From NCBI GenBank assembly GCA_015657635.1, contig JACDQM010000147.1, forward strand, positions 1 through 64,000: DNA of 64,000 nucleotides. Reading direction: 5' to 3'. The position numbers and the translations under genes were made by a program. Below the pieces are notes generated by a model. It did no database searches. It was not told where the DNA came from and was given only the letters and a program-made list of their open reading frames with translations. Shown in pieces: positions 1 to 64,000 of this stretch; the first letter of the stretch is position 1, and every line of letters starts with the position of its first letter. Source of the DNA: Roseateles sp. Its GTDB lineage: Bacteria; Pseudomonadota; Gammaproteobacteria; Burkholderiales; Burkholderiaceae_C.

Positions 1-541
<541 letters not shown>

Positions 542-568
542 TCAAGAACGCTGTGGTGGTAAAGCGCG

Positions 569-574
569 ATTATA
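569..574 (-). promoter_or_regulatory. candidate -10 box for pyrG
   Basis: A perfect TATAAT on the minus strand lies 47 bp before the pyrG start and overlaps the 3' end of the upstream hydrolase gene. No good -35 box is visible, so this is a candidate only. Confidence 0.35.
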
Positions 575-583
575 GCGATGCCG

Positions 584-1438
584 TCAGGCTCGGCTGTGCT
601 CGGCGCGCAAGGTATCCAGCAACTGCAGCACCAGTGCCGCGGTGTCGTCCGGACGCTCGAAGGGAAACAGGTGGCCGCCTTCGATCCAGATGAAATGCCG
701 CCTCGCCAGCGCCTTGGACGCGGCTGCGCCGGCCTGGCGCAACTCCTCGGATTGCGTGGCACCGACAAAGCCGACCGGGCAGCGCAAGGGCCGACGCTTC
801 AACAAGCCGTCCAGATGATGGGGCAGGGTGTCGTAGATGCGGGTCTCGACCTCGCGGCGGAACTTCAGATGCGTCTGTCCGTCTTCGCGCTCTTCGAAGC
901 CGCTGGCCACGTAATCGGCCAGCACGCGCGGGTCCCAGCGGGCGAATTTGTGCTTGCTCGCAAAGTGCGCATGCACCGCCTCGCGCGACGGCCATTCGTG
1001 GCGGCGGTGGCGCGAGACCTTGCCTGGCGAGACGCGCTGTATCAGGCGCGTGGCCTTGGCCACCCGAATGCTGTGCGCCCGCCAGCCGCCAACGACGGGA
1101 GAGTCCAGCATCAGCAGACCTTGTGCCAGGTCGGGCCGGCGGCTGGCAGCCAGCAGGCTCAGCATGCCACCCAACGAATGCCCGACCATCATCACCGGGC
1201 CGGGCTGCGCCATCTGGGGCTGAACCTCGCGTTCGATGAAATGGATCAGCTGGTCGCGCAGATGGGGCCAGTTGCTGCTGACCGGATAGGCCGGGTCATG
1301 GCCGAACTCGGGCAGGGCAAAGACCTGCCAGCCCGCAGCGCGCCAGATCTCGAACAGCACCCGGTAGCAGCCGGCGCCGAAGCCGTTCGCGTGCGAGAAC
1401 ACCAGGGTCTTGGGCAGGGCGGTGGCACTCGCGGTCAT
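584..1438 (-). CDS. alpha/beta hydrolase
   Basis: A 284-residue alpha/beta-hydrolase fold enzyme of unknown substrate. The N-terminal [12 protein letters not shown] stretch supplies the oxyanion region. The nucleophile elbow is GHSLGG with Ser88, and the likely catalytic His is His256 in [10 protein letters not shown] near the C terminus. There is no signal peptide, so it is probably cytoplasmic. The start overlaps the mutS stop as ATGA (1435-1438), which suggests translational coupling. The family includes esterases, haloperoxidase-like and dienelactone hydrolases, and nothing here decides among them. Confidence 0.85.
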
Positions 1439-4042
1439 GGCTGGGTTTTCTGGCTCAGGCTCTTCAGGCGGTACAGCGCATCGAGCGCTTCACGCGGGGT
1501 CAATGCGTCAGGGTCGAGATCATGCAGCGCGGCGAGCGCCGCGTCGGTCTCGGCGGCGACAGTGGGGGGTGTCGGCTCTGGCTCAGGCGGCGCGGCGAAC
1601 AAGTCGATCTGTGCTTCGCCTGCGCTGGCCTTGGCTTCCAGTGCCTCCAGGGTGGCGCGCGCCTGCCGCACCAGACTGGCCGGCATGCCCGCCAGCCGCG
1701 CCACCTGCACGCCATAGCTGCGGCTGGCCGGCCCCGGCTGGATCTCGTGCAGGAAGACGATGTCTTCGCCGCTTTCCACTGCAGCCACATGGCAGTTCAG
1801 CGCCTGCGCATGCTTGGCCGGAAACTCGGTCAGCTCGAAATAGTGCGTGGCAAACAGCGTGAAGGCGCGCGTCTTGTCGTGCAGATGGCTGGCGATGGCG
1901 CCGGCCAGCGCCAGACCGTCGAAGGTCGAGGTGCCGCGCCCGATCTCGTCCATCAGCACCAGCGATTGATCGCTGGCGCTGTGCAGAATGGCCGCCGCCT
2001 CGGTCATCTCCAGCATGAAGGTGGACTGCGCATTGGCCAGGTCGTCGGCCGCCCCGATACGGGTGTGGATCGCGTCCATCGGTCCCAGGCGGCAGGCCGT
2101 GGCCGGCACATAGGAGCCGATGGCGGCGAGCAGGCAGATCAGCGCCACCTGGCGCATGAAGGTGCTTTTGCCGCCCATGTTCGGGCCGGTGATCACCAGC
2201 ATCTTGGTGCGCGCGTCGAGCCGACAGTCGTTGGCCATGAACTCGCCGGCGCCCGTCTCGCGCAGCCGGGCCTCCACCACTGGATGGCGGCCGGCCGTGA
2301 TGGCGATCGCCGGCTGGTTGACGAAGTCCGGACAGCACCAGTTCAGCGTCGCAGCGCGCTCGGCCAGCGCGGCCAGGGCGTCCAGGCTGGCCAGCGCGCG
2401 GCCGAGTGCGGTCAGCGTCGGCAGCTCTTCGGTCAGTTGGTCGATCACCATCTCGAACAAGAGCTTCTCGCGCGTCAGCGCGCGCTCCTGCGCGGACAGC
2501 GCCTTGTCCTCGAAGGCCTTGAGTTCGGGCGTGATGTAGCGCTCGGCGTTCTTCAGCGTCTGGCGGCGCTGGTAGTCCAGCGGCACCTTGTCCACCTGGC
2601 CTTGCGTCACTTCGATGTAGAAACCGTGCACCTTGTTGAACTGCACGCGCAGATTGGCGATGCCAGTGCGGGCGCGCTCGCGGGTCTCCAGGTCGAGCAG
2701 GAAGCTGTCGCAGTTCTGCTGGATGCCGCGCAGCTCGTCGAGCTGCTCGTCGAAGCCACTGGCGATCACGCCGCCGTCGCGCAGCAGCACGGCTGGCTCG
2801 TCGGCGATGGCGCGGCGCAGCAGCTCCTCGATATGCGGCGCCGGCGTCAGGTGTTGCGCCAGCGTGGCGATCAGGGCGCTGCCCTGTTCCCCGCTCGGCA
2901 GCGTGCGGCGCAGGTCCGGCAGGGCTTGCAGGGTGGCGCGCAGACCGGTGAGTTCGCGCGGCCGCACCTGGCGCAGCGCAACACGCGCAGCAATGCGCTC
3001 CACGTCCGAGACATGGCGCAGCGCCTCGCGCAGTGGCTCAAAGCCCTTGTCGATCAGCGTGCCTATCGCTGCATGGCGGCCCAGCGCCTCACTGCGTTCA
3101 CGCTTGGGATGCAGCAGCCAATGGCGCAGCGCACGGCTGCCCATGCCGGAGCGACAGGTGTCGAGCACGGAGAGCAGTGTGGGCGAAGACTCGCCGCGCA
3201 GCGTCTGCGTCAGCTCCAGGTTGCGCTGCGTGGCCGGCGGCAGGTCCAGCAGCTCGGTGCTACGTTGCACCTGCAGGCTCTTCACATGTGCCAGTGCCCG
3301 GCCCTGCGTGTGCTCGGCATAGCTCAGCAGTGCGGCGGCGGCGGCCTGTGCGGCCTTCAGGTCCTGCGCATTGAAGCCCTGCAGACTGGCCACACCCAGC
3401 TGCTCGCACAGCTTGCGCGCGCAAGCTGGGTGTCGAACTGCCAGCTTGGCCGATTGTAATGGGCAGCCGCGCGGCCAGCACCGCCTGTGGCTGGCGCTCG
3501 CGATCAACCAGCACCTCGGCTGGGCTCATGCGCGCCAGGAAGGACGGCAACTCGCGTTCGCTGCACTCCGACAAGCCGAGCTGGCCTTGGGTCAGCGAGA
3601 GCCAGGCCAGGCCCAGCGTCTTGCCCTGTGTTGCCACGGCCAGCAGGATGGAGTCCTGCTTGTCCGCCAGCAACTCGGTGTCGGTGACCGTGCCGGGCGT
3701 GACGACGCGCACCACCTTGCGCTCCACCGGCCCCTTGGCCGTGGCCACATCGCCCACCTGTTCGGCAATCGCCACCGCCTCGCCGAGGCGGATCAGCTTG
3801 GCCAGATAGCTCTCCAGCGCGTTCACTGGCACGCCAGCCATCACCACCGGCTGGCCGGCGCTCTGGCCGCGCTGGGTCAGCGTGATGTCCAGCAGAGCGT
3901 TGCACTTGCGGGCGTCGTCGTAGAAGACCTCATAGAAGTCGCCCATGCGGAAGAACACCAGCACATCCGGGTGCTCGGCCTTGAGGCGGAAGTACTGCGC
4001 CATCACCGGCGTGTGGGCGCTGAAGTCCTGGGGCTGACTCAT
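1435..4042 (-). CDS. mutS: DNA mismatch repair protein MutS (two frameshifts)
   Basis: Recognises mismatches and small loops and recruits MutL. The start at 4042 gives [21 protein letters not shown], then the mismatch-binding Phe region [11 protein letters not shown]. The C-terminal ATPase has Walker [10 protein letters not shown] and [12 protein letters not shown]. The frame breaks twice within about 25 bp, near 3445 and 3422. Adding one base at each place restores the connector [19 protein letters not shown] and an 869-residue protein, a normal MutS length. Neither fragment alone would be functional. It lies downstream of suhB and is coupled to the hydrolase. A true mutS knockout would be a mutator, but sequence error is likelier. 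Confidence 0.93.
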
Positions 4043-4062
4043 GAAATGGATGCTGAAATGGA

Positions 4063-4086
4063 CAAAGCCCTCGGGCGAGGGCTTTG
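4063..4086 (-). terminator. hairpin between suhB and mutS, possible terminator
   Basis: A perfect 10-bp GC-rich stem (4063-4072 with 4077-4086) with a 4-base loop lies just downstream of suhB. The U-tract on the minus strand is weak (CTTTGTCCATTT), so termination may be partial, and mutS begins only 20 bp further on. Confidence 0.45.
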
Positions 4087-4115
4087 CAGGACCGAAGAAA
4101 AGCTTGAGCCGGAGT

Positions 4116-5063
4116 TTAGATCGGCGCGTCGTCGCCGCCGGCCTTCTTGATTCGCACCGGGCCACGCTTCTTGGGTTCGCTTGTCGGTGCCGCGGTGGCA
4201 TCTCCGGCAGCGCCGGCCTCACCAGCTTCAGCTTCCGCGCCATCTTCGGCCTTGATGACACGGGTGTAGGGCGCGAGGATCTGCACCAGCTGTCCGTAGA
4301 TCTTGGGGCTGCCCGCCACCACCTCGCGCTGGTTCATGAAGTCGGCTTCGCCGGTGAAGTTGCCAATCAGGCCGCCAGCTTCCGTGATGATCAGCGAGCC
4401 CGCAGCGACGTCCCAGGGGTTCAGCCCGGTCTCGAAGAAAGCGTCGTAGTAGCCGGCAGCGACATAGCAGAGATCCAGCGCGGCGGCGCCGGGGCGACGC
4501 AGGCCGGCGCACTGGGTCATGACCTCCTCGAACATCTTCACGTAACGCTTGAAGTTGTCGCCGCGGCGGAAGGGGAAGCCGGTGCCGATCAGCGCGTCGC
4601 CCATGCGGGTGCGCTTGGATACGCGCAGGCGCTTGTCGTTCATGTAGGCGCCGCGGCCCTTGGTGGCGTAGAAGAGATCGTTGCGGGTCGGGTCGTAGAC
4701 GACGGCCTGCTGCACCACGCCGCGGTGCGCCAAGGCGATCGACACGCAGTAGACCGGGAAGCCGTGGATGAAGTTGGTGGTGCCGTCCAGCGGATCGATG
4801 ATCCAGACGAACTCGGAATGCTTGGCGCCACGTGTGCGACCGGACTCTTCAGCCAGGATGGCGTGCTCAGGATAGGCCTGCAGCAGCGTATCGATGATGA
4901 TCTCTTCGGCCGCGTGGTCCACCTCGGTGACGAAGTCGTTGGGCGACTTCGAGTTGATCTTCAGGATATCGAGGTCCATCGACGCGCGGTTGATGATGGC
5001 TCCCGCTGCGCGTGCGGCCTTGATGGCGACGTTGAGCATGGGATGGAGTGCAACTTGCGTCAT
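4116..5063 (-). CDS. suhB: inositol-1-monophosphatase / SuhB family protein
   Basis: Mg-dependent inositol monophosphatase family. In E. coli SuhB also joins the NusA-containing rRNA antitermination complex. Motifs seen: AEESG with Glu73, metal-binding DPLDGTTNF with Asp90 and Asp93, and [11 protein letters not shown]. The start at 5063 ([21 protein letters not shown]) is chosen because it matches the family N terminus; the frame is open further upstream but not family-like. At 315 residues it is about 45 longer than E. coli SuhB (267). The excess is an Ala/Glu-rich tail (about 273-315) ending in a basic patch, [10 protein letters not shown]. Divergent from trmJ. Confidence 0.92.
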
Positions 5064-5165
5064 GCGGTGACCCTGCAAGAAAAAGTGAGGTGGCTGGCGG
5101 AGGAAAAGAGCGGGTGGGCCAGCAGTTTGTGCATTGCGGCCCACGATAATCGCGCATTTTAGCCG

Positions 5166-5909
5166 ATGCCGGCTGGGCCGACCGTGGATTCCACACGCTT
5201 CATTCTGATTCAGACCAGCCACCCGGGCAATGTGGGCGCGGCAGCGCGTGCCATGAAGGTCATGGGCTTCTCCGAACTGGTGCTGGTGGCACCACGATTC
5301 GCCGATGTGCTGTGCCAGGAGGAAACCATCGCGATGGCCAGTGGTGCAGCCGACATTCTGGCGCGCGCCCGCATCGTGCCGACGCTGGAGCAAGCACTCG
5401 ACGGCATCACCTTCGCCTGCGCCACCGCGATGACGCCGCGCGACTTCGGGCCGCCGGTGCGCGAGCCCCGCGCTGCGTTTGCCGAACTGGCGATGCAACA
5501 GTACAAATTGGGACTGGTGTTCGGCTCCGAGCGTTATGGCATGAGCAACGAGGACGTCTACCGCTGCCATGCGGTGCTGTCGATTCCGACCCATCCTGAC
5601 TACGGCTCGCTGAATCTGGCCCAGGCGGTCCAACTGCTCGCCTATGACCTGCGCCAGGCTCTGGGCGGCTTCGGCGTGGTGCCCCGTACCGTGGACCCGC
5701 AGTTGGCCGATGCACAGGCCGTGCAAGGCCTGCTGACGCACCTGCAGCAAGGACTGCAGAAGATCGGCTATCTCGACCCGGCGGCACCGAAGAAGCTGAT
5801 GCCACGCCTGAATCAGCTCTTCAACCGGGCGCAGCTCACCGCTGAGGAAGTGCACATCCTGCGCGGCATCGCGCGTGCGATGGCCAAGTCGGGCGGCAGC
5901 GAGGATTGA
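5166..5909 (+). CDS. trmJ: tRNA (Cm32/Um32) methyltransferase, TrmJ family
   Basis: SPOUT-class SAM-dependent 2'-O-methyltransferase acting on position 32 of tRNAs. The knotted-fold motifs are [13 protein letters not shown] near the start, [15 protein letters not shown] in the middle and [17 protein letters not shown]. The C-terminal extension carries the second helical part typical of TrmJ. At 247 residues it matches the family. It is divergent from suhB with 102 bp between starts and is followed by cysE 57 bp downstream on the same strand, the trmJ-cysE order seen in other proteobacteria. Confidence 0.9.
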
Positions 5910-5966
5910 AGCGCCCGGCTAGACTGGTCGTCCTTGAACCTCACGAACGACTCGCTCTCCCTGCCC

Positions 5967-6743
5967 ATGTTTCAGCGCCTCCACGAAGACATCGCCTGCA
6001 TCCTTGAGCGCGACCCGGCTGCCCGGTCGGCTTGGGAGGTGCTGACCTGTTATCCGGGGCTGCATGCGCTGGTGCTGCATCGGCGTGCGCATTGGTGCTG
6101 GACGCATGGCCTGAAATGGCTGGGGCGCTTCATTTCGCACCTCTCGCGCTGGCTGACCGGGATCGAGATCCATCCCGGTGCCACGATCGCGCGCAAGGTC
6201 TTCATCGACCATGGCATGGGTGTCGTGATCGGCGAGATGGCCGAGATCGGCGAGGGCTGCACGATTTACCAGGGCGTCACCCTCGGCGGCACTTCGCTGG
6301 TGAAGGGCGCCAAGCGGCATCCCACGCTTGAGGCCGGAGTCATCGTGGGTGCCCATGCCTGTGTGCTGGGCGGATTCACGGTCGGTGTCGGCGCCAAGAT
6401 CGGCTCGGGGGCTGTGGTGACCAAGCCGGTGCCGGCAGGGGCCACAGCGGTGGGCAATCCGGCGCGCGTCATCGAGGCCAAGCTCGACGCACAGCGTGAG
6501 GAGCTGGCCGCCAAGATGGGCTTTTCAGCCTATGGCGTGACCCAGGGCGATGACCCGGTGGCGCAGGCGATGAAGGGGCTGATCGACAACGCTGCCGGAC
6601 ACGAGCACCAGATTGCCCTGCTGTGGCAGGCGGTGTGCAAGCTCTCGGCTGCCTCGGCGCAGCCCGTTGGCGACTGTGTGCCAGTCGATGCGCAGCAGAA
6701 CGAGCGCTTTGACGCGGCTGAGCTGAGCCGGCTGGTGAAGTAG
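5967..6743 (+). CDS. cysE: serine O-acetyltransferase
   Basis: Transfers acetyl from acetyl-CoA to serine, the first step of cysteine synthesis. A helical N-terminal region (about 1-65) is followed by the left-handed beta-helix of hexapeptide repeats: [40 protein letters not shown] and [20 protein letters not shown]. The two conserved active-site His (IDHG and KRHP) are present. The ATG at 5967 ([10 protein letters not shown]) matches the family start; an in-frame TTG lies 33 bp upstream. Length is 258 residues. The C-terminal 60 residues beyond the beta-helix are longer than the minimal enzyme and low in recognisable motifs. Confidence 0.93.
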
Positions 6744-6794
6744 GGCGGCTGCTTGGTGGGGCCGCGGCGCAGGGCTTGTCGGCGGGCACTCAGT

Positions 6795-6855
6795 CTGCCC
6801 ATGCGAGACATGGGCAGCCCTTCGTGAGGCGTCGGACAAGCCGCAAGGCTTGTCC
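6795..6855. terminator. two hairpins between convergent cysE and slyD
   Basis: Two perfect stems lie between the 3' ends of cysE and slyD: an 8-bp stem (6795-6802 with 6810-6817) and a 9-bp stem with a GCAA loop (6834-6842 with 6847-6855). Neither has a clear U-tract. They could stop transcription from either side or protect 3' ends. Confidence 0.45.
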
Positions 6856-6866
6856 TAGGTCCTCAC

Positions 6867-7346
6867 TCAGTGATGATGACCGTGTTCGCCGTGGGCGTGG
6901 TGGTGGGCGATTTCCTCGGCACTGGCCGCGCGCACCGAGAGTACCTTCAGGCTGATCTTCAGGCTCATGCCGGCCAGCGGGTGATTGCCGTCCAGCAGCA
7001 CGGTGTCACCCTTGATCTTGCTGACGTGATAGAGCCTGAACTCGCCGGCTTCGCCCTCGCTGATCTCCAGTTGGCCACCGACCTTGACGCCCGGCGGGAA
7101 ATCCTTTTTGGCGAGGCTGCGCAGCAGGCTCTCGTCGCGCTGGCCAAAGGCCTGCTCCGGCGACAGGTTCAGCGTGGCTTCAAAGCCGGGCTCCTGGCCT
7201 TCCAGCGCTGCTTCGATCGCGGGCAGGGTGTTGCCATAGCCGCCGATCAGCACGGCCGCTGGCTCCTTGGCGTTCTCGATCAAGCGGCCCAGGCTGTCCG
7301 CTACTTTGAGCTTCAGTGTCGCGACGGTGTCTTTGGTGATCTTCAT
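6867..7346 (-). CDS. slyD: FKBP-type peptidyl-prolyl isomerase, SlyD-like
   Basis: Prolyl isomerase and chaperone of the SlyD branch. The N terminus MKITKDTVATLKLKVADSLG and the FKBP core with its insert-in-flap domain (about 65-130) are recognisable. The C terminus ends in a short His-rich tail (HHHAHGEHGHHH, 8 His in 12), the metal-binding counterpart of the longer E. coli SlyD tail that helps supply nickel. The start at 7346 is chosen over longer forms because it matches the family. Length is 159 residues. Only 5 bp separate it from the upstream mog stop, so the two are likely co-transcribed. Confidence 0.9.
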   Translation of the reverse strand: MKITKDTVATLKLKVADSLGRLIENAKEPAAVLIGGYGNTLPAIEAALEGQEPGFEATLNLSPEQAFGQRDESLLRSLAKKDFPPGVKVGGQLEISEGEAGEFRLYHVSKIKGDTVLLDGNHPLAGMSLKISLKVLSVRAASAEEIAHHHAHGEHGHHH

Positions 7347-7351
7347 CGGGG

Positions 7352-7939
7352 TCAGGTCTTGCTGTTGTTGGGTTTGATGGCGGACTTGGGGCGGAAGGCC
7401 TTGCAAATCTCGTCACGGGTTTCGAGGTAAGGGCCGCCGATCAGGTCGATGCAATAAGGCACCGCGGCGAATATGCCCTGCGCCTTTTCGTGGCCGGCCA
7501 GGGTCTCGGCGATAGCCTTGGGCTGACCCGGCAGGTTGATGATCAAGGCTTTGCCGCGGATCACCGCCACCTGGCGCGACAGGATGGCGGTGGGCACGAA
7601 GTGCAGCGAGATCTGGCGCATCTGCTCGCCAAAGCCGGGCATCTGCTTGTCGGCCACATCCAGCGTTGCCTCGGGCGTCACGTCGCGCGGCGCGGGTCCG
7701 GTGCCGCCGGTGGTCAGCACCAGGTCGCAGTGCGCCTGGTCGACCAGTTCGCGCAGCGTGGCGCTGATCTGCGCACGCTCGTCGGGGATCAGGCGCGGCT
7801 GGAACTCAATCGGGTTCTGCAGCGCGCGGCTGAGCCAGTCCTGCAAAGCCGGCAGGCCTTTGTCTTCGTAGACACCGCTGGATGCGCGGTCGCTGATCGA
7901 GACGATGCCGATGCGGACAGCATCGAACGCGTCACTCAT
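7352..7939 (-). CDS. mog: molybdopterin adenylyltransferase (MogA/MoaB family)
   Basis: Activates molybdopterin by adenylation before molybdenum insertion. The start at 7939 reads MSDAFDAVRIGIVSISDRAS. The pterin-binding motif TTGGTGPAPRDVTPEAT and the downstream LINLPGQPKAIAETL motif are both present. The 195-residue length fits Mog. Its first 8 bp overlap the end of the upstream darP gene (stop at 7932), indicating a tight operon darP-mog-slyD. No other molybdenum cofactor gene is in the window. Confidence 0.92.
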   Translation of the reverse strand: MSDAFDAVRIGIVSISDRASSGVYEDKGLPALQDWLSRALQNPIEFQPRLIPDERAQISATLRELVDQAHCDLVLTTGGTGPAPRDVTPEATLDVADKQMPGFGEQMRQISLHFVPTAILSRQVAVIRGKALIINLPGQPKAIAETLAGHEKAQGIFAAVPYCIDLIGGPYLETRDEICKAFRPKSAIKPNNSKT

Positions 7940-8471
7940 CGTCCGGCTCCACGCGCAGTTGCTCAGCCTTGATGAACTGGAACAACTCCCGGAAGGCGCG
8001 GCCGTTGCGTTGTTCAGGTGCGCCGGCGGCATCCTTGCGGGCCGCGCGAACCAGGCTGCGCAGCTGCTGCACATCGATGCCTGCGTGCTGGTTGATGAAG
8101 TCCTGCAGCGCACCATCCTCGGCGAGCAGTCGCGCGCGCCAGCGTTCGCTCTCATGCAGTGCCAGGCTGTCCTTGGCGTGGCCGAGCTTGAAGGCCGCAA
8201 CCGCCTCACGGATAGGCTCCGGGTCGACCCTGCGCATCAGCTTGCCGATGTACTGCATCTGGCGGCGCCTGCCCTCGAAGTTGGTGATCTTCTTCGCGGC
8301 CTTGACCGCGTCGAGCAGGATTTCGGGCAGGCCCAGGGGCTCGACGCGGCTGTCGGGCAGGGTCAGAAGATCCTCGCCGAGCGATTGCAGCTCGTGGCTT
8401 TCCTTCTTCTTCTGGGTCTTGCTCGGACGGTCGAAATCGTCGTCGTCCTGGAAATCTTGGCTTGGGTTCAT
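7932..8471 (-). CDS. darP: DarP (YjgA) ribosome-associated protein
   Basis: YjgA/DUF615 family; in E. coli DarP assists late 50S subunit assembly. The 179-residue protein starts at 8471 with an acidic stretch (DFQDDDDFDRPSKTQKKKES), then the helical core with the FEGRRRQMQYIGKLMRR motif (about residues 65-85). Rich in Lys, Arg and Glu, it looks soluble and RNA-associated. It is divergent from pmbA, the same pairing seen in many gamma- and betaproteobacteria. Confidence 0.9.
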   Translation of the reverse strand: MNPSQDFQDDDDFDRPSKTQKKKESHELQSLGEDLLTLPDSRVEPLGLPEILLDAVKAAKKITNFEGRRRQMQYIGKLMRRVDPEPIREAVAAFKLGHAKDSLALHESERWRARLLAEDGALQDFINQHAGIDVQQLRSLVRAARKDAAGAPEQRNGRAFRELFQFIKAEQLRVEPDDE

Positions 8472-8575
8472 GGCTTCATCGAGTGGGGCGCCCCGCGCAA
8501 AGCCTGCAAAGCAAGCCAGGGGGCGTGACCCGTATGATTGTCGCCCACAACCGCATTCCTGCCTTGTCCTCCCCC

Positions 8576-9979
8576 ATGCCCAAGACGCAAGCCACTGCCA
8601 ACACCTCCCATGCTGACTCCGCTGACAGCGGCTTCGCCTACAGCCAGGACCGTTTCCGTGAGTTGGTCGACGAGGTGCTCGCCGAGGCCAAGCGCCTGGG
8701 CGCCAGCGATGCCGGGGCCGAGGTCTCTGAAGGCTGCGGCCTGTCGGTTTCGGTGCGACGCGGTGCGCTCGAGAACGTGGAACGCAACCGCGACAAGTCG
8801 CTGGGCATCTCCGTCTATCTGGGTCAGCGGCGCGGCAATGCCAGCACCTCTGACTTCTCCGCACAGGCGCTGAAGGACACCGTGCGCGCCGCCTTCGACA
8901 TTGCGCGTTTCACGGCCGAAGACCCAGTGGCCGGACTGCCTGACGCGGATGATCTGTCGCTGGATCCGTCGACCCGTCCTGCGCTGGATCTGTTCCACCC
9001 CTGGGCCATCGACGCCCAAGCCGCTGCCGAGATGGCGATGCGTTGCGAGGCTGCGGCCTTCGATACCGACAAGCGCATCACGAATTCCGAAGGCGCCGCC
9101 GTGTCGGCCCAGCAGTCGCACTTTGTTGCCGGTAACAGCCGCGGCTTTCGCGGCGGCTATGCCAGTTCGCGCCACTCGGTCTCGGTGGCACCGATCGCCG
9201 GGCGCGGCGCAGGCATGCAGCGGGATGCCTGGTACAGCTCGATGCGCGACGCCGCCGACCTGGCCGCGCCTGAAGCGATCGGCCGCTACGCTGCCGAGCG
9301 GGCGCTGTCGCGTCTGAAGTCGCGCAAGGTGAAGACGGCTGAAGTGCCCGTGCTGTTCGAGAGCACGGTGGCAGCCGGCCTGCTGGGCGCCCTGGTTCAG
9401 GCCACCAGCGGCGGCGCCCTCTATCGCAAGGCCAGCTTCTTGCTGGACAGCTTGGGCAAGCCCGTGCTGGCCTCCCATGTGGACGTCAACGAGGATCCCC
9501 ATGAGCGCAAGGGCAAGGGCAGCGCGCCGTTCGACGATGAAGGTGTGAAGACCCAGGCGCGCTCGGTGGTCGAAGCGGGCGTCTTGCAAGGCTATTTCCT
9601 CTCGACCTATTCGGCGCGCAAATTGGGAATGCGCACCACCGGACATGCGGGCGGCTCGCACAACCTCCACATGACCAGCCGTCTGACAGCGCCAGGCGAT
9701 GACTTGAAGACCATGCTGCGCCGCCTGGGCCGCGGCTTGTTCGTCACCGAACTGATGGGGCAGGGGGTCAACTATGTGACCGGTGACTATTCGCGCGGCG
9801 CCAGCGGTTACTGGGTTGAAAACGGCGAGATCGCCTTTCCTGTTCACGAGGTGACGATTGCCGGCAGCCTGCCGCAGATGTTCCAGGACATCGTGGGCAT
9901 CGGCACGGATGCGTACACCCTGGGTGCCAAGACGGTGGGCTCGATCCTGTTGTCCCGCATGAAGCTTGCAGGCAGCTGA
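8576..9979 (+). CDS. pmbA: metalloprotease-related protein PmbA (TldE)
   Basis: Partner of TldD; the TldD/TldE complex degrades or matures peptides such as microcin B17 precursor and CcdA. The protein carries the typical N-terminal region (LAEAKRLGASDAGAEVS) and the C-terminal domain with HAGGSHNLHM and GQGVNYVTGDYSRGASGYWV. TldE lacks the catalytic HExxxH of TldD, and none is seen. The start at 8576 gives 467 residues; an in-frame ATG at 8534 would add 14 but lies within a stretch resembling a -10 region, so the shorter form is preferred. tldD is not in the window. Confidence 0.88.
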   Translation: MPKTQATANTSHADSADSGFAYSQDRFRELVDEVLAEAKRLGASDAGAEVSEGCGLSVSVRRGALENVERNRDKSLGISVYLGQRRGNASTSDFSAQALKDTVRAAFDIARFTAEDPVAGLPDADDLSLDPSTRPALDLFHPWAIDAQAAAEMAMRCEAAAFDTDKRITNSEGAAVSAQQSHFVAGNSRGFRGGYASSRHSVSVAPIAGRGAGMQRDAWYSSMRDAADLAAPEAIGRYAAERALSRLKSRKVKTAEVPVLFESTVAAGLLGALVQATSGGALYRKASFLLDSLGKPVLASHVDVNEDPHERKGKGSAPFDDEGVKTQARSVVEAGVLQGYFLSTYSARKLGMRTTGHAGGSHNLHMTSRLTAPGDDLKTMLRRLGRGLFVTELMGQGVNYVTGDYSRGASGYWVENGEIAFPVHEVTIAGSLPQMFQDIVGIGTDAYTLGAKTVGSILLSRMKLAGS

Positions 9980-10125
9980 AAGCACCTCGGCCTGTTGCGG
10001 TTTTGACGCCATTGGTCGCGGCTTGACGCGCCGGCCTCGGTTAGGCTTGCACCCGCGCCGGCTTGCGATTCTTTTTACCGCAAAGTGATCGGGTTTGTCC
10101 CCGGAAAAGCTTAGTGGCCGAACCC

Positions 10126-10131
10126 TAGAAT
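10126..10131 (+). promoter_or_regulatory. candidate -10 box for the TRAP binding protein gene
   Basis: TAGAAT lies 44 bp upstream of the start. A good ribosome-binding site (AGGAGA) follows at about 10163. No convincing -35 box is seen, so this is a weak call. Confidence 0.3.
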
Positions 10132-10174
10132 TCGCACCGGTCGCTCATTCAGTCCAATCATTCAGGAGACCTTT

Positions 10175-11257
10175 ATGGAACGTCGTTCCTTTGTCCGTCA
10201 GGCCGGTCTGGCGGGCATTCTCGCCGCAGGCGCTGCACCGGCGGTTGTTCACGCTCAAGCCAATGTTCGCTGGCGCCTGACCTCGGCTTTCCCCAAGGCC
10301 CTGGATACGATTTACGGTGCCGCGGACACCTTCGCAAAGTCCATCTCGGACATGAGCGGCGGCAAGTTCCAGATTTCGGTCCATCCCTCGGGTGAGCTGG
10401 TTGGCGGCTTCGGTCAGGTCGATGCCGTGCAGAACGGTACGGTCGAGATGACCCACACCGCGCCGTACTACTATTTCGGCAAGGATCCGACATTCGCGCT
10501 GGGTTGCGCCATTCCCTTCGGCCTGAACAGCCGCCAGATGACGGCCTGGATGGTGGAGGGCAACGGCCTGAAGCTGATGCGCGAGTTCTATGCGAACTAC
10601 AACATCATCAACTTCGTCGGTGGCAATACCGGCGCCCAGATGGGTGGCTGGTGGCGCAAGGAAATCAAGTCCCTGGCTGACATCAAGGGCTTGAAGTTCC
10701 GCACCGGTGGTTTCAGCGGCGTGATCTTCGGCAAGCTGGGCGGCGTGGCTCAGTCCATCCCTGGCGGCGAGATCTACCAGGCGCTGGAAAAGGGCACGAT
10801 CGACGCGGCGGAGTGGGTCGGCCCCTACGACGACGAGAAGCTGGGCTTCAACAAGGTGGCCCCGTTCTACGGCTACCCCGGCTTCTGGGAAGGCGGCCCG
10901 CAGCTGGACTTCTTCATCAACACCAAGGCCTACAACTCGCTGTCGGCTGAGTACAAGGCCATGATCGAGGCAGCTTCTCTGGAAGCAGCAACGGTGATGC
11001 AGGCCCGCTACGACGCACGCAACCCGGCGGCACTCAAGCGCCTGGTCGCTGGTGGCACCAAGCTGTTCCGTTTCCCGAAGGACATGCTGGACGCGGCCTT
11101 CAAGGAATCGATGGCCACCTACGCTGATCTGAGCTCCAAGAACCCGGCCTGGAAAAAGATCTACGACGACTACAGCGCCTTCCGCCGCGATCAGAACCTG
11201 TGGTTCCGCTTCGCGGAAGCCGGCTTCGACGACTTCATGCAGCAGCAGCGCCTGTAA
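10175..11257 (+). CDS. TRAP transporter periplasmic binding protein, TakP-like (2-oxoacid type)
   Basis: Periplasmic solute receptor (DctP superfamily) for a tripartite ATP-independent transporter. The N terminus MERRSFVRQAGLAG followed by a hydrophobic stretch and AHAQ-type cleavage site looks like a twin-arginine signal. Residues equivalent to the pyruvate and sodium site of Rhodobacter TakP are all present: Gln155, Arg176, Glu213-Trp214 (AAEWVGPYDD) and Glu239 (FWEGG). A 2-oxoacid such as pyruvate, or a related organic acid, is therefore a reasonable guess. Length is 360. Strong ribosome-binding site AGGAGA. The permease genes lie downstream on the opposite strand, tail to tail. Confidence 0.9.
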   Translation: MERRSFVRQAGLAGILAAGAAPAVVHAQANVRWRLTSAFPKALDTIYGAADTFAKSISDMSGGKFQISVHPSGELVGGFGQVDAVQNGTVEMTHTAPYYYFGKDPTFALGCAIPFGLNSRQMTAWMVEGNGLKLMREFYANYNIINFVGGNTGAQMGGWWRKEIKSLADIKGLKFRTGGFSGVIFGKLGGVAQSIPGGEIYQALEKGTIDAAEWVGPYDDEKLGFNKVAPFYGYPGFWEGGPQLDFFINTKAYNSLSAEYKAMIEAASLEAATVMQARYDARNPAALKRLVAGGTKLFRFPKDMLDAAFKESMATYADLSSKNPAWKKIYDDYSAFRRDQNLWFRFAEAGFDDFMQQQRL

Positions 11258-11301
11258 GAAGGCGTTTCGGCGGGGCAGTAATGCCTCGCTCAGCAGCAAG
11301 C

Positions 11302-11331
11302 AGGCCTCGCTTCGGCGAGGCCTTTTCTTTT
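11302..11331 (+). terminator. intrinsic terminator after the TRAP binding protein gene
   Basis: A perfect 9-bp stem (11302-11310 with 11315-11323) with a stable TTCG tetraloop is followed by TTTTCTTTT. It is a textbook rho-independent terminator 44 bp after the stop. Confidence 0.9.
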
Positions 11332-11526
11332 GTGTGTCCCTAAGACCAACAGGGTATGAGGGCGGCGCCGGGTTTCGCCACCCGCGCAGGTGCTGCTCGC
11401 GTGCGTCGCTCGGATCCGCCGCGGCTTGCCGTGCGAACCCGGTCGTTGCTGGCGTCAATAGAACGACAAGCGGGGCGCTTGCCTGGGCGGCGAGAACGGT
11501 GCTGCTGCCAAGCTGGCAGCGGCCAA

Positions 11527-11567
11527 AGAAAAAGCGCCGAGTCCCCCTTGCTTGGGGCTCGGCGCTT
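11527..11567 (-). terminator. intrinsic terminator after dctM
   Basis: Stem AAGCGCCGAG (11532-11541) pairs with 11558-11567, extended by an inner CCCC/GGGG pairing. On the minus strand it is followed by CTTTTTCTTT. It ends the dctQM transcript. Confidence 0.85.
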
Positions 11568-11605
11568 GGCAGTCAAGCATCAAGCGCGCAATGCGCCGGG
11601 AGATG

Positions 11606-13447
11606 CTACTTCTTGGCCTTGTCTTCCTTCACGGCCTCGAGCAATCCCTTCATCGGGTCGTACTCGCTGGCCGCTGCGGCTGGCTCCGCAGGCGGTGCCA
11701 GCGGGTCACTGGTCGACGGCGCCGACCCCGCGTCCTGCGGCATTGGCGCAGCCGGCTCCGTGCTGTCTCGGCCGCCCATATTCTCAAGTTGCTCCAGCAC
11801 GGAAGCATCGTCGAGCTTCTCGGTTTTGGCGAGACCACCGATCACCAGTTCGGGCTTGGCGACGATGACGGCCACCATGATCAGCTGCAGGATGATGAAG
11901 GCGATCGAGCCCTTGTAGATCTGCGCCGTCGTGACGGCCGGGATGGTCTTGCCGGTGACACGGTCCTTGTAGTCCTTCTTTGCTGCCACGCTGCGCAGAT
12001 AGAACAGCGCGAAGCCGAAGGGCGGAGTCAGGAAAGAGGTCTGTAGGTTCATTGCCACGATCACACCGAACCAGATCATCACGGCATCGGGCGGCACGCC
12101 AGGCAGCATGGCGGGCAGCAGCTTCTCGGCGACCGGCGCGATCATCGGAATCACGATGAAGGCGATTTCGAAGAAGTCGATGAACATGCCAAGGATGAAG
12201 ATCAGCAGGTTGACGACGATCAGGAAGCCCAGTGCACCGCCCGGCAGGGACTTGAACAGGCTCTCCACCCAGAAGTGGCCGTCGGCCGCATTGAATGTGA
12301 AGCTGAAGACCGTCGAGCCGATCAGGATGAACAGCACAAAGCACGAGAGCCGTGCCGTGCTGTCCAGTGCTTGATTCAGCGCCTTGAACGGCATGCGGCG
12401 GCGTGCGAGCGCCATCAGCAGTGCGCCCACAGCGCCCATCGCGCCGCCTTCGGTCGGGGTGGCCACGCCGAGGAAGATCGTGCCCAGGACCAGGAAGATC
12501 AGCACCAGCGGCGGGATCAGCACAAAGGTCACGCGCTCTGCCAGCTTGGACAGCAGGCCCATGCCTGTGACCTTGTTGATGATGGCCAAACCCAGCGCCA
12601 GGAAGGAGGCGACCGTCATCGAGCTGATGAAGATCTCGTCATTGGGCGCTGCATTGGGGCGCTCAAGCCACTGCTTGAGCAGTGAGTCGTGCACGGTCGA
12701 CCAGGCCCAGCCGGCTGCAGCCGCAATCAGCAGCAGCACCAGCAGCGACTTGTGTCCGCTGGAGCCATTGATTTCACGGTAGATGCGCGCTTCCGGGGGC
12801 AGGGCAGGGACCCAGGTCGGGCGCACGAAGGCCACGACGGCGATGAAGGCGAGATACAAGCCCACCAACAGCAGACCCGGCAGCAGCGCGCCGGCATACA
12901 TATCGCCCACCGAGCGGCCCAGCTGGTCGGCCAGAACGATCAGGACCAGGGAGGGCGGAATCGCTTGAGCCAGCGTGCCTGAAGCGGTGATGGTGCCGGT
13001 GGCAATGGTGCGGTTGTAGCCGTAGCGCAGCATGATGGGCAGAGAGATCAGACCCATCGAAATGACGGCCGCTGCCACCACGCCGGTGGTCGCTGCCAGC
13101 AAGGCGCCCACCAGGATCACGGCAATTGCAAGGCCCCCGCGGATCGGGCCGAACACCTGGCCCACCGTTTCAAGCAGATCCTCCGCCATCCCGGATCGCT
13201 CCAGGATGATGCCCATGAAGGTGAAGAAGGGGATCGCCAGCAAGGTGTCGTTCGACATGATGTTGAAGACACGCAGCGGCAGTGCTCCAAACATGTTCGA
13301 CGGGAAGAGTCCGACTTCGATGCCAATGGCACCAAAGAGCAGGCCGGTGGCGGCGAGTCCGAAGGCGACCGGGATGCCGGCGAGCAGCATCACGAGCAGG
13401 CCGGCGAACAGCAGCGGTACGAAGTTTTCAGCGATGAAGGCAGCCAT
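11606..13447 (-). CDS. dctM: TRAP transporter large permease (DctM)
   Basis: Twelve-helix-type membrane transport subunit that moves the solute delivered by the binding protein using a sodium gradient. The protein is almost entirely hydrophobic helices, with conserved patches such as NDTLLAIPFFTFMGIILERSGMA, ATPTEGGAMGAVG and MNLQTSFLTPPFGFALFYLR. At 613 residues it is longer than the roughly 430 of classic DctM, as in the large-permease subgroup that pairs with TakP-like receptors. The last 70 residues or so (from about 545) form a Pro/Ala/Glu-rich, probably disordered tail. It follows dctQ by 9 bp. Confidence 0.92.
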   Translation of the reverse strand: MAAFIAENFVPLLFAGLLVMLLAGIPVAFGLAATGLLFGAIGIEVGLFPSNMFGALPLRVFNIMSNDTLLAIPFFTFMGIILERSGMAEDLLETVGQVFGPIRGGLAIAVILVGALLAATTGVVAAAVISMGLISLPIMLRYGYNRTIATGTITASGTLAQAIPPSLVLIVLADQLGRSVGDMYAGALLPGLLLVGLYLAFIAVVAFVRPTWVPALPPEARIYREINGSSGHKSLLVLLLIAAAAGWAWSTVHDSLLKQWLERPNAAPNDEIFISSMTVASFLALGLAIINKVTGMGLLSKLAERVTFVLIPPLVLIFLVLGTIFLGVATPTEGGAMGAVGALLMALARRRMPFKALNQALDSTARLSCFVLFILIGSTVFSFTFNAADGHFWVESLFKSLPGGALGFLIVVNLLIFILGMFIDFFEIAFIVIPMIAPVAEKLLPAMLPGVPPDAVMIWFGVIVAMNLQTSFLTPPFGFALFYLRSVAAKKDYKDRVTGKTIPAVTTAQIYKGSIAFIILQLIMVAVIVAKPELVIGGLAKTEKLDDASVLEQLENMGGRDSTEPAAPMPQDAGSAPSTSDPLAPPAEPAAAASEYDPMKGLLEAVKEDKAKK

Positions 13448-13456
13448 GTCCGACTC

Positions 13457-14074
13457 TCAGCGTGCGTTGTTCTTGGATTTCGCGGCTTCGTCAGCCGCTG
13501 CCTGCGCCTGCAGTTCCTCGAGCAGGAGCTCTTCCGCGCTCTTCTCTTGCTCCAGCGGGAAGGGCTCGCTGCGGTGGCCGGTCAGATAGGCGACGCGCTT
13601 GATCAACTCGGAGACCGCCTGCAAGGCCAGCAGGGCAAAGCCGACCGGCAACAGCAGCAGAACCGGCCAGCGAATCAGGCCACCGGCATTGGAGCTGACC
13701 TCTCCCGAAACCCAGGCGCGATGGAACAGCGGCCAGCCCAGGTCAACCATGATCCAGCACAGCGGGAAGATCACCAGGACGATGCCCAGCATGTCGATGA
13801 TCGTGTTCGTGCGCACCGACAGGCGCGAGGACACGAAGTCGATGCGGACGTGGGCGTTCTTCAGGAACACATAACCTGCGCCGAGCATGAAGACTGCGGC
13901 AAACAGGTACCACTGGATCTCGAGGTAGGCGTTCGAACTGATGTTGAAAGCCTTGCGCACGATGGCGTTGCCGGCACTGATCAGCACAGCGGCCAGGATC
14001 AGCCAGCGCACGGACGCACCAGCGAGCTCGCCGATGCGGTCGATGCCTTTGGAGAGGGAGAGAAGGGCTTGCAC
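13457..14074 (-). CDS. dctQ: TRAP transporter small permease (DctQ)
   Basis: Four-helix membrane subunit that pairs with DctM. Hydrophobic segments lie at about residues 20-45, 55-75, 95-120 and 135-160. The GTG at 14074 (MQALLSLSKGIDRIGELAG) is chosen because it matches family N termini and has an AGAGG ribosome-binding site 6 bp upstream; a TTG at 14101 would add nine residues. The C terminus (about 175-205) is a charged Glu/Ala-rich helix, likely cytoplasmic. Length is 205 residues. Confidence 0.9.
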   Translation of the reverse strand: MQALLSLSKGIDRIGELAGASVRWLILAAVLISAGNAIVRKAFNISSNAYLEIQWYLFAAVFMLGAGYVFLKNAHVRIDFVSSRLSVRTNTIIDMLGIVLVIFPLCWIMVDLGWPLFHRAWVSGEVSSNAGGLIRWPVLLLLPVGFALLALQAVSELIKRVAYLTGHRSEPFPLEQEKSAEELLLEELQAQAAADEAAKSKNNAR

Positions 14075-14146
14075 GGTGATCCTCTTGTTGTGGTCTTCCA
14101 AAGCCGCCGGTCCAGCGGGCCGCGCCGCTTGTCCTGCGGCGATCGC

Positions 14147-14152
14147 ATTCTA
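14147..14152 (-). promoter_or_regulatory. candidate -10 box for dctQM
   Basis: TAGAAT on the minus strand lies 72 bp before the chosen dctQ start. No strong -35 box is visible. Confidence 0.3.
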
Positions 14153-14240
14153 GGAGTGCGTTGCCTGCGCCGAGCCTGGGGCAAGCACTGCATGCCTGAC
14201 AGCGGAGGCTGAGCGCACTGTAGGTGCGCTTGCTGAACAA

Positions 14241-14268
14241 GAACTGAAAGCGCCCGGACTTGGGCGCT
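14241..14268 (-). terminator. terminator after the DUF442 gene
   Basis: A 7-bp perfect GC stem (14249-14255 with 14262-14268) is followed on the minus strand by TTCAGTTCTTG, a moderately T-rich tail. It sits directly after the stop of the DUF442 gene. Confidence 0.65.
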
Positions 14269-14273
14269 GACGT

Positions 14274-14612
14274 TCAGGTCTGTGAGGCTTGATAGAGCCG
14301 CGTTGAACGCGCGCCAGAGCGGCAGAACGCCAGAATGGGGCGGGGCAGCGACTGCAGCAGCTCGCCGAAGGCAGCGATCTGCTCAGGCGATTGATACGCG
14401 CCGCTGACCGGCAGGTGCCGGTACTCCAGCCCCGCCGCGTGGCAGGCGGCCTCAACGGCCGCGCTGAGCGGCTGCTCCGGCCCGCCTTCGAGATCGGGCC
14501 GGTTGTTGATGACGCTCTTGAAGCCCGCTGCCGCCACCTGACTCATATCCTGGGGCCCCAGTTGCGGCGCAACGCAGAGCTCGGCGGTGATGGGTTGAAT
14601 CGGCAGGTTCAT
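14274..14612 (-). CDS. TIGR01244/DUF442 family phosphatase-like protein (possible sulfur transferase)
   Basis: A 112-residue single-domain protein of the beta-lactamase-hydrolase-like N-terminal family, with the cysteine-based phosphatase fold. The P-loop-like motif AFCRSGARSTRLY near residues 94-106 has the CxxGxRS arrangement, with the Cys as the likely nucleophile. In some bacteria this domain is fused to a sulfur dioxygenase-type hydrolase and helps sulfide detoxification; here it stands alone. The start overlaps the yqeY stop as ATGA (14609-14612), so the two are probably coupled. Substrate unknown. Confidence 0.82.
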   Translation of the reverse strand: MNLPIQPITAELCVAPQLGPQDMSQVAAAGFKSVINNRPDLEGGPEQPLSAAVEAACHAAGLEYRHLPVSGAYQSPEQIAAFGELLQSLPRPILAFCRSGARSTRLYQASQT

Positions 14613-15055
14613 TTGGCGAGAGCGGCTTTCACGGCCGCAGAAACCAGGCCCATGTCAGCCCTGCCGGCCAGCTTGGCCTTGACAGCGGCCATCACCTTGC
14701 CCATGTCACCAGGGCCGCTGGCACCCAACTCGGCCACGATGGCGGCCACTTCAGCGGCGATCTCGTCAGCGCTGAGGCGCTGGGGCAGGTAGATCTCAAG
14801 CACCTTGAGCTCGGCAGTTTCCTTGTCGGCCAGATCATTCCGGCCGGCCGCCGTGAACTGCGAGATCGAGTCCTTGCGCTGCTTGATCAGCTTGTCGACG
14901 ATGGCGATCAGTGCCGCGTCGTCAACAGTCACGCGCTCGTCCACCTCTTTCTGCTTCACCGCGGCAAGCAGCATGCGGATGGTGGACAGCCGCTCGCTGT
15001 CTTTGGCCCGCATCGCGCTCTTCATGTCTTCGGTGATCTGGTCCTTCAGGCTCAT
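14609..15055 (-). CDS. yqeY: GatB/YqeY domain protein
   Basis: YqeY family, related to the tRNA-binding tail of the amidotransferase subunit GatB; precise role not settled. The start at 15055 (MSLKDQITEDMKSAMRAKDS) matches the family; an in-frame ATG 48 bp upstream does not. The motifs RLSTIRMLLAAVKQKEVDER and GDMGKVMAAVKAKLAGRADM are diagnostic. Length is 148 residues. It follows rpsU, as in the macromolecular synthesis operon of many proteobacteria, but dnaG and rpoD do not follow here and a terminator separates it from rpsU. Confidence 0.92.
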   Translation of the reverse strand: MSLKDQITEDMKSAMRAKDSERLSTIRMLLAAVKQKEVDERVTVDDAALIAIVDKLIKQRKDSISQFTAAGRNDLADKETAELKVLEIYLPQRLSADEIAAEVAAIVAELGASGPGDMGKVMAAVKAKLAGRADMGLVSAAVKAALAK

Positions 15056-15122
15056 GGCATTTCCTGTTCTAACGGGGACGATGCAGTCGGCGGTGAGGCT
15101 CACGCATTTCGCGCCCCAATTG

Positions 15123-15155
15123 AAAAAGCCCGCTACAGCGTCCTGGGCGGGCTTT
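15123..15155 (-). terminator. intrinsic terminator after rpsU
   Basis: A perfect 9-bp stem (15125-15133 with 15147-15155) is followed on the minus strand by a run of five T. It lies between rpsU and yqeY, so yqeY needs read-through or its own promoter. Confidence 0.85.
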
Positions 15156-15210
15156 GATCGAAGGTTCGCACGTTCTTGACGGGCGCGAACCCCAGCTGCG
15201 CTGATGAGGA

Positions 15211-15423
15211 TCAGTACAGCTTCTTCGGCAGCTGCATGCTGCGCACGCGCTTGTAATGACGCTTGACGGCGGCAGCCTTCTTGCGCTTGCGCTCAGCCGT
15301 GGGCTTCTCGTAGAACTCGCGAGCGCGCAAGTCGGTCAGCAGGCCGAGTTTTTCGATAGTACGCTTGAAGCGGCGCAGGGCCACGTCGAACGGCTCATTC
15401 TCTTTGACGCGAATGGTGGTCAT
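15211..15423 (-). CDS. rpsU: 30S ribosomal protein S21
   Basis: Small, very basic ribosomal protein of 70 residues. The sequence [20 protein letters not shown] and the Arg/Lys-rich second half ending in MQLPKKLY are typical of S21. It helps the 30S subunit base-pair with Shine-Dalgarno sequences. The promoter (15567-15594) and terminator (15123-15155) suggest a mainly monocistronic mRNA with a leader of about 135 nt. Confidence 0.97.
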
Positions 15424-15566
15424 GAAACAGGGGTTCCTTCAATATGCGCTCGGTGTTCGCCAGGCTCGTGATCCGCAAGGATCGCGAGATCTGAGACGGA
15501 GTATCCGGAGTCCGCTATCAATACTGACGCGAATCGACGCGCAGGGGTTTGCCAGCAAAGACGGCG

Positions 15567-15594
15567 ATTATAGCCAGAGATTTGCCTGCTGCAA
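15567..15594 (-). promoter_or_regulatory. sigma-70 promoter for rpsU
   Basis: On the minus strand TTGCAG (15589-15594) and a perfect TATAAT (15567-15572) are separated by 16 bp. It is the best-formed promoter seen in the window and faces rpsU. Confidence 0.75.
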
Positions 15595-15606
15595 AGAATG
15601 TTGATC

Positions 15607-16815
15607 TCAGCGTGGCCGCGGACTGACCGCGCGTGCGCAAGCGGCTGCACTCGCCCAGGCCCATTGGAAGTTGTAGCCACCCAGCCAGCCTGTGACGTCC
15701 ACCACCTCGCCAATGAAGTGCAGCCCAGGAATGAGCAGGCTTTCCATGCTCTGCGAGCTGAGCTGCTTCGTGTCGATACCGCCACGCATCACCTCCGCCT
15801 TGCGCCAACCCTCACTCCCGTCCGGCTGCAGTTCCCATTGCTGAATCTGGTTGGCAAGCAGGTTCAAGTCCTTGTCCTTGCACTCGGCCATGGCTCGCGC
15901 GGGGTCGATGCCAAGGCGTCCCAGCCAAGCTTTTGCCAGCCGAGCAGGCAGTCTGGCCGTGAGTTCGGTGTCGAGCTGACGCTTGGAGCCCTGCTTTGCC
16001 GCACGCAAATCGTCAGCGAGATTGGCGTCAGGCAACAGGTTGATCTTGAGCGGCTGCCCCTCAAGCCAGTAGCTGGAGATTTGCAGGATTGCGGGCCCGC
16101 TGAGGCCGCGGTGCGTGAAGAGCAGATCCTCCAGGAACTGTCCGCGAAGCTTGCCACTGCCGGTGCTGACCGAGACTAGCAGCGAAAGTCCCGCGAGTTC
16201 CGAAAACGGCGCCCAGGTATCTGGCGCGAAGGTCAAGGGCACAAGGGCAGGGCGCGGCTCGACGATGCGATGGCCCAGGCGCTTGGCCAGGCGCAGGCCC
16301 CAATCGCTGGCGCCGATCTTTGGAATGGACAATCCGCCGGTCGCGATGACCACCTGCTTGGCCTTGACGGCGCCGCGGCTGGTATCAATTTCGAAGCCTT
16401 GTTCGACAGGCCGCAGGTCGGCGACTGTGCAGGGTTGCCAACGCTGAACCTGACCCGCATCGCACTCACGCAGCAGCATCTGAATGATCAGCTCGCTGGA
16501 TTCATCGCAGAACAGCTGGCCCTTGTGCTTCTCATGGAACGCGATGCCATGCGCCTTGACCAAGGCAATGAAGTCTTGCGAGGGGTAGCGCGCCAAGGCA
16601 GAGCGACAGAACGCCGGGTTCTCTGAAAGAAAGTTGGCCGGCCCGACATCACGATTGGTGAAGTTGCATCGGCCTCCGCCCGAGATGCGGATCTTTTCAG
16701 CCACGCGCTCCGAGTGGTCGATCAGCAAGACGGAGAGGCCGCGCTGACCCGCAAGGCCGGCGCAGAACAGGCCGGCCGCACCAGCGCCGACCACCACCAA
16801 GTCGAATTCATGCAT
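15607..16815 (-). CDS. HI0933-family FAD-dependent oxidoreductase
   Basis: Flavoprotein of the HI0933/YhiN (BaiN/RdsA) family, 402 residues. The N-terminal dinucleotide-binding motif is VVVGAGAAGLFCAGLAGQRG with the following acidic LLIDHS, and the family hallmark KIRISGGGRCNFTN comes next. ATGGLSIPKIGASDWG and the C-terminal GLHFIGEVVDVTGWLGGYN complete the FAD site. The physiological substrate is uncertain. It lies 15 bp downstream of the OsmC gene on the same strand. Confidence 0.9.
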   Translation of the reverse strand: MHEFDLVVVGAGAAGLFCAGLAGQRGLSVLLIDHSERVAEKIRISGGGRCNFTNRDVGPANFLSENPAFCRSALARYPSQDFIALVKAHGIAFHEKHKGQLFCDESSELIIQMLLRECDAGQVQRWQPCTVADLRPVEQGFEIDTSRGAVKAKQVVIATGGLSIPKIGASDWGLRLAKRLGHRIVEPRPALVPLTFAPDTWAPFSELAGLSLLVSVSTGSGKLRGQFLEDLLFTHRGLSGPAILQISSYWLEGQPLKINLLPDANLADDLRAAKQGSKRQLDTELTARLPARLAKAWLGRLGIDPARAMAECKDKDLNLLANQIQQWELQPDGSEGWRKAEVMRGGIDTKQLSSQSMESLLIPGLHFIGEVVDVTGWLGGYNFQWAWASAAACARAVSPRPR

Positions 16816-16830
16816 CCGCCGCTAGCCCGC

Positions 16831-17277
16831 TTACTTCAGTTTCAGCCCGTTGCTGTCAAGCACCGAGACCTCGATCGCAATGCCTTGTCCAACACTCTGA
16901 GTGACAGTACAGAATTCCTCAAACTGAGCCAGCACGCGGTCGAGATGCTCCAGGCTGGCCGCTGCGACGCCCAAAGTCAGGCGGGCCTCCATGCGCAGCA
17001 CGCGCAACCTGCCGGCCGCATTGCGCCCAACCGTGGCTTCCACTTCACAACTCAGCGGTTCAGGCTTTTGCTTGAACTTGCGCAGTGCGAACAGCAGCGA
17101 GTCACTGAGGCAATTGCCCACAGCCGCTGCCAGCAGTTGGACAGGTGACGGCCCCAGGCCTTGGCCGAGCGGCGGCGGTTCATCGCTCAAGAGGCTGGGC
17201 ACCGATGCGTCGAAGCTGTTTTCGAACTGATAGTCAGCCTTCTGGCGCAAAACGACTTTGACGGGCTGATCGGCCAT
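16831..17277 (-). CDS. OsmC family protein
   Basis: Small OsmC/Ohr-fold protein of 148 residues. Members reduce organic hydroperoxides using two cysteines, one in a central helix and one in a later strand. Both are present here (AVGNCLSDSL and PLSCEVEATVG). The start at 17277 gives MADQPVKVVLRQKADYQFEN, matching the family; longer in-frame starts do not. It is probably co-transcribed with the flavoprotein downstream, a plausible redox pair, though this is inference from spacing only. Confidence 0.85.
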   Translation of the reverse strand: MADQPVKVVLRQKADYQFENSFDASVPSLLSDEPPPLGQGLGPSPVQLLAAAVGNCLSDSLLFALRKFKQKPEPLSCEVEATVGRNAAGRLRVLRMEARLTLGVAAASLEHLDRVLAQFEEFCTVTQSVGQGIAIEVSVLDSNGLKLK

Positions 17278-17421
17278 GCTGGCTCCTGGCGAGACGGGCC
17301 TGCATTGTAGGAGCCGCAACACCCAGCCCTTGGCGTGAAGCCCCCAGGCATCGAAGCGGCATGACAAGGCGCGATCTTGCGCTTGGTGTGCTGCATTTCT
17401 GGTTACCATGATTCCCGATTC

Positions 17422-17472
17422 GGGTGCAGTCACTCCAAACATGGGGGGTGCAGCTATTGCCTACTGCACCCC
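17422..17472 (+). promoter_or_regulatory. leader with competing hairpins before the GGDEF gene
   Basis: A perfect 9-bp stem (17445-17453 with 17464-17472, 10-base loop) lies about 90 bp before the GGDEF gene start. A second copy of the left-arm sequence GGGTGCAG at 17422-17429 could pair with the same right arm, giving two mutually exclusive folds. No matching riboswitch class is recognised. Confidence 0.45.
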
Positions 17473-17558
17473 TTGCCCTGAAGATCGCCTCAACTTGCAG
17501 CGGGTGAGCCCGTGTGCATCTGGCACTGCCCCGACTGCCGCCAAACAAGCCTCAGCCC

Positions 17559-18590
17559 ATGGATCATCCGAACGGTCAGAACTCGAACGACAAGGCTTCA
17601 GAGCTGGACCCGCAAGACTGGCTTGCCCAGTTGCAGTTGCCTGCACCTGAGCTGGCTCGGCTGATGATGGCGCTTACCGAGCCATTGGGCGTCTTCGGCG
17701 CCGTCAAGTCCCTGGCGAATGGGCGCTATGTCCATGCCAGCGAAGGCATGGCGATGCTTTTTGATCGTGGTGAGTTGGGCATTGCCGGTGCCACCGATGC
17801 CGACCTGATGCGTCCGGACGAAGTGATTGCGATGCGGCGCGTGGAGCAATCGGTGATGGCGCAACGCGCTGTTGTGGTCAGCGAGCACAAGCTGGAGTTC
17901 AACGGGCGCCGCCGCGAGTTCACGGTCACACGCTCACCGCTGGGGCCGGATCACCTGCTGGCCATGTGGCAGGAGCGCACCGAGGAGCGCCACCGTGAAG
18001 TGCATCTTCAACGCGCCTTGAATCAGATCGAGCAGCAGCAGAAAGCCTTGGAACAGCTGCGCCGCGAAATGCAGCTGGGCAGCGGGCGTGACGATGTGTC
18101 CGGCCTCTACATGAAGGCCCAGTTCGATGACCAGTTGCTCAGGGAAATCGACCTCTCAACCCGGGAGCATCGAGAGTTTGCACTGGTGCTGATCTCGCTT
18201 GACCCGGCACCCGCCGCCGTTCAGTCGATCGGAGCAGAAGCGCAGTTGCGCATGCTGGAAGGCCTGGGTCGCATGTTGCGCGCCAATACCCGGGCAATGG
18301 ATGCGGCCTGCCGGATTGGCGAGCAGACCTTCGCGGTGCTGCTGTCCGGCGTCGGGCTGGCGACCGCCCATGCGCGCATGGAGCAATTGCGCCGACAGTG
18401 CAATGCCCAGATCGTGGTCTTGAACGGATCGGATCTGGGGCTGTCACTGTCCATGGGCGTCTCCAGCTTTCCCCACACGGCTTCGCGGCAAGACGAATTG
18501 ATGGCCGCCAGCGAGACCGCTGTCCAGGAAGCTCAGCGCCGCGGCGGCAACCAAGTGGTGCTGGCGCCCATCCCCTTCGGCATTCCCTGA
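17559..18590 (+). CDS. PAS-like / degenerate GGDEF domain protein
   Basis: A 343-residue protein with a PAS-like sensory region (about 40-140), a short coiled coil (about 143-172) and a C-terminal GGDEF-fold domain (about 178-340). The catalytic GGDEF signature is replaced by GEQTF (254-258), so diguanylate cyclase activity is unlikely. The N-terminal half of the fold (DVSGLYMKAQFDDQLLREI) and the late LSLSMGVSSFP stretch are kept. It may act as a GTP or c-di-GMP sensor or protein scaffold. No signal peptide or membrane helix. The ATG at 17559 is preferred over a GTG 45 bp upstream. Convergent with the TauE gene. Confidence 0.85.
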   Translation: MDHPNGQNSNDKASELDPQDWLAQLQLPAPELARLMMALTEPLGVFGAVKSLANGRYVHASEGMAMLFDRGELGIAGATDADLMRPDEVIAMRRVEQSVMAQRAVVVSEHKLEFNGRRREFTVTRSPLGPDHLLAMWQERTEERHREVHLQRALNQIEQQQKALEQLRREMQLGSGRDDVSGLYMKAQFDDQLLREIDLSTREHREFALVLISLDPAPAAVQSIGAEAQLRMLEGLGRMLRANTRAMDAACRIGEQTFAVLLSGVGLATAHARMEQLRRQCNAQIVVLNGSDLGLSLSMGVSSFPHTASRQDELMAASETAVQEAQRRGGNQVVLAPIPFGIP

Positions 18591-18611
18591 GCGGCCGGAT
18601 GCTGCGGCCTG

Positions 18612-19427
18612 TCAGCCGCGCAAGCCCTTGTAGAGCATATAGGCTGCCAAGGCGAACAGCAGGTAGGCGAAGGCGCGCTTGAGTTGGCGGACGTTCATCG
18701 CATGCGCCGCACGGGCGCCCAGCGGGGCCATGGTGACACTGGCTACGGCAATCACCAGCAGCGCAGGAATGAACAGATAGCCGAAGGCGCCGGGCAGCGC
18801 CGGTGGAACATTCCATCCACCGACCACATAGCCGATGGTGTTGGCCAGGGCGATCGGAAAGCCGAGGGCTGCGCTGGTCGCCACGGCGTTGTGCATCGGC
18901 ACATTGCACCAGGTCATGAACGGCACGGAGACGAAGCCGCCGCCCGCACCGACCAGACCCGACAAGAGGCCGATGCCGGCGCCGGCGCCAACTTGCCCGG
19001 CTGCACCGGGCATCTGGCGGCTCGGCTTGGGCTTCTTGTCCAGCAGCATCTGGAAGGCCGAGAAGCCCACAAACGCCGCGAAGAACAGCGCCAGCCACGA
19101 GCCCTTCAACAATGCAAAGATGCCAGCGCCAGCCGTCAGCCCCCCAAGCAGAATGCCTGGCGCCAGGCCGCGCACGAGATCCCAACGAACAGCGCCGCGC
19201 TTGTGGTGCGCGCGCACGCTCGAGATCGAGGTGAACATGATGGTTGCCATCGATGTGGCGATGGCCATCTTCACCGCCATGTCTGCGCTGACGCCGCGCT
19301 GCGAGATCATCCAGGTCAGGAACGGCACCATCAGCATGCCCCCGCCGATGCCGAGCAGGCCGGCCAGGAAGCCCGAGCACAGGCCCAGGACCAGCAACTC
19401 GGCGAGGAACAGGGGATCAAGGCTCAT
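18612..19427 (-). CDS. TauE/SafE family membrane permease
   Basis: Polytopic inner-membrane protein, 271 residues, about eight helices, of the sulfite/organosulfonate exporter family. The two inverted halves each have the conserved Gly-rich motif: GFLAGLLGIGGGMLMVPFL near the start and GLLSGLVGAGGGFVSVPF in the middle. The transported anion is unknown. Only 3 bp separate it from the upstream EVE gene stop, so they share a transcript. Confidence 0.88.
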   Translation of the reverse strand: MSLDPLFLAELLVLGLCSGFLAGLLGIGGGMLMVPFLTWMISQRGVSADMAVKMAIATSMATIMFTSISSVRAHHKRGAVRWDLVRGLAPGILLGGLTAGAGIFALLKGSWLALFFAAFVGFSAFQMLLDKKPKPSRQMPGAAGQVGAGAGIGLLSGLVGAGGGFVSVPFMTWCNVPMHNAVATSAALGFPIALANTIGYVVGGWNVPPALPGAFGYLFIPALLVIAVASVTMAPLGARAAHAMNVRQLKRAFAYLLFALAAYMLYKGLRG

Positions 19428-19430
19428 GAT

Positions 19431-19925
19431 TCAGGGCTCAAGTAATGCCAGAAGGCACTGCCACTCAGCGGCGGTGACTGGCGTGATGGAGAGACGGTTG
19501 CCCGCTTGAAGCACCCGCATGTCCGCGAGTAGCGGCTCGGCACGCATCTCAGCCAGGCTCAGCAGGCGCGTCTTGCGAAGAAAGCGGACATCGACGTTCA
19601 ACCAGCGCGGCGCGTCCGGCACTGACTTGGGATCGTGGTACGGGCTTGCGGGGTCGAACTGGCTCGCATCCGGGTAAGCGGCGCTTGCCACCTCGGCGAG
19701 GCCAGCAATGCCCGGTTGCGGGCAGGACGAGTGATAGAACAGCACGCCGTCACCGATGTGCATCGCATCGCGCATGAAGTTGCGGGCTTGGTAGTTGCGC
19801 ACGCCAATCCATGGCACGGTGGCATGCGGCGCCCGCGCGAGGTCGTCGATCGAGCACTCGTCGGGCTCGGACTTCATCAACCAATAGTTCAAGGGCGGGC
19901 GCGGCAGGGTGGAAAAGGTGTCCAT
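19431..19925 (-). CDS. EVE domain protein
   Basis: Single EVE (PUA-like) domain, 164 residues, of the family that includes human thymocyte nuclear protein 1. EVE domains bind modified bases in nucleic acids. The diagnostic start is YWLMKSEPDECSIDDL, followed by WIGVRNYQARNFMRDAM and DGVLFYHSSC. The ATG at 19925 falls on the last bases of the predicted 6S RNA and has no clear ribosome-binding site; Met17 is an alternative start. The gene lies immediately downstream of the 6S RNA and upstream of the TauE gene. Confidence 0.88.
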   Translation of the reverse strand: MDTFSTLPRPPLNYWLMKSEPDECSIDDLARAPHATVPWIGVRNYQARNFMRDAMHIGDGVLFYHSSCPQPGIAGLAEVASAAYPDASQFDPASPYHDPKSVPDAPRWLNVDVRFLRKTRLLSLAEMRAEPLLADMRVLQAGNRLSITPVTAAEWQCLLALLEP

Positions 19926-20093
19926 CGCGAGCCGTGAGCCGCATTCCTGAACCCAGGTAGTTCAGGTGGGCGAGGTCAGCTTGACTTCGGGTTCATCTGA
20001 CGCGAGACGATCACACCAGCCAAGCGATGTTCCAAGCCCTTGCTCGCGAGAGCATCGGTTCAAGGAAATATAAAACTCACGCGAACGCAATGG
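19922..20093 (-). ncRNA. ssrS: 6S RNA
   Basis: About 172 nt directly downstream of zapA, the usual place of ssrS in proteobacteria. The ends form a closing stem: CCATTGCG at the 5' end (20086-20093) pairs with CGCGATGG (19922-19929), and CGTGAG pairs with CTCACG further in. A second stem brings TCCTTGAACC (20057-20066) together with GGGTTCAGGA (19945-19954), a pairing I associate with betaproteobacterial 6S. A TAGAAT -10 box (20102-20107) sits 8 nt before the predicted start. The RNA mimics an open promoter and binds sigma-70 RNA polymerase. Ends are approximate. Confidence 0.82.
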
Positions 20094-20111
20094 ACGGCCG
20101 CATTCTAGTCC

Positions 20112-20423
20112 TCAGAGCAATTGCCCGTCGTGCCCCAACGCCTCATCCAGGCGATTCATCAGCGACTCAAGTTCCGCGTTACTGGTCGTCTCGCCGGCCG
20201 TGGCGCTTTTGCTGCCAGAAGCCGGCAATTCGGCCAGCTGATAGGCCAGATTCAACGCGGCCAGCACCGCAATGCGCTCGCGCGCCTTGACGCGACCTGC
20301 ATCGCGAATCGCACACATCTCGCGATCCACCTGTGCCACAGCGCGCGTCAGCGCGGCTTCACCGCCCTCCGGGCATCCCAGCAGATAGCTTTGGCCCATG
20401 ATGGTGACTTCCATCTGCTTCAT
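20112..20423 (-). CDS. zapA: cell division protein ZapA
   Basis: Cytoplasmic FtsZ-ring stabiliser, 103 residues. The N-terminal head (MEVTIMGQSYLLGCPEGGEAAL) matches ZapA and the rest is a helical dimerisation region (RERIAVLAALNLAYQLAEL). Its start overlaps the upstream zapB-like stop as ATGA. The 6S RNA promoter appears to overlap its 3' end. Confidence 0.93.
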   Translation of the reverse strand: MKQMEVTIMGQSYLLGCPEGGEAALTRAVAQVDREMCAIRDAGRVKARERIAVLAALNLAYQLAELPASGSKSATAGETTSNAELESLMNRLDEALGHDGQLL

Positions 20424-20638
20424 GTCGAATTCTTTCCGGAATCACTACCTTCGACTGGAAGCCGGTCCAGCAGGGCATCGATGCGTTGGCGTGCCGCCGA
20501 CAGGCGCGAACGCAGGCTGTCGCGCTCCTGGCTCAAGGTCTGGATTTGCTGCGCGAGCAAGGCATTGGTGCGTTGCAGTTCCGCGTGACGCAGCAGCAGT
20601 CGCTCCACCCGGTCGACAAGCTCGGTGATGCTTGGCAT
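20420..20638 (-). CDS. small coiled-coil protein upstream of zapA (TIGR02449/ZapB-like)
   Basis: A 72-residue, almost entirely helical coiled-coil protein: MPSITELVDRVERLLLRHAE then LQRTNALLAQQIQTLSQERD. It matches the TIGR02449 family that sits before zapA in many proteobacteria and resembles ZapB in size and heptad pattern. A role at the division ring is likely by context. It overlaps zapA by 4 bp, so the two are probably made in a fixed ratio. Confidence 0.85.
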   Translation of the reverse strand: MPSITELVDRVERLLLRHAELQRTNALLAQQIQTLSQERDSLRSRLSAARQRIDALLDRLPVEGSDSGKNST

Positions 20639-20690
20639 GGCTTCCTAACAGGCTCAAGGGCCGATTTGGCGCTCATTGTAGGCGGTGGCG

Positions 20691-21326
20691 TCAGCGCTCC
20701 TGAGCCTTGCCGTGGTCGCAGTAGGCGCGCACGCTGCAATGGCCGCATTGCGGTTTGCGGGCCTGGCAGACGTAACGTCCGTGCAAGATCAGCCAGTGGT
20801 GCGCATCGACCAGGTACTCGGGCGGAATGCGTTCGAGCAAGCCTTGCTCGACGGCCAGCGGCGTCTTGCCAGGGGCCAGGCCAGTTCGGTTGCCGAGGCG
20901 GAAAATATGCGTGTCGACGGCCATGGTCGGCTGGCCGAAAGCGACGTTCAGCACCACATTGGCAGTCTTGCGTCCGACGCCTGGCAAGCGCTCCAAGGCC
21001 TCGCGCGAACCGGGCACTTGGCCGGCGTGCTCTTCAATCAGGATGCGGCAGGTGGCGATCAGGTGGCGCGCCTTGCTTCGGTACAGGCCGATGGTGCGGA
21101 TGTAATCGCACAAGCCGTCCTCGCCCAGGGCCAGGATCTTGCGTGGTGTATTGGCCACCGGGAAGAGGCGGCGCGTCGCCTTGTTGACGCTCACGTCCGT
21201 CGCCTGAGCGGACAGCAGCACGGCGGCGAGCAACTCGAACACGCTGGCATATTCAAGTTCGGTTTGCGGCGAGGGGTTGGCCGCCCGCAGGGTGGCAAAG
21301 AAGGCGTCGATCTCTTGCGAATTCAT
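20691..21326 (-). CDS. nth: endonuclease III
   Basis: DNA glycosylase/AP lyase that removes oxidised pyrimidines in base-excision repair. The helix-hairpin-helix motif LPGVGRKTANVVLNVAFG carries catalytic Lys120, and Asp138 follows in AVDTH, the same numbers as in E. coli Nth. The C-terminal 4Fe-4S motif CQARKPQCGHCSVRAYC has the C-x6-C-x2-C-x5-C spacing. Length is 211 residues. It lies 26 bp after rnfB on the same strand, the rnfB-nth order seen in many proteobacteria. Confidence 0.95.
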   Translation of the reverse strand: MNSQEIDAFFATLRAANPSPQTELEYASVFELLAAVLLSAQATDVSVNKATRRLFPVANTPRKILALGEDGLCDYIRTIGLYRSKARHLIATCRILIEEHAGQVPGSREALERLPGVGRKTANVVLNVAFGQPTMAVDTHIFRLGNRTGLAPGKTPLAVEQGLLERIPPEYLVDAHHWLILHGRYVCQARKPQCGHCSVRAYCDHGKAQER

Positions 21327-21352
21327 GGGCTTCGAGGGTCTTGCCGGAGGGG

Positions 21353-22024
21353 TCAGGACTTGCGCTGCGCGCGCGCCCGTGCCAGGGCGGCTTCGATCAC
21401 TTGCCGCTTGCGTTCAAGTTGCACCGGGTCTGTCAGACGAGATGCCTCGGCCAGATTGCTGAGCTTGGCTTCCGCCTTCAAGCGCAGCCGCTCATCGTTT
21501 TCGCGCTTGTCGCGCTGCAGGCGCTCCTTGCGCCATCGGTAGCGGTCGCGCGCCTCAGTGGCGGCCTCGGGGCTCCAGGCTTGCCAGCCGGTGGCCTGGC
21601 TGGAGATCGGCTTCATGCTGATGCAATCAACCGGGCAGGCCGGCACGCACAACTCGCAACCGGTGCACTGCGACTCGACGATCAGGTGCATCAGTTTCGG
21701 TGCGCCGACGATGCAGTCGACCGGACAGGCCTTGATGCACAGCGTGCAGCCGATGCACCAGCTTTCATCGATCACGGCCAGTGCGCGCGGCGCCTCAACG
21801 CCGTGGGCGGGGTCGAGCGCCAGCACAGGCCGATTCGTCAGCGCAGCCAGGCGCTGCACGCCTTCGGCGCCACCTGGCGGACACTGGTTGATCTGCGCCT
21901 CGCCGCGGGCGATCGCGTCCGCATAGGCACGGCAGTCCGGATAGGCGCAACGGGTGCACTGCGTCTGCGGCAGCGCCTGATCGATCAGATCGGCCAGCGC
22001 GCGCTCGCGCGCCGAGCCACTCAA
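21353..22024 (-). CDS. rsxB: RnfB-like electron transport protein (ferredoxin-type)
   Basis: Iron-sulfur protein, 223 residues. An N-terminal 4Fe-4S site of the Fes type ([16 protein letters not shown] and later NQCPPGG) precedes two ferredoxin motifs, [15 protein letters not shown] and [15 protein letters not shown]. The membrane anchor of full RnfB is missing at the N terminus and a charged helical tail of about 60 residues is added, so this is the soluble stand-alone form common in betaproteobacteria next to nth. The start is TTG at 22024, overlapping the phaZ stop as TTGA; no nearby ATG fits. No other rnf gene is present. Confidence 0.88.
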
Positions 22025-23305
22025 GTGCGCTTGCGGCGCTTGGGAGCCGCCGCCGTGATCGTCCCCGCGTGGTCGTACTTCGCGATGAAGTCACGCACCT
22101 GCGGGTAGACCTTCTCGCGCCAACGCGGCCGGAGAAGATGCCGTAGTGGCTGCGCCTTCGGCCACATAGTGGTGCTGGTGCTCAGCGTCGATGCCCGAAC
22201 ACAGGCCGTGCGCAGCACGGGTCTGGCCCGCGCCCGAGATGTCGTCCAGCTCGCCTTCGACAGTCAGCAGGGCGGTGCCCTTGATGTCCTGCGGCCGCAC
22301 CAATTGGCCATCAACCACCCAGGTGCCGTTGATCAGCGCGAAGTCCTGGAACACGGTCTTGATGGTGTCCAGGTAGTACTCGGCCGGCATGTCCAGCACG
22401 GCGTTGTATTCGTCATAGAACTGGCGGTGGGCTTCCGCGCCCTCGTCATCGCCTTGCACCAGGTCGAGGAAATAGTCGTAGTGCGAAGTGGCATGCCGAT
22501 CCGGGTTCATCGCCACAAAACCGGTGTGCTGCAGAAAGCCTGGATAGACGGCGCGGCCGGCGCCGGGGAAGTTGGTCGGCACCCGGTAGATCACATTGGT
22601 CTCGAACCAGCTGAAGCTGCGGTTCATGGCCAGGTTGTTGACGGCGGTCGGGCTCTTGCTGGCGTCGATGGGGCCACCCATCATGGTCATCGAACGCGGC
22701 GTCTGCTCGCCATTGCTGGCCATCAAGGAGATCGCGGCCAGCACCGGCACCGTCGGCTGGCAGACGGAGATCACATGGCACTCAGGGCCGATGTGGCGGA
22801 TGAACTCCTGCACATAGGCGATGTAGTCATCCAGATGGAAAGGACCATCCTCCAGCGGGACCATGCGTGCATCGGTCCAGTCGGTGATGAAGACCTTGTG
22901 GTCCTTCAGCAGTTGCTTGACGGTGTCGCGCAGCAAGGTGCTGTGGTGGCCGGACAGCGGCGCTACCACCAGAACGGTGGGTTGCTCCTTCATCTTGCTC
23001 AGCACTGCCAGATCGTCCGTGTAACGCTTGAAACGCAGCAGGCGGCAGAAAGGCTTGGTCACCGGCACCAGTTCCTGCACCGCCACCTCGACGCCATCAA
23101 CCTCGATGCCGCGGATGTCGAACTGCGGCTTCTCGTATTCCTTGGCCAGGCGGTGCATCAGATCCAGCCCCGCCGACAAGCGCTGAGACATCGGCGTGTG
23201 CGCGAAGGGCGACAGCGGGTGGCTGTAGAGCTTGGCCGAGGCGCTGGCGAACTCGGCGAACGGGCTCATCAGTGCGCGCTGGGTTTCGTAAAGCTGGTAC
23301 AGCAT
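22021..23305 (-). CDS. phaZ: intracellular polyhydroxybutyrate depolymerase (two frameshifts)
   Basis: Mobilises stored polyhydroxybutyrate inside the cell. The start at 23305 gives [20 protein letters not shown]. The nucleophile is Cys182 in [11 protein letters not shown], as in PhaZ1 of Ralstonia (Cys183), with the Asp in [10 protein letters not shown]. The frame breaks near 22150, right at the expected catalytic His (EGAGHYGIF), and again near 22125. One missing base at each restores [19 protein letters not shown] and a 428-residue protein ending in PKRRKRT at 22021. As written, the protein would lack its catalytic His and true C terminus. It overlaps rsxB by 4 bp. Confidence 0.9.
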
Positions 23306-23368
23306 GGGCGGACCTCGGTCGGTGAGTGGAGGGAGCAAGGGTGCTCCGCCCCACAATAGTGCCAGAAA

Positions 23369-23383
23369 TTGTGCAATGCAGCA
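23369..23383. promoter_or_regulatory. candidate PhaR-type operator upstream of phaZ
   Basis: TTGTGCAATGCAGCA, a TGC/GCA-rich partly palindromic site, lies 64 bp before the phaZ start. It resembles the TGC-N-GCA elements bound by PHA regulators in other bacteria. A possible -10 (TATGCT, minus strand) overlaps it. Pattern recognition only. Confidence 0.35.
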
Positions 23384-23388
23384 TAGAT

Positions 23389-23412
23389 CGGGTTTGCCAG
23401 CAGGCAAACCCG
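23389..23412 (-). terminator. terminator hairpin after the aminotransferase gene
   Basis: A perfect 10-bp stem with a 4-base loop (23389-23398 with 23403-23412) lies 28 bp after the aminotransferase stop. It is strong but without a U-tract, and may also overlap the phaZ promoter. Confidence 0.55.
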
Positions 23413-23440
23413 GAACAAGTGCTCAGCTGGCCGGCAGTTC

Positions 23441-24643
23441 TCAGCCCTGCATCACGCTCGCCATCGCCTTTGCGACGACGGGCAGGTTCTTCTCATTCAG
23501 TGCTGCCACGCAGATGCGGCCCGAATCGACGCCGTAAACACCGAACTCACTGCGCAGCTTTTGCATCTGGGCGGCATTCAGCCCGGAGTAGCTGAACATG
23601 CCCTTCTGGCGCGTGACGAAGCTCAGGTCGGATGTGACGCCTGCCGCTTTGAGCGCGTCGACCAAAGCCTGGCGCATCGCGCGGATACGCAGGCGCATGC
23701 CGGCCAGTTCGTCCTCCCACAGCTTGCGCAGCTCGGGTGTGGACAGCACGCTGGCAACGACCTGTGCGCCATGCGTCGGCGGGTTGGAGTAGTTGGTGCG
23801 GATGACAATCTTCAGCTGCGACAGCACCTTGGTGCATTCCTCGGCCGAGGCGCACACCACGCTCAGCGCGCCAACCCGCTCGCCGTACAGCGAGAAGCTC
23901 TTGGAGAAGCTGGTCGAGACAAAGAAGTCCAGGCCTGCGGCCAGGAACTGCTGAATCACGGCGCCGTCTTCGGCGATGCCTTCGCCAAAGCCCTGGTAGG
24001 CCATGTCCAGGAAAGCCACCAAGCCACGCGCCTTGACGGCGGCCACGACCTGATCCCACTGCGCAGGCGTCAAATCGTAGCCCGTCGGGTTGTGGCAGCA
24101 GGCGTGCAACACCACGACCGTGCCGGCAGGCGCGGCGTTCAGCGCCGCCAGCATGCCTTCAAAATTGATGCCGAGCTTGCCGGCGTCGTAGTAGGGATAG
24201 GTCTCGACCGGGAAACCGGCGTTGGCAAACAGCGCGCGGTGGTTTTCCCAGGAGGGGTCCGAGATCAGCACCTTGGCGCCGGGGTTCAGGCGCTTGAGGA
24301 AGTCGGCGCCAATCTTCAGGCCGCCGGTGCCGCCGATGGCCTGCACCGTCGCGACACGCTTGGCCGCCAGCACGGCGCTGTCGGCGCCGAACACCAGGGC
24401 CTGCACAGCCTTGTCATAGGCGGCGATGCCGTCGATCGGCAGATAGCCGCGCGCCTTCGGGTCGGCCTGCATCTGCGCTTCGGCCTGGGCCACGCACTTC
24501 AACAGCGGCAGCTTGCCGTTCTCGTCGTAATAGACGCCGACGCCCAGATTGACCTTGGCCGGGTTGGTGTCGGCATTGAACTGTTCATTCAGACCCAGAA
24601 TGGGGTCGCGGGGGGCCATTTCGACAGCGGCAAACAAGGACAT
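23441..24643 (-). CDS. aromatic amino acid / aspartate aminotransferase
   Basis: PLP-dependent class I aminotransferase of the AspC/TyrB family, 400 residues, moving the amino group between aspartate or aromatic amino acids and 2-oxoglutarate. The start at 24643 reads MSLFAAVEMAPRDPILGLNE. Key residues: Asp213 in FLDMAYQGF, PLP-binding Lys248 in STSFSKSFSLYGERVG, and the HNPTG motif (HACCHNPTGYDLT). AspC and TyrB cannot be separated by eye. It is divergent from uvrB with 145 bp between starts. Confidence 0.92.
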   Translation of the reverse strand: MSLFAAVEMAPRDPILGLNEQFNADTNPAKVNLGVGVYYDENGKLPLLKCVAQAEAQMQADPKARGYLPIDGIAAYDKAVQALVFGADSAVLAAKRVATVQAIGGTGGLKIGADFLKRLNPGAKVLISDPSWENHRALFANAGFPVETYPYYDAGKLGINFEGMLAALNAAPAGTVVVLHACCHNPTGYDLTPAQWDQVVAAVKARGLVAFLDMAYQGFGEGIAEDGAVIQQFLAAGLDFFVSTSFSKSFSLYGERVGALSVVCASAEECTKVLSQLKIVIRTNYSNPPTHGAQVVASVLSTPELRKLWEDELAGMRLRIRAMRQALVDALKAAGVTSDLSFVTRQKGMFSYSGLNAAQMQKLRSEFGVYGVDSGRICVAALNEKNLPVVAKAMASVMQG

Positions 24644-24746
24644 GGGACTTTCCTGACAGGACGTTGGCATGAGCATGGGCGTGACCGGGCGGCACGCGGG
24701 GAGCGCCTGCGCTACGCTGTCGAGTTGGCAGCCGGCGCAGAGCGGG

Positions 24747-24778
24747 CTGATTTTAGGGCGGTCTGAACCGCCAATCAG
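24747..24778 (+). promoter_or_regulatory. hairpin in the uvrB leader
   Basis: GGCGGT-CTGA-ACCGCC (24757-24772) is extended by an outer CTGATT/AATCAG pairing (24747-24752 with 24773-24778) with a 4-base bulge. It ends 10 bp before the uvrB ATG and partly covers the likely ribosome-binding site. Confidence 0.4.
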
Positions 24779-24788
24779 GGATTGCCCG

Positions 24789-26912
24789 ATGCACGCAGCG
24801 AGTACCGTTCCAGAAACCACCCCAGACAGCGCCGAGGCGCCGAAGGGAGAGTTCGTCACATTCGAAGGCTCGCCATTCCAGCTGTTCCAGCCCTTTCCGC
24901 CGGCCGGTGACCAGCCGGCGGCCATCGCGCAGCTGTGCGAGGGCATCAATGACGGCTTGAGCTATCAGACCCTGCTGGGCGTGACGGGCTCCGGCAAGAC
25001 CTTCACGATGGCCAATGTGATTGCGCGGCTGGGCCGGCCGGCCATCATCTTCGCGCCCAACAAGACGCTGGCGGCCCAGCTCTATAGCGAGTTCCGCGAG
25101 TTCTTCCCGAAGAATGCGGTCGAGTACTTCGTCAGCTACTACGACTACTACCAGCCTGAGGCCTATGTGCCGCAGCGCGACCTGTTCATCGAGAAGGACA
25201 GCGCGATCAACGAGCAGATCGAGCAGCTGCGGCTGTCGTGCACCAAGAGTCTGTTGGAGCGGCGCGATGTGGTGATCGTGGCTTCGGTCTCGGCCATCTA
25301 CGGTATCGGCAGTCCGGCGGACTATCACCAGATGGTGATGACACTGCGCGTGGGCGACAAGCTCGGCCAGCGGGATGTGATCGCGCAGCTGACGCGCATG
25401 CAGTACACACGCAATGAGATGGAGTTCACCCGCGGCCATTTCCGCGTGCGTGGCGACACCATTGACGTGTTCCCGGCCGAGCACTCCGAGCTGGCGCTGC
25501 GCATCGAGATGTTTGACGACGAGCTGGAAAGCCTGCAGCTCTTCGACCCGCTGACGGGCAAGGTGCGGCAGAAGATCCCGCGCTTCACCGTTTATCCCAG
25601 CAGCCATTACGTGACCCCGCGTGAGCGCGTGCTGGCAGCGGCCGAGACCATCAAGATCGAGCTGCGCGAGCGCGTCGGCCAGTTCGTCGCCGAGGGCAAG
25701 CTGGTCGAGGCGCAGCGCCTGGAGCAGCGCACGCGCTTTGATTTGGAGATGCTGCAGGAAGTCGGCCACTGCAAGGGCATCGAGAACTACACCCGCCACC
25801 TGTCGGGGGCGGCGCCCGGCGATCCGCCGCCGACGCTGGTGGACTATCTGCCGCCTGATGCGCTGATGTTTCTCGACGAGAGCCATGTGCTGATCGGCCA
25901 GTTCGGCGGCATGTACAACGGCGACCGCGCACGCAAGACGACGCTGGTGGAGTATGGCTTTCGCCTGCCCAGCGCACTCGACAACCGGCCGCTGAAGTTC
26001 GAGGAGTTCGAGCGCAAGATGCGCCAGGCGGTGTTCGTGTCAGCGACGCCAGCGGTTTACGAGAAGGAGCATTCCGGCCAGGTGGTCGAGCAGCTCGTGC
26101 GTCCGACCGGCCTGGTCGACCCTGTCATCGAAGTGCGCCCGGCCGCCCGTCAAGTGGATGATGTGCTGAGTGAGATCCGGCTGCGCGTGGACGTCGGCGA
26201 GCGCGTTCTGATCACCACGCTGACCAAGCGCATGGCCGAACAGCTGACGGATTACTTGAACGACAACGGCGTCAAGGTGCGCTATCTGCACTCAGACATC
26301 GACACGGTCGAGCGGGTGGAGATCTTGCGCGATCTGCGTCTGGGGACCTTCGATGTGCTGGTGGGCATCAACCTGCTGCGCGAAGGGCTGGACATCCCCG
26401 AGGTCTCGCTGGTGGCCATCCTGGACGCTGACAAGGAAGGTTTCCTGCGGGCCGAGCGCAGCCTGATCCAGACCATCGGCCGCGCGGCTCGCAACCTCAA
26501 CGGCAAGGCCATCCTGTACGGGGACCGTATCACCGAGTCGATGCGCAAGGCCATTGGCGAGACGGAGCGCCGGCGCGCCAAGCAGATTGCCTTCAACACC
26601 GAGCATGGCATCACGCCGCGCGGGCTGAACAAGCGCATCAAGGAGTTGATCGAAGGCGTCTACTCGAACAAGCCCGGTCGCGACGATCAGCAGCTCGTAC
26701 AGGTCGCCGAGCTTGAGCAAATGTCCGAAAAGGACCTGGGCAAGCGTATCGGCCAGCTGGAGAAGCAGATGCTGGAGCTGGCCCGCAATCTCGAGTTCGA
26801 GAAGGCCGCCCGCATCCGCGACCAGCTGGCTCAACTGCGGGAACAGGCATTCGGCGCGTCGGTACACGACAACATCGTGCCCTTCGACGCCAGCCCTGCA
26901 CGCCGCGGCTAG
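24789..26912 (+). CDS. uvrB: excinuclease ABC subunit B
   Basis: Damage-verifying helicase-like subunit of nucleotide excision repair. The ATG at 24789 ([20 protein letters not shown]) is preferred to an open stretch 120 bp upstream. Walker A is GVTGSGKTF with Lys70, the beta-hairpin is [15 protein letters not shown], the DEAD-type box is FLDESHVL, and motif VI is [19 protein letters not shown]. The C-terminal UVR domain that meets UvrC is present (about 660-695). Length is 707 residues, with a non-conserved N-terminal extension of about 20 residues. No clear LexA box is seen upstream. Confidence 0.96.
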
Positions 26913-26975
26913 CGCCTGGCGCCGCCTTGCTTCTTCCGGCCACGTGCGCCGGGTGCGTTCACTGCAAGCCTGTGA

Positions 26976-27000
26976 ATAATTGAGTAAACTACTCAGGCAT
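26976..27000 (+). promoter_or_regulatory. IscR-type operator upstream of iscR
   Basis: An imperfect palindrome centred on GAGTAAACTACTC and flanked by ATA at the left and CAT at the right resembles the type 1 IscR site. It lies 89 bp before the iscR start, consistent with autorepression by the 2Fe-2S form of IscR. No other promoter element is clear. Confidence 0.65.
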
Positions 27001-27089
27001 ACCCAAGGGTTAACCCGTTTGATTGGTGTGCCAGCAGCCAAGGTGCCTGATTTGCTGGCTCAAGTTCCCGTGGATTGAAGGAGATTTTC

Positions 27090-27623
27090 ATGCGTTTGAC
27101 TACCAAAGGTCGCTTCGCCGTCACCGCGATGATTGACTTGGCCTTGCGTGAAAACAGCGGACCTGTCGCTCTGGCTGCCATCAGTCAACGCCAGCAGATT
27201 TCCCTGTCCTACCTGGAACAGCTGTTCGGCAAGCTGCGCCGCCACGAGTTGGTGGAGAGCACGCGCGGCCCGGGCGGCGGCTATTCCTTGGGCCGGAAGT
27301 CCGAGGAGATCACGGTGGCCGACATCATCGTCGCCGTCGATGAGCCGATCGACGCCACCGGCTGTGGCGGCAAGGAAAACTGCATGGGCGGTGACGCCGG
27401 CCGTTGCATCACCCACGAGCTGTGGACCAGCCTGAACGCCAAGATGATCGAGTATCTGGACTCGGTGTCGCTGCGCAAGCTGGTCGAGGATCAGCTGGCC
27501 AAGGGCGTCACCATCGAAGAGGCGCCGATCAAGCGCGCCATCTCCTCGCAGCCGGTGGTCAAGCCCATCCGCGTGACCGCGCCGAATTCGGTGTTCGCCC
27601 TCGGCAACGCATTCACCAAGTAA
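27090..27623 (+). CDS. iscR: Fe-S cluster regulator IscR
   Basis: Rrf2-family repressor that senses Fe-S status by carrying a 2Fe-2S cluster. The DNA-binding start MRLTTKGRFAVTAMIDLALR is typical, as is STRGPGGGYSLGR. Cluster ligands: Cys92, Cys98, Cys106 and His109. The spacing between the second and third Cys is seven residues (CMGGDAGRC) rather than the five of E. coli. The ATG at 27090 has a good GGAGA ribosome-binding site. Length is 177; the last 30 residues are a family-variable tail. It is first gene of the isc operon, 15 bp before iscS. Confidence 0.96.
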   Translation: MRLTTKGRFAVTAMIDLALRENSGPVALAAISQRQQISLSYLEQLFGKLRRHELVESTRGPGGGYSLGRKSEEITVADIIVAVDEPIDATGCGGKENCMGGDAGRCITHELWTSLNAKMIEYLDSVSLRKLVEDQLAKGVTIEEAPIKRAISSQPVVKPIRVTAPNSVFALGNAFTK

Positions 27624-27638
27624 TTTCTAACTACTGAC

Positions 27639-28853
27639 ATGACGCCTCATTTCCCGATCTACATGGACTACGGCGCGACGACGCCGGTCGACCCCCGCGT
27701 GGTGGATGCCATGGTTCCCTGGTTGCGCGAGCACTTCGGCAACCCGGCTTCGCGCAGCCACGCTTGGGGGTGGGAGGCTGAAGAGGCGGTCGAGAACGCT
27801 CGCGTGCAGGTGGCCGAGTTGATCGGTGCCGACCCGCGCGAGATCGTCTGGACTTCCGGCGCCACCGAATCCATCAACCTGGCGCTCAAGGGCGCTGCGC
27901 AGTTCTACAAGACCCGCGGCAAGCACCTGATCACGGTCAAGACCGAGCACAAGGCCACGCTGGACAGCATGCGCGAGCTGGAGCGTCAGGGCTTCGAAGT
28001 CACCTACCTCGACGTGCAAGCCGACGGCTTGCTGGACCTGGAGGCGTTCAAGGCGGCGCTGCGGCCGGACACCATCCTGGCTTCGGTGATGTTCGTCAAC
28101 AACGAGATCGGCGTCATCCAGGATGTGGTGGCTCTGGGTACGCTGTGCCGTGAGCGCGGCGTCATCTTCCACGTGGATGCTGCGCAAGCCACCGGCAAGG
28201 TCGCCATCGATCTGGCCAGCTTGCCCATCGACCTGATGAGCATGTCGGCGCACAAGACCTACGGCCCGAAGGGCATGGGTGCGCTGTATGTGCGCCGCAA
28301 GCCGCGGGTGCGGCTGGAGGCGCAGATGCATGGTGGCGGCCATGAGCGCGGCATGCGTTCGGGCACGCTGCCCACGCACCAGATCGTCGGCATGGGCGAA
28401 GCCTTCCGCATCGCCCGCGAAGAGATGGGTGTCGAGAGCGAACGCATCCGCATGCTGCAGAAGCGCCTGATCGACGGCCTCAGCGGCATCGAGCAGGTCT
28501 TCATCAACGGCGATCTTGAGAAGCGCGTGCCGCACAACCTGAACATCTCGTTCAACTATGTGGAAGGCGAGAGCCTGATCATGGGCGTTAAGGGCTTGGC
28601 CGTTTCCTCGGGTTCGGCCTGCACCTCGGCAAGTCTTGAGCCCAGCTATGTGCTGCGCGCACTGGGCCGCAGCGACGAGCTGGCGCATTCCTCGCTGCGC
28701 ATGACCATCGGCCGCTTCACGACCGAGGACGAGATCGACTACGCGATCGCCACGCTGAAGGATCGGGTGGCCAAGTTGCGCGAGCTCTCACCCCTGTGGG
28801 ACATGTACAAGGACGGCATCGATCTGTCGACCATTCAATGGGCCGCGCACTGA
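27639..28853 (+). CDS. iscS: cysteine desulfurase
   Basis: PLP enzyme that takes sulfur from cysteine for Fe-S clusters and tRNA thiolation. Lys206 ([12 protein letters not shown]) binds PLP and Cys328 ([21 protein letters not shown] region) carries the persulfide, both at the E. coli positions. N-terminal [17 protein letters not shown] is conserved. Length is 404 residues, full. Second gene of the operon; iscU follows 32 bp later. Confidence 0.97.
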
Positions 28854-28885
28854 GCGGTCAACCCCGTCGTTAGGAGAAGAACACC

Positions 28886-29272
28886 ATGGCATACAGCGAA
28901 AAGGTCGTTGACCATTACGAGAACCCCCGCAACGTCGGCGCCTTCGAAAAGGGTGACGACAGCGTCGGCACCGGCATGGTCGGTGCGCCGGCTTGTGGCG
29001 ACGTGATGAAGCTGCAGATCAAGGTCAACCCCGCGACCGGCCTCATCGAGGACGCCAAGTTCAAGACCTACGGCTGCGGCTCTGCGATTGCGTCGAGCTC
29101 TCTGGTGACCGAGTGGGTCAAGGGCAAGAGCCTGGACCAGGCGCTTGAGATCAAGAACACGCAGATCGCCGAGGAACTGGCCTTGCCGCCGGTGAAGATC
29201 CACTGCTCCATCCTGGCTGAGGATGCCATCAAGGCTGCGGTGGACGACTACCGCGCCAAGCACACACAGTAA
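28886..29272 (+). CDS. iscU: Fe-S scaffold protein
   Basis: Scaffold on which clusters are built, 128 residues. The three cluster Cys are present: PACGD, YGCGSAI and HCSILAE. The HscA recognition motif LPPVK lies just before the last Cys. The start [18 protein letters not shown] is the family start with an AGGAGA ribosome-binding site upstream. Confidence 0.97.
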
Positions 29273-29288
29273 GGAAGAGGGCGCACGG

Positions 29289-29612
29289 ATGTCAGTGACC
29301 TTGACAGAAGCGGCTGCGCGGCACGTGACGCGCTACATCGCCAAACGCGGCAAGGGCGTGGGCGTGCGCCTGGGCGTGAAGACCACGGGTTGCTCGGGCC
29401 TGGCCTACAAGCTTGAGTATGCCGACGACGTGGCTCCGGAAGATGTGGTCTTCGAGGGGCATGGCATCAAGATCCTGATCGATCCCAAGAGCCTGCCGTA
29501 TCTGGATGGCACGGAGCTTGACTTCGTGCGCGAAGGGCTCAACGAAGGCTTCAAGTTCAGGAATCCGCGCGAGAAAGACCGCTGCGGTTGCGGCGAGTCC
29601 TTCCGCGTCTAA
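29289..29612 (+). CDS. iscA: Fe-S assembly protein IscA
   Basis: A-type carrier, 107 residues. It has the three conserved Cys: one in TTGCSGLAY and two in the C-terminal CGCGESF. The ATG at 29289 ([20 protein letters not shown]) follows iscU by 16 bp. An intrinsic terminator lies between it and hscB. Confidence 0.96.
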
Positions 29613-29635
29613 GGTCAGCCCCCTTCGAAACCGAC

Positions 29636-29668
29636 GGCGCGGCTCACTGGCCGCGCCTTTGCTTTTTT
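29636..29668 (+). terminator. intrinsic terminator inside the isc operon (iscA-hscB)
   Basis: A perfect 8-bp GC stem (29636-29643 with 29650-29657) with a 6-base loop is followed by TTTGCTTTTTT. It lies 23 bp after iscA and 20 bp before hscB on the coding strand. It should reduce hscBA-fdx expression relative to iscRSUA unless read through. Confidence 0.85.
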
Positions 29669-29688
29669 ACGATCTTCGATCGCCTCGC

Positions 29689-30207
29689 ATGAGACTTGAC
29701 GACGACGACTTCAGCCTCTTCGGCCTGCCGCAGTGCCAGGTACAGGATCGCGCCGAAATCGAGGCGCGCTGGAAGGCCTTGGCCGCCAAGGTGCATCCCG
29801 ACAAGTTCGCCACCGAAGGAGCAGCAGCTCAGCGTCAAGCCATGCAATGGGCCCTGCGAGTCAATGAGGCGCATCAGCGCCTGCGTGACCCACTCAAGCG
29901 CGCTGCCTATCTGTGTGAGTTGCGCGGCGCGCCACTGCATGTGGAGGACAACACCCGCATGCCGACCCAGTTCCTGATGGAGCAGATGGCCTGGCGGGAA
30001 GCGCTTGACGAGGCTGCCGACGCAACTGCGGTGCAGGCCTTGGATGACGAGGTGGCTGCACGTGAGCAAACCTTGTTGGCGGAAACCGCGCGCTTGCTGG
30101 ATCAGGCCGATGACGCCAGGGCGGCGGCGGAGCAGGTTCGCGCCCTGATGTTCGTCGCCCGCTTCCGGGCCGACATAGATAAGCGCCTCGACGCGCTGGG
30201 ACAATAA
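29689..30207 (+). CDS. hscB: co-chaperone HscB
   Basis: J-domain co-chaperone, 172 residues, that brings IscU to HscA. The HPD motif is in KVHPDKF near residue 38, and the three-helix C-terminal domain that holds IscU follows. The ATG at 29689 gives [15 protein letters not shown], a family-like start. It follows a terminator, so its transcription level may differ from iscRSUA. hscA starts 4 bp after its stop. Confidence 0.93.
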
Positions 30208-30211
30208 GAAG

Positions 30212-32080
30212 ATGGCACTGCTGCAGATTTCCGAACCGGGCGCTTCGCCCAATCCACATGAGCGACGCATTGCGGTCGGCATCGACCTGGGGACCACGCA
30301 TTCGCTGGTCGCGTCGGTGCGCCACGGCGTGGCCGAATGCCTGCCGGACGAGCAGGGGCGGGTGATCCTGCCTTCGGCGGTGCGCTACCTGGGCGATGGC
30401 GGCCGGCAGATCGGCGCCGACGCGCTGGCCGCGCAAGCCGAGGATCCGGAAAATACCCTGGTTTCGGTGAAACGCTTCATGGGCCGCAGCCTGGGCGACA
30501 TCGCCAATCGCGGCAAGCTGCCCTACCACTTTGTGGATCAGCCCGGCATGCTGGCCATTGAGACCCGCGAGGGTTTGAAGTCGCCTGTCGAGGTTTCGGC
30601 AGAGATCCTGGCCACCTTGCGCTACCGCGCCGAGGACAGCTTCGCCGACGATGTGTTTGGCGCCGTGATCACCGTGCCCGCCTACTTTGACGACGCGCAG
30701 CGCCAGGGCACCAAGGATGCGGCGCAGCTGGCTGGCCTGAACGTGCTGCGCCTGATCAACGAACCTACGGCGGCCGCCATTGCCTACGGCCTGGACAACG
30801 CCAGCGAAGGGCTCTATGCGGTCTACGACCTGGGCGGCGGCACCTTCGACATCTCCTTGCTGCGACTGTCCAAGGGGGTGTTTGAGGTGGTCGCCACCGG
30901 TGGTGACGCGCAGCTCGGCGGCGATGATTTCGACCGCAGCTTGGCCGATTGGGCCCTGGCCCAGAGTGGCCTGCAGATTGATAGCGCCCAGGACAAGCGT
31001 CGCATCCTGGTGGCCGCCCGCGCCGCCAAAGAGGCACTCAGCGATGCCGATGCGACAACACTGACGGCCGCGCTGGATGCCGGCAGCGTCAGCGTGCCGG
31101 TGACACGGGCCCAATTTGACGAACTGGCCAAGCCGCTTGTCGACAAGACTCTGGCGTCGGTGCGCCGCGTCCTGCGCGATGCCAAGGTCAAGGCCGAGGA
31201 AGTGAACGGCACAGTCATGGTGGGCGGCTCAACCCGCATGCCCTGCGTGCGAGCGGCCGTCGGCGCGCTGTTCGGCCCGAATGGTGACGCCAAGGTGCTG
31301 ACCAATCTCAACCCCGATGAGGTGGTGGCGCTCGGCGCCGCCATCCAGGCCAACCAGCTGGCCGGCAATGCCGCTGATGGCGAGATTCTGCTGCTGGACG
31401 TGATCCCCCTGTCGCTGGGTCTGGAGACCATGGGCGGCTTGGTTGAGCGCGTCATTGAACGCAATGCGACCATCCCGGTGGCCAAGGCGCAGGACTTCAC
31501 CACCTTCAAGGATGGTCAGACCGCAATGGCCATCCATGTGCTGCAAGGCGAGCGCGAGCTGGTCAGCGAATGCCGCTCGCTTGGCCGCTTTGAACTGCGA
31601 GGCATACCGCCCATGGTGGCTGGCGCCGCACGCATCCGCGTGACCTTCCAGGTCGATGCCGACGGACTGCTGAGCGTGTCGGCCAAGGAGCTCAGCTCCG
31701 GCGTCGAAGCCGCGGTACAGGTCAAACCCAGCTATGGCCTGTCGGACGAGCAGGTGGCTGCGATGCTGAAGGATGGCTTCGCTGCGGCTGAGACCGATAT
31801 GCAGGCGCGGGCGCTGCGTGAGGCGCGTGTCGATGCCGAGCGCATGACGCTGGCCACGCACTCGGCGCTGGCTGCCGACGGCGATCTGCTGGATCCGGCC
31901 GAGTTGGCGGACATCCAAGCCCTCCTTCAGGCCCTGTCCACCGTTGCGCAAAGCGACGACGCGTCAGCCATCACGGCGGCGGTCGACGACTTGGCCAAGG
32001 GGACCGAAGCCTTTGCCGCTGCCCGCATGAACCGCGGCATCCATCAGGCCCTGGCCGGCCGCACCATCGATCAGGTTTGA
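30212..32080 (+). CDS. hscA: Hsp70-family chaperone HscA
   Basis: Specialised Hsp70 that drives cluster transfer from IscU. ATP-binding signatures: [17 protein letters not shown] near residue 25, [16 protein letters not shown] and [16 protein letters not shown]. The substrate-binding domain follows from about residue 390, and the lid ends in [14 protein letters not shown]. Length is 622 residues, normal. Tightly spaced between hscB and fdx. Confidence 0.96.
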
Positions 32081-32093
32081 CTGGAACAGCCTT

Positions 32094-32432
32094 ATGCCAA
32101 CCATCAAGATTCTTCCCCACGCCGAGTACTGCCCCGATGGCCGACAGCTCAGCGCCCCGGCCGGCACCTCGATCTGCGAAGCGCTGCTCGACAACGGCGT
32201 CGAGATCGAGCATGCCTGCGATATGGTGTGCGCCTGCACGACCTGCCACGTCATCGTCCGCGAAGGCGGCCGGACGCTGTCCGAGATGGAAGAGGGTGAA
32301 GAGGACATGCTCGACCGCGCCTGGGGACTTGAACCGGATTCGCGACTGAGCTGCCAGGCCATCCTCGGCCAGGCTGATGTGACGATCGAGATTCCCAAGT
32401 ACTCGATCAACCACGCACGCGAGAAGAACTGA
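32094..32432 (+). CDS. fdx: ISC-type 2Fe-2S ferredoxin
   Basis: Adrenodoxin-type ferredoxin that supplies electrons for cluster assembly, 112 residues. Ligands are Cys42, Cys48, Cys51 and Cys87 in ACDMVCACTTCHVIV and LSCQAIL, identical in position to E. coli Fdx; Cys46 is the usual extra Cys. It is 13 bp after hscA. No iscX gene follows; tsaD starts 3 bp later. Confidence 0.96.
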   Translation: MPTIKILPHAEYCPDGRQLSAPAGTSICEALLDNGVEIEHACDMVCACTTCHVIVREGGRTLSEMEEGEEDMLDRAWGLEPDSRLSCQAILGQADVTIEIPKYSINHAREKN

Positions 32433-32435
32433 CCC

Positions 32436-33491
32436 ATGTTGCGGGTGCTGGGTTTCGAGTCCTCCTGCGATGAGACCGGCGTTGCGCTGGTCGAGTTGCC
32501 TGAGAACGGGCAGGGCGTGCCCAGGCTGCTGGGCGAGGCCTTGCACAGCCAGATCGCCATGCATCAGGCCTACGGCGGTGTGGTGCCGGAATTGGCATCG
32601 CGTGACCACATCCGCCGCGTGCTGCCGCTGACGCGCGAAGTGCTGGCGCAATCGGGTCTGGCGCTTCAGGATGTGGATGTGGTGGCCTACACGCAAGGCC
32701 CAGGACTGGCCGGTGCCCTGCTGGTGGGCGCTGGTGTGGCGGTTGCGCTGGCTGCGGCCCTCGGAAAGCCCAGCCTGCCGATCCATCACCTGGAAGGTCA
32801 TTTGCTGTCTCCTTTCTTGTCAGCCGACCCGCCGGAGTTCCCCTTCGTCGCGCTGCTGGTGTCCGGCGGACACACGCAGCTGATGCGCGTCGATGATGTC
32901 GGGCAGTACGAAATCCTGGGTGAGACCATCGACGACGCGGCCGGCGAAGCCTTTGACAAGAGTGCGAAGCTGCTCGGCCTGCCTTATCCCGGCGGTCCGC
33001 ATCTCGCGAAGCTGGCGCAGCAGGGCGATGCGGGGGCCTTCGAGTTGCCGAGACCGCTGCTGCACAGCGGCAAGCCCGATTTCAGTTTTGCCGGGCTGAA
33101 GACGGCGGTATTGACGCAGGTGAAGAAACTTGGCGCCGCGCCAAGCCAGCAGCAGCGCGCCGATCTGGCAGCCGCCACGCAGGCCGCCATCGTTGAGGTG
33201 CTGGTGAAGAAGTCGATGCTGGCGCTCAAGGAGACCGGATTGAAGCGCCTGGTGGTGGCCGGCGGTGTTGGCGCCAATGCCTTGCTGCGTGAGCAACTGA
33301 ATGCCGCCTGCGCCAAACGCGCCGTGCGCGTGCACTACCCAGAACTGCAGCTGTGCACCGACAACGGCGCCATGATCGCAATGGCCGCCGCCTTGCGGCT
33401 GCAGCGCGGCCTTGCCGCGCCAGACACCGATGGGAGCTTTGCCGTCCGGCCCCGCTGGGACCTGAGCACTGTCTCTGGTGCAGTTACCTAG
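32436..33491 (+). CDS. tsaD: tRNA t6A37 threonylcarbamoyltransferase TsaD
   Basis: Transfers the threonylcarbamoyl group to A37 of ANN-decoding tRNAs, working with TsaB, TsaE and TsaC. The start [20 protein letters not shown] is diagnostic. Metal ligands His118 and His122 are in [11 protein letters not shown], and the late Asp is in [12 protein letters not shown]. Length is 351 residues. It begins 3 bp after fdx, so it is read as the last gene of the isc operon. A weak hairpin pair follows its stop. Confidence 0.95.
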
Positions 33492-33499
33492 CCTGGAAC

Positions 33500-33552
33500 C
33501 CGCTGAGCACTAGCCAGCGGCACCTACCGCGCGCCTTGAGCGCGCACTTTTC
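33500..33552 (+). terminator. hairpins after tsaD, possible terminator
   Basis: CCGCTG (33500-33505) pairs with CAGCGG (33515-33520), and GCGCGC (33529-33534) pairs with 33540-33545, followed by ACTTTTC. The second stem with its short T-run may end the isc-tsaD transcript. Weak to moderate. Confidence 0.5.
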
Positions 33553-33578
33553 AGCATGGCTCAGCCAACGTACGTGAA

Positions 33579-34883
33579 ATGAATCAAAAGTCCTTTTTCG
33601 CAAGCCGCCTGTGGATCAAGTCGCTCGGCGCCGCTGTGGCCGTGCTGGCAGGCGCTCTCGCCCATGCAGCGCCGGAACCCATCAAGCTGGGCATGATCGA
33701 GGGGCTGTCCGGCCCGTTTGGCAACGCTGGAGAGGCGGTGCACCGCAATCTGGTCTGGGCTGTCGAGCGGGTGAACGCCCGCGGTGGCGTCAAGCTGCCT
33801 GGCGGCGCCCGGCCGCTGAGCTTGACACGCTTCGACAGCAAGGGTGCAACCGAGGAGGCTCTGTCCATGCTGAGAGCGGCGATCGACCAGCGCGTGAGCT
33901 TCGTCCTGCAGGGCAACAGCTCGGCCACGGCCTCCGCCTTGATCGATGCACTCAACAAGCACAACGAGCGCGAGCCGCAGCGCCGCGCGCTGTTCCTCAA
34001 CTACTCCGCCGTTGACCCCGCGCTGACGAACGAGAAGTGCAGCTTCTGGCACTTCCGCTTCGATGCCCATGCAGACATGCGCCTGGCTGCGCTGACTGAC
34101 CAGCTCGCGGAAGACAGCAGCGTGCAGCGCATCTACCTGATCGGGCAGGACTACAGCTTCGGCCAGCATGTGCTGAAGAAAGGGCGCGAGATGATCGCGG
34201 CCAAGCGCCCCGACATGCAGATCGTCGGCGACGAGTTGCATCCGGTCGGGCGTGTGAAAGACTTCATCCCCTATGCCACCAAGATCAAGGCCAGCGGCGC
34301 GCAAGCCGTGCTGACCGGCAACTGGGGCAATGACCTGACGCTGCTGATCAAGGCCGCCAAGGAAGTGGGCGTCGATGCCCGCTTCTACACCTTCTATGGC
34401 AACGCTCTGGGTGTGCCGGCAGCGCTGGGCGAGAGCGGCATCGACCGCGTGCTGGCTGTGGCCGAGTGGCATCCGAATGTGGGCACGCCCAGCTCCGACC
34501 GTTTCTATGCGGCTTTCCGCGAGCGGTTCCCCAAGCCTGAAGACGATTACGTTCATGCCCGCATGCAGGCCATGGTGGAGGTGCTGGTCGCCGGCATCGA
34601 GAAGGCCCGCAGCGCCGAGCCGGCCGCCGTGGCGCGTGCGATGGAAGGCTTGAAGTTCGATGGCAAGGCCTTGGGCGGCATGCACCAGGGCACCATGCGC
34701 GCCGCGGATCACCAGTTCATCCAGCCGCTCTACGTCAGCATGATGAAGCGGGCTGGCAGCCCTGGCGTCCGCTTTGACAACGAGGGTTCCGGCTACGGCT
34801 TCCGAACTGTACGTTTCGTCGACGCCAGCAAGGCTGAGCAGCCTCATGCCTGCAAGATGGAACGGCCTGCGGGACTGAAGTGA
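33579..34883 (+). CDS. branched-chain amino acid-type ABC transporter binding protein (orphan)
   Basis: Periplasmic solute-binding protein of the LivK family, 434 residues. A Sec signal peptide ends at about residue 30 (AHA then APEPIKLGMIEGLSGPFG). The family motifs include VNARGGVKLPGG and GQDYSFGQHVLKKG. The ligand could be an amino acid, amide or aromatic acid. No permease or ATPase gene is adjacent, so it must either share a transporter encoded elsewhere or have another role. It lies 87 bp after tsaD and is separated from rpsO by 309 bp. Confidence 0.88.
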   Translation: MNQKSFFASRLWIKSLGAAVAVLAGALAHAAPEPIKLGMIEGLSGPFGNAGEAVHRNLVWAVERVNARGGVKLPGGARPLSLTRFDSKGATEEALSMLRAAIDQRVSFVLQGNSSATASALIDALNKHNEREPQRRALFLNYSAVDPALTNEKCSFWHFRFDAHADMRLAALTDQLAEDSSVQRIYLIGQDYSFGQHVLKKGREMIAAKRPDMQIVGDELHPVGRVKDFIPYATKIKASGAQAVLTGNWGNDLTLLIKAAKEVGVDARFYTFYGNALGVPAALGESGIDRVLAVAEWHPNVGTPSSDRFYAAFRERFPKPEDDYVHARMQAMVEVLVAGIEKARSAEPAAVARAMEGLKFDGKALGGMHQGTMRAADHQFIQPLYVSMMKRAGSPGVRFDNEGSGYGFRTVRFVDASKAEQPHACKMERPAGLK

Positions 34884-35192
34884 AACGGCGCCAGAGCTGA
34901 TCACAGATCCGCCCGCGCAACGGGGTGTCCTGGCTGCGGAGGCGCCCGCAGCAAGCGGTACAGAGCGATTGCTGGAAGGTGGTCGCCGTCAGCTCCAAGG
35001 GCTTGGTCTATAATCCGCAGGTTTTGTGTTTCAGTCCTGCCTTTGCGGCGGGCCTGGCCGGCACAGAGCAAGGCACGGCACGGGTCGGTTTCACCTGTGA
35101 CCGCAAGTTAAAACCCTGGAAACCGTCTGTGAGCCATGCCGGCTGTTTTGCCGTGCGCTGCCCAGCGGAATTCCGATACCAAGGAACGCATC
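34884..35192 (+). promoter_or_regulatory. 309-bp rpsO upstream region
   Basis: No gene is seen. A perfect TATAAT lies at 35009-35014 and is the likely -10 of rpsO, giving a leader of about 175 nt. S15 controls its own translation through leader RNA structure in several bacteria, and this leader is long enough, but I do not recognise a specific fold. No clear -35. Confidence 0.5.
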
Positions 35193-35462
35193 ATGGCAGT
35201 CGCCGATCTGAACAAAGCTGAAATCGTCAAGGCTAACGCTCGCAGCGCCAACGACACCGGATCCCCGGAAGTCCAAGTGGCCCTGTTGACCGCCCGCATC
35301 AACGATCTGACGCCCCACTTCAAGACCCACGCCAAGGACCACCATGGCCGTCGCGGTCTGCTGAAGATGGTCAATACCCGCAAGAGCCTGCTGGCTTACC
35401 TGAAGTCCAAGGACGCGGCGCGTTACACGGCGCTGATCCAGAAGCTGGGCCTGCGTAAGTAA
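35193..35462 (+). CDS. rpsO: 30S ribosomal protein S15
   Basis: Primary 16S rRNA-binding protein, 89 residues including Met, exact family length. Signature [19 protein letters not shown] and the end IQKLGLRK are conserved. The ATG at 35193 has AAGGAA upstream. It is followed by a terminator and then pnp, the conserved rpsO-pnp order. Confidence 0.97.
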
Positions 35463-35476
35463 GTCACGCCGGTGCA

Positions 35477-35516
35477 CAAAGAGCCTGTCTGGATGCAAGC
35501 CAGTACAGGCTCTTTG
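35477..35516 (+). terminator. terminator between rpsO and pnp
   Basis: A perfect 12-bp stem (35477-35488 with 35505-35516) with a 16-base loop, followed by CGTTTCAT. It is like the E. coli rpsO t1 terminator in place and probably allows some read-through into pnp. Confidence 0.8.
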
Positions 35517-35570
35517 CGTTTCATCGATTCGTCGTCCGATAGGGGTTGAGCTGACGTGGCGCTGCTATGT

Positions 35571-35608
35571 CATTCCAGCAAGGTTCATTGCCGAGCCTTG
35601 CTGGAATG
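35571..35608 (+). promoter_or_regulatory. pnp leader hairpin
   Basis: A perfect 13-bp stem (35571-35583 with 35596-35608) with a 12-base loop sits 75 bp before the pnp start and has no U-tract. In E. coli a double-stranded element in the pnp leader is cut by RNase III and lets PNPase repress its own mRNA; this is the likely counterpart. Confidence 0.6.
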
Positions 35609-35683
35609 GCAAACCGCCAAACCCAGTCCCACTCCCGGTCATGCGCCGCACCGCAAGCGGCCGTCACTAAGAGAGGAAAGAGC

Positions 35684-37834
35684 ATGAGCATGTTCAACAA
35701 AGTCACCAAGACCTTCCAATGGGGTCAGCACAGCGTGACGCTGGAGACCGGTGAAGTTGCCCGCCAGTCGAGCGGTGCTGTCATCGTCGACATCGAGGGC
35801 ACCGTGGTGCTGGCCACCGTGGTGGCCAAGAGCGAGGCCAAGGCCGGTCAGGATTTCTTCCCGCTGACCGTCGACTATCTCGAGAAGACCTATGCCGCCG
35901 GCAAGATCCCCGGCAGCTTCTTCAAGCGTGAAGGCCGCCCCAGCGAGCTGGAGACGCTGACCAGCCGCCTGATCGACCGCCCGATCCGCCCGTTGTTCCC
36001 CGAGGGCTTCTACAACGAAGTGCAAGTGGTCATCCACGTGCTGTCGCTGAACCCGGAAGTTCAGGCTGACATCGCAGCGATGATCGGCACCTCGGCTGCC
36101 TTGTCCATCTCCGGCATCCCGTTCAATGGCCCGATCGGCGCGGCGCGCGTGGGTTACATCAACGGCGAATACGTGCTGAACCCGGGCAAGACCGAGCTGC
36201 TCAACTCGAAGATGGATCTGGTCGTCGCCGGCACCGAGTCCGCCGTGCTGATGGTCGAGTCCGAAGCTGACCAGCTGAGCGAAGAGCTGATGCTGGGTGC
36301 CGTGGTGTTCGGCCACGAGCAGGGCAACATCGCGATCAACGCCATTCATGAGCTGGTGCGCGACGCAGGCAAGCCGATGTGGGACTGGAAGGCGCCGGCC
36401 AAGAACGAGCCCTTCATCGCCAAGGTTACCGAGCTGGCTGAAGGCGCACTGCGCGCGGCCTACCAGATCCGCTCCAAGCAAGCCCGCACCCAGGCCTGCC
36501 GCGAGGCCTATGCCAAGGTCAAGGAGACCTTGAAGGCAGAAGGCGTGGAGTTCGACGGCGTCGAAGTCGACGGCCTGCTGTTCGAAATCGAAGCCCGCAT
36601 CGTGCGCAGCCAGATCCTGGCCGGCGAGCCGCGCATCGACGGCCGCGACACCCGCACCGTGCGCCCCATCGAGATCCGCAACAGCGTGCTGCCGCGCACC
36701 CACGGCTCGGCACTGTTCACGCGTGGTGAAACCCAGGCCCTGGTGGTCGCAACCCTGGGCACGGACCGCGATGCGCAGCGCATCGACGCGCTGGCTGGCG
36801 AGTTCGAAGACCGCTTCATGCTGCACTACAACATGCCTCCGTTCGCCACTGGCGAAACCGGTCGCGTTGGCAGCCCCAAGCGCCGCGAAATCGGTCACGG
36901 CCGCCTGGCCAAGCGTGCCCTGGTTGCTGCGCTGCCGAGCAAGGAAGACTTCCCGTACTCGCTGCGTGTGGTCTCGGAAATCACCGAGTCCAATGGCTCC
37001 TCGTCGATGGCTTCGGTCTGCGGCGGCTGCCTGGCACTGATGGACGCCGGCGTGCCGATGAAGGCCCACGTGGCCGGCATCGCCATGGGCCTGATCAAGG
37101 ACGGCAACCGCTTCGCCGTGCTGACCGACATCCTGGGTGACGAAGATCACCTGGGTGATATGGACTTCAAGGTGGCCGGCACGACGGCTGGTGTGACCGC
37201 CCTGCAGATGGACATCAAGATCCAGGGCATCACCAAGGAAATCATGCAGGTCGCGCTGGCTCAGGCCAAGGAAGCCCGCATGCACATCCTGGGCAAGATG
37301 GTCGAGGCCATGGGCACGGCCAACAGCGAGGTGTCGCAGTTCGCGCCTCGCCTGTACACCATGAAGATCAATCCGGAAAAGATCCGTGATGTGATCGGCA
37401 AGGGCGGCGCCACCATCCGTGCGCTGACCGAAGAAACCGGCACCACCATCGATATCGGTGAAGACGGCACCATCACGATCGCTTCGACCGACGGCGAAAA
37501 GGCTGAGTACGCAAAGAAGCGCATTCAGGAGATCACCGCGGAAGTGGAGATCGGCAAGGTCTACGAAGGCCCGATCACCAAGATCCTGGACTTCGGTGCC
37601 CTGGTCAACCTGCTGCCTGGCAAGGACGGTCTGCTGCACATCAGCCAGATCGCTCACCAGCGCGTCGAGAAGGTCACCGACTTCCTGACCGAAGGCCAGA
37701 TCGTCAAGGTCAAGGTGCTGGAGACCGACGAAAAAGGTCGCATCAAGCTGTCGATGAAGGCACTGATCGACCGCGACGCCGCTCCGGCGCCTGCTCCTGC
37801 AGCTCCGGCGGCGGAAGAGGGCGCTGCCGAGTAA
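35684..37834 (+). CDS. pnp: polynucleotide phosphorylase
   Basis: Trimeric 3'-5' phosphorolytic exoribonuclease and degradosome part, 716 residues. Two RNase PH domains (about 1-210 and 310-545) flank a helical domain, followed by KH ([20 protein letters not shown]) and S1 ([20 protein letters not shown]). The ATG at 35684 is preceded by GAGAGGAAAG, a good ribosome-binding site; a second Met two codons later is possible. The C-terminal 15 residues are Ala/Pro-rich. qor follows 9 bp later. Confidence 0.97.
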
Positions 37835-37843
37835 GGTCGAGCG

Positions 37844-38839
37844 ATGAAGGCAATTGCCATCACGCAGCCGGGTGCGCCCGATGTGCTGCAGCTGATCGAG
37901 CGCCCTGACCCCCAAGCGGGTGCCGGGGAGTGCTTGATTGCGGTTGAGGCCTACGGCATCAACCGCCCGGATGTGCTGCAACGCAAAGGGGCTTACCCGC
38001 CGCCGGCTGGCGCAAGTGATTTGCCCGGCCTGGAAGTTGCCGGCCGCATTGCAGCCGGCGACGCCATGGCTTTGGCTGAGGCCGGTCTCAAGATTGGTGA
38101 TGCGGTCTGTGCCTTGGTGGCTGGCGGCGGTTATGCCGAGTTGTGCGTCGCCCCGGTGGCGCAATGCTTGCCGGTGCCGGCGGGCTGGAGCATGGTCGAG
38201 GCCGCGAGCCTGCCGGAGACCTTCTTCACCGTCTGGAGCAACGTGTTCGAGCGCGCGCAGCTGCGCGAGGGCGAGAGCATCCTGATCCACGGCGGCAGCA
38301 GCGGCATCGGCGTGACGGCGATTCAGCTGGCCAAGGCCTTTGGCGCTCGCGTGCTGGTGACGGTCGGCAGCGCTGAGAAGGCGGCAGCTTGTCTGGAGCT
38401 GGGTGCAGACGTGGCTATCAACTACCGCGAGCAGGACTTTGTTGCCGAGACGAAGCAAGCGACCGGCGGCAAAGGCGTCGACGTGATTCTGGACATGGTT
38501 GCGGGCGACTACGTGGCCCGCAATATCGAGTGTCTGGCTGACGATGGGCGCGTCGTGATCATCGCCGTGCAGGGTGGCACCAAGGCCGGATTTGATGCCG
38601 GCCAGGTGCTGCGCCGCCGCCTGACGATCAGCGGCTCAACACTGCGCCCCCGGTCGCTGGCCTTCAAGGCCGGGATTGCACGTGCCTTGCGTCAGAAGGC
38701 GTGGCCACTGCTCGAGGCGCGCCGCATCCGGCCGGTCATCTATCGGGAGCTTGCCGCTGATCGCGCCGCCGAAGCGCATGCCCTGATGGAGTCCGGCGAG
38801 CATGTCGGCAAGATCGTGCTGAGCTGGGCAAAGGATTGA
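37844..38839 (+). CDS. NAD(P)H quinone oxidoreductase (PIG3/QOR-type MDR protein)
   Basis: Zinc-free medium-chain dehydrogenase/reductase, 331 residues, of the quinone oxidoreductase PIG3 group. The nucleotide-binding motif [19 protein letters not shown] starts near residue 145. The N terminus [20 protein letters not shown] and [18 protein letters not shown] are family-typical. The natural substrate is unknown. It sits between pnp and tpiA, a conserved betaproteobacterial order, with tpiA starting 17 bp downstream. Confidence 0.92.
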
Positions 38840-38856
38840 CTGTGGAGACGAAAGCG

Positions 38857-39597
38857 ATGCGCAGGAAACTGGTCGTAGGGAATTGGAAGATGCACGGCAG
38901 CCGTGCAGCCAATGGCTTGTTGCTGAGCGGCCTGAAGGAGGCTGGTCCATGGAACGCTGACGTGGCAGTCTGCGTGCCGTTCCCTTACATCACCGAGACA
39001 GCGCTGGCGCTGACCGGCACCAACGTCAGCTTCGGCGCGCAGGATTGTTCGGCACATGAGCAGGGCGCATTCACCGGCGAGGTGTCGTCGGCCATGCTGG
39101 CGGATCTTGGCTGCCGCTACGTGATCGTCGGGCATTCCGAGCGTCGGGCCTATCACGCCGAGAGCGATCAGCTGGTGGCCGACAAGGCCAAAGCCGCTTT
39201 GGCGCACGGTGTGACGCCGATTGTTTGCGTCGGCGAAACCCTGGCTGAGCGCGAGGCGGGCCAGACTGAGGCCGTCGTGAAACGTCAGCTGTCCGCCGTC
39301 ATTCATACCTTGACCCATTGCATCGGCGAAATCGTCGTCGCCTACGAGCCCGTCTGGGCGATCGGGACTGGCCTGACCGCCTCCCCAGCGCAGGCGCAAT
39401 CAGTTCATGCCGTACTGCGCACTCTGTTGGCCGCTGCGACGCAGAAGGCGGGCTCGATGCGGCTGCTGTATGGCGGCAGTGTCAAGCCGGACAATGCCGC
39501 GGAGTTGTTCGCCCAAGGCGACATCGACGGTGGCTTGATCGGCGGTGCCGCACTGAAAGCAGCTGATTTTTCTGCGATCTGCCGGGCCGCTGGCTGA
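38857..39597 (+). CDS. tpiA: triosephosphate isomerase
   Basis: Interconverts dihydroxyacetone phosphate and glyceraldehyde 3-phosphate. Active-site residues are all present: Lys11 (GNWKMHG), His93 (IVGHSERR) and Glu164 ([11 protein letters not shown]); the phosphate loop is YGGSVKPDN. The ATG at 38857 is preferred over an upstream in-frame TTG that overlaps the qor stop. Length is 246 residues. secG follows by 52 bp. Confidence 0.96.
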
Positions 39598-39649
39598 AGA
39601 TGAATCCGGGGCTGCATGGCCCTGATATGAGTTTCCTGGAGAACTAGAA

Positions 39650-40024
39650 ATGCAAGTTTTGTTGAACCTGGTGCTGGCGCTGCAGTTGTTGAGCGCCTTG
39701 GCGATGATTGGCTTGGTGTTGGTGCAGCACGGCAAGGGTGCGGACATGGGCGCATCCTTTGGCAGTGGCGCTTCGGGCAGCCTGTTCGGCGCCACGGGCA
39801 GCGCCAACTTCCTGTCACGCAGCACGGCGGTCTGCGCCACGGTGTTCTTCGTTTGCACCCTGGCGCTGGCCTATATGTCCAACACACGTTCGACCGCACC
39901 TCAGGCCGAGAGCATTCTCGATCGTGCTGCGCCCATCAGTGCGCCCGCCTCCGGTGCGGCCGCAATCCCTGGCGCGACGGCACCTGCGGCCGTGCAGCCG
40001 GCCGCGTCTGCGGTCTCGAACTGA
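39650..40024 (+). CDS. secG: preprotein translocase subunit SecG
   Basis: Small two-helix subunit of SecYEG. The first helix is NLVLALQLLSALAMIGLVLV, followed by the conserved cytoplasmic loop QHGKGADMGASFGSGASGSL and a second helix near residues 60-80. The Ala/Pro-rich C-terminal tail (about 85-124) is variable. A purine-rich GGAGAA ribosome-binding site precedes the ATG. The tpiA-secG-tRNA-Leu order is widespread. Confidence 0.95.
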   Translation: MQVLLNLVLALQLLSALAMIGLVLVQHGKGADMGASFGSGASGSLFGATGSANFLSRSTAVCATVFFVCTLALAYMSNTRSTAPQAESILDRAAPISAPASGAAAIPGATAPAAVQPAASAVSN

Positions 40025-40165
40025 GCATCCCCTGATCAGCCCTCGCTGCGCGCCAAGAATGAAAGTTTTCAGAGGCAAAGTGGCTTGGGCTAGGGTTTTT
40101 TCGGTATAGAATTCGAGGCTGTCTGAGCAGCAAACCTCACGCAATCAGACGGCAACAAACAAGAA

Positions 40166-40250
40166 GCCGACGTGGTGAAATTGGTAGACACGCTATCTTG
40201 AGGGGGTAGTGGCGAAAGCTGTGCGAGTTCGAGTCTCGCCGTCGGCACCA
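40166..40250 (+). tRNA. tRNA-Leu (anticodon GAG)
   Basis: An 85-nt type II tRNA including an encoded CCA. The acceptor GCCGACG pairs with CGTCGGC, the D-arm has GGTGAAATTGGTAGAC, and the anticodon loop TTGAGGG gives anticodon GAG. A variable arm follows, then GTTCGAGTC in the T-arm. It reads CUC/CUU leucine codons. Confidence 0.97.
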
Positions 40251-40259
40251 GTAATTTAT

Positions 40260-40312
40260 CGACTGGCAGTTTTGCCGGTATCTGCAGGTGGAGATCGGCA
40301 GTATGTCAGTCG
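40260..40312 (+). other. interrupted hairpin downstream of tRNA-Leu
   Basis: Nested pairings CGACTG/CAGTCG, TGCCG/CGGCA and ATCT/AGAT form a 15-bp interrupted stem beginning 10 nt after the tRNA. It may be part of the tRNA precursor trailer or of the nuo leader. Confidence 0.5.
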
Positions 40313-40323
40313 AAGCGCCCTGT

Positions 40324-40407
40324 CGTAGCGGCCATGCCGCTACGGGGCAAAAGGCGGGCGCGGTCCGTGAGCGGAGTGATTCGCTGGCGGCGCGCCCGTT
40401 GCTTTTT
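40324..40407 (+). terminator. hairpin and terminator after tRNA-Leu
   Basis: A perfect 9-bp stem (40324-40332 with 40336-40344) is followed by a larger structure: CGGGCGCG (40355-40362) pairs with CGCGCCCG (40391-40398) and then TTGCTTTTTATG. The latter looks like the terminator of the tRNA transcript. The nuo promoter must lie in the last 50 bp before nuoA, or read-through occurs. Confidence 0.65.
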
Positions 40408-40457
40408 ATGGATTCAAGTCTGGCTTTGTGTCGGACACTGCATATAGAGCGGCGATC

Positions 40458-40817
40458 ATGAACCTCGAACAATACCTGCCTGTCATCCTATTCATTCTGG
40501 TCGGTGCAGGCGTAGGAATCGCGCCGCAGGTTCTGGGCTACCTTCTGGGCCCGAATCGTCCTGACCAAGCCAAGAACTCACCCTACGAGTGCGGCTTCGA
40601 GGCTTTCGAGGACGCGCGCATGAAATTCGACGTGCGCTATTACCTCGTTGCCATCCTCTTCATTTTGTTTGATCTGGAAATCGCATTCCTGTTCCCTTGG
40701 GCGGTAGCCTTGCGGGAAATTGGGCCCACCGGTTTCTGGGCGATGATGATTTTCCTGGGCATTCTGGTCGTGGGCTTTGTCTACGAGTGGAAAAAAGGCG
40801 CCCTGGACTGGGAATAA
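40458..40817 (+). CDS. nuoA: NADH-quinone oxidoreductase subunit A
   Basis: Three-helix membrane subunit of complex I, 119 residues. The loop [20 protein letters not shown], with the redox-state-sensitive Cys, is conserved. ATG at 40458 ([20 protein letters not shown]) is chosen over a longer open frame. First gene of the nuo operon. Confidence 0.97.
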
Positions 40818-40841
40818 CGAGCTGACCCGAAGGCACACCCC

Positions 40842-41318
40842 ATGGGCATCGAAGGCGTTTTGAAAGAAGGCTTCGTCACCACCTCGGTCGACAAGCTGAT
40901 CAACTGGTCGAAGACCGGATCCCTGTGGCCGATGACGTTCGGCCTGGCATGTTGCGCGGTGGAGATGATGCACGCCGGTGCGGCGCGCTACGACATCGAC
41001 CGCTTCGGCATGCTGTTTCGCCCAAGTCCGCGCCAGTCTGACTTGATGATCGTGGCCGGCACCTTGTGCAACAAGATGGCGCCGGCACTGCGCAAGGTCT
41101 ACGACCAGATGGCGGAACCGCGCTGGGTCTTGAGCATGGGCTCCTGCGCCAATGGCGGTGGCTATTACCACTACAGCTATTCGGTGGTGCGCGGCTGTGA
41201 TCGCATCGTTCCAGTCGATGTCTACGTGCCAGGCTGTCCGCCGACCGCCGAGGCTCTGCTGTACGGCATCCTGCAGCTGCAGGCCAAGATCCGACGTGAA
41301 AACACGATCGCACGTTGA
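40842..41318 (+). CDS. nuoB: NADH-quinone oxidoreductase subunit B
   Basis: Peripheral-arm subunit holding cluster N2 next to the quinone site, 158 residues. The four N2 ligands are Cys37, Cys38, Cys102 and Cys132 ([27 protein letters not shown]). Spacing to nuoA is 24 bp. Confidence 0.98.
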
Positions 41319-41332
41319 GAGGTCCTGCATCC

Positions 41333-41926
41333 ATGAGCAAACTTGATACCCTGCAAGCAGCACTGGAAGCGGCCCTCGGCGGCAAGATCCAGCGCCTGAA
41401 GCGAGAGTTCGGCGAGATCACGATCGAAGTCACCCCGCAGGACTATGCGCAAGTCGCACAGCTTCTGCGCGACCATGCCGACCTGCAGTTCGAGCAATTG
41501 ATCGACCTGTGCGGCCTGGATTTCAGTGAGTACGGCAATGGCGGCTACGAAGGGCAGCGCTTTGCTGTCGTGGTCCATTTGCTGTCCGTCAGCAAGAACT
41601 GGCGCGTCCGCCTGAAAGTGTTTTGCGCTGACGACGATTTCCCGCAAGTCGACTCGGTCAACCCGATCTGGAATGCCGCGAACTGGTTTGAGCGCGAGGC
41701 ATTTGACCTGTTCGGCATCATTTTCGTCGGCCACGAAGACCTGCGGCGCATCCTGACCGACTACGGCTTCATCGGTCATCCGATGCGCAAGGATTTCCCC
41801 ACCTCCGGGCATGTGGAAATGCGTTACGACGCCATTGCCAAGCGCGTGATCTATCAACCGGTGAGCATCGAGCCGCGTGAGATCACGCCGCGTGTGATCC
41901 GTGAAGACAACTACGGCGGTCTGTAA
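41333..41926 (+). CDS. nuoC: NADH-quinone oxidoreductase subunit C
   Basis: The 30-kDa peripheral-arm subunit, 197 residues. The signature [20 protein letters not shown] and [21 protein letters not shown] are diagnostic. Separate from nuoD, as in betaproteobacteria (fused in E. coli). The ATG at 41333 matches the family start. An 87-bp spacer with a palindromic repeat separates it from nuoD. Confidence 0.97.
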
Positions 41927-41940
41927 ATGACTGACCTCCA

Positions 41941-42003
41941 CGCTCAACTTCGTTCGCTGCCCCCCGTCGGGGCGCAAGCCTCCCTCGGGACGGCCCAGCG
42001 GGA
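41941..42003 (+). repeat. GC-rich palindromic intergenic repeat between nuoC and nuoD
   Basis: The core CGTTCGCTGCCCCCCGTCGG and the following GGCGCAAGCCTCCCTCGGGA, then CGGCCCAGCGGG, look like the REP-like element scattered in Comamonadaceae-type genomes. GCCCC pairs with GGGGC and the flanking CGCTG with CAGCG. It sits entirely inside the nuo operon spacer. The family assignment is from memory; only one copy is in the window. Confidence 0.6.
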
Positions 42004-42013
42004 GTCCTGATCC

Positions 42014-43267
42014 ATGGCAGACATCAAGAACTACACGCTGAACTTTGGCCCGCAGCACCCGGCAGCACACGGTGTGCTGCGCCTGGTGCTTGAACTCGAC
42101 GGCGAAGTCATCCAGCGCGCTGATCCTCACATCGGCCTTCTGCACCGCGCCACCGAGAAGCTGGCCGAAAGCAAGACCTACATCCAGTCGCTGCCCTATA
42201 TGGACCGCCTCGACTACGTGTCGATGATGTCCAACGAGCACGCCTACTGCCTGGCCATCGAGAAGATGCTGGGGCTCGAAGTGCCTGTGCGGGCGCAGTA
42301 CATCCGCGTGATGTTCTCCGAGATCACACGTTTGCTGAATCACCTGCTGTGGCTCGGCGCGCATGGCATCGACTGCGGTGCGATGAACATCCTGATCTAC
42401 GCCTTCCGCGAGCGCGAGGATCTGTTCGACATGTATGAGGCCGTCTCGGGTGCTCGCATGCACGCGGCCTACTTCCGTCCTGGCGGCGTCTATCGCGACC
42501 TGCCGGACAGCATGCCGCAGTACAAGGTCAGCAAGATCAAGAACGCCAAGGCGATTGCCCGCCTGAACGAAAACCGCCAGGGCACGTTGCTGGATTTCAT
42601 CGACGACTTCTGCAAGCGCTTCCCCGCCAACGTTGACGACTACGAAACCCTGCTGACCGACAACCGGATCTGGAAGCAGCGCACGGTGGGCATTGGTGTC
42701 GTGACCCAGGAACGGGCTCTGAACCTGGGCTTGACGGGCGCCATGCTGCGCTCGACCGGCATCCCCTGGGACCTGCGCAAGACCCAACCTTATGAGGTCT
42801 ACAGCCAGATGGACTTCGACATCCCCGTCGGCACTAACGGGGACACCTACGATCGCTATGTGGTGCGGATCGAAGAAATGCGCCAGTCCAATCGCATCAT
42901 CCAGCAATGCGTCGACTGGCTGCGCAAGAACCCTGGCCCCGTGATCACCGACAACCACAAGGTGGCGCCGCCTTCGCGTGTGGGCATGAAGTCCAACATG
43001 GAAGAGCTGATCCACCACTTCAAGCTCTTCACTGAAGGCTTCCGGGTGCCTGAGGGCGAGGCTTATGCCGCCGTCGAGCACCCCAAGGGCGAGTTCGGCA
43101 TCTATATGGTCAGCGACGGCGCGAACAAACCTTACCGCCTGAAGATCCGCGCCCCTGGCTTCTCCCATCTGGCGGCCCTCGACGAGATGTCGCGCGGCCA
43201 CATGATTGCCGACGCGGTGGCCGTGATCGGCACGATGGACATTGTTTTCGGCGAGATTGACCGATGA
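42014..43267 (+). CDS. nuoD: NADH-quinone oxidoreductase subunit D
   Basis: The 49-kDa subunit that forms much of the quinone cavity, 417 residues. [20 protein letters not shown] carries the conserved His/Tyr region, and [19 protein letters not shown] and the C-terminal DIVFGEIDR are typical. It overlaps nuoE by 4 bp (ATGA at 43264-43267). Confidence 0.98.
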
Positions 43268-43776
43268 GCAGCGCATACCAACTCAGCGACGCCACCCGCG
43301 CTCGCTTCGACCGCGAAGTTGCCAAGTACCCGCCTGAACAGCGACAGTCGGCCGTGATGGCTTGCCTGACAATCGTTCAGCAGGAGCAGGGCCATGTGTC
43401 CCGCGAGGCAGAGGACGTGATTGCGGCCTACCTCCGCATGCCCGCGATCGCGGTGTACGAGGTCACGACCTTCTACAACATGTACAACCAGCGTCCGCTG
43501 GGCAAGTTCAAGCTGAATGTCTGTGCCAATCTGCCTTGCCAGCTGCGGGATGGACAAAGTGCCCTGGACCATCTGTGCCACAAGCTGGGCGTGGAGCAGG
43601 GCGGCACGACCGCTGACGGGCTCTTCACCGTGCAGAAGAGCGAATGCCTGGGCGCCTGCGCTGACGCGCCGGTGCTGCTGGTCAACGACCGCCAGATGTG
43701 CAGTTTCATGAGCGAGCAACGGCTGGACGAGTTGCTGGCCACGCTCAAGGCGCATGCCGCCACTGAGAAGAACTGA
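43264..43776 (+). CDS. nuoE: NADH-quinone oxidoreductase subunit E
   Basis: The 24-kDa subunit carrying the off-path 2Fe-2S cluster N1a, 170 residues. Ligands are Cys87, Cys92, Cys128 and Cys132 ([10 protein letters not shown] and [11 protein letters not shown]). Overlaps nuoD by 4 bp; nuoF follows after 10 bp. Confidence 0.97.
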
Positions 43777-43786
43777 GGGCAAGAGC

Positions 43787-45124
43787 ATGCTGGATCTCTC
43801 GAAGTTTCAAGCGACAGGTGCCGAAACCTGCTTCCACGACAGGCATATCGGCGCGCAGATTTGTGCCGATCTGAACGGCAAGAACTGGGGCCTCAAGGAC
43901 TACGAAGCCCGTGGCGGCTACGCCGCGCTGCGCAAGATCCTGGGCAAGGACGGCGGCGAAGGCATGACGGCTGATCAGGTCATCGCTGAGGTCAAGACCT
44001 CAGGACTGCGTGGCCGCGGCGGTGCGGGCTTTCCGACCGGCCTGAAGTGGAGTTTCATGCCGCGCCAGTTCCCCGGCCAGAAGTACCTGGTCTGCAACTC
44101 GGACGAAGGCGAGCCGGGCACCTGCAAGGACCGCGACATCCTGATGTACAACCCCCACATCGTCATCGAAGGCATGGCGATTGCCGCCTTCGCGATGGGC
44201 ATCAAGGTGGGCTACAACTACATCCACGGTGAGATCTTCGAGGTCTATGAACGCTTCGAGGCCGCGCTGGAAGAAGCACGGGCGGCCGGCCTGTTGGGCG
44301 ACAACATCCTCGGTTCAACCTTCAGCTTCCAGTTGCATGCGCACCATGGTTTTGGCGCCTACATCTGCGGCGAGGAGACTGCCTTGCTGGAGTCGCTGGA
44401 AGGCAAGAAAGGCCAGCCGCGCTTCAAGCCGCCATTCCCGGCCAGCTTCGGCCTGTACGGCAAGCCCACCACCATCAACAACACCGAAACCTTTGCGGCG
44501 GTGCCCTGGATCATCCGCAACGGCGGCCAGCCCTATCTGGAAATCGGCAAGCCGAACAACGGTGGCACCAAGCTCTTTTCGGTGTCCGGCGACGTCGAGC
44601 GTCCCGGCAACTACGAAATCCCGCTGGGCACACCGTTTGCAAAGTTGCTGGAACTGGCCGGTGGCGTCCGCAACGGTCGCCAGCTGAAGGCCGTGATCCC
44701 GGGCGGCTCGTCCGCGCCGGTGCTGCCCGCCGCGGTGATGATGGAGTGCACGATGGACTATGACTCCATCGCCAAGGCCGGCTCGATGCTGGGCTCGGGT
44801 GCCGTCATCGTGATGGACGACTCTCGCGACATGGTCAAGAGCCTGCTGCGCTTGTCGTATTTCTACGCCCACGAATCCTGCGGCCAGTGCACGCCCTGTC
44901 GCGAGGGCACCGGCTGGATGCACCGGGTGATCGAACGCATCGCCAACGGCGAGGGCCGCCCCGAGGACATCGACCTGCTGAATTCGGTGGCCGACAACAT
45001 CCAGGGGCGCACCATCTGCGCTCTGGGTGATGCGGCTGCGATGCCGGTGCGCGCGATGATCAAGCACTTCAAGCACGAGTTCGTGCACTACATCGAACAC
45101 AAGACGGCCCTGGTGGCGGCCTAA
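43787..45124 (+). CDS. nuoF: NADH-quinone oxidoreductase subunit F
   Basis: The 51-kDa subunit that binds NADH, FMN and cluster N3, 445 residues. FMN/NADH motif [17 protein letters not shown] and [16 protein letters not shown]3 ligands in [16 protein letters not shown] plus a late Cys (GRTICALGD). The ATG at 43787 is preceded by GAGGGCAAG. Full length. Confidence 0.98.
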
Positions 45125-45156
45125 TCGGCAGAGCAGGACTGAAGCCAGGACAAGCT

Positions 45157-47487
45157 ATGGTTGAAATCGAACTCGACGGCAAGAAGATTGAGGTTCTGGA
45201 AGGCAGCATGGTCATGCATGCCGCCGAAAAGGCCGGAACCTACATCCCGCACTTCTGCTATCACAAGAAGCTCTCCATCGCCGCCAACTGCCGCATGTGC
45301 CTGGTGGACGTGGAGAAGGCGCCCAAGCCGATGCCCGCCTGCGCGACTCCGGTGACGCAAGGCATGATCGTGCGGACCAAGAGTGAGAAAGCCATCAAGG
45401 CCCAGCAAGGCGTGATGGAGTTCCTGCTGATCAACCACCCGCTGGATTGCCCGATCTGTGACCAGGGCGGCGAGTGCCAGTTGCAGGATATTGCTGTCGG
45501 CTACGGCGGCAGCCAGTCGCGCTACACCGAAGAAAAGCGCGTGGTGTTCCACAAGAACATCGGGCCGCTCGTTTCCATGGAGGAAATGAGCCGCTGCATC
45601 CATTGCACGCGTTGCGTGCGTTTCGGCCAGGAAATTGCCGGTCAGATGGAACTGGGCATGGCCCACCGCGGCGAGCACAGCGAGATCCAGACCTTTGTCG
45701 GCCGCACGGTGAACTCCGAGTTGTCGGGCAATATGATCGACATCTGCCCCGTCGGCGCACTGACCAGCAAGCCCTTCCGCTACAGCGCCCGCACCTGGGA
45801 GCTCGCACGACGCAAGAGCGTCAGCCCGCATGACTCGACCGGTGCCAACCTGATCGTCCAGGTCAAGGGCAATCAGGTGATGCGCGTCGTTCCGCTTGAG
45901 AACGAGGCCGTCAACGAGTGCTGGATCGCCGACCGCGACCGCTTCTCCTATGAGGCGCTGAACAGCGAAGCGCGCCTCACCCAGCCCATGATCAAGCAGG
46001 GCGGCGCCTGGAAGACGGTCGACTGGACGACAGCGCTTGAGTACGTGGCCAACGGCCTGAAACAGATCAAGAACGATCACGGTGCGTCGGCCATCGGCGC
46101 GCTGGGCTCGGCCCACAGCACGGTCGAAGAGTTGCATCTGCTGACGCAACTGGTGCGCGGACTCGGCAGCGAGAACATCGACTACCGACTGCGCCACGCC
46201 GACTTCGGCAACCGTGCGACTGACGGCAAGGCACTGTGGCTGGGCACCGCGATCGAGTCGCTGTCGACCCTTGACCGCGCGCTGGTGGTCGGATCCTTCC
46301 TGCGCAAGGACCATCCGCTGTTTGCGCAGCGCCTGCGTCAGGCCGCCCGGCATGGCGCGCAGATCCTGAGCATCAATGCTTCGGCTGAAGACTGGCTGAT
46401 GCCCGTCGCTGCGCGTCTGACCGCCGCCCCGTCGGATTGGGCCCAGGCGCTGGCTGATGTGGCCGCGGCGATTGCCGCCGCCACTGGCGTGAGCGCTCCG
46501 GTCGCTGGCCAGGCCAGCGAAACAGCCCAAGCCATTGCCGACGCGCTCTTGTCGGGTCAGCACAAAGCCATTCTGCTGGGCAATGCCGCAGCCCAGCATC
46601 CGCAAGCTGCGAGCCTGCTGGCCTTGGCGAACTGGATCGGCGCCCAGACCGGCGCCAGCGTCGGCTACCTCACTGAAGACGCCAACTCGGTTGGTGCGCA
46701 GTTGGTGAATGCCTTGCCAGGGCAGGGCGGCTTGAATGCTGGCCAGATGCTCGGCGATGCCGGCCTGAAGGCGATGCTGTTGCTGAACGTCGATCCTGTG
46801 CTGGACGGGGCAAACCCGGCCGCTGCGACTCAGGCCCTGGCCCAAGCTGAGATGGTCGTGGTGTTGAGCCCGTTCAAGACAGGCCTCGACTATGCCGATG
46901 TGCTTTTGCCGACGGCACCGTTCACCGAAACCTCCGGCACCTTCGTCAATGCTGAAGGCCGCGCACAGAGTTTCGTCGGCGTCGTCAAGCCGCAGGGCGA
47001 AACCCGCCCCGGCTGGAAGATCCTGCGCGTGTTGGGCAATCTGCTTGGGCTGTCCACCTTCGCCCAAGAAAGCTCTGAACAAGTCCGCAACGAAGCCTTG
47101 GGCGTCGACACCGCGGCCCTGGCTGCGCGTTTGTCGAACGCCACTTCGGCTGCCCCGGCGATCGCAGGGGGCGCTTCAGGCCTGCAGCGTCTGAGCCCCG
47201 TGCCGATCTACGCGACGGATGCCTTGGTGCGCAATGCGAGCTCGCTGCAACTGACCACCGACGCCAAGCAATCGGCCATCGCCGGCGTGTCCACGGCCTT
47301 GTGGAACCAATTGGGCCTGCAAGCCGGTGGTCGCGTGCGCATCAGCCAGGAAGGTGCCGGCAGCGCAGAGCTTGACGCTCAACTCGAAGCCGACCTGGCT
47401 GATCCGGTCGTGCGCGTCCCGGCGGGCCTGCCCGATACCGCTGCCCTGGGCCCGATGTTCGGCGCCTTGATCGTCACCAAGGCCTGA
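45157..47487 (+). CDS. nuoG: NADH-quinone oxidoreductase subunit G
   Basis: Largest peripheral-arm subunit, 776 residues. N-terminal 2Fe-2S site ([20 protein letters not shown]), the His-ligated N5 region ([14 protein letters not shown]) and N4 motif ([13 protein letters not shown]) lie in the first 200 residues, followed by a molybdopterin-oxidoreductase-like domain that carries no cofactor. The last third is variable and Ala-rich. Spacing to nuoH is 16 bp. Confidence 0.97.
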
Positions 47488-47503
47488 GGCGAGGAACATC
47501 CCC

Positions 47504-48601
47504 ATGATCGAAACCCTCTACCAATCCGGCAGCGCCCTGCTGGGCGGTTTCTGGCCCGTGGTCTGGAGCCTGATCAAGATCATCGCGGTGGTTGCGCCGC
47601 TGATGCTCTGCGTGGCTTACCTGACGCTGTGGGAGCGCAAGGCCATCGGCTGGTCGCAAATCCGCCCTGGCCCGAACCGCGTCGGCCCCTACGGTCTGCT
47701 GACCCCGATTGCCGACGCAGTGAAGCTGATCTTCAAGGAGATCATCGTCCCGACAGCGGCGAGCAAGGGCCTGTTCTTCCTCGGCCCGATCATGACCATC
47801 ATGCCGGCGCTGGCTGCCTGGGCGGTGATTCCGTTCGGCCCGGATGCTGCGGTCGCCAACGTGAATGCCGGCCTGCTGTTCCTGATGGCCATCACCTCGC
47901 TGGAGGTCTATGGCGTCATCATCGCCGGCTGGGCCTCGAACTCGAAGTACGCCTTCCTCGGCGCGCTGCGCGCCTCGGCGCAGATGGTGTCCTACGAAAT
48001 CGCAATGGGCTTCTGCCTGGTGATCGTGCTGATGGTGTCGGGCAGCATGTACATGACGGACATCGTCGTGCTGCAGACCAAGGGCATGTTCGCCGACATG
48101 GGCCTGACCTTCCTGTCGTGGAACTGGTTGCCGCTGCTGCCGATCTTCGTCGTCTACTTCATCTCCGGCCTGGCCGAGACCAACCGTCACCCGTTTGACG
48201 TGGTTGAAGGCGAATCGGAAATCGTGGCCGGCCACATGATCGAGTACTCGGGCATGTCGTTCGCGATGTTCTTCCTGGCTGAGTACGCCAACATGATCCT
48301 GGTCTCGGCACTGGCCGTGATCCTGTTCCTGGGCGGCTGGTCGGCACCGATCTCGTTCAGCCTGCTTGGCATGGAGACACCGAGCTTCATCCAGAACACG
48401 ATGGCGTTCTGGAACTGGGCCTGGCTGTTCGGCAAGACCTTCTTTGTCGTGACGCTGTTCCTCTGGGTCCGCGCCACATTCCCGCGCTTCCGCTATGACC
48501 AGATCATGCGTCTGGGCTGGAAGATCTTCATTCCTGTGACTCTGATCTGGCTGGTCGTCGTCGGCCTGTGGATCCAGTCCCCGTTCAATATCTGGAAGTG
48601 A
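47504..48601 (+). CDS. nuoH: NADH-quinone oxidoreductase subunit H
   Basis: Membrane subunit at the junction with the peripheral arm, forming the quinone entry channel, 365 residues and about eight helices. [20 protein letters not shown] and [20 protein letters not shown] are diagnostic. Full length and in frame. Confidence 0.98.
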
Positions 48602-48611
48602 GTCTGCAGCA

Positions 48612-49100
48612 ATGAGCTCCTTCAGCCATTTCGTCAAGAGCTTCATGCTCACCGAGCTGTTCAAGGGCATGGCCCTGACAGGTCGGCATTTCCTGTCGCG
48701 AAACATCACGGTGCAGTTCCCCGAGGAAAAGACGCCGCTGTCGCCGCGCTTCCGTGGCCTGCACGCACTGCGCCGTTATGAAAACGGGGAAGAGCGCTGC
48801 ATCGCTTGCAAGCTGTGCGAAGCCGTCTGCCCCGCGATGGCGATCACCATCGAAAGCGATGTGCGCGCTGATGGATCGCGTCGCACCACCCGCTACGACA
48901 TCGACCTGACCAAGTGCATCTTCTGCGGCTTCTGCGAGGAAAGCTGCCCGGTGGATTCGATCGTCGAAACCAATATCTTCGAGTACCACGGCGAGAAGCG
49001 CGGCGACCTCTACTTCACCAAAGAGATGCTGCTGGCTGTCGGGGATCGCTTCGAACCAGAAATCGCTGCCAGCAAGGAGGCCGACGCCAAGTACCGCTGA
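48612..49100 (+). CDS. nuoI: NADH-quinone oxidoreductase subunit I
   Basis: Ferredoxin-like subunit with clusters N6a and N6b, 162 residues. Two motifs are seen: [16 protein letters not shown] and [18 protein letters not shown]. The amphipathic N terminus ([20 protein letters not shown]) lies on the membrane. It ends 59 bp before nuoJ. Confidence 0.98.
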
Positions 49101-49159
49101 AGCCTGCTCGTCCGGCCCACAAACCGGACGCAAGCTTGAGCCGTGCCTGCGGGAATCGC

Positions 49160-49795
49160 ATGGACACCATCACCGCGCTCTTCTACGTTTTCTCGATCGT
49201 GCTCCTGGGGGCCGCGTTCCGCGTGATCACCGCACGCAGCACCGTCCACTCGGCCCTGTTCCTGATCCTGGCCTTCTTCAGCGCGTCCTGCATCTGGATG
49301 CTGCTGAAGGCCGAGTTCCTGGCCATCACCCTGGTGCTGGTCTATATCGGCGCCGTCATGGTGCTGTTCCTGTTCGTCGTGATGATGCTGGATATCGGCT
49401 CAGATCGGGTGCGCGAGGGCTTTTACAAGCACCTGCCGCTGGCCGGCTTCGTCGGCGCGCTGATCGCGCTGGAGATGGCGGCCATCCTGATGAGCGGCTT
49501 CCGCGTCAGCAATGCACCTGAGTTGAGCCCGGCCGCCGCCAAGCTGGGCAATACCAAGCTGCTCGGCATCGAGATCTACACCCACTACCTGTACCCGCTG
49601 CAGATCGCTGCGGTGCTGCTGCTGGTGGCGATCATCGCGGCGATTGCGCTCACGCTGCGCCAGCGCAAGGACTCGCGCTACCAGAACCCGGCGGAACAGG
49701 TGAAGGTCACCAAGGCAGACCGCCTGCGCATCATCAAAGTCAAGCCAACGGTCGAAGCACCGACGGCCGACAACAACAGCAACGGAGGCGTCTGA
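49160..49795 (+). CDS. nuoJ: NADH-quinone oxidoreductase subunit J
   Basis: Five-helix membrane subunit, 211 residues. [20 protein letters not shown] contains the conserved pi-bulge helix. The ATG at 49160 ([20 protein letters not shown]) is the family start. The charged C-terminal tail (about 165-211) is a betaproteobacterial extension. Its TGA overlaps the nuoK ATG by one base. Confidence 0.97.
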
Positions 49796-50106
49796 TGGCC
49801 GGATTGACTCTCGGGCATTTCCTGACGCTGGGCGCAATCCTGTTTGCGCTGTCGGTGATCGGCATCTTCCTGAACCGCAAGAACCTGATCGTGCTGCTGA
49901 TGGCCATCGAGCTGATGCTGCTGGCGGTCAACCTGAACTTCGTGGCCTTTTCGCACTATCTGGGCGATATGGCGGGACAAGTCTTCGTCTTCTTCATCCT
50001 CACCGTGGCGGCCGCTGAGTCGGCCATCGGTCTGGCGATTCTGGTGGTCGTATTCCGCAACCGCGCCAGCATCAATGTGGAAGAACTGGACGCCTTGAAG
50101 GGCTAA
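49795..50106 (+). CDS. nuoK: NADH-quinone oxidoreductase subunit K
   Basis: Three-helix proton-channel subunit, 103 residues. It has the buried glutamates in [19 protein letters not shown] and [17 protein letters not shown]. It overlaps nuoJ by one base; nuoL starts 7 bp after its stop. Confidence 0.97.
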
Positions 50107-50113
50107 GCAGAAC

Positions 50114-52158
50114 ATGTCCGCAACACTCTCACAGAACATGCTGCTGGCGGTGCCGCTGGCACCGCTGGTTGGCGCCATCGTCGCCGGATTCTTCGGCAAT
50201 CTGATCGGCCGCCGCCTGACGCACTGGGTCACGATCCTGGGCGTCCTGATCGCCTTCATCATCTCGGCGATGACGCTGAAGTCGGTCGCCATCGATGGCG
50301 CGCGCTTCAACCAGACGCTCTATGAGTGGATGGTCATCGGCGGCCTGAAGATGGAAGTCGGCTTCCTGGTCGACGGCCTGAGCGCGATGATGATGTGCGT
50401 GGTGACCTTCGTGTCGCTGATGGTGCACATCTACACCATCGGCTACATGGAAGAAGATCCGGGCTACCAGCGCTTCTTCAGCTACATCTCGCTGTTCACC
50501 TTCTCGATGTTGATGCTCGTGATGAGCAACAACATGCTGCAGCTGTTCTTCGGCTGGGAAGCGGTGGGCCTGGTGTCCTATCTGTTGATCGGCTTCTGGT
50601 ACACCAAGCCGACCGCCATCTTCGCCAATATGAAGGCCTTCCTGGTCAACCGGGTCGGCGACTTCGGCTTCATCCTCGGCATTGGCCTGCTGGTGGCCTA
50701 TGGCGGCTCGCTGAACTACACCGAGACCTTTGCCAAGGCCGGCGAACTCTCGCAGATCAAGTTCAACATGCCGCTGTGGGGCAGCGACTGGATGATGCTG
50801 ACGGTGGCCTGCATCTGCCTGTTCATCGGTGCGATGGGCAAGAGCGCTCAGTTCCCGCTGCATGTCTGGCTGCCCGACTCGATGGAAGGCCCGACACCGA
50901 TCTCCGCACTGATCCACGCGGCAACGATGGTGACGGCCGGCATCTTCATGGTGGCGCGCTTCAGCCCGCTGTTCGAGCTGTCGGACACCGCACTGAACTT
51001 CGTGCTGGTGATCGGCGCCATCACCGCGCTGTTCATGGGCTTCCTGGGCATCATCCAGAACGACATCAAGCGCGTGGTGGCCTATTCGACGCTGTCGCAG
51101 CTCGGCTATATGACGGTGGCTCTGGGCGTCTCGGCTTACTCGGTGGCCGTGTTCCACCTGATGACGCATGCCTTCTTCAAGGCCCTGCTGTTCCTCGGCG
51201 CCGGCTCGGTGATCATCGGCATGCACCATGACCAGGACATCCGCAATATGGGCGGCCTGCGCAAGTACATGCCCATCACCTGGATCACCTCCTTGCTGGG
51301 TTCGCTGGCACTGATCGGCACGCCGATGTTCTCGGGTTTCTTCTCGAAGGACTCGATCATCCTGGCCGTCGGTGCGAGCAATCTGCCGGCCGCCAGCTTC
51401 GCCTACTTCGCCGTCGTTGCCGGCGTGTTCGTGACGGCCTTCTATTCCTTCCGCATGTATTTCCTGGTCTTCCACGGCAAGGAAAACTTCCATCACAAGC
51501 CCTTCCCGGGCGAGCATGACCACCACGACGACCATGGCGAACACCATGAGCCGCATGAGTCGCCCTGGGTGGTCACCGCGCCGCTGATCCTGCTGGCCAT
51601 CCCGTCAGTGGCGATCGGTTTCATGGCGATCCAGCCCATGCTGTTCGGCGATCTGTTCAAGGACGCGATCTTCGTCAATCACGACATCCATCAGGCGATG
51701 AAGTACCTGACCGAGCATTTCCATGGCGCTGGTGCGATGGCCTTGCATGGTCTGCAGACGCTGCCGTTCTGGCTCGCGCTGGGTGGTGTCGTGACGGCCT
51801 ATGTGTTCTACATCATTGCACCCGCCATCCCGGCCGCACTGGGCAAGATCCTGCGCCCGCTGATCGTGGTCATGGAGAACAAGTACTTCATGGACTGGAT
51901 CAACGAGAACATCCTGGCGCGTGCGCGCGCGGTCTCGGAACCGGCCTCTGGAAGGGTGGCGATCAGGCCATCATCGACGGCGTGATCGTCAACGGCTCGG
52001 CGCGCATGGTCGGCGGCATTGCCGGCATCGTGCGTCGCGTCCAGACCGGCCACCTCTATTGGTACGCGCTGGTGATGATTCTTGGCGTGATCGGCCTGAT
52101 GAGCTGGCAGCTGTGGCCCTACATATGGCCCCAATTCAAGGCCTTGGCAGGTCTTTGA
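50114..52158 (+). CDS. nuoL: NADH-quinone oxidoreductase subunit L (one frameshift)
   Basis: Distal antiporter-like proton pump with the long lateral helix. Motifs: FFGWEAVGLVSYLLIGFWY, FPLHVWLPDSMEGPTPISAL and IKRVVAYSTLSQLGYM. The frame breaks near 51938, where GGG seems reduced to GG; restoring it continues RAVSGTGLWKGGDQAIIDGV to LYWYALVMILGVIGLMSWQL and a stop at 52158, giving 681 residues. As written, translation ends at 51985 and misses the last helix. A His-rich loop (HDHHDDHGEHHEPH) lies near residue 475. Confidence 0.95.
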
Positions 52159-52176
52159 ACAGGGCGGAGAACAAGA

Positions 52177-53651
52177 ATGGGATTGCTTAGTCTTGCTATC
52201 TGGTTGCCCATCGTCAGCGGCTTGGTGCTGCTGGCCTTCGGGCGTGACAACCAGGCCAACAACGTGCGCTGGATTGCGCTGATTGCTGCGTTTGCCAGCT
52301 TCGTGGTGACGCTGCCGCTGATCGGTGGTTTCGACACCACGAGCGCCGCGATGCAGTTCAGCGAAAAGCTGCTGTGGATCGAGCGCTTCAACATCCACTA
52401 CCACCTCGGCGTGGATGGCATTTCGATGTGGTTCGTGCCGTTGACCGCCTTCATTACCGTGATCGTGGTGATTGCGGCCTGGGAAGTCATCGAGGAGCGC
52501 GTCAACCAGTACATGGGCGCCTTCCTGATCCTGTCCGGCCTGATGGTGGGCGTGTTCTCGGCACTGGACGGCATGCTGTTCTATGTGTTCTTCGAGGCGA
52601 CGCTGATTCCGATGTACATCATCATCGGCGTCTGGGGCGGCCCGCGGCGCGTCTATGCCGCGTTCAAGTTCTTCCTCTACACCTTGGCCGGCTCGCTGCT
52701 GATGCTGATTGCCCTGCTGTACCTGTACGTCACGTCGGGTGGCAGCTTCGACATCCAGACCTGGCACAAGCTGCCTTTGCCGCTGAACGCACAGACCCTG
52801 CTGTTCTTTGCCTTCTTCGCCGCCTTCTCGGTGAAGGTGCCGATGTGGCCGGTGCACACCTGGCTGCCGGATGCCACGTCGAGGCACCCACCGGCGGCTC
52901 GGTGGTGCTGGCGGCCATCATGCTGAAGCTGGGCGCCTACGGCTTCCTGCGCTTCTCGATGCCGATCGCCCCGGACGCGGCGCGCGAGTTCGACTGGCTG
53001 ATCATCTCGCTGTCACTGATCGCGGTGGTCTACATCGGCCTGGTGGCCCTGGTGCAGCAGGACATGAAGAAGCTGGTGGCCTATTCGTCCATCGCGCACA
53101 TGGGCTTCGTGACGCTGGGCTTCTTCATCTTCAATGAGCTGGGTGTGGCAGGCGCGCTGGTGCAGATGATCTCGCACGGCTTCGTCTCCGGCGCCATGTT
53201 CCTGTGCATCGGCGTGCTGTACGACCGCGTGCACAGCCGCGAGATCGCCTCCTATGGCGGTGTGGTCAACACCATGCCCAAGTTCGCCGCCTTCGCGCTG
53301 CTGTTCGCCATGGCCAATTGCGGCCTGCCCGCGACTGCCGGCTTCGTCGGCGAATGGATGGTGATCCTGGGCACCGTGAAGTACAACTTCTGGCTCGGCG
53401 CCATCGCAGCCTCGGCGCTGATCTTCGGTGCCGCGTACACGCTGTGGATGTACAAGCGCGTCTACTTCGGCGCCATCACCAATGACCATGTGCGTGAACT
53501 CAAGGACATCAACGCCCGCGAATTCACCATGCTGGCCGTGCTGGCCGTTGCCGTGATCTGGATGGGCGTGTACCCCAAACCGTTCACAGACGTGATGCAG
53601 GTCTCGGTCACCGAGCTGCTCAAGCATGTGGCCACCAGCAAACTGAACTGA
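52177..53651 (+). CDS. nuoM: NADH-quinone oxidoreductase subunit M (one frameshift)
   Basis: Antiporter-like proton-pumping subunit. The break is near 52875 in the most conserved stretch: CCC seems reduced to CC, and adding a C restores [20 protein letters not shown]. The second part then runs IMLKLGAYGFLRFSMPIAPD to the stop at 53651. Restored length is 491 residues, normal for NuoM. As written, the first frame ends at 52926. Confidence 0.95.
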
Positions 53652-53665
53652 GGGCCTGACCGAAA

Positions 53666-55143
53666 ATGAACTCCTTCAACTGGCTCGCGGTTTATCCCGA
53701 AATCATTCTGCTGACCATGGCTTGCGTGGTCGCGCTGGTCGACCTCTGGGTGACTGACCCGGAGCGCCGCCCCACCTACTGGCTGACCCAACTGACCCTG
53801 GTGGTCGTGGGTGCCATGCACCTGGCTTACTTCAATGCCGGTGAAACCCAACATGCGATGCAGGGCATGGTCGTCTCCGACCCGATGGGCCATCTGCTGG
53901 CTTTCTTCGCCTGCATCGCCACGCTGGTCACCCTGGTCTATGCCCGTCCCTACGCGGCCGAGCGGGATCTCCTCAAGGGTGAGCTCTTCACCCTCAGCCT
54001 GTTCTCGTTGCTCGGCATCTGCGTGATGCTGCAGGCCTCCAATTTCCTGGTCATCTATCTAGGTCTGGAGTTGATGAGCCTGTCGCTTTACGCCCTGGTG
54101 GCGCTGCGTCGGGATCATGTGATTTCGACCGAAGCGGCGATGAAGTACTTCGTGCTCGGCGCGCTGGCCAGCGGCTTCCTGCTGTACGGTCTGTCGATGA
54201 TGTATGGCGCCACCGGATCGCTGTCGATCCCTGAGGTCTTGCAGGTCGTCACCAGCGGCGCACCGAACAAGTCGGTGTTGGTTTTCGGCGTCGTCTTCAT
54301 CGTCGCCGGCCTGGCCTTCAAGCTCGGCGCTGCGCCATTCCACATGTGGGTGCCGGACGTCTATCAAGGCGCCCGACCGCCGTCACGCTGCTGATCGGCG
54401 CAGCGCCGAAGCTGGCTGCCTTTGCCATCACCATGCGCCTGCTGGTGGAGGGCATGTTGCCGCTCGCCTTCGACTGGCAGCAGATGCTGCTGGTGCTGTC
54501 GGTCGTCTCGCTGGTGACCGGCAACCTCGCCGCCATCGCACAGACCAATCTGAAGCGCATGCTGGCCTACTCGACCATCGCTCAGATGGGCTTCATGTTG
54601 CTGGCCATGGCGGCAGGCGTGATCAACGGCAGCTCGCTGCCGGCGACCAATGCCTACAGCTCGGCGATGTTCTACCTGGTCGTCTATGTGATGACCACGC
54701 TCGGCAGCTTCGGCATCATCTTGCTGATTTCCCGCCACGGCCATGAGGCTGAGGAAATTGCCGACCTCGCCGGTCTGGCCAAGCGCAGCCCCTGGTATGC
54801 CGCGCTGATGACCTTGTTCATGCTGTCGCTGGCCGGCATTCCGCCGACCGCAGGCTTCTACGCCAAGCTGTCGGTGCTGCAAGCCCTGGTTGCCACCGGG
54901 CAGAGCCTGTACATCGGCATGGCGATCGCGGCGGTGGTGATGTCCTTGATCGGCGCCTACTACTACCTGCGTGTCATCAAGACCATGTTCTTCGATGCAT
55001 CGACGGACACCGCAGCGCTGCGGGCACCGGCCGATATGCGTGCCGTCCTGTCCATCAACGGCGCAGCCGTGCTGGTGTTCGGTCTGCTGCCCGGCGGGCT
55101 GATGGCCCTGTGCGCCCAGGCCATCAAGGCACTGGGCCACTGA
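53666..55143 (+). CDS. nuoN: NADH-quinone oxidoreductase subunit N (one frameshift)
   Basis: Third antiporter-like proton-pumping subunit. The break is near 54374, where CCCC seems reduced to CCC; adding a C restores [20 protein letters not shown]. Other motifs: YLGLELMSLSLYALVALRRD and NLKRMLAYSTIAQMGFMLLA. Restored length is 492 residues, ending at 55143. As written, the first frame ends at 54394. Last nuo gene; DUF2818 follows. Confidence 0.95.
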
Positions 55144-55165
55144 GCTCGCAGCAAGACCGACTGCC

Positions 55166-55474
55166 ATGAACCAGAGTGCGTTTGTCTGGCTGTTGCTGGC
55201 GCTGATGCTGCTCGCGGCCAATCTTCCCTACATCAGCAACCGCGTGTTGCTGCTGGGCCCGAAGATGAATCCCAAGCCCTTTGCCTGGCGCGCGCTGGAG
55301 CTGGTGCTGCTGGCCGCACTGAGCCTGGCTGCCGGCATGCTGTTCGAGTCGCATCTGGGTCAACGCCATCCACAGGGCTGGGAGTTCTACGCAGCGGTGC
55401 TGTGCCTGTTCGTCACGCTCGGATTCCCTGGCTTTGTCTGGCGCTATCTGCGGCGCGGACGCTATGAGGACTGA
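55166..55474 (+). CDS. DUF2818 family membrane protein
   Basis: A 102-residue integral membrane protein with three predicted helices (about 6-20, 43-60 and 74-93) and a basic C terminus. DUF2818 genes follow nuoN in many betaproteobacteria, so a link to complex I is plausible, but no function is known to me. It starts 22 bp after nuoN and overlaps the NUDIX gene by 11 bp. Confidence 0.85.
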   Translation: MNQSAFVWLLLALMLLAANLPYISNRVLLLGPKMNPKPFAWRALELVLLAALSLAAGMLFESHLGQRHPQGWEFYAAVLCLFVTLGFPGFVWRYLRRGRYED

Positions 55475-56069
55475 CGGCGAAGACGACAAGGCGGCTGAAC
55501 TGGCGCGCCTGCAGGAGCGGCAACTCGACTCCAGCCAGGTCTATCAAGGTCATTTTCTGGACGTGCGGCGCGATAGCGTGGTGCTGCCGAATGGCAAGCA
55601 GGCCTCGCGCGAGTACATCGTCCATCCCGGCGCAGTGATGATCGTGCCCCTCTTGGACGACGGGCGTCTGGTTCTGGAGCGCCAGTACCGCTATCCGATG
55701 CAGCGGGTGATGCTGGAGTTTCCGGCCGGCAAGCTCGATCCCGCTGAACCTGCGCTGGCATGCGCCCGCCGCGAACTCGCCGAAGAAACCGGCTACACCG
55801 CCTCGGCCTGGGCCCATGCCGGGGTGCTGCACAACGCCATCGCCTATTCCGACGAGAGCATCGAGATCTTCTTCGCTCGCGGCCTGCGCGCCGGCGCACG
55901 CCAGCTTGATGACGGCGAGTTCCTCGATGTCGTCTTCCACAGCGCTGAAGAGCTGGACGCCTTGGCCGCCGCAGGCCAGCTGACTGACGCCAAGACGCTG
56001 ATCGGCCTGCTGTGGCTGCAGCGCTGGCAGTCGGGTGCATGGACATTGGACTGGCAGAACACCCCCTGA
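55464..56069 (+). CDS. NUDIX hydrolase, ADP-ribose pyrophosphatase type
   Basis: Cleaves nucleoside diphosphate derivatives, most likely ADP-ribose, 201 residues. The NUDIX box is ACARRELAEETGY preceded by GKLDPAEP, with the catalytic Glu pair in REL-EE. The start ATG at 55464 lies inside the DUF2818 gene (11-bp overlap), implying coupled translation. A link to NAD turnover next to the NADH dehydrogenase operon is suggestive only. Confidence 0.88.
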   Translation: MRTDGEDDKAAELARLQERQLDSSQVYQGHFLDVRRDSVVLPNGKQASREYIVHPGAVMIVPLLDDGRLVLERQYRYPMQRVMLEFPAGKLDPAEPALACARRELAEETGYTASAWAHAGVLHNAIAYSDESIEIFFARGLRAGARQLDDGEFLDVVFHSAEELDALAAAGQLTDAKTLIGLLWLQRWQSGAWTLDWQNTP

Positions 56070-56094
56070 GCCTGCTGCGTCCTATCATCGTCCC

Positions 56095-56586
56095 ATGCTT
56101 GTTCTCAATCTCGCCTGCGCGGCTGGCCATCGTTTTGAAGGATGGTTCGGCTCGAGCGCAGACTACGAAATCCAGCAGCAAGGCAAGCTGCTGACTTGCC
56201 CCGTTTGCGGCCATGACCAGGTCCAGCGCCTGCCCAGCGCGCCGCGCTTGAACGTCTCGCATCTGCGCGAGTCCCGGCCCAATGCAGAAGCCGAGGCCAC
56301 GACGCTGCCCGCCGCTGGCATCGCCCCGACCGACCCGGCGCAGGCCTCGACTGAACGGCTGCACCAGCAACTGCAGGCCCTGGCCCAACAGGCCGTTGCG
56401 CAAGTCCTCGCACAGACCGAGGACGTCGGTCAGCGCTTTGCCGAAGAAGCCCGTCGCATCCACTACGGCGAAACTCAGGCGCGCGGCATCCGCGGACAGA
56501 CCTCGCTGAAGGAAGCGCATGCGCTGCAGGAAGAGGGCATCGAGCTGCTCCCCTTGCCGCTGCTGGACAAGCGCGATCTGCAGTAG
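56095..56586 (+). CDS. DUF1178 family protein
   Basis: A 163-residue soluble protein. The N terminus has a zinc-ribbon-like pattern: NLACAAGHRFEGWFGSSADY, then LLTCPVCGHDQVQRLPSAPR, with three Cys and a His as possible ligands. A low-complexity linker (about 65-85) joins a helical C-terminal half ending in GIELLPLPLLDKRDL. DUF1178 members sit near nuo or NUDIX genes in alpha- and betaproteobacteria; function unknown. Confidence 0.82.
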   Translation: MLVLNLACAAGHRFEGWFGSSADYEIQQQGKLLTCPVCGHDQVQRLPSAPRLNVSHLRESRPNAEAEATTLPAAGIAPTDPAQASTERLHQQLQALAQQAVAQVLAQTEDVGQRFAEEARRIHYGETQARGIRGQTSLKEAHALQEEGIELLPLPLLDKRDLQ

Positions 56587-56745
56587 GGCCAAGGCCCGGC
56601 GCTGGCGAGTCATCCGCTGAAACCGCAGTTCGCGAACGCCGGCCTTGCGTTCGTCGCACGCCGATGCGTCGGGACACACGCTGCGTGGCAAGATCCGCCG
56701 CTTCAGAACGGGGGCGAAGCGCCTCCCACCGCCGGAGATCCAGGA

Positions 56746-57933
56746 ATGATGCGCCACAGCCTTTTCGCCCATGCCAGCCTGCTGGCCCTTGCCGCCGCCC
56801 TTGTCGCATGCGGCAAGCCCGACGACAAAAAGGCCGACCCTGCCGCCGCTGCAGCCGCGCCGGCCAAGGCCTCGGCATCCAGCCCCTCAGCAAAGGCGCT
56901 GCTGCTGGCCGCTGAAGACCTGCACACCCTCGGCGGTGGCACTCAAGCCAGCGGCCCGGTCGTCACTGGCAGCCTGCTGCCCGAGAAACGCGCCGATCTC
57001 CGCGCCGAAGTCTCAGCGCTGGTGCTGGCTGTGCTGAAGGAGAACGGTGAGCGCGTGCGGCGCGGTGATCTGCTGGTGCGCTTGGACGACACCTCGATTC
57101 GCGACAGCCTGGCCTCGGCCGAAGAAGCCGCTCGCGCCTCTGGCCAGAGCTTCGAGCAGGCGGAGCGCCAGCACCAGCGCCTGAAGACCCTGCAGGCCCA
57201 GGGCATGAGCTCGCTGCAGGCGATGGAAGATGCCGAGGTCCGCCGCAACAACGCACAGAGCGATCTGGTGGCCGCTCGCGCCCGCGTGGCCTCGGCCCGC
57301 CAGCAGCTGACCCGCACCGAGGTGCGCGCGCCCTTTGATGGCGTGGTCAGCGAGCGCAAGGTTTCGGCCGGCGATACCGCTCAGATGGGCAAGGAACTGG
57401 TCAAGGTGATCGCGCCTGAGACCATGCGTTTCGAGGGCCGGGTCTCGGCCGATCATCTGCCGGATCTCAAGCCCGGCCAGGCTGTGGGCTTCAAGGTCAA
57501 CGGCTATCCCGACACCGAGTTCAAGGGCCGGGTCAAACGCATCGATGCCTCCGCCAATGCACTCACCCGCCAGGTCGAGGTGCTGATCGCCATTGAAGGC
57601 GCGGCGCCAGCCATCTCGGGCTTGTACGCGGAAGGGCGCATCCAGACCGCTGATGGCAGCGGCCGCCTGCCCACGGTGCCCGAGGGCGCGGTGCAGAGCA
57701 AGGACGGACGGACGCTGGTCTGGCAATTCAAGGACGGCAAGCTCGTTCGCACCGAAGTGCAGCTGGGCGAACGCGACGCGCGGCGCGGCGACTATCCGGT
57801 GCGCAGCGGCCTGACCGTCGGCGCTCGCGTGCTGCGCAATCCGGGCAGCACCCTGGTCGACGGCCAGGCGGCCGAGCTGACCATGGCGCCGGTCGCGGCC
57901 CCGCTGGCCGCCTCCGCCGCGAAGGGAGCTTGA
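56746..57933 (+). CDS. RND efflux periplasmic adaptor lipoprotein
   Basis: Membrane fusion protein of a tripartite efflux pump, 395 residues. A lipoprotein signal ends with LVAC (Cys22), followed by a charged, Ala-rich linker. The lipoyl and hairpin region (about 60-185) and beta-barrel domain (SERKVSAGDTAQMGKELVKV) follow. Substrate unknown. The permease gene starts 3 bp after its stop. No outer-membrane factor gene is adjacent, so a shared one such as a TolC/OprM type is expected elsewhere. Confidence 0.9.
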   Translation: MMRHSLFAHASLLALAAALVACGKPDDKKADPAAAAAAPAKASASSPSAKALLLAAEDLHTLGGGTQASGPVVTGSLLPEKRADLRAEVSALVLAVLKENGERVRRGDLLVRLDDTSIRDSLASAEEAARASGQSFEQAERQHQRLKTLQAQGMSSLQAMEDAEVRRNNAQSDLVAARARVASARQQLTRTEVRAPFDGVVSERKVSAGDTAQMGKELVKVIAPETMRFEGRVSADHLPDLKPGQAVGFKVNGYPDTEFKGRVKRIDASANALTRQVEVLIAIEGAAPAISGLYAEGRIQTADGSGRLPTVPEGAVQSKDGRTLVWQFKDGKLVRTEVQLGERDARRGDYPVRSGLTVGARVLRNPGSTLVDGQAAELTMAPVAAPLAASAAKGA

Positions 57934-57936
57934 GCC

Positions 57937-60900
57937 ATGTTTCTGTCTGACTTCAGTGTCAAGAAGCCTGTTGCCACCATCGTCCTGATCATTGCGCTGA
58001 TGTGCCTGGGCCTGCTGGCCCTGTCCAAGCTGCGCGTCAATCAGATCCCCGATGTCGAGCAACCGCTGCTGGTGGTCAATATCGGCTACCCTGGCGCCTC
58101 ACCCGAGACCACCGAGCGCGAGATCGTCAACCGCATCGAGAAGTCGCTGCAGACCATCGCCGGCGTCACCGAGGTGCGCGCCACTGCGAGCGAGGGCAAT
58201 GCCCAGCTGCTGCTGATCTTCAACTTCGACAAGAACATGGTCGAGGCGGCCGATGAGGTGCGCAACGCCATCGGTGCGGTGCGCCACAAGCTGCCGCTGG
58301 AAATGCGCGAGCCGGTGCTGCAGCGCATCGACCCGGCGGCCCAGCCCATCATGCAGCTGGCGCTTTCCTCGACCCAGCAAAGCCATGCCGACATCTCGCG
58401 GCTGGCAGAGGACGATCTGGCGGACCGCTTCCGTGCCATTCCCGGCGTGGCCACGGTCAACGTCAATGGCGCCTTGCGCCGCGAGCTGTCGGTGCTGCTG
58501 CATGCGCAGAAGCTGCGCGAGTACAACGTCTCGGTCACCGAGGTGGTGAGCGCACTTCGCGCCCAGAACACCACCGCGCCGGTGGGCAAGGTGCGCGGCG
58601 CGCTGGAAGACCAGAGCATCCGGCTGCTCGGCCGCCTCGAATCGCCGGCCGAGTTCGAGCAGATCGTCGTGCGTCGCAGCGGCAGCGAGCTGATCCGTCT
58701 CGGCCAGGTCGCCAGCGTGCAGGACGGCTTTGCCGAGCGCACCAGCGCCTCGATCCGCAACGGCCGCCCCAACGTCGGCCTATCCGTCACCCGGGCACGT
58801 GATGCCTCGACGGTGACGGTTGCCGAGCAGGTTCGCAAGAGCGTTGAAGAGATCTCCAAGACGCTGCCCAAAGGCACGCAGCTGGAGATCACGCAGGACG
58901 GCGGCAAGGATGCCGAGAACAGCCTCTACAACGTCATCCACGCGCTGGTGTTCGGCGCCGGGCTGACGGTGTTCGTGGTCTATGTGTTCCTGAACTCCTG
59001 GCGCTCCACGCTGATCACCGCGCTGTCGCTGCCCACCTCGGTGGTGGCCGCCTTCATTGCGGTCTGGCTGTGCGGCTTCACGCTCAACTTCATGAGCCTG
59101 CTGGGCCTGTCGCTGGCCATCGGCGTGCTGATCGACGACGCCATCGTGGTGCGCGAGAACATCGTGCGCCATATGGAGATGGGCGCTGACCGCCGCACCG
59201 CGGCGCTCAAGGGCACGGCCGAGATCGGCCTGGCCGTCACCGCCACCACCTTTGCCATCGTTGCCGTGTTCGTGCCGGTGGCCTTCATGCCAGGTGTGTC
59301 GGGTGAATGGTTCCGGCCCTTTGGGCTCACCGTGGTGGCCTCGGTGCTGGTGAGCCTGTTCATTTCATTCACGCTGGACCCGATGCTGTCGGCCTACTGG
59401 GGCGATCCTCCCGGCCATCATGAGGCGCCGAAGAAAGGCATCTCGGCCCTGCTGAAGCGTTTCAACGACTGGTTCGACCACCAGGCCGACCGCTACGGGC
59501 AGGTGATCGCCTGGGCCTTGCATCACCGCCGCTGGATGGCGGTGCTGGCGGTGCTGAGCTTTGTGCTGGCCATCGTGCTGCAGGCCAAGTTCGGCGGCTC
59601 CAGCTTCCTGCCGGCATCCGACGCCGGCACGCTGGCAGTCGAGGTGCGCACGCCGGCAAGCTCCAGCCTCGAATACGCGAAGCTGAAGGTGGAGGCGGCC
59701 GCTGCACTGGCCCGTCAGATGCCGGAGACCAAGGCCACTAACACCAACGTCAACCCCAGCGGCGGCCGCATCTATGTGGACATCGGCAAGAGCACCCAGC
59801 GCAAGCGCAGTGCGGCCGAGCTGGCGAAAGACTTGCGCGGGCGCGTCTCGCGGCTGGTGGGCGCCGAGTACGTGGTGCTGGATGACCTGAACAACGGCGC
59901 GCAGAAGCCGGTGCAGATCCGCTTCTCTGGCGCGGATTCGCGCAAGCTGCTGGAGATCACCAACCAGTTCATGGACAAGCTGCGGCAGGTCCCTGGCGCG
60001 GTCGACGTCGGCCTGTCCGAGCAGGACCCGCAGATGGAGTTGCAGATCGAGCTGAACCGCGGTCTCGCCAACGCCATGGGCATCTCGGTCGCTGACGCGG
60101 CCGGCTCGCTGCGTGTGGCGTTTGCGGGCGTCGAGATCGGTGATTGGGTGGACCCCACTGGCGAGACACGCGATGTGGCGGTACGCCTGCACCCGCGGGA
60201 CCGGGTGGATGCCAGCAATATCGAGCGCCTGCCGATCACCGTGGCCGGCAGCGGCATGATGGTGCCGCTGGAGCAGATTGCCGAGATCAAGATGGGCAAA
60301 GGCCCGTCGCGCATCCAGCATGCCGATGGCAAGCGCATGATCGCCGTCTCGGCCAATGTGCAGGGCCGCTCACCGGGCGAGGTGACGCAAGACGCGCTGA
60401 AGCTGGCCAAGGCCATCAAGTTCCCGCCCGGCTACGGCCTGGAACTGGCCGGCGCCTCGCGCGACCAGCAAGAGGTGTTCCGCGAGATGGGCATCGCGCT
60501 GTTCTCGGGCATCGCGCTGATGTACCTGATCCTGGTGATGCAGTTCGGCTCCTTCACCGCGCCGCTCGGCGTCATGCTGTCGCTGCCGCTCTCACTGATC
60601 GGCGTGGTGGTGGCGCTGCTGCTGACCGGCGGCACGCTCAATCTGATGAGCTTCATCGGCATCATCATGCTGGCCGGCCTGGTGGCCAAGAATGCCATCC
60701 TGCTGCTGGATGCAGCGCGGGCCGAGGAGGCGCAGGGCGTCAACCGCGAAGAGGCGCTGATGCATGCCGGCCGCAAGCGCTTCCGGCCCATCCTGATGAC
60801 CACCTTCGCACTGGTGGCGGGCATGCTGCCGGTGGCGATCGGCGTGGGCGAGGGCGGCGAGTTCTACCGGCCGATGGCGGTGGCCATCATCGGTGGCACC

Positions 60901-61143
60901 ATCACCTCGACCTTCCTGACCTTGCTGATGGTGCCCAGCTTCTACGACAGCATCGAGATTGCACGTGATCGGATGGTGGCCAAGTTCAAGCGCCGCGCGG
61001 AGCGCTGGAACACCGGCCTGGCCTTTGTTCTGACCTTCATCGAGGCGCTGCTGGCCTTGATCCTGGTGCGGCTGGTCTGGCGTCTGCTGAGCCAACCCAA
61101 GCGACTGCTGAACCGGCTGACCTTCGGCTACGCCTTCAGATAA
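57937..61143 (+). CDS. RND efflux pump inner-membrane transporter
   Basis: Proton-driven efflux transporter of the AcrB/MexB superfamily, 1068 residues, twelve helices with two large periplasmic loops. The start MFLSDFSVKKPVATIVLIIA is typical. The proton-relay Asp pair is in IGVLIDDAIVVREN (TM4), and the TM10 Lys-containing GLVAKNAILLLDAAR is present. It carries an extra C-terminal helix (FVLTFIEALLALILVRLVWR). Its last 8 bp overlap the 3' end of the convergent oxidase gene. Drug or solvent substrates cannot be read from sequence. Confidence 0.93.
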   Translation: MFLSDFSVKKPVATIVLIIALMCLGLLALSKLRVNQIPDVEQPLLVVNIGYPGASPETTEREIVNRIEKSLQTIAGVTEVRATASEGNAQLLLIFNFDKNMVEAADEVRNAIGAVRHKLPLEMREPVLQRIDPAAQPIMQLALSSTQQSHADISRLAEDDLADRFRAIPGVATVNVNGALRRELSVLLHAQKLREYNVSVTEVVSALRAQNTTAPVGKVRGALEDQSIRLLGRLESPAEFEQIVVRRSGSELIRLGQVASVQDGFAERTSASIRNGRPNVGLSVTRARDASTVTVAEQVRKSVEEISKTLPKGTQLEITQDGGKDAENSLYNVIHALVFGAGLTVFVVYVFLNSWRSTLITALSLPTSVVAAFIAVWLCGFTLNFMSLLGLSLAIGVLIDDAIVVRENIVRHMEMGADRRTAALKGTAEIGLAVTATTFAIVAVFVPVAFMPGVSGEWFRPFGLTVVASVLVSLFISFTLDPMLSAYWGDPPGHHEAPKKGISALLKRFNDWFDHQADRYGQVIAWALHHRRWMAVLAVLSFVLAIVLQAKFGGSSFLPASDAGTLAVEVRTPASSSLEYAKLKVEAAAALARQMPETKATNTNVNPSGGRIYVDIGKSTQRKRSAAELAKDLRGRVSRLVGAEYVVLDDLNNGAQKPVQIRFSGADSRKLLEITNQFMDKLRQVPGAVDVGLSEQDPQMELQIELNRGLANAMGISVADAAGSLRVAFAGVEIGDWVDPTGETRDVAVRLHPRDRVDASNIERLPITVAGSGMMVPLEQIAEIKMGKGPSRIQHADGKRMIAVSANVQGRSPGEVTQDALKLAKAIKFPPGYGLELAGASRDQQEVFREMGIALFSGIALMYLILVMQFGSFTAPLGVMLSLPLSLIGVVVALLLTGGTLNLMSFIGIIMLAGLVAKNAILLLDAARAEEAQGVNREEALMHAGRKRFRPILMTTFALVAGMLPVAIGVGEGGEFYRPMAVAIIGGTITSTFLTLLMVPSFYDSIEIARDRMVAKFKRRAERWNTGLAFVLTFIEALLALILVRLVWRLLSQPKRLLNRLTFGYAFR

Positions 61144-62545
61144 GCCGACCCGGATTGAGCAGGCCCTGGGGGTCCAGGGCCTGCTTGATCGCTCGCATCA
61201 GCGCCAGCGCGACCGGGTCCTTGCGCTCGGCCAGTTCCTCGCGTTTGAGCTGGCCGATGCCATGCTCGGCCGAGATCGAGCCGCCATGCGCCTGCACCGC
61301 GTCGAACACGATGCGATTGACCGCCGGCTCATGCTCACGCAAGAAGGCGGCCGCATCGACACCTTCAGGGGCCTGCACGTTGTAGTGCAGATTGCCATCG
61401 CCCAGGTGGCCGAAGTCGACCATGCGGATGCCCGGGATGGCGGCCTGCAGCGCGGCATCGGTGCGCGCCACGAATTGCGGAATCAGCGAGATCGGCAGCG
61501 CGATGTCGTGCTTGATGTTGAGGCCTTCCTCGGCCTGGGCCAGCGGGATCGATTCACGCAGATGCCACATCGCATGGGACTGCTCCAGGGTCTCGGCGAT
61601 GGCCGCGTCGCTGATCAGGCTGCGCTCCAGCGCGCTCTCCAGCAGGCCTTCGAAGACGCCGCGTGCATGCGCCTCGCTCTCGGTGTCCGACACCTCCAGC
61701 AGCACGGTCCAGGGGCAGGGTGGCAGCGGCTGGCGCAGCTGGGCGAAATGGCGCCGCACCAGATCTAGCGAGAAGCGGTTCATCAGCTCGAAGCCGGTGA
61801 GGCCGGAACCGGCGCGCGCCTGCGCCAGGCCGAGCAGGGCCACCGCAGCCTCCAGGGTGTCGCAGGCCGCCAGGGCGGTCATGCGGGCGGCCGGCTGCGG
61901 GTAGAGCTTGAGCGTGGCGGCGGTGATCACGCCCAGCGTGCCCTCGCTGCCGATGAAGAGATGGCGCAGGTCGTAGCCGGTGTTGTCCTTGCGCAGGCCG
62001 GACAAGCCCTGCAGCACCTCGCCCTGTGCGGTCACGACTTCCAGCCCCAGGCACAGATCGCGCGTATTGCCGTAGCGCAGCACCGCGGTGCCGCCGGCAT
62101 TGGTGGCCAGATTGCCGCCGATGGTGCAGCTGCCCTCGGCCGCCAGGCTGAGCGGAAACAGCAGCCCCTGCGCCGCGGCGGCCTGCTGCACCGCCTGCAG
62201 CACGCAGCCGGCCTCCACCGTCATCGTCAGATTGGCAGCGTCGATGGCGCGCACCTTGTTCAGGCGCTGCAGGCTCAGCAGGATCTGGCGTCCGCTGGCA
62301 TCCGGCACGCCGCCGCCCACCAGGCCGGTGTTGCCGCCCTGCGGCACGAGCGCCACACCATGGGCGGCACACAGACGCATCACGCGGGCCACTTCAGCCG
62401 TGCTGCCTGGGCGCACCACGGCCAGCGCGCGGCCCGGATAGCGCTTGCGCCAATCCATTTCATAGGCCGACAGATCCCCTTCGCTGAGCACCTGGGCCTC
62501 GCCCAGTTCAGCGCGCAGAGCCTGCAGCAGGGCCGCCGTGCTCAC
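61136..62545 (-). CDS. FAD-linked oxidase of the GlcD/D-2-hydroxyacid dehydrogenase type
   Basis: Flavoenzyme of the FAD-binding type 4 / vanillyl-alcohol oxidase fold, 469 residues, probably oxidising a D-2-hydroxyacid (lactate, glycolate or 2-hydroxyglutarate). FAD motifs VPQGGNTGLVGGGVPD and EGSCTIGGNLATNAGGTAVL; C-terminal VDFGHLGDGNLHYNV and AEHGIGQLKREEL. The GTG at 62545 overlaps the DUF2069 stop (GTGA), fitting the family N terminus. The true electron acceptor is unknown. Confidence 0.88.
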   Translation of the reverse strand: MSTAALLQALRAELGEAQVLSEGDLSAYEMDWRKRYPGRALAVVRPGSTAEVARVMRLCAAHGVALVPQGGNTGLVGGGVPDASGRQILLSLQRLNKVRAIDAANLTMTVEAGCVLQAVQQAAAAQGLLFPLSLAAEGSCTIGGNLATNAGGTAVLRYGNTRDLCLGLEVVTAQGEVLQGLSGLRKDNTGYDLRHLFIGSEGTLGVITAATLKLYPQPAARMTALAACDTLEAAVALLGLAQARAGSGLTGFELMNRFSLDLVRRHFAQLRQPLPPCPWTVLLEVSDTESEAHARGVFEGLLESALERSLISDAAIAETLEQSHAMWHLRESIPLAQAEEGLNIKHDIALPISLIPQFVARTDAALQAAIPGIRMVDFGHLGDGNLHYNVQAPEGVDAAAFLREHEPAVNRIVFDAVQAHGGSISAEHGIGQLKREELAERKDPVALALMRAIKQALDPQGLLNPGRLI

Positions 62546-62958
62546 GCGGCGTCCGCCTCGGTCTGGGCCTGCTTGGCCGCGCTCAGGCGTTGGCGCACAT
62601 GCAGCGCACAGGCGCTGAAGACCACGATGCCCAACAGCACCTCTGCAGCCGCGAGGCCGGCCGACAGGCCGCGGTCGCTGGTGGCCCGCACCAGGCCTTC
62701 GGTGATGTAGAGCCACACCAGCAGGCTCAGCCAGCGGAAGGTGTACATGCGGTAGCGCCACAGGCCCAGCAAGGCCAGCATCAGCGGCACGGCCTTGATG
62801 GCCAAGGTGCCGCGGCCGATGGGCGCAAGCCACAGTTCCCAGGCCAGGCAGAGCACGATCAAGGCCAGCAGCGAGGCCAGGGCAAGGTTGCGTGAGAAGG
62901 CTTCGCGCGCGCTGGGCTGCGTGCGCAAGGCGCCGGATTCTGCGGAGGAGGTCGACAT
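62542..62958 (-). CDS. DUF2069 family membrane protein
   Basis: A 138-residue inner-membrane protein with four hydrophobic helices (about 23-43, 50-62, 70-83 and 98-116) and a charged C terminus. The central WRYRMYTFRWLSLLVWLYIT-type stretch is typical of DUF2069. Function unknown. The ATG at 62958 (MSTSSAESGALRTQPSAREA) is chosen; in-frame ATGs 9 and 21 bp upstream are possible. Its stop overlaps the oxidase start. The divergent yihY start lies only 19 bp away. Confidence 0.82.
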   Translation of the reverse strand: MSTSSAESGALRTQPSAREAFSRNLALASLLALIVLCLAWELWLAPIGRGTLAIKAVPLMLALLGLWRYRMYTFRWLSLLVWLYITEGLVRATSDRGLSAGLAAAEVLLGIVVFSACALHVRQRLSAAKQAQTEADAA

Positions 62959-62977
62959 GGCTGGCATCATAGCCAGC

Positions 62978-64000
62978 ATGTCATCACGCTCTCTGCTTCA
63001 ACGATGGTCCGCGCTCGACCTGGTCGGTGCCTTCATCAGCTGGCCCTGGGTCGCCAGTTTCCAGATGCTGCGCCTGCGCTTCCGCGAGGAGCGGCTCGGC
63101 CAGACTGCCGGCAGCCTGACCTTCACCACGCTGATCTCGCTGGTGCCGCTGATCACGGTGATGCTGGCCCTGTTCACCGCATTTCCCATCTTCTCGTCCT
63201 TCCAGCAGGCGCTGGAGAAGTACTTCCTGCAAAGCCTGATCCCCGCCAACATCGCCCGGCCCGTGCTGGCCGCTCTGACCCAGTTTGCCGCCAAGGCCAA
63301 CCGGCTGGGACTGGTCGGACTGGTGGTGCTGGGCGTCACCGCGCTGATGGTGATGCTGACCATCGACCGCACGCTGAACCGCATCTGGCGCGTCCAGCGG
63401 CCGCGGCCGTTCGCACAGCGGGTGCTGGTCTACTGGGCGGCACTGACCCTCGGGCCCTTGCTGCTGGGGGCCAGCCTGACGCTGACCAGCTATGCCATCA
63501 CGCCGGCCAGGGCTGGGTGGACCGGCTTGCCCGGTGGGCTCAGCAGCCTGCTGACCGTTCTTGAGCTGTTGGTGCTGACGCTGGCGGTGGGTGGCTTGTT
63601 CCACTACGTACCCAACACCCATGTGCGCTGGCGCCACGCTCTGCTGGGCGGGGTGTTCGTGGCCCTGGGCTTCAATCTGGCCAAAAGCTTGCTTGCGCTC
63701 TATGTCAAGCAGGTGCCCACCTATTCGACGCTGTACGGCGCCTTCGCCACCTTGCCGATCTTCCTGATCTGGCTCTACCTGGGCTGGGTCATCGTGCTGG
63801 TCGGCGCCTTGCTCGCGGCCAATGCGCCGGCTTTGGCGTCCCGGCTGCTGTACCGCAGCGAGGTGCCGGGCTTCGAGCTGGACCTGGCGCTGGAATGCCT
63901 GCGCGAACTCTGGCGCAGCCAGGCCCGTGGCGAAGGTGGTGTTTCAGCACTGGCTCTGGCCAAGCGCTTGTGCATCGATCCCTTGCAGCTGGAGCCTGTG
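62978..64000 (+). CDS. yihY: YihY/BrkB family inner-membrane protein (runs off window)
   Basis: Polytopic membrane protein once annotated as ribonuclease BN; function is uncertain. The ATG at 62978 gives MSSRSLLQRWSALDLVGAFI, then the family core RFREERLGQTAGSLTFTTLI, VPLITVMLALFTAFPIFSSF, YVPNTHVRWRHALLGGVFVA and STLYGAFATLPIFLIWLYLG. About six helices are seen, followed by a soluble C-terminal region. 341 codons are present and the reading frame is open at the window end, so the C terminus is missing. Confidence 0.9.
   Translation, partial: MSSRSLLQRWSALDLVGAFISWPWVASFQMLRLRFREERLGQTAGSLTFTTLISLVPLITVMLALFTAFPIFSSFQQALEKYFLQSLIPANIARPVLAALTQFAAKANRLGLVGLVVLGVTALMVMLTIDRTLNRIWRVQRPRPFAQRVLVYWAALTLGPLLLGASLTLTSYAITPARAGWTGLPGGLSSLLTVLELLVLTLAVGGLFHYVPNTHVRWRHALLGGVFVALGFNLAKSLLALYVKQVPTYSTLYGAFATLPIFLIWLYLGWVIVLVGALLAANAPALASRLLYRSEVPGFELDLALECLRELWRSQARGEGGVSALALAKRLCIDPLQLEPV

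Follow-up and report, generated by a model that had tools for sequence, protein, structure and literature searches.

The stretch of DNA analysed here (64 000 nt, referred to as the window) carries on its plus strand the gene order iscR-iscS-iscU-iscA-hscB-hscA-fdx-tsaD, as read from open reading frames and their translations. The promoter-proximal genes iscR, iscS and iscU (27090–29272) lie 5′ of iscA (29289–29612; its ORF is listed from an upstream ATG), the final gene ahead of a predicted terminator. The distal half opens with hscB (29689–30207), whose protein was matched in 145 of 150 genomes of the family, and continues 3′ of the predicted terminator with hscA, fdx and tsaD (30212–33491), separated by gaps of 3–13 nt; the boundaries of both multigene segments were translated without internal stops. 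Among named relatives, the HscB protein is closest to that of a Methylibium sp. MAG (97% identity), followed by Roseateles, Paucibacter and Pelomonas. Upstream of iscR, at 26976–27000, the sequence ATAATTGAGTAAACTACTCAGGCAT resembles a type 1 IscR site.

Between the iscA stop codon (29612) and the hscB ATG (29689) there are 76 nt. The initial annotation described a perfect 8-bp GC stem with a T-tract in this gap, and direct reading confirmed it at 29636–29668. The arms GGCGCGGC (29636–29643) and GCCGCGCC (29650–29657) enclose TCACTG; the stem-loop (29636–29657, plus strand) consists of eight G-C pairs and a T.G wobble, giving nine pairs in all around a CACT loop. The U-tract TTTGCTTTTTT (29658–29668, plus strand; 9 T of 11, interrupted by TTTGC) follows, so that 29636–29668 combines two features of an intrinsic terminator, a GC-rich stem-loop and, immediately after it, a run rich in U. 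The RNA segment 29628–29672 has a folding energy of −20.3 kcal/mol (z-score −3.68; 1 of 200 shuffled sequences was as stable). The remaining 20 nt to hscB (29669–29688, plus strand) lack any Shine-Dalgarno match of at least 3 nt, and no promoter match there rises above the level of shuffled sequences.

How often such a structure should appear by chance depends on the rule applied. With a strict rule (stem of at least nine pairs, at least seven of them G-C, and a T-rich tail; both strands of the whole window), two sites were found, 29636–29668 and 11302–11323, whereas shuffled windows had 0.27 on average; at least one site occurred in 15 of 60 shuffled windows. Under a looser energy rule the junction hairpin ranked only 6th of 57 matches, and shuffled windows yielded similar numbers (64, 61 and 50). 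A loose rule applied to 24000–36000 left 29636–29668 as the sole plus-strand terminator-like site; both strands together had six sites versus 8.0 ± 2.9 in shuffles. The number of sites by itself proves nothing, since this total is not above the shuffled level. Viewed in a single genome the hairpin is only suggestive and could be due to chance; the comparison with relatives is decisive. The second strict-rule site, 11302–11323, is also a perfect nine-pair terminator hairpin, AGGCCTCGC..GCGAGGCCT followed by TTTCTTTTGT.

For this comparison we combined a family-wide genome sample with 80 named loci and scored every isc junction by the same rule, a hairpin of −12 kcal/mol or better ending 0–2 nt ahead of a T-rich 8-mer. 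The iscA-hscB set had 191 distinct junctions with gaps of up to 300 nt, obtained from 222 sequences (the window included) after merging identical ones. A hairpin with a T-tract was present in 113 of the 191, versus 7, 10 and 8 in three shuffles, although the loci are related and such counts are not independent. The number of junctions was 121 at −8 and 97 at −15 kcal/mol. At each of the six other isc junctions the same rule detected no more than one case: iscR-iscS 1/74, iscS-iscU 1/169, iscU-iscA 1/196, hscB-hscA 1/94, hscA-fdx 0/72 and fdx-tsaD 0/36. These junctions offer less space, with median gaps of 5–64 nt versus 75 nt at iscA-hscB; as the other gaps are shorter, iscR-iscS (median 64 nt) provides the fairest comparison. 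Conservation in relatives had been named in the initial annotation as a check on the terminator, and the comparison shows it.

The T-tract was also assessed with no U-tract requirement. Among 150 gaps of 45–170 nt, 141 contained a hairpin of −12 kcal/mol or better, and T frequencies at positions +1 to +7 after the best hairpin were 61, 63, 55, 54, 42, 37 and 43%, versus 22% overall. The 5′ side of the same hairpins had no comparable T bias (18–30%). Overall, the iscA-hscB element is real and conserved, and most likely functional. What merits reporting is the conservation of a terminator shape at this junction.

The element is far from universal within the family. In the family sample (mostly one genome per genus, threshold −8 kcal/mol) the hairpin was detected in 79 of 144 loci, and its presence varied with the gap: 72 of 95 loci with gaps of 45–300 nt, 7 of 12 with longer gaps and 0 of 34 with gaps below 45 nt, several of the latter being 4-nt overlaps of iscA and hscB; three loci had no junction. 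Many related genera have overlapping or nearly abutting iscA and hscB genes in place of a terminator. On a tree of concatenated IscA and HscB, 61 of 140 family loci had no match and the presence of the hairpin changed at least 30 times (shuffled mean 45); this minimum is rough, as the tree was built with FastTree from two short proteins, with L220, L221, L225 and L226 dropped. Given the loci without a match and the frequent changes, the terminator is dispensable in many genera.

The stem sequence varies by lineage, while the junction position and the U-tract are kept. Type I stems (GCGCGG/CCGCGC) are found in the window and in Roseateles, Paucibacter, Pelomonas and Mitsuaria loci; type II stems (CCGCC/GGCGG) in, for example, Acidovorax, Simplicispira and Hydrogenophaga loci; and type III stems (CCCCACC or CCTCACC/GGTGGGG) in Aquabacterium and other Burkholderiales loci, often with a weaker tail that places them below the rule. 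Of the 79 family loci detected at −8 kcal/mol, 38 had a type I stem, 32 a type II stem and 9 another stem. On the FastTree tree of IscA and HscB, types I and II switched at least three times over 69 rows, versus a shuffled mean of 23. Covariation was a weak check: in 36 rows picked because they matched a pattern that includes GCGCGG and CCGCG/TCGCG, two of eight pairs change on both sides, both outside the core, whose invariance is built in by the choice of rows.

We compared the occurrence of both stems across genomes with that of reversed-pattern controls. The pattern GCGCGG..CCGCGC-TTT occurs in the window's own genome (G000) at three sites, giving six overlapping rows versus six control rows, and in 12 relatives in 5–16 rows versus 1–6 for the control; G008 (5 versus 6) and G031 (7 versus 6) do not clearly exceed it. 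The pattern ACCGCC..GGCGGTTTT gave 2–10 rows in each of 12 genomes searched, all 12 with zero rows for the control, so that this stem recurs with a T-tail at a few sites outside isc; it is also present in G000 and G075, whose isc stem is of another type. The type II stem therefore looks like a common terminator stem, which for type I could be demonstrated only in part, and both resemble everyday terminators more than any dedicated regulatory sequence. A dispersed repeat family was considered as well and rejected by the row counts against the reversed-pattern control; the stems are also not unique to isc.

The position of the hairpin is set relative to iscA. In gaps of 45–170 nt it begins a median of 20 nt after the iscA stop codon (interquartile range 15–29), and the distance from its end, U-tract included, to hscB has a median of 20 nt (interquartile range 13–40; 31 in the window). 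Loci with long gaps are informative in this respect. In 13 of 16 loci with gaps of at least 300 nt (two of the 16, L010 and L040, are apparently one sequence) a GNAT acetyltransferase gene is located between iscA and hscB (L023, L030, L032, L068, L073, L076, L131, L139, L143, L188, L207, L216 and L226; the L032 copy matched Pfam PF00583 with E-value 2.3e-18 and the remaining copies were identified by tblastn). The best hairpin lay between iscA and the GNAT gene in 7 of these 13 loci, starting 14–37 nt past the iscA stop, and between the GNAT gene and hscB in none of the 13. The other six have no terminator before the GNAT gene; in three of them there is no room for one, the GNAT start being at most 21 nt from the iscA stop. 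Since the hairpin, when found, follows iscA even with a GNAT gene inserted, it belongs to iscA and is not an hscB leader. Three loci with gaps of 226–262 nt (L175, L195 and L208) contain a small ORF of ∼75–80 codons with a shared QGCGCC(V/L)D(I/V)WDV motif; the copy from L195 had no Pfam match.

We propose that the element is probably a constitutive partial intrinsic terminator placed after iscA within one operon and setting a ratio of iscRSUA over hscBA-fdx. RNA polymerase starting at the iscR promoter would transcribe iscRSUA; at 29636–29668 the GC hairpin and U-tract would release a share of the polymerases, while the remainder would read through into hscBA-fdx-tsaD, which presumably has no promoter of its own. 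This would keep IscR/S/U/A message, and perhaps the corresponding proteins, in constant excess over the chaperone/ferredoxin half. The observations behind this proposal are the hairpin with its U-tract, its conservation here and not at the other isc junctions, its anchoring to the iscA stop and the short space before hscB. Expression of hscBA-fdx-tsaD by read-through is most likely, because hscB begins just 20 nt after the U-tract; the initial annotation saw no obvious promoter in this spacer, which leaves little room for one.

The initial annotation went further and expected iscRSUA to be much more abundant than hscBA-fdx-tsaD. The conserved terminator is consistent with an excess, but its size is not readable from sequence. 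In E. coli, SMRT-Cappable-seq showed that 75% of mapped termination sites have at least 5% read-through, that read-through is uncorrelated with hairpin energy and that a better-defined poly-U tract is associated with less read-through (PMC6131387); as hairpin energy is not informative there, termination efficiency is unpredictable from sequence here. Within-operon intrinsic terminators with substantial read-through are common in that data set, as would be expected of the element in the window; the isc operon differs in being absent from the main text of that paper (0 matches for ‘isc’ words). The lack of a Shine-Dalgarno match at hscB is not a specific feature: a Shine-Dalgarno sequence of at least 4 nt precedes iscU in 99% of 168 loci, hscB in 20% of 198, hscA in 7% of 45 and iscS in 1% of 74, so that hscB shares its poor score with iscS and hscA.

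The best-surviving alternative, though in our judgement distinctly unlikely, is a pair of transcription units, with the hairpin ending iscRSUA transcription fully and hscBA-fdx-tsaD expressed from its own promoter. The title of Desnoyers 2009 reportedly names an E. coli mRNA iscRSUA, which we counted in favor of two units. A −10-like sequence, TACGAT, is present in the gap (29668–29673); it has no matching −35 element. A sigma-70 scan of 29401–29700 had a best match of 7/12, not above any of 20 shuffles (7–10), while the scan has little power, reaching only 7/12 upstream of iscR as well. A promoter after the U-tract would have to fit in the 20 nt before the ATG (a similarly short distance is typical of relatives), and transcription from any promoter within iscA would also meet the hairpin; the flanks, moreover, appear unconserved by eye.

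Regulated read-through was the other option of the initial annotation, and we rate it below two transcription units. Here passage would vary with iron or Fe-S status by means of an anti-terminator, a protein or a small RNA. The heavy regulation of Fe-S genes makes this attractive, and condition-dependent read-through was described in E. coli at prs-dauA and dapA-bamC (PMC6131387). We searched for a competing structure by constrained folding that left the 3′ arm unpaired, with 120 nt of upstream sequence. For the window alone the alternative fold was 10.7 kcal/mol worse than the hairpin, versus 14.8 with shuffled upstream sequence, a difference that favors regulation. Over 111 relatives, however, the alternative was a median of 12.0 kcal/mol worse versus 12.1 with shuffled upstream sequence (Wilcoxon P = 0.61), and the smallest difference was 5.5. 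In 12% of these relatives the mean pair probability of the hairpin fell below 0.5 with the 120 nt included, so that it is not dominant there, a point against the constitutive terminator. When 30 selected relatives sharing the type I stem were aligned, no conserved block was visible by eye between the iscA stop and the hairpin, an Rfam search of 20000–45000 gave no match at the iscA-hscB junction, and the stem itself is replaced between lineages. With neither an anti-terminator fold nor a conserved flank the attenuator option is unsupported and a classical attenuator is unlikely, though a trans-acting factor may still act on the terminator.

Least probable of the three is a 3′-end stabilizer, processing element or source of a 3′-UTR small RNA that protects iscRSUA RNA after cleavage and does not terminate: some hairpins after iscA do have no strong T-tract (several in Aquabacterium, and by eye L290, L291 and L312), but T enrichment confined to the immediate 3′ side of the hairpin is something a pure stabilizer does not need, termination and stabilization being in any case compatible.

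A constitutive partial terminator has well-described parallels. Terminators that set expression ratios inside operons are established, including cases with no anti-terminator and with reduced U-tracts (PMC9045158). In the ABC-importer operons of cellulolytic Clostridia treated there, internal terminators follow the genes of substrate-binding proteins, and the likeness extends to the single GC-rich stem-loop, the reduced U-tract, the lack of an anti-terminator, the excess of the upstream gene and the downstream read-through. The difference is that ratio and termination efficiency were measured in that system, while in the window they are predicted, for another operon in another phylum. The comparison made in the initial annotation with E. 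coli, where RyhB-driven decay was said to separate the same halves, was misplaced: RyhB is described as acting at iscR-iscS, sparing iscR and lowering iscSUA (PMC8593673, PMC6956336). The E. coli operon also yields unequal segments, but by a small RNA and decay under iron limitation, at iscR-iscS rather than iscA-hscB and not by a terminator.

Expression data from other bacteria bear on the proposal indirectly. In Burkholderia cenocepacia, fold changes reported under H2O2 were 2.9 for iscS, 3.4 for iscU, 1.6 for iscA, 2.3 for hscB and 2.4 for hscA (PMC2830190). These appear alike on both sides of the junction and we counted them against the proposed ratio, though a fold change is not a basal ratio and the species was taken regardless of hairpin presence. 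A co-transcription assay reported for Comamonas testosteroni covers iscR-S-U-A (PMC4683182), and RT-PCR in Leptospirillum CF-1 indicated co-transcription of the whole cluster (PMC9628965). In the literature searched, with most subscription papers outside it, we found no description of an iscA-hscB terminator or of the E. coli K-12 hairpin described below. The data suggest that in a large group of Burkholderiales the ISC operon has two expression halves. The transcript level of one isc gene may then not represent the whole operon in these bacteria, and the element, simple enough to delete or exchange, would offer a way to learn if Fe-S assembly depends on having more IscSUA than HscBA-Fdx.

The terminator shape at iscA-hscB is common in the family of the window and scattered elsewhere. 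In the order sample HscB was matched in 82 of 120 genomes (loci L230–L257 were scored), and in other families of the order 6 of 27 loci passed at −8 kcal/mol (L232, L234, L236, L238, L246 and L257). In the class sample, limited to the best 30 of 79 matches from 185 genomes, 2 of 28 loci with a junction passed at this threshold (L259 and L263); both figures are raw counts with no shuffle baseline. In the order of G404, where HscB was matched in 83 of 99 genomes, the best 30 and E. coli were scored; of their 27 distinct junctions, 5 passed at −8 kcal/mol, versus 2, 1 and 0 in shuffles. A broader idea, which we regard as speculative and rather unlikely, is that control of the ISC system has arisen at iscA-hscB again and again: passage through a terminator would set the ratio of scaffold/desulfurase to chaperone/ferredoxin there, and an antitermination factor acting in trans might adjust that ratio. 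The iscA-hscB gap of E. coli K-12 (NC_000913, L258) contains a hairpin (−18.4 kcal/mol) followed by a TGTTTTACC tail, located at the same junction as that of the window but different in stem sequence and with a weaker tail. A similar hairpin was found in L289, from a genome with 87% HscB identity to E. coli.
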